DNA from: JACRDV01 sp024860865 [NCBI: Methanobacteriota archaeon]
GTDB lineage: Archaea > JACRDV01
Direction: 5' to 3'
Assembly: GCA_024860865.1 (NCBI GenBank)
Contig: JACRDV010000113.1
Location: forward strand, 1 to 12,787
DNA length: 12,787 bases
Shown here: positions 1-12,787 of the stretch, piece after piece
Numbering within the stretch: the first letter of the stretch is position 1
Layout of the letters: the number at the start of each line of letters is the position of its first letter
Program-made: the position numbers and the translations under genes
Notes under the pieces: generated by a model
The model's database searches: none
What the model was told of the DNA's origin: nothing
The model's input: only the letters and a program-made list of their open reading frames with translations

Positions 1-300
1 GACCACAAAATATTTTATTAAACGCTCTTAAATACAATTGTTGTGGTTAATTTTTCTTATGCATATTTTATTTTCAGTTAGAATTTTTGTGGTAGAATTT
101 TTTGTCTGACTTAATTTAATTTGGACTGCATATAATTTATTTGCTCATGGAGGTGTTTCTATGCAAACCTGCATCCCCCATGAGCATTTTAGAAATTCTC
201 TCAGACAAAAAAGCATGCGCAAACTTGCATTGGTCCTGTCCATGAAACGGTTTTCTGCCATAGTGGACATCGGAAACCATCAAAACTCGCATCGTTAACA
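1..300. other. Gene-free stretch at the left edge
   Basis: No supported coding region. Besides the nested inverted repeat at 98-212, ACCACAAAA (2-10) is the exact complement of 85-93, and TGTCCA (237-242) is the complement of 264-269. A GCAAACYTGCAT motif occurs at 163-174 and 219-230. The stretch is AT-rich up to about 140 and more mixed after it. It follows the 3' end of the DUF4143 ATPase. Confidence 0.5.
98..212. repeat. Three-tier nested inverted repeat (candidate structured RNA or small MITE-like element)
   Basis: The 12-base arm at 98-109 (TTTTTTGTCTGA) is the exact reverse complement of 201-212. Inside it, 142-150 (TGCTCATGG) pairs exactly with 178-186, extended after one mismatch by GG/CC at 152-153 and 175-176. 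Inside that, ATGCA at 161-165 pairs with TGCAT at 170-174 across an AACC loop. Three co-axial stems are unlikely by chance even in AT-rich DNA. It may be a non-coding RNA or a short element with terminal inverted repeats; no target-site duplication is visible, so an RNA or regulatory structure is slightly preferred. The transcribed strand is unknown. Confidence 0.45.
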
Positions 301-1803
301 CTACAAGTTGTTGCTGGATTTATTCAACAGCGACAAAAATGTTTCTACAGGTGCGATTAAGATGTCTTTCTCCAGCCCTACATCTTCTTTACTGAGAATT
401 ATGTATCTTTTAATTTGAGGGATTTTCAGCGCATCCCTGAAACTCACATTGCTCCGGTATTTCGTCTCGACCCCCACAAATGATTTGTTTAACCTCAACA
501 CACTGTCTATTTCTCTCCCGCGAGAATCATAATAAAACCACAGGAACGTTCTTACCTCTCGCATGGTGGGTACCTCTTGATTAAGTGCTAAATGAGAGCA
601 AACTATCCCCTCAACTATTTTGCTCAACGATTCCTCATCCTCCAGATTTTTAGTCACAACATCGTTCACGTCCCTTCCACTCAAAGAACTCTCAAGCGCA
701 CAGAATATGAAAGGGTCTTGGAAGTACACCTTCTTTTCCCCTTTGAATTTTATGTCTTTTTTATTGAAGTCGTAGGCATGAAGAACAGTCAAGATGAAAG
801 ATTCCTCCAATAAGTCCAAGTAGTCGATCGTTGTCACATGGGTTATCTCAATTTCCCTGGCAAGCTTTGAGAAACTGTACCTAGTTCCATACTTGTCTAT
901 TATCTCCTTCAATATCTGGCGTGCAAATGTTTCTTGTCTCCCCTGTTTTATCACATCGCCCAATACATTTCGAACGAGCGTTTCGGCCAGCGAGTAGTCA
1001 AGGAGTTCCCGCTTTCCAGCGAATGCTTTTTTTAAATAGGCATTGATGACTGCCGGAAAGCCTCCTGTCATCAAGTAGATCCTGAAAAGGTATTCCAATT
1101 CCTTCTTGAAAGGAATGATTGTATTCACCACACCGTACATTTCATTGACATCTGACTTCATGTCTATGCTGACCTTTTCCAATGCAGCTTTCAAACGTCT
1201 TAAGCCTTTTTGAAATTCTCGTGTTTTAGCGTGGCTTTGTATATAATTTACAGTTTGAAGGACAAATTCTCTAAAGCTCAAAGGTTTCAGGTAATACTCG
1301 TTTCTTTCTAACCCTCTCCCAGGGAGAAGCTCCCCTTTTTTACGCAAAGCCATTCCACTAGAACCCGTTGTTATAATCTTCGCTCTTCTTGTGATTCCTG
1401 AATCCCAGAGGTACTTCAGTTCGAGATTCCAGTCTTTTATAGTTGTTATTTCGTCTAGGAACATGTGAAGTTCTTCGGCCTCTCGATTAGTGTCCAAAAA
1501 ATAATTAATAGCATTCCTCATCTCCCTCCTAGAAGTGAAAAAATCTAGTGAAAGATAGAGGATACGTTTCGGGTTAAAACCTTTGCTGATTAGCTTGTTT
1601 ATCCACTCTTTCAGATACGTCGTCTTGCCAATCTGCCTACATCCTCTCATAACGTAGATGTTCTCCTTGCTTGTCCTGAATTCCCTTCTATCAAAGAAGA
1701 TCAAGCTTTCTTTTGCCTTTGGAAGATGTCTATCGTAAGGCGTGAATTCCTTGCCGTACTTCCACCAAGGATTTTGGTTGATTATTTCGCTAATTTTTAC
1801 CAT
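301..1803 (-). CDS. AAA-family ATPase with DUF4143 C-terminal domain
   Basis: A 500-residue P-loop ATPase of the AAA_14/DUF4143 class, common in archaea and of poorly defined role. The Walker A motif is GCRQIGKTT (54-62), Walker B is HMFLDEIT (113-120), and a sensor-1-like strand is IITTGSSG (143-150). It is followed by the family-typical PGRGLERNEYYLKPLSFREF (161-180). A winged-helix-like segment lies around 305-340. The C-terminal part has EID (431-433) and VETKYR (445-450), the E..D...E-x-K pattern of the restriction-endonuclease-like fold seen in DUF4143. The ATG start lies about 28 bases from a TATA-like box, so the message is probably leaderless. It appears monocistronic and full length. 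G+C looks higher than in the operon to its right, which fits an accessory gene. The family call is firm; the biological role is unknown. Confidence 0.9.
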   Translation of the reverse strand: MVKISEIINQNPWWKYGKEFTPYDRHLPKAKESLIFFDRREFRTSKENIYVMRGCRQIGKTTYLKEWINKLISKGFNPKRILYLSLDFFTSRREMRNAINYFLDTNREAEELHMFLDEITTIKDWNLELKYLWDSGITRRAKIITTGSSGMALRKKGELLPGRGLERNEYYLKPLSFREFVLQTVNYIQSHAKTREFQKGLRRLKAALEKVSIDMKSDVNEMYGVVNTIIPFKKELEYLFRIYLMTGGFPAVINAYLKKAFAGKRELLDYSLAETLVRNVLGDVIKQGRQETFARQILKEIIDKYGTRYSFSKLAREIEITHVTTIDYLDLLEESFILTVLHAYDFNKKDIKFKGEKKVYFQDPFIFCALESSLSGRDVNDVVTKNLEDEESLSKIVEGIVCSHLALNQEVPTMREVRTFLWFYYDSRGREIDSVLRLNKSFVGVETKYRSNVSFRDALKIPQIKRYIILSKEDVGLEKDILIAPVETFLSLLNKSSNNL

Positions 1804-1823
1804 ATTTAGTTAATTCACTATCC

Positions 1824-1839
1824 AAATTTTTAAATTTTT
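1824..1839 (-). promoter_or_regulatory. TATA-like box of the DUF4143 ATPase gene
   Basis: An AT-only tract (AAATTTTTAAATTTTT on the + strand) is centred about 28 bases upstream of the ATG at 1803. This is the usual archaeal TATA-to-start-site distance. Transcription would then start at or next to the ATG. No SD-like sequence precedes the start. Confidence 0.45.
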
Positions 1840-2068
1840 CGATAATCTACTATCTAAAATCTCCAACAACAAACTTGTACCTAACGAAAAATATACGAAG
1901 AAGCTGAAGCCAAAATTCCTGTAGCCGTTGAAAGACGATTTGAACAGAGGAGATACGGGAGTTTCTGCCTCTTTCTATAGCACCTTTTTATCCACAATTT
2001 TTTCATAAATAATTTTTTCCAGTTTTTACTTTTTATATTTTTGCAGTATAAAATTCTATTTTGGAAGT

Positions 2069-2878
2069 TTAAATCAAGAGTTTATTCATACTTCCGCTCA
2101 CATAACCCTCAAGGTCTAAAGTAACAAAAAGAAAACCAATTTTCCTGAAGTGTTCTATTATTTGCAGTGTAAAGCTAAGAAGTATTGGAAAATCATCCTT
2201 TGGCACTTCAATTCGAGCTATTTTATCACTATGATATCTCACTCTGACCTGTTTAATTCCCAAATTCCGGATGAAGTTCTCTGCTGAATTTATCATATCA
2301 AGTTTTTCTTGCGTTATCTTTTCATAATAGGGTACTCTAGAAGCAAGACATGCCATCGATGGTTTGTTCCAATTGCTTAAACCAAAAAACCTTGCTAATT
2401 CTCGAGCTTCTTCTTTATTTATCTCAGCTAACGCCAATGGACTTACAACCCCATTTTTTCTTGCAGCAATTATTCCTGGCCTATGGTCAGAAAGATCAGA
2501 AGCATTAGTTCCATCCAAAATAGCGTGAGCGCCTTCTTTAGCAGCGATTTCTTTTAGTTTAGCAAATAATTCTGTCTTGCAATAGTAGCACCTGTCAGCT
2601 GGATTAGAGCTGAAATTTTCATTTTCTAATTCCGAAGTATGTATTAACATATGATTTATGCCAATTTCTTTCGCCATTTGCTCAGCAATTTTCACTTCAA
2701 TATCCGGATAAGTGGGAGAAACAGCAGTAACAGCTATAGCATCGCCTTCTAAAGCCTCATGTGCAAGTTTCGCAACCAAACTGCTATCAACACCACCTGA
2801 AAAAGCTATTATTACTTTTTTTGCGTTTCTTATGATTTTTTTAGCTTCTTCAGCTTTTGATAATATATTATTGCTCAT
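2069..2878 (-). CDS. larE: LarE-family ATP-dependent sulfurtransferase
   Basis: A PP-loop ATP pyrophosphatase of the LarE family (about 270 residues, normal length). LarE activates the carboxylates of pyridinium bis-carboxylate mononucleotide by adenylation and puts sulfur into them during nickel-pincer nucleotide synthesis. Visible motifs are the PP-loop SGGVDSS (27-33), NPADRCYYCKTELF (92-105), LDGTNASDLSDHRPG (121-135), PSMACLASRVPYYEKIT (173-189) and a typical C-terminal end, TLDLEGYVSGSM. C177 sits where the catalytic cysteine is expected. C97 and C100 give a three-cysteine set, as in iron-sulfur LarE forms (inference). The ATG at 2878 was chosen because an earlier in-frame start at 2944 would run into the upstream gene; the gap to that gene is 10 bases. 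No LarB or LarC is in the window, so the exact substrate is inferred from family only. Confidence 0.88.
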   Translation of the reverse strand: MSNNILSKAEEAKKIIRNAKKVIIAFSGGVDSSLVAKLAHEALEGDAIAVTAVSPTYPDIEVKIAEQMAKEIGINHMLIHTSELENENFSSNPADRCYYCKTELFAKLKEIAAKEGAHAILDGTNASDLSDHRPGIIAARKNGVVSPLALAEINKEEARELARFFGLSNWNKPSMACLASRVPYYEKITQEKLDMINSAENFIRNLGIKQVRVRYHSDKIARIEVPKDDFPILLSFTLQIIEHFRKIGFLFVTLDLEGYVSGSMNKLLI

Positions 2879-2888
2879 AACATTCAAC

Positions 2889-3929
2889 CTAGGCTGGCAA
2901 TGGTTTGGTGAGTAACCTGGCAATGTAAAACCCATTTGTAGCAATTTTTTTAACTTCCAATATTATTTCTGGACATTCTTTCTCAAATTTTTTGAATTCG
3001 TTAATTAGTTCTTGGTATTTATTAATTGCAATTTTAGCTAATTCTTTATCAGCGTTCTTAAAAGCATCGAAAGCATCCGAGATAATTTCTAAAGAAAGTT
3101 TATGGACTCTAGATAGTTGCTCTGGCATTTTTTTATCTTTAACCAGAACAATAAGCGAGTTGAATCCATCTAGCATCCTTGAAATATCTAAGGATAAACC
3201 GAGGAGAATTAAACCAAAAGTTGCATCTTCTTTTCTTTCAGTATTTATAATAAAATTTATAGCGTTTTTATTTGCTTCTTTAAGTTCAACCTGCAGATCT
3301 TGTGCAATTTTCCCATCAAACATATTTTTGTACGTCTCAATAAATTTTGAGAAAATTCCATTTAATTTATTAAATCCCTCCTCAAATATTGGTCTTGTTG
3401 GGAGATTTCTTATTTTTTGAAAAATCATATAACCGGTTATTTGTTCAGCAGACTTTGTTGGAGCTGATAAAGGATCTGGCGGCCCCTCAAGTAAAATAGG
3501 GCAAACTTTAGTCATACAATCTTCGCAGCTTCCGGATGCGCAATCCGCGCCAGAATTCCTGCAATATGTGCAAATGGTAGCAGGCCATATCACTTTTGAA
3601 ACTAATCTTATAGTTTCTTGAGCATCTTCTTTGTCCCTAGCTCTCCTCACATTTATTTTTCCATTCTGGAATAGTATTATAGTTTTTTCATCGTAATCGA
3701 TTTTTGCCATTCCTAATCGCTGAGAACAACGAACCGAATCAAAAAGCGGGTTATCCTCCAAGAAGGTGCAAAGCACAGAAGGATCAAAAAATCTATACTT
3801 ATATCTAGTATCAAATTTATATTCAGGCAATCGAACTATTGCTTCGGCCATTATTTTTCCACCTTCAGAAATACAAGGATAAAAATAAGCAATTCCTTTT
3901 TCAGTAACAACTTTAGTTTTGGCTTCCAA
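2889..3929 (-). CDS. Unrecognised six-cysteine protein with PhoU-like helical C-terminus
   Basis: No precise family is recognised. Residues about 82-112 (ILFQNGKINVRRARDKEDA and on) resemble a TBP-like strand-helix unit. A tight cysteine cluster follows, with C120, C123, C130, C135, C138 and C143 (C-x2-C-x6-C-x4-C-x2-C-x4-C), suited to an Fe-S cluster or zinc. The rest, about 185-320, is helical and recalls PhoU: VHKLSLEIISDAFDAFKNADKELAKIAINKYQELINEF (276-313) has the spacing of a PhoU repeat. It sits between sufS (51-base gap) and larE (10-base gap) on the same strand, so a role in sulfur or metal transfer is a reasonable inference. The start is uncertain: TTG at 3929, or ATG at 3851, which has a good SD (GAAGGTGG) 7 bases upstream and would give 320 residues. 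Confidence 0.75.
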   Translation of the reverse strand: MEAKTKVVTEKGIAYFYPCISEGGKIMAEAIVRLPEYKFDTRYKYRFFDPSVLCTFLEDNPLFDSVRCSQRLGMAKIDYDEKTIILFQNGKINVRRARDKEDAQETIRLVSKVIWPATICTYCRNSGADCASGSCEDCMTKVCPILLEGPPDPLSAPTKSAEQITGYMIFQKIRNLPTRPIFEEGFNKLNGIFSKFIETYKNMFDGKIAQDLQVELKEANKNAINFIINTERKEDATFGLILLGLSLDISRMLDGFNSLIVLVKDKKMPEQLSRVHKLSLEIISDAFDAFKNADKELAKIAINKYQELINEFKKFEKECPEIILEVKKIATNGFYIARLLTKPLPA

Positions 3930-3980
3930 TCCAATACCACTTAATAATTTTTAATTTGTTAATTGCAAAATTATTATCAA

Positions 3981-5186
3981 TCAAATTTTAGATATTTCTT
4001 TAATTGCGTCAATAAATTTTTTAACCTCTTCTATTGTGTTATAAATATATAACGAGGCTCTAGCAGTTCCATTAGGTCTTTTTAAAATTTCTTTCATCAA
4101 GGGTAAGGCACAATGATGCCCCGAACGAATCATTATATTAGCTATATTGTCCAAAACTAAAGCCACATCGTGGGGATTAAGATTAGGAATATTAAATGAA
4201 ATTATTCCAACTTTATTTTCTGCTGGCCCATAAACTTCTACATTATCTATCTCGCTTAATCCCTTGAAAGCCAAGTTTGAAAGCTTGTTTTCATGCTCCA
4301 GCACATTTTCCATACCAATTTTTGTCAAATAATCTACTGCAGCACCTAATCCGATTGCAGGCGCTATAGGAGGCGTACCCGCTTCAAATCGCTCTGGAGA
4401 GCGAGTTAATTTATAACTATCAATAGAAACATCCTCTATCGTACCGCCTCCGAAAGTGAAAGGTTCAACATCGTTTAGGTGTTCTTCTTTAATATAAAGA
4501 ACTCCAACTCCAGTTGGACCAAGCATTTTATGTCCTGACAAAGCCATGAAATCGCAATCCATTTTTTTAACATTTATTGGGATATGTGGAACTGACTGTG
4601 CCCCATCGATTAAACATAGCGCTCCAAAATTGTGGGAAATTTTTATCATTTCCTCCACTGGAACAACATTTCCCAAGACATTAGATACATGTGTTACAGC
4701 AACTAACTTCGTTTTATTTGAGATTAATTTTTCAAAATCAGCTATTTCTATTGTTCCATCTGGTTTAGGTTTCAATAACTTTATAATAAAACCTTTTTTT
4801 CTTAACCTTAACCAAGGAATAAAATTTGAATGATGCTCTAAATAAGTAGTTATAATTTCATTGCGATTGCGATTATCTAGTTCAATAGAATTTGCGATAA
4901 AGTTAATTGATTCAGTAGTATTTTTTGTAAATATTATTTCTCTCTCAGAATTCGCGCCGATAAAATCAGCTACTTTAAAATGGGCCAATTCATATTTTTC
5001 GCTCGCTTCCTGAGAAAGACGATGCACGCCTCTATGAACATTTGCTCGGTACTCTAGATAATACCTGCTTATTTCCTCTATAACTTGCCTCGGAGTTAAA
5101 CTAGAGGCAGCGCTGTCCATGTAAATAACTTTTGAAACTATTGGAAAATCTTCTCGCAGTTTTTCAAAGTCTAATTTTATCACCAA
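3981..5186 (-). CDS. sufS: SufS/CsdA-type cysteine desulfurase
   Basis: A PLP-dependent group II cysteine desulfurase, which takes sulfur from cysteine as an enzyme persulfide and hands it to acceptors. At about 401 residues it is normal length. Visible motifs are YMDSAASSLTP (22-32), RANVHRGVHRLS (47-58), the cofactor-stacking EHHSN (117-121), the PLP-binding D194 in IDGAQSVPH, Schiff-base K220 in SGHKMLGPTGVGVLY, RFEAGTPP (266-273), and catalytic C359 in RSGHHCALPLM, the SufS-type loop. All key residues are present. The first codon is not ATG: TTG at 5186 is followed at once by GTG at 5183, and either could start. It is the first gene of an apparent sufS-orf-larE operon and is divergent from moaE. 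No SufBCD is in the window, so the acceptor may be LarE, MoaD or tRNA enzymes (inference). Confidence 0.92.
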   Translation of the reverse strand: MVIKLDFEKLREDFPIVSKVIYMDSAASSLTPRQVIEEISRYYLEYRANVHRGVHRLSQEASEKYELAHFKVADFIGANSEREIIFTKNTTESINFIANSIELDNRNRNEIITTYLEHHSNFIPWLRLRKKGFIIKLLKPKPDGTIEIADFEKLISNKTKLVAVTHVSNVLGNVVPVEEMIKISHNFGALCLIDGAQSVPHIPINVKKMDCDFMALSGHKMLGPTGVGVLYIKEEHLNDVEPFTFGGGTIEDVSIDSYKLTRSPERFEAGTPPIAPAIGLGAAVDYLTKIGMENVLEHENKLSNLAFKGLSEIDNVEVYGPAENKVGIISFNIPNLNPHDVALVLDNIANIMIRSGHHCALPLMKEILKRPNGTARASLYIYNTIEEVKKFIDAIKEISKI

Positions 5187-5211
5187 AACTTTTAATTCGT
5201 AATTTCTACAT

Positions 5212-5224
5212 TTGAGATATATCT
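5212..5224 (-). promoter_or_regulatory. Candidate TATA box of the sufS operon
   Basis: On the minus strand ATAGATATATCTC lies about 30-35 bases upstream of the TTG/GTG start of the cysteine desulfurase, giving a very short leader. It faces the moaE promoter, so both are packed into about 120 bases. Confidence 0.35.
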
Positions 5225-5254
5225 ATGTTTATGGGTAAACAAATCTTCCATCGG

Positions 5255-5267
5255 TAAATTTAAATTT
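5255..5267 (+). promoter_or_regulatory. Candidate TATA box of moaE
   Basis: TAAATTTAAATTT is centred about 47 bases before the ATG at 5308. A start site about 26 bases downstream would leave a leader of about 20 bases holding the SD at 5297-5303 (GAGGTGA). Confidence 0.45.
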
Positions 5268-5307
5268 GCTCTCATTTAAATCAAAAAATAGATTTCGAGG
5301 TGAAACT

Positions 5308-5733
5308 ATGGAAAAAAAAGGGATTGCTGAAAAATTACCCTCCATTGACTCTATTTTTGCTGATATTATCTCGAAGCCAAAAAGCAAAGAAGCTGGCTGT
5401 GCAGCAATTTTTATTGGATTTGTCAGAGGAAAAACAGAGAAGGGAAGTTCTGTAGAACGTCTTTATTTTGAGTCCTATGAGAAAAAGGCCTTAGAAGCTT
5501 TTGACTCAATAATACAGTCTCTTGAAAATAAAGAGGGAATTGTTGATGTAAGAATTTACCATAGAATTGGTGACTTAAAGGTTGGAGACCCGATTGTAAT
5601 CATAAGCGTTGCTGGTGGACACAGAGAACAAGTTTTTCCGGTGTTAGCTGAAGCAGTTGAACGAATGAAAAGCGAGGCTACTATTTGGAAGAAAGAATTT
5701 ACAGCTGGCGAGAGTTATTGGGTTAAGCACTAG
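5308..5733 (+). CDS. moaE: Molybdopterin synthase catalytic subunit MoaE
   Basis: The large subunit of molybdopterin synthase (141 residues, normal length). With thiocarboxylated MoaD it puts the dithiolene sulfurs into precursor Z during Mo/W cofactor synthesis. Visible motifs are AGCAAIFIGFVRG (29-41), the LYFESYEKKA segment (52-61), HRIGDLKVGDPIVIISVAGGHR (85-106), and MKSEATIWKKE (120-130). K121 and K128 are seven residues apart, matching the catalytic lysine pair of E. coli MoaE. The ATG at 5308 has a strong SD (GAGGTGA, 5297-5303); the reading frame stays open back to a TTG at 5266, but that lies next to the TATA-like box. No moaD is adjacent. It is divergent from the cysteine desulfurase operon, which could supply the sulfur for MoaD. 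Confidence 0.93.
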   Translation: MEKKGIAEKLPSIDSIFADIISKPKSKEAGCAAIFIGFVRGKTEKGSSVERLYFESYEKKALEAFDSIIQSLENKEGIVDVRIYHRIGDLKVGDPIVIISVAGGHREQVFPVLAEAVERMKSEATIWKKEFTAGESYWVKH

Positions 5734-5768
5734 CTTTTGTAATTTTATAAAACAATTTTTAAAAACAA

Positions 5769-5785
5769 CTTTTTTCTAATTTTTA
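5769..5785 (+). terminator. T-rich terminator after moaE
   Basis: Two runs of five to six T residues (5770-5775 and 5780-5784) lie about 40-50 bases past the moaE stop. Oligo-T stretches without a hairpin are the usual intrinsic terminators in archaea. Confidence 0.35.
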
Positions 5786-5805
5786 AGAAAAAGTCTTGAA
5801 GAAGG

Positions 5806-6107
5806 TTAAATATGAGAAATAGCATTTTTTTGCATCAATCGCGCAACTTTAACAACAGTATCATCCGGGCCAACATAGATAACTGGGCTGCTCATTAGTT
5901 CCTCGACTTTGCGTTTTTTCTCAACTTGAACTTGCTTGAGCGCATCCAATATTTTTTTAAATGTAGAAAGTCTTGGATCAAGCGTGCCTGTTTCTATCCG
6001 CGCAATTAAGACTGACTTACACCTGCTCGTCTTGCTAATTCAGTTTGAGTTATATTTGCTTGTCTTCTTAATCGTTTAATTTCTTCTTGGTCAAATTCTT
6101 CGGCCAA
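5806..6107 (-). pseudogene. XRE-family HTH regulator with CBS domain, frameshifted and truncated
   Basis: Two frames joined by one missing base make a recognisable archaeal XRE-CBS regulator (COG3620 type). The first reads EEFDQEEIKRLRRQANITQTELARRAGVSQS and hits TAA at 6006-6008. Adding one base near 6006-6009 restores LIARIETGTLDPRLSTFKKILDALKQV, completing the helix-turn-helix, then a linker. The first CBS motif is SSPVIYVGPDDTVVKVARLMQKNAISHI, and the frame then ends at 5806-5808 where the family continues with about a hundred more CBS residues. So there are two lesions: a frameshift and loss of the CBS pair. No ATG is in frame; a TTG at 6107 is the likely original start. It faces away from the methyltransferase gene at 6258 and may once have regulated it (inference). 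Confidence 0.8.
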
Positions 6108-6160
6108 TTTCTCATCTCATTAATTTTTATTACTCCTAGTCATATTTTATGAGAAAAAGG

Positions 6161-6170
6161 ATATATAATA
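6161..6170 (+). promoter_or_regulatory. TATA-like box in the divergent regulator/methyltransferase spacer
   Basis: ATATATAATA is preceded by a purine-rich GAGAAAAAGG that could act as a BRE. It could serve the methyltransferase gene (leader about 65 bases) or, read on the other strand, the broken regulator. A second candidate, GTATAATTTA at 6198-6207, would give a leader of about 30 bases. Confidence 0.35.
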
Positions 6171-6257
6171 GTAATTTCTTCTAAAATTACTCTCACGTAT
6201 AATTTAATGTTTTATTTATTAAAACTTTATTGGTTCAGAAAGCCATGGAGGGTTAAA

Positions 6258-7289
6258 ATGGATTTACCATTTGGAAAGTTAAAAACGACCGCGATTGGAA
6301 GTTTTCCGCTTCAACACTCTATTGAGAAAATGCAAAGGGCACTTTTAGACCAAATTGAAGCAGGGATAAATTTCCCTTCTGTTCCGCAACTTTTAGACAT
6401 GAATTTAATGTTTTTAGAACCTCTAGCAAAAGAAGGATGTGGAATAGAAATAAGAAATGGAAATGCCTGGATTACTAGCGATTTAAAAAAACCTAAAAAA
6501 CCAATTGCTGTTGAATTTTTGGAATTTACACAAGAATTTCTCAAGAAAAGTGATCTATTAGAAAAAATAGATGGCGTCAAAATACCTGTAACTGGCCCTA
6601 TTACGTTGTCGTCAGTCACTAAGATTACTGAAAAAAATTATGCAATAGAATTCTCAGATTTTATTTTAAAATTTTCTGAAATAGTAGCTGAAATCGTTAG
6701 ATATTATGACGAATTCGGAGTGGGATTAATTACAATAGATGAACCTGCTCTAGGATATGCTATATGGCTTGGAACAGAAGAAGATGTAATAATCAAAGCA
6801 ATCGACAAGCCAATAGAAGCGATAAAAAGAGCTTTACCTTCAGTTCATGTTTGTGGCGATATCAGAACAGTTGCAAATCTACTTATTAAATCAAAAGCTT
6901 CAATACTTACTCATGAATTCAAAGCTTTACCAAAAAATTTGGAAGTTTATTCCAAAGAGATGTTAGATGGGGTTGACAAAATGATTGGTTTAGGTTGCGT
7001 TAACTCAAGGCCAGATCCTCAGCTACTTTTAGACATCAGAGACAAGAAAAAGAATTGGATAGAAGCAGTAGAACCAGTAGATGAGGTAGAGAAGTTTATC
7101 TTAGAAGGCGCAAAAAGATTCGGACTAGAAAGATTGGTAATTGTCCCAGATTGTGGATTTGGGGGTATGAAGGAATACTTTAAAGATGATACGGGACAAA
7201 AAATAGCAAGTCAAAAACTAAAAAACATGGTAGAAGCAGTCAAAAAAATTGAAGGAAAAATTAACATTTCCAATGTGGAAAGAACCTAA
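6258..7289 (+). CDS. Core MetE-type methionine synthase/cobalamin-independent methyltransferase family
   Basis: A UROD/MetE-like TIM-barrel methyltransferase of 343 residues. This is the short archaeal form, equal to only the C-terminal half of bacterial MetE. It starts MDLPFGKLKTTAIGSFPLQ, the usual N-terminus. The zinc ligands that activate homocysteine thiolate are all visible: H197 and C199 (SVHVCGD), E220 (LTHEF) and C299 (VPDCGFGG). The DEPALG motif is at 161-166. Short archaeal enzymes of this group make methionine using methyl groups from corrinoid carriers or as yet unknown donors rather than methyl-folate polyglutamate; which donor applies cannot be read from this sequence. The ATG at 6258 was chosen for its strong SD (GGAGGGTT, 6247-6254) over the in-frame ATG at 6207. 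It seems to be transcribed alone. A related non-methionine methyltransferase remains possible. Confidence 0.85.
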   Translation: MDLPFGKLKTTAIGSFPLQHSIEKMQRALLDQIEAGINFPSVPQLLDMNLMFLEPLAKEGCGIEIRNGNAWITSDLKKPKKPIAVEFLEFTQEFLKKSDLLEKIDGVKIPVTGPITLSSVTKITEKNYAIEFSDFILKFSEIVAEIVRYYDEFGVGLITIDEPALGYAIWLGTEEDVIIKAIDKPIEAIKRALPSVHVCGDIRTVANLLIKSKASILTHEFKALPKNLEVYSKEMLDGVDKMIGLGCVNSRPDPQLLLDIRDKKKNWIEAVEPVDEVEKFILEGAKRFGLERLVIVPDCGFGGMKEYFKDDTGQKIASQKLKNMVEAVKKIEGKINISNVERT

Positions 7290-7366
7290 TGTCTTCCGAA
7301 TTTTTAGAATTACAATTGTATACGCTATTTTGATAATACTCTTTAATAGTTACAATAATTAGAACC

Positions 7367-7374
7367 CTTATATG
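7367..7374 (+). promoter_or_regulatory. Candidate TATA box of the membrane protein-subtilase pair
   Basis: CTTATATG is centred about 33 bases before the ATG at 7404. A purine-rich SD-like tract (GGGGAAGGA, 7392-7400) lies just before the start. Start-site distance and SD slightly compete, so the leader is very short. Confidence 0.35.
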
Positions 7375-7403
7375 CGCCTCTAAACAGCAATGGGGAAGGA
7401 TTT

Positions 7404-7871
7404 ATGGAAGATATTTACTACGATGAAAAAACTAAGAAATACAGAAATGTTAAAACTGGCAAATTCATTAGGAAGGAGATATTCCTAAATAAAGTGCGCA
7501 AAGAAGCAATTGCTGGACTGTTTATTTTTAATGCACTTGTTCTAGTAATTATATATGGCTGTTATTCAGGCGCATGCTTAGCTAGCGAATATAAGGGACT
7601 TTTCGTTGAAAGTGCGATACAGACAACACCGGGGCTTTTTTCAGAGGAATTTGTATCATATTTACAAGAGGGAAGCTATGGATGGAAAGTAAGGATACTT
7701 GAAATGTCCGCAAATTTGTACCGGGGATTTGCCAATTTTCCGCTCATAAGGAACACGATAATTGGAAAGAAATTTTTATCAGATGCTAATGAGTTGGATG
7801 AACAAGCTCAGAGCCTCAGACTACAAGCTGGCAATGTAGAAGGATTAGTTACACGAGTTCCAGTTATTTAA
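7404..7871 (+). CDS. Small single-pass membrane protein, first gene of a pair with the subtilase
   Basis: A 155-residue protein with no family recognised. The N-terminus is charged and carries YYDEKTKKYRNVKTGKFIRKE (5-25), a short motif like those at the N-termini of some structural or surface proteins. One membrane segment lies at about 34-55 (AIAGLFIFNALVLVIIYGCYSGA). With positive residues before it, the remaining hundred residues would lie outside the cell. The C-terminal part is helical with no cysteine pattern. It ends 9 bases before the subtilase start, so the two are very likely co-transcribed. A role as partner, anchor, inhibitor or substrate of the protease is an inference from this arrangement only. 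Confidence 0.7.
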   Translation: MEDIYYDEKTKKYRNVKTGKFIRKEIFLNKVRKEAIAGLFIFNALVLVIIYGCYSGACLASEYKGLFVESAIQTTPGLFSEEFVSYLQEGSYGWKVRILEMSANLYRGFANFPLIRNTIIGKKFLSDANELDEQAQSLRLQAGNVEGLVTRVPVI

Positions 7872-7880
7872 GGCAGAAAA

Positions 7881-9110
7881 ATGAGAATACGCCTTCTTGT
7901 AACTATAATCCCTATATTATTCTTGATACCCTGGTTTTTTTACTGGCCCCCTTCTTTAACTCAGAATGTACAAGTTATTGTAGTTTTTAAAGAAAAAGCG
8001 CTTCCAGAAGTTGTTGAGCAACATGGTGGCGAAGTAATTGCAGCATATCAAATAATTCCAGGAGTTGCTGCAAGAATACCATCTCAGGCGCTTGAAAAAT
8101 TAAAACAAAATCCTGCGGTGTCTTATGTTGAGCTGGACCGGGAAGTTCGAGCACTTGCACAAGAAACTCCTTGGGGCGTTCGCAGAATTGGAGCCGACGT
8201 GGCTTGGAGCATAACTAAAGGCACTGGGGTTAAGGTTGCAATTCTTGATACTGGGATAGACTACAACCATCCTGACCTAGATGCAAATATAAAAGGTGGA
8301 ATTGATTTAGTCGGTAAAGGATATAGCACCAATCCCAGGGACTGGAATGATAAAAATGGCCATGGTACTCACTGTGCAGGTATTGTAGCAGCTGAAGACA
8401 ATAGTATCGGAGTAGTCGGCGTTGCACCTGAGGCATCATTGTATGCTGTCAAAGTATTAAATGATGGCGGGTTAGGATTTACTAGCGATATTATTGAGGG
8501 GATCGACTGGTGTGCTAGCAATGGTATCCAAGTCATTTCAATGAGTTTTGGCAGCAGCGCTCCTTCAGATGCAGAAAGACAAGCCTGCAATAATGCTTCT
8601 AATTTAGGTCTTCTTCTAGTAGCAGCAGCTGGTAACGACGGACCAAGCAACAATACTATCAATTACCCAGCTGGGTATGACTCAGTTATTGCTGTTGGTG
8701 CTACAGACTCAAGCGATCAAATTGCATATTTTAGTAGCCGAGGGACACAAATAGAATTAGTAGCTCCAGGCGTTAGCATTTATTCCACATACAAAGGTGA
8801 TGATTATGCTACCCTATCAGGAACCTCTATGTCCTGCCCACATGTAAGCGGAACAGCTGCGCTCATTTGGGCTGCTTTTCCATCATGGACAAATACTCAA
8901 GTAAGAGCTCAATTACAAGAAACGGCTGGGGATTTTGGACCTGCGGGTAGAGACTCAATTTATGGATATGGAATTGTAAATGCAAGCAAAGCTGTTTTAT
9001 ATCCAACTCCTATCCCCGAATTCCCGGGACTCATGTGGTTAGCGATAATGGCTGCATGTATTCTTTATCTAGGATTTTGCTATATTCGGGCTCTAGGCCC
9101 ATTCATCTAA
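7881..9110 (+). CDS. Membrane-anchored subtilisin-like serine protease with PEF-like C-terminal tail
   Basis: A secreted S8 peptidase (409 residues). It has an N-terminal hydrophobic signal (4-22), then an I9-type inhibitor propeptide (about 30-92: VQVIVVFKEKALPEVVEQHGG ... VSYVELDREV) and the catalytic domain (about 97-372). The triad is D123 (ILDTGID), H161 (NGHGTHCAG) and S316 (SGTSMSCPH), with oxyanion N252 (AAAGNDG). Its closest known look is fervidolysin/thermophilic subtilases. After the domain comes PTPIPEFPG (376-383), one hydrophobic stretch and a short tail with a single arginine. This recalls PEF-CTERM-like surface anchors of archaea, though it lacks a strong basic cluster. It shares an operon with the membrane protein just upstream. 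All catalytic residues are present, so it should be active once the propeptide is removed. Confidence 0.93.
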   Translation: MRIRLLVTIIPILFLIPWFFYWPPSLTQNVQVIVVFKEKALPEVVEQHGGEVIAAYQIIPGVAARIPSQALEKLKQNPAVSYVELDREVRALAQETPWGVRRIGADVAWSITKGTGVKVAILDTGIDYNHPDLDANIKGGIDLVGKGYSTNPRDWNDKNGHGTHCAGIVAAEDNSIGVVGVAPEASLYAVKVLNDGGLGFTSDIIEGIDWCASNGIQVISMSFGSSAPSDAERQACNNASNLGLLLVAAAGNDGPSNNTINYPAGYDSVIAVGATDSSDQIAYFSSRGTQIELVAPGVSIYSTYKGDDYATLSGTSMSCPHVSGTAALIWAAFPSWTNTQVRAQLQETAGDFGPAGRDSIYGYGIVNASKAVLYPTPIPEFPGLMWLAIMAACILYLGFCYIRALGPFI

Positions 9111-9124
9111 GAAAGGAAAAGGCA

Positions 9125-9179
9125 ATGTTCTTTGTGGGGATCAAAGTCCCAACTTAGGATCGATCTTTCTCTGCACACT
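9125..9179 (+). repeat. Imperfect direct repeat, copy A
   Basis: This segment matches 10249-10304 over about 55 bases with a few substitutions and small gaps. Both begin ATGTTC, share GGGATCAA(A)GTCCCAA, which can fold as a GGGA/TCCC hairpin, and end with the identical CTTTCTCTGCACACT. Copy A sits between the subtilase stop and the HepT stop, 4 bases from the latter. With copy B it brackets the HepT/MntA cassette. Confidence 0.75.
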
Positions 9180-9183
9180 TCCT

Positions 9184-9612
9184 CTACTTGCTCTTAAGTT
9201 GTTCAATAAATTTTCCTATAGAAAAGATAAACCTTTCAAAATCGCGCACTCTTAAGTGGTATTGGTAAATTTCCTCAGGAGTGACTCCTCGATAAACGTG
9301 AGCTAAACTTCGTCGAAATTCGATCATCCATTTACTTTCTTTAAAGAGTTCTGTTGAAATAACTCCCGCTCCTTTAAGTCTTTCTAAAACTTGTGTATAG
9401 GTTTCTGCTTTTTCTAATTGCAAAGAAGCAATTAAATGTTTTCCAATATCAATTACATCCTCGACCGCCTCGTAAAGAAAATTCTTAATTGCTGCAAACC
9501 TTTCAGGATTTTTTCTTAAGGTTTCAGGCGAATCTACTTTATATTCCTTTAAATAGTCAGTGGACTTCTTTAAATGCTCTAATATGCGAGCAACTTTTTC
9601 TCTATCAACCAA
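9184..9612 (-). CDS. hepT: HepT-like HEPN-domain toxin
   Basis: An all-helical HEPN protein of the HepT/DUF86 group (142 residues). Members are RNases paired with a MntA nucleotidyltransferase antitoxin. The RX4HXY active-site motif reads R100-RSLA-H105-V-Y107; R100 and H105 are the catalytic pair. Y107 matches the tyrosine that MntA modifies with AMP in the characterised Shewanella pair. The usual asparagine after the first arginine is replaced by arginine (R101), a mild departure. The start is TTG at 9612 with an SD (AGGTGA) about 8 bases upstream. It overlaps the MntA reading frame by 8 bases, showing translational coupling. The antitoxin gene is interrupted by a stop, so this toxin may be uncontrolled, inactive, or the stop may be an error. 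Confidence 0.85.
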   Translation of the reverse strand: MVDREKVARILEHLKKSTDYLKEYKVDSPETLRKNPERFAAIKNFLYEAVEDVIDIGKHLIASLQLEKAETYTQVLERLKGAGVISTELFKESKWMIEFRRSLAHVYRGVTPEEIYQYHLRVRDFERFIFSIGKFIEQLKSK

Positions 9613-10033
9613 GCTCTTTCACCTTTTTGAAAAAATATTTATCATACTCCTCAATGATGGGCTTAGAAATCCAATAATCTGCCATAACTTCTTCTTCGAA
9701 CTTTATCCTATGCTTTTCATTTTTTATGAAAATAGGAATCCCTTCTTTAATCACTCGAAATTTTAAAGAATCGGATGTTACTTCGTTCAGGAAAACTATG
9801 TCAATTTTATCCGTACGAAATGCAGTAGCGATTTCCCAATATATTTCGGCTTTTTCATCAAGTTAAAGTTTTCTTTCAGTTAAAAGAGCTATGTCTATAT
9901 CGCTTAAAGGGGTTATTCTTCCTTTTACTTGAGAGCCAAAAAGATAAGTAACTTGTATAAATGAAAACTTTTTTGAAGCGTTCTTAAGCTTGATTATATC
10001 TTCTTCAGACATTTTATTGTTATCCTTTAACAT
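9605..10033 (-). pseudogene. mntA: MntA-like nucleotidyltransferase antitoxin with in-frame TAA
   Basis: A minimal nucleotidyltransferase (143 codons) that would modify HepT. The family signature is GSQVKGRITPLSDIDIAL (33-50), with the paired aspartates D45 and D47. The third catalytic aspartate lies in TDKIDIVFL after the break. Codon 57 is TAA (9863-9865), between ERKL and LDEKAEIYWE; the frame is otherwise open and well conserved to TGA at 9605-9607. The lesion is a single substitution, not a frameshift. The start could be ATG at 10033 or ATG at 10012; the second fits a TATA-like box at 10047-10060 and an AAAGGAT SD. Possible explanations are true decay, sequencing error or population variation; read-through of TAA is unlikely. 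Confidence 0.82.
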
Positions 10034-10106
10034 TTTATATCTCTAGTTTAATTTTTTAATTGTTGGTATGAAAAAGTATTTGTGGAACCTTTTTATTATG
10101 CATTGC

Positions 10107-10248
10107 GGTGTGCGATTAAATCGCAAATAGTTTGGGCGTTAGAGCCCTTAAAGCAACCTGATTGCCCCAATTCTCGCTTAAATACTTAAATAAATGGGCT
10201 TCGAGCTCGCATAGAAACTTGTGCAAAATAGAACTGGGTTCGCACACC
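10107..10248. ncRNA. Candidate structured RNA closed by a 9-base helix
   Basis: GGTGTGCGA (10107-10115) is the exact reverse complement of TCGCACACC (10240-10248), and several smaller hairpins lie between them. The layout resembles a closed multi-branch RNA of about 140 bases. The short hairpin 10111-10125 would compete with the closing helix. The strand is undetermined; an operator or attachment-site explanation remains open. Confidence 0.25.
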
Positions 10249-10304
10249 ATGTTCCTGTGTAGGGATCAAGTCCCAAACCGTGCATCGGCCTTTCTCTGCA
10301 CACT
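10249..10304 (+). repeat. Imperfect direct repeat, copy B
   Basis: Partner of 9125-9179, same orientation, about 1.1 kb away on the other side of the HepT/MntA genes. It keeps the GGGATCAAGTCCC hairpin and the identical CTTTCTCTGCACACT end. GTGTAGGG at the 5' side can also pair loosely with CTCTGCACAC at the 3' side. Confidence 0.75.
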
Positions 10305-10368
10305 AAAAAAGCTGAAAAACAGCGGCAAAATCTTTTTCATTTGTTCTAATGGCGCAGCCAATGTATTG

Positions 10369-10392
10369 TTTGATGAGGGATTTGATGAGGGA
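10369..10392 (+). repeat. Tandem duplication of a 12-base unit
   Basis: TTTGATGAGGGA occurs twice head to tail with no mismatch. It lies in non-coding DNA about 40 bases from the phosphoesterase stop. Confidence 0.8.
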
Positions 10393-10430
10393 ACAGAGAA
10401 CCAAACTCCTCTTCCACTTTACAAAATATA

Positions 10431-11102
10431 CTAAGTTTCTATAATTATCGGCTCAATTTTTTCTTTTGTTATTTTTAATAAGCCAACAGATGGTTTTATT
10501 ATAAAAGGTGGCAGCGGATTTGTTGGGCTGCCAGGGTTAAAGAAAAGAATGCCTTCATCTTCCTTTACAAAGGGCCTATGCGTGTGTCCAAAGATCAAAA
10601 CATCAAAATCATTTTCTTTTGCAATTTTTTTCATTTCTTTTATTCCCCAAAGAGCGCCAACATCGTGGACAACTCCAATTTTCCAATCAAAGATTTTGAC
10701 AGACTCCATCCCTGGCAATTTTTCCCTAACATCATAGGGATCCATATTTCCGTAAACTGCAACAACTGGAGCATGTTTTTTTAGGTCTCTAACCACTTCA
10801 ATTTCAACTAAATCTCCAGCATGGATAATTAAATCTACATCTTTAAAAATTTCAAAAACCTTCACAGGAATTTCCATTGAGCGCTTTGGAATATGTGTAT
10901 CGGATATTACTCCAATTACTTTCAAGTATGCACTTTTATTAAATTTAGGAGGCTCTTTGAGAGTTTTGATGTTCGGGGATACATAAATCATGCTAGCCAT
11001 AATTATTAATATCGAGATCAAAATAAATATTAACATAACAAGCGGCGCTTTCAAAGCTACCCCCTGGCTAGCAAATGCTATTGATTTTTTTAAAACATTC
11101 AA
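10431..11102 (-). CDS. YfcE/MJ0936-type metallophosphoesterase with hydrophobic N-terminal extension
   Basis: A calcineurin-like phosphoesterase domain occupies about 60-223: GVISDTHIP (64-72), HAGD (94-97), VYGNMDP (116-122), VVHD (144-147) and FGHTHRP (170-176), so all metal ligands are present. Family members act on simple phosphodiesters or nucleotides using Mn or Ni. They normally start right at the SDTH strand and are about 165 residues, so the first 59 residues here are extra. These include a membrane-like stretch (about 20-42, APLVMLIFILISILIIMASMIYV) preceded by lysines. The starts possible are TTG at 11102, ATG at 11036, or TTG at 10925, which gives the normal family length (MKVIGVISDTH). 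If the longest is right, it abuts the opposite-strand gene with no spacer. The enzyme call is firm; the start is not. Confidence 0.82.
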   Translation of the reverse strand: MNVLKKSIAFASQGVALKAPLVMLIFILISILIIMASMIYVSPNIKTLKEPPKFNKSAYLKVIGVISDTHIPKRSMEIPVKVFEIFKDVDLIIHAGDLVEIEVVRDLKKHAPVVAVYGNMDPYDVREKLPGMESVKIFDWKIGVVHDVGALWGIKEMKKIAKENDFDVLIFGHTHRPFVKEDEGILFFNPGSPTNPLPPFIIKPSVGLLKITKEKIEPIIIET

Positions 11103-11597
11103 GTGAGTAAGATGGATATAAAGCCAACTAACGAAATAATGAGAGAATTACTAAGACTTTATAGAAAAAGCAAGAGCAAAGAGAGTTGGCAAGTTATTAC
11201 TGGAAGAAACCCTAAAGGCAGGTATGATACATTTATTTCAGCTGATGATAAGTTGTGGCAGTTAGAAACAGAGCCCATCGGGTCAATGGAATTTATAGGC
11301 GTTGGTTCAGAGATAACAAACGTCGATGAGGACATAAGAAAAATAATGAGAACTGGATCGCCAGTTCCGTTTGGAATAATCTCTCCTCAAAGAGGGAAAT
11401 TTTCTATAATTATGGCTGGAATCGAGCAATATTCCTCTGATTCAGTTCATCTATTGCGAAAGGAGTATTTTTCAGAAGAACAAATAAAATTAGAAGAAAA
11501 ATTAAACCAAGAACTTAAGAGACTAGTTAATAGAAATCCATCATTTGCTAGAAAATATAAAGAACAAAAGGAACATGAAAGTAAGTCTTACATGTAA
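11103..11597 (+). CDS. Hypothetical protein, unrecognised
   Basis: A 164-residue, probably soluble protein with no family recognised. It begins with a helix (NEIMRELLRLYRKSKSKESWQVITGRNPKGRYDTF), then mixed strands in the middle (LWQLETEPIGSMEFIGVGSEI ... PVPFGIISPQRGKFSIIM), and ends in a charged coiled-coil-like helix (about 120-158, rich in E, K and L). There is no signal, membrane segment or cysteine. The start is GTG at 11103 or ATG at 11112; a TATA-like TTTTTTTAAAAC at about 11085-11096 favours a leaderless message from one of these. It is divergent from the phosphoesterase, and the two starts nearly touch if the phosphoesterase's long form is used. Confidence 0.7.
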   Translation: MSKMDIKPTNEIMRELLRLYRKSKSKESWQVITGRNPKGRYDTFISADDKLWQLETEPIGSMEFIGVGSEITNVDEDIRKIMRTGSPVPFGIISPQRGKFSIIMAGIEQYSSDSVHLLRKEYFSEEQIKLEEKLNQELKRLVNRNPSFARKYKEQKEHESKSYM

Positions 11598-11767
11598 ATA
11601 CTTTACTTAGTTATTTTTTCTGGTTCTTTAAAAGGACCTTAAAACTTAGTTATGGTGCGGCTCTAGGCTATAGGTTTACAATTGAACTATGGTCAATATT
11701 AAAATTGCTGGAGAGCTACCAAATCCGCCACCTTGCATTAGCCACCAAAAACCAATCGGCGATTTTT

Positions 11768-11877
11768 CTTTCAATCCTCATTTTACGAGTCTACTTTTTG
11801 AAACTTATTCATAGAAAAACCCATCGAAAAATTTTTGGAGCTTTCAATTCTCACTTTACGAATAGTTTGTAAGGATA
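11768..11877. CRISPR. Degenerate two-repeat CRISPR relic
   Basis: Repeat 1 (11768-11804, 37 bases) begins CTTTCAAT and ends TTGAAAC, the hallmark ends of archaeal type I/III repeats. Read on the minus strand it ends ATTGAAAG, the classic 8-base crRNA handle. A 36-base spacer follows (11805-11840). Repeat 2 (11841-11877) keeps the first 21 bases with two mismatches, then decays. The 73-base period is that of a normal array. No third repeat is found at either side, and no cas genes are in the window. Confidence 0.5.
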
Positions 11878-11912
11878 CTATCAGTGCCTTCTCTGGCGTC
11901 AAAACAAAATGA

Positions 11913-11942
11913 GCACGTCTGTGCAGATGGGTACTATACCCA
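11913..11942. other. Two adjacent perfect hairpins
   Basis: GCAC-GTCT-GTGC at 11913-11924 is followed three bases later by TGGGTA-CTA-TACCCA at 11928-11942. It lies 36 bases past the CRISPR relic. It could be a small structured RNA or an operator; no T-run follows, so it is not a clear terminator. Confidence 0.3.
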
Positions 11943-12170
11943 AAAGCCGTAAGTTTATCGCTAGCATGAAAATAAAAAAAGAGTTGACTCTAGCTTAAAT
12001 CTCCGAACAGCTCATCAAGCGCTAGATCTAGTGCACATTTTTGTCCTGCCCAATCTTTTACTCTCATCATTTTCTGTTCTACGATGAAGAAGGCCGTTGC
12101 TGGAGTAATCGATTCAGAACTGATGGCCTGAAGAAAAGGAATGGATTGATTACAAAAGGAGAAAACAAAA

Positions 12171-12323
12171 ATGAAATGTGCAATCTGTAGGCGGAAATTA
12201 GTAGTTATTGAAGATGTTCCAGCCAATGTATGTGAAAACTGCGGTGAGAAATATTTTTCTGCAAAAGTTTCAAAAGAGATCGATAAATTACTAGAATCTG
12301 ATGTAAAAGTGAAAGAAAATTAG
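12171..12323 (+). CDS. Shortened YgiT-type zinc finger protein
   Basis: A 50-residue protein reading MKCAICRRKLVVIEDVPANVCENCGEKYFS and on. It matches the YgiT/MqsA-type zinc finger, usually the antitoxin partner of a small RNase toxin (MqsR or DUF4258-like). The four zinc cysteines are C3, C6, C21 and C24. Family members carry about 20 more residues between the CxxC and the LVVIEDVPA segment, so this one has lost the middle strand pair. The start has a clear SD (AAGGAG, 12157-12161) 9 bases before the ATG. No toxin frame is intact just upstream. It may still fold as a small zinc ribbon, or it may be a remnant. Confidence 0.7.
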   Translation: MKCAICRRKLVVIEDVPANVCENCGEKYFSAKVSKEIDKLLESDVKVKEN

Positions 12324-12432
12324 AAGTTCCTGTTTTTTCGCTAAAAAGCTTAACAACAGCTTAGCTACTTCTAAATTGATAAGTTTCCTTGTAGTGGGAA
12401 ATTACTGCAAACTGAGTCATTTATTTCTTCCA

Positions 12433-12467
12433 AGTTTCATGATTTTTCACAAAGTTGTAATGAAACT
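12433..12467. repeat. Inverted repeat upstream of the AbrB gene
   Basis: AGTTTCAT (12433-12440) and ATGAAACT (12460-12467) are exact complements across a 19-base loop. The pair ends about 10 bases before the TATA-like box of the AbrB/VapC operon, so an autoregulatory operator is possible. Confidence 0.35.
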
Positions 12468-12473
12468 GGAGAA

Positions 12474-12487
12474 ACACTTAAGTATTA
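12474..12487 (+). promoter_or_regulatory. Candidate promoter of the AbrB/VapC pair
   Basis: ACACTTAAGTATTA, preceded by GAGAA as a possible BRE, is centred about 26 bases before the ATG at 12507. This implies a leaderless message. Confidence 0.4.
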
Positions 12488-12506
12488 CCAACGGGTAAGA
12501 CTAATT

Positions 12507-12740
12507 ATGGAATGCAGCAAAATTACTAAGAAAGGGCAAGTGACCATTCCCCTGCGGTTCAGGCAGCTCCTCCAAATCAAGGCAGGCGAGAAAGTGCTTT
12601 TCGATGTAGAGGGGGAAAAAGTGGTACTTAAAAAAGCTCCTAAGAATCCCGTCACAGACCTCGTCGGGCTCGGAAAGGGTATTTTTGGCACAAGTCTGGA
12701 GTATCAGCGCAAGATGAGAAGCGAATGGGAAGGACAATGA
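12507..12740 (+). CDS. vapB: AbrB-family VapB antitoxin
   Basis: A 77-residue swapped-hairpin AbrB/SpoVT-type DNA-binding antitoxin. The N-terminal domain (about 2-46) has the full motif SKITKKGQVTIPLRFRQLLQIKAGEKVLFDVEGEKVVLKK. The C-terminal tail, PVTDLVGLGKGIFGTSLEYQRKMRSEWE, is the kind that wraps the toxin's active site. It overlaps the PIN toxin start by four bases (ATGA, 12737-12740), the usual coupled arrangement, and probably represses its own promoter. Its G+C is near half of its bases, well above the sulfur operon, which suggests later arrival by transfer. Confidence 0.92.
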   Translation: MECSKITKKGQVTIPLRFRQLLQIKAGEKVLFDVEGEKVVLKKAPKNPVTDLVGLGKGIFGTSLEYQRKMRSEWEGQ

Positions 12741-12787
12741 GAGTCTTCATAGATACCAATGTCTTTCTTGCTATTTTGAACGAGGAA
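12737..12787 (+). CDS. vapC: VapC PIN-domain toxin (partial, cut by window edge)
   Basis: The first 17 codons read MRVFIDTNVFLAILNEE, the N-terminal strand of a PIN-domain RNase; D6 is the first metal-binding aspartate. The ATGA overlap with the antitoxin gene gives the start. The rest lies beyond the window. Confidence 0.88.
   Translation, partial: MRVFIDTNVFLAILNEE

What the first reader, a model, noticed from the sequence alone, without database searches (positions are those of the whole stretch)
2069..5733. Sulfur-transfer gene group built round a six-cysteine protein of unknown role
sufS, an unrecognised protein and larE are tightly packed in one operon, with moaE divergent from the same spacer. 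Three of four genes are established sulfur-handling enzymes. The fourth has six clustered cysteines (120-143) and a PhoU-like helical part, and is placed between persulfide donor and sulfur user. It could be a sulfur or metal carrier, or an Fe-S scaffold feeding LarE. LarB, LarC and MoaD are absent here, so the pathway may differ from known nickel-pincer synthesis.
Basis: partly seen in the sequence, partly recalled or inferred. Interest (0 to 1): 0.75.

Follow-up and report, generated by a model that had tools for sequence, protein, structure and literature searches.

The report
Archaeal sulfur-relay protein with TBP-like fold
A protein of unknown function between two sulfur-handling genes belongs to a widespread, unnamed archaeal family with a fold like the TATA-binding protein, often found beside or fused to enzymes that move sulfur, so it is probably a sulfur carrier or docking part.

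Summary
The gene group is real: sufS, a 346-aa protein and larE on the minus strand, moaE divergent. The key cysteines are not those it named: of 71 homologous domains 68 keep C19, 54 each C54 and C68; the 120-143 cluster recurs only in Hadesarchaea-type relatives (5 of 6 Cys, 9 of 9). The domain occurs beside cysteine desulfurases, IscU and ThiI- or TtuA-like enzymes, fused to PAPS-reductase-like proteins, and in Methanobacteriaceae fused to LarE in a ycaO-tfuA-larE row. 27 of 41 loci have such a gene within 3 kb or fused, against 23 of 391 control positions. LarA, LarB, LarC and MoaD-type matches lie elsewhere in the window's genome, so ordinary nickel-pincer synthesis is likely; no IscU was found (genome 92% complete). 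Best explanation: the protein takes sulfur from SufS and hands it to a three-cysteine LarE. Function is inferred, not shown. The LarE fusion beside YcaO-TfuA makes the sulfur supply for McrA thioamidation testable.

The parts
3981..5186 (-). sufS, cysteine desulfurase (401 aa); Cys359 at the expected catalytic place (recalled, not tested)
   Evidence: NCBIfam TIGR01979 492.6 bits, cut-off 475.1; Pfam Aminotran_5; Cys positions
2889..3929 (-). 346-aa protein: TBP-like domain, six-Cys segment, PhoU-like helical bundle (TTG start)
3570..3902 (-). TBP-like domain (residues 10-120)
   Evidence: AF2 model, VIA-align Z 9.1, rmsd 2.4, 85 aligned to M. jannaschii TBP 2z8u; homologs
3873..3875 (-). codon of C19, kept in 68 of 71 domains (67 in the alignment, one more by eye)
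3768..3770 (-). codon of C54, kept in 54 of 71
3726..3728 (-). codon of C68, kept in 54 of 71
3501..3572 (-). six-Cys segment C-x2-C-x6-C-x4-C-x2-C-x4-C (120-143); the first five with identical spacing in 9 of 9 Hadesarchaea-type relatives (families f15 and f30)
   Evidence: 8 loci; L101
2895..3401 (-). PhoU-like helical bundle (residues 177-345)
   Evidence: VIA-align Z 15.5, rmsd 2.7, 169 aligned to PhoU 4q25; Pfam PF01895 23.5 bits = cut-off
2069..2878 (-). larE, plain length (269 aa), with three cysteines C97, C100, C177 at positions shared with the methanobacterial LarE
   Evidence: (TIGR00268)
5308..5733 (+). moaE, divergent from sufS
5187..5307 (.). divergent spacer between sufS and moaE

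Best explanation
The protein is a sulfur-relay adaptor. Its TBP-like domain docks on the cysteine desulfurase SufS and takes a sulfane sulfur on C19, with C54 and C68 as further sulfur or metal ligands. It passes the sulfur to the neighbouring LarE, a three-cysteine LarE expected to carry a [4Fe-4S] cluster, which uses it to thiolate the nickel-pincer precursor made by LarB; LarC and LarA, encoded elsewhere in the genome, complete and use the cofactor. The 120-143 cysteines are probably a structural metal or Fe-S site, and the PhoU-like bundle an extra docking or dimer module. Shown: gene order, folds by prediction, conserved cysteines, recurrent link to sulfur genes, presence of LarA, LarB and LarC, no IscU detected. 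Inferred: docking, persulfide on C19, direction of transfer, roles of the other cysteines and of the bundle.
For: C19 kept in 68 of 71 domains. Sulfur-moving gene within 3 kb or fused in 27 of 41 loci (cysteine desulfurase in 19 of 41) against 23 of 391 control positions (8 of 391); by my hand count this is 12 of 17 family codes. Representative neighbours confirmed by Pfam as ThiF, class-V aminotransferase, NifU_N, ThiI, PP-loop/TtuA, YcaO, TfuA. The domain is fused to LarE (30 of 30 short loci) and to PAPS-reductase-like proteins (4 loci; Pfam in 3 of 3 scanned); a weakly matching relative sits at the C-terminus of ThiF proteins. The window domain and the LarE-fused domains fall in different parts of the tree, so the link to LarE may have arisen twice. 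No NifU_N/IscU match in the window's genome. LarA, LarB, LarC present. Three-Cys LarE of Thermotoga maritima takes sulfane sulfur from IscS, the authors propose onto its [4Fe-4S] cluster (PMC9283937, passages read); the LarE part of the fusion model matches the [4Fe-4S] LarE 8cnz best.
Against: IscS can load Thermotoga LarE directly, with no carrier (PMC9283937). 14 of 41 loci have no recognised sulfur gene within 3 kb and no fusion, among them 6 of 6 f38 proteins with an N-terminal FeS domain; 9 of 41 loci had a 3-kb flank cut short. The LarE-fused domain of family f3 has no C19 in 3 of 3. C54 and C68 are missing in 17 of 71 each. The window's gene order is known from one genome. In 7 of 7 plain LarE loci from other genomes the domain was not within about 1.5 kb. 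The model is weak round C19 (mean pLDDT 51 for residues 11-20) and I could not measure distances between the cysteines. The genome is 92% complete, so a missing IscU is not certain.
Confidence: 0.5

Rival explanations
1. Fe-S scaffold or carrier: the protein assembles or carries a cluster on C19/C54/C68 or on the 120-143 cysteines and loads the [4Fe-4S] cluster of LarE, standing in for IscU.
For: IscU not found in this genome; the gene follows sufS, as iscU follows iscS in other loci; 5 of 6 clustered cysteines with the same spacing in 9 of 9 Hadesarchaea-type relatives; several homologs carry extra FeS or ferredoxin domains.
Against: In Hadesarchaea-type loci and in L081-L083 the protein AND IscU lie in one row, so it does not replace IscU there; the 120-143 cluster is missing outside the Hadesarchaea-type relatives among those read; C19 alone is kept in the divergent members.
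Confidence: 0.22
2. Nucleic-acid-binding domain: the TBP-like part binds tRNA or DNA, guiding thiolases to tRNA or acting as a sulfur- or redox-sensing regulator.
For: TBP fold; ThiI- and TtuA-like neighbours, families that act on tRNA (recalled); the PAPS-reductase-like fusion also has a PUA domain; HTH genes lie next to or near it in some Hadesarchaea-type rows and in L095.
Against: Fused to LarE-like proteins and beside IscS, IscU, SufS and TfuA; a near-invariant cysteine is not needed for nucleic-acid binding.
Confidence: 0.15
3. Protein-docking domain without chemistry of its own: it only holds desulfurase and acceptor together.
For: Many fusions and adjacent pairs; family f3 fusions lack C19 in 3 of 3.
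Against: C19 kept in 68 of 71 across distant architectures.
Confidence: 0.1

Closest known systems
TATA-binding protein (TBP, PF00352)
   Same: one TBP half-fold, Z about 9; weak sequence match
   Different: single copy, conserved P-C motif, fused to or beside sulfur enzymes; not a transcription factor by context
Single-domain TBP-like archaeal proteins (Brindefalk and co-workers, 2013; recalled, paper not held)
   Same: single TBP domain in archaea, function unknown (recalled)
   Different: here tied to sulfur transfer by neighbours, fusions and a conserved cysteine
SufE / SufU / IscU sulfur acceptors
   Same: expected place in the relay, next to the desulfurase
   Different: different predicted fold (IscU and SufE folds recalled); coexists with IscU in some rows
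[4Fe-4S]-dependent LarE (PMC9283937; PDB 8cnz)
   Same: window LarE and the fused LarE keep three cysteines at shared positions
   Different: the fused form ends in a TBP-like domain and mostly lies beside tfuA
PRK13795 (PAPS-reductase-like proteins, NCBIfam NF010368)
   Same: carry the same domain near their C-terminus
   Different: no LarE part; PUA and ferredoxin-like domains added
ycaO-tfuA loci with sulfur genes (PMC5589413, passages read)
   Same: that paper already reports thiF, sufS, moaD, moaE and moeB near ycaO-tfuA in several methanogens
   Different: LarE is not named in its main text (0 occurrences) and the TBP-like domain is not in the passages read; its figures were not seen

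Membership tests
TBP fold | TBP half-fold topology (strand-helix-four strands-helix) | tested here: met
   AF2 model, Z 9.1 to 2z8u, rmsd 2.4, 85 aligned; TBPs fill ranks 10-40. Middling Z, and Foldseek E only 0.27 at best for TBP, but backed by the sub-threshold sequence match
TBP transcription factor | two tandem TBP repeats, match over Pfam cut-off | tested here: not met
   one repeat in the model; 13.6 bits against 22.9
PhoU | PhoU helical bundle | tested here: met
   Z 15.5 to 4q25 over 177-345; Pfam exactly at cut-off
PhoU phosphate regulator | full-length PhoU with phosphate-transport context | tested here: not met
   NCBIfam phoU_full 21.4 bits against 130.25; no transport family among the ten window proteins scanned
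IscU/NifU_N scaffold | NifU_N domain | tested here: not met
   no Pfam NifU_N match in the protein at E up to 1; none in the genome
[4Fe-4S]-type LarE (window LarE) | LarE family match and three cysteines | tested here: met
   C97, C100, C177, aligned with the fused LarE
[4Fe-4S]-type LarE (window LarE) | bound [4Fe-4S] cluster | not testable with these tools
   needs the protein
Nickel-pincer pathway in this genome | LarA, LarB, LarC, LarE all present | tested here: met
   LarA (Lar_N) G000:C117, LarB G000:C42, LarC G000:C9 (cut by a contig end), LarE in the window
Sulfur-relay protein | accepts persulfide sulfur and passes it on | not testable with these tools
   inferred only

The most novel reading that the evidence does not exclude
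The TBP-like domain with the P-C motif is a general archaeal sulfur-relay module serving several acceptors (LarE, ThiI-like, TtuA-like, ThiF, PAPS-reductase-like). In Methanobacteriaceae its fusion to LarE beside ycaO and tfuA is the missing sulfur donor for the thioglycine of methyl-coenzyme M reductase.
Probability: 0.3. Interest if true: 0.85.

Novelty: new variant of a known kind. Interest (0 to 1): 0.63.

Why it matters
How archaeal cysteine desulfurases hand sulfur to their users is poorly understood (PMC7585200 says so of the archaeal ISC parts, passages and one section read). A candidate carrier with one near-invariant cysteine can be tested directly. The 2017 thioamidation paper (PMC5589413, passages read) discusses an external sulfide equivalent and possible sulfurtransferase partners for YcaO-TfuA without naming the donor; a LarE fusion in the same gene row is a concrete candidate.

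Tried and rejected
Six clustered cysteines as the family's hallmark: rejected. Missing lar genes as a sign of a new pathway: rejected. Transcription factor TBP: rejected on single repeat and context. Chance clustering: unlikely, with these cautions: I chose the sulfur classes and their reference sequences after seeing neighbourhoods; the 391 control positions overlap and come from 18 of 20 control loci (two were too short to give any), of which 2 held any such gene; hits within one family are not independent; 9 of 41 hit loci had a flank cut short. A first neighbour count with a greedy gene picker hid desulfurases behind antisense frames (seen in L068) and was replaced. Of 65 matches I fetched 40 stretches for the neighbourhood count and added the window; the other 24 were 10 methanobacterial LarE fusions (most of them seen as short loci), 2 weak second hits and 12 others not examined. 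Alignment misses: L101 shows a gap at C19, but its sequence has the P-C motif, so I count 68 of 71.

Literature: TfuA with LarE (two hits, both only the surname Laremore; as whole words none), YcaO with LarE as whole words (none with both), TBP-like with cysteine desulfurase (none), TBP domain (listings only), wider sulfur and methanogen terms (listings). None of the listings or passages seen makes this link; only open-licence PubMed Central papers are held and most listed papers were not opened. Not done: distances between cysteines in the models, SufE search, a bacterial survey, a fold search in the viral library, VIA-align of the LarE-fusion model, a search of named Methanosarcina genomes.

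Full report
The window is a whole 12,787-base contig of an archaeal genome of 1.54 Mb in 160 contigs, 92% complete, the only genome held of its phylum (the 60 relatives share only the domain). At the stated place lie sufS, a 346-aa protein and larE on the minus strand and moaE divergent.

The middle protein. Pfam gives PhoU at cut-off and TBP below it; NCBIfam gives weak PhoU and PRK13795. The AlphaFold2 model (15 sequences, pLDDT 75.8, pTM 0.72) has a TBP half-fold at 10-120 (Z 9.1 to M. jannaschii TBP) and a PhoU-like bundle at 177-345 (Z 15.5 to PhoU 4q25). Foldseek alone gave no match with E up to 0.001, though PhoU and TBP were its first two; so the fold claim rests on VIA-align plus sequence. 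Residues 1-13, 36-38, 143-168 and 343-346 have pLDDT under 50, and the stretch round C19 is weak (mean 51 for 11-20).

Homologs. A plain search found 4 of 60 relatives. Profiles found the domain in 52 of 151 genomes of the phylum of G045 at E up to 0.001 and in 56 of 394 archaeal genomes, the window's own included, at E up to 1e-5. The one scan of named genomes gave 14 loci: four titled Hadesarchaea, two 'uncultured archaeon', eight of Methanobacteriaceae (family of two candidate genera looked up). Locus L117 (Methanobrevibacter filiformis) gives the same protein as L012, which ties family code f42 to that group. I call families f15 and f30 'Hadesarchaea-type'; f30 shares proteins with records so titled, f15 only with an 'uncultured archaeon'.

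Cysteines. In 71 domains aligned to the profile, C19 is kept in 67, C54 in 54, C68 in 54. Of the four gaps at C19, L101 has the motif when read by eye, and three LarE fusions of family f3 (L090, L096, L100) truly lack it: 68 of 71. Because the profile contains the motif, hits are biased to having it; but divergent members that lack C54 and C68 still keep C19. The 120-143 cysteines: five of six with identical spacing in 9 of 9 Hadesarchaea-type relatives, the sixth only in the window.

Neighbourhoods. Forty stretches and the window were compared with reference sequences for cysteine desulfurase, IscU, PP-loop thiolases, TfuA and YcaO. 27 of 41 loci have one within 3 kb or fused, 19 of 41 a cysteine desulfurase; control stretches gave 23 and 8 of 391 positions. 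Arrangements seen: ThiF, IscS, IscU, domain, HTH, ThiI-like in full in L064 and in parts in the other Hadesarchaea-type loci; IscS-IscU-domain (L081-L083); domain facing a SufS-like gene with a ThiI-like gene upstream (L085, L087, L089); SufS-domain (L099); TtuA-like-domain (L092); ThiI-like-domain (L103); PAPS-reductase-like fusions (L091, L093, L094, L102, the last with a desulfurase next to it); SufS-domain-LarE (window). In family f38 the protein has an N-terminal FeS domain in 6 of 6 and no sulfur class within 3 kb in 6 of 6, though L075 has a rhodanese-metallo-beta-lactamase protein next door. ThiF proteins (Pfam) near five of these loci end in a weakly matching TBP-like domain with a conserved LCG (E 9e-5 to 0.015), and two small homologs match the C-terminal part of NCBIfam's MoeB/ThiF model.

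LarE fusion. In 30 of 30 short loci from the phylum of G045 the domain is the C-terminus of a LarE-like protein of 350-374 aa; TfuA lies in the same short locus in 25 of 30, flanks being about 1.5 kb. All 8 Methanobacteriaceae loci of the named scan show ycaO, tfuA, larE-TBP in this order on one strand, as do 3 of 3 loci of family f3. In 7 of 7 such genomes tested YcaO lies 0.7-1.0 kb upstream of the fusion on the same strand, LarB and LarC are present, LarA is not found, and the fusion is the only LarE above cut-off. So the fusion may serve thioamidation, a nickel-pincer cofactor used by an unrecognised enzyme, or both; the presence of LarB and LarC speaks for the second. 99 of 151 genomes of that phylum had no match to the domain; I did not find out whether their LarE lacks it. 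The fusion model (pLDDT 86, weak at the junction) matches [4Fe-4S] LarE of PDB 8cnz best.

The window's genome has LarA, LarB, LarC (cut by a contig end) and five ThiS/MoaD-type matches elsewhere, and no YcaO or NifU_N match. The simplest reading is an ordinary nickel-pincer pathway whose LarE gets sulfur through the TBP-like protein. The domain tree (50 rows, 21 of the 30 LarE-fusion loci left out as near copies) puts the window with Hadesarchaea-type, f38 and L079 proteins (92/84) and the LarE fusions elsewhere (97/84 split); many branches are long and weak, so the claim of two separate links to LarE is tentative.

Mechanism. Three-cysteine LarE of Thermotoga takes sulfane sulfur from IscS, and its authors propose that it lands on the [4Fe-4S] cluster (PMC9283937, passages). 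The window LarE has the three cysteines. I infer that C19 receives sulfur from SufS and hands it to that cluster. That IscS can do so directly is the main argument that a carrier is not strictly needed.

Judgement. What seems new is a family-wide link between an unnamed TBP-like domain with one near-invariant cysteine and sulfur transfer, and its fusion to LarE in the ycaO-tfuA row. PMC5589413 had already noted sulfur genes such as sufS, thiF and moaE near ycaO-tfuA. I saw no paper making either link in searches, within an open-licence library.

Noticed in passing
L110-L117, L090, L096, L100: Gene row ycaO-tfuA-larE with a TBP-like C-terminal domain on LarE; LarB and LarC present but no LarA found in 7 of 7 genomes with this fusion tested.
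   Followed up: partly
L064:1603-2652, L067:7238-8284, L085:2571-3572, L087:1699-2700, L089:3147-4229: ThiF-family proteins end in a weakly matching TBP-like domain with a conserved LCG motif.
   Followed up: partly
L090, L096, L100: In family f3 the TBP-like domain of LarE has no C19, and in L096 and L100 no cysteine at all.
   Followed up: partly
L066:70-1992: A further PAPS-reductase-like fusion with a weak TBP-like match, about 5 kb from the small homolog of the same stretch.
   Followed up: no
L075:4664-6070: Rhodanese plus metallo-beta-lactamase protein beside an FeS-TBP-like protein.
   Followed up: no
window 9184-9612 and 9863-10033: HepT-like RNase gene with, upstream on the same strand, a 56-aa frame that reads like the start of a nucleotidyltransferase, shorter than I would expect of a partner (by eye).
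   Followed up: no
window 301-1803: AAA_14/DUF4143 ATPase, no evident tie to the sulfur group.
   Followed up: no
G000:C130:9979-10692: A PP-loop match and a ThiS/MoaD-type match lie next to each other, perhaps a tRNA thiolase and its sulfur carrier.
   Followed up: no
L126: IscS, IscU and a plain LarE in one row, with no TBP-like domain within the short locus.
   Followed up: no
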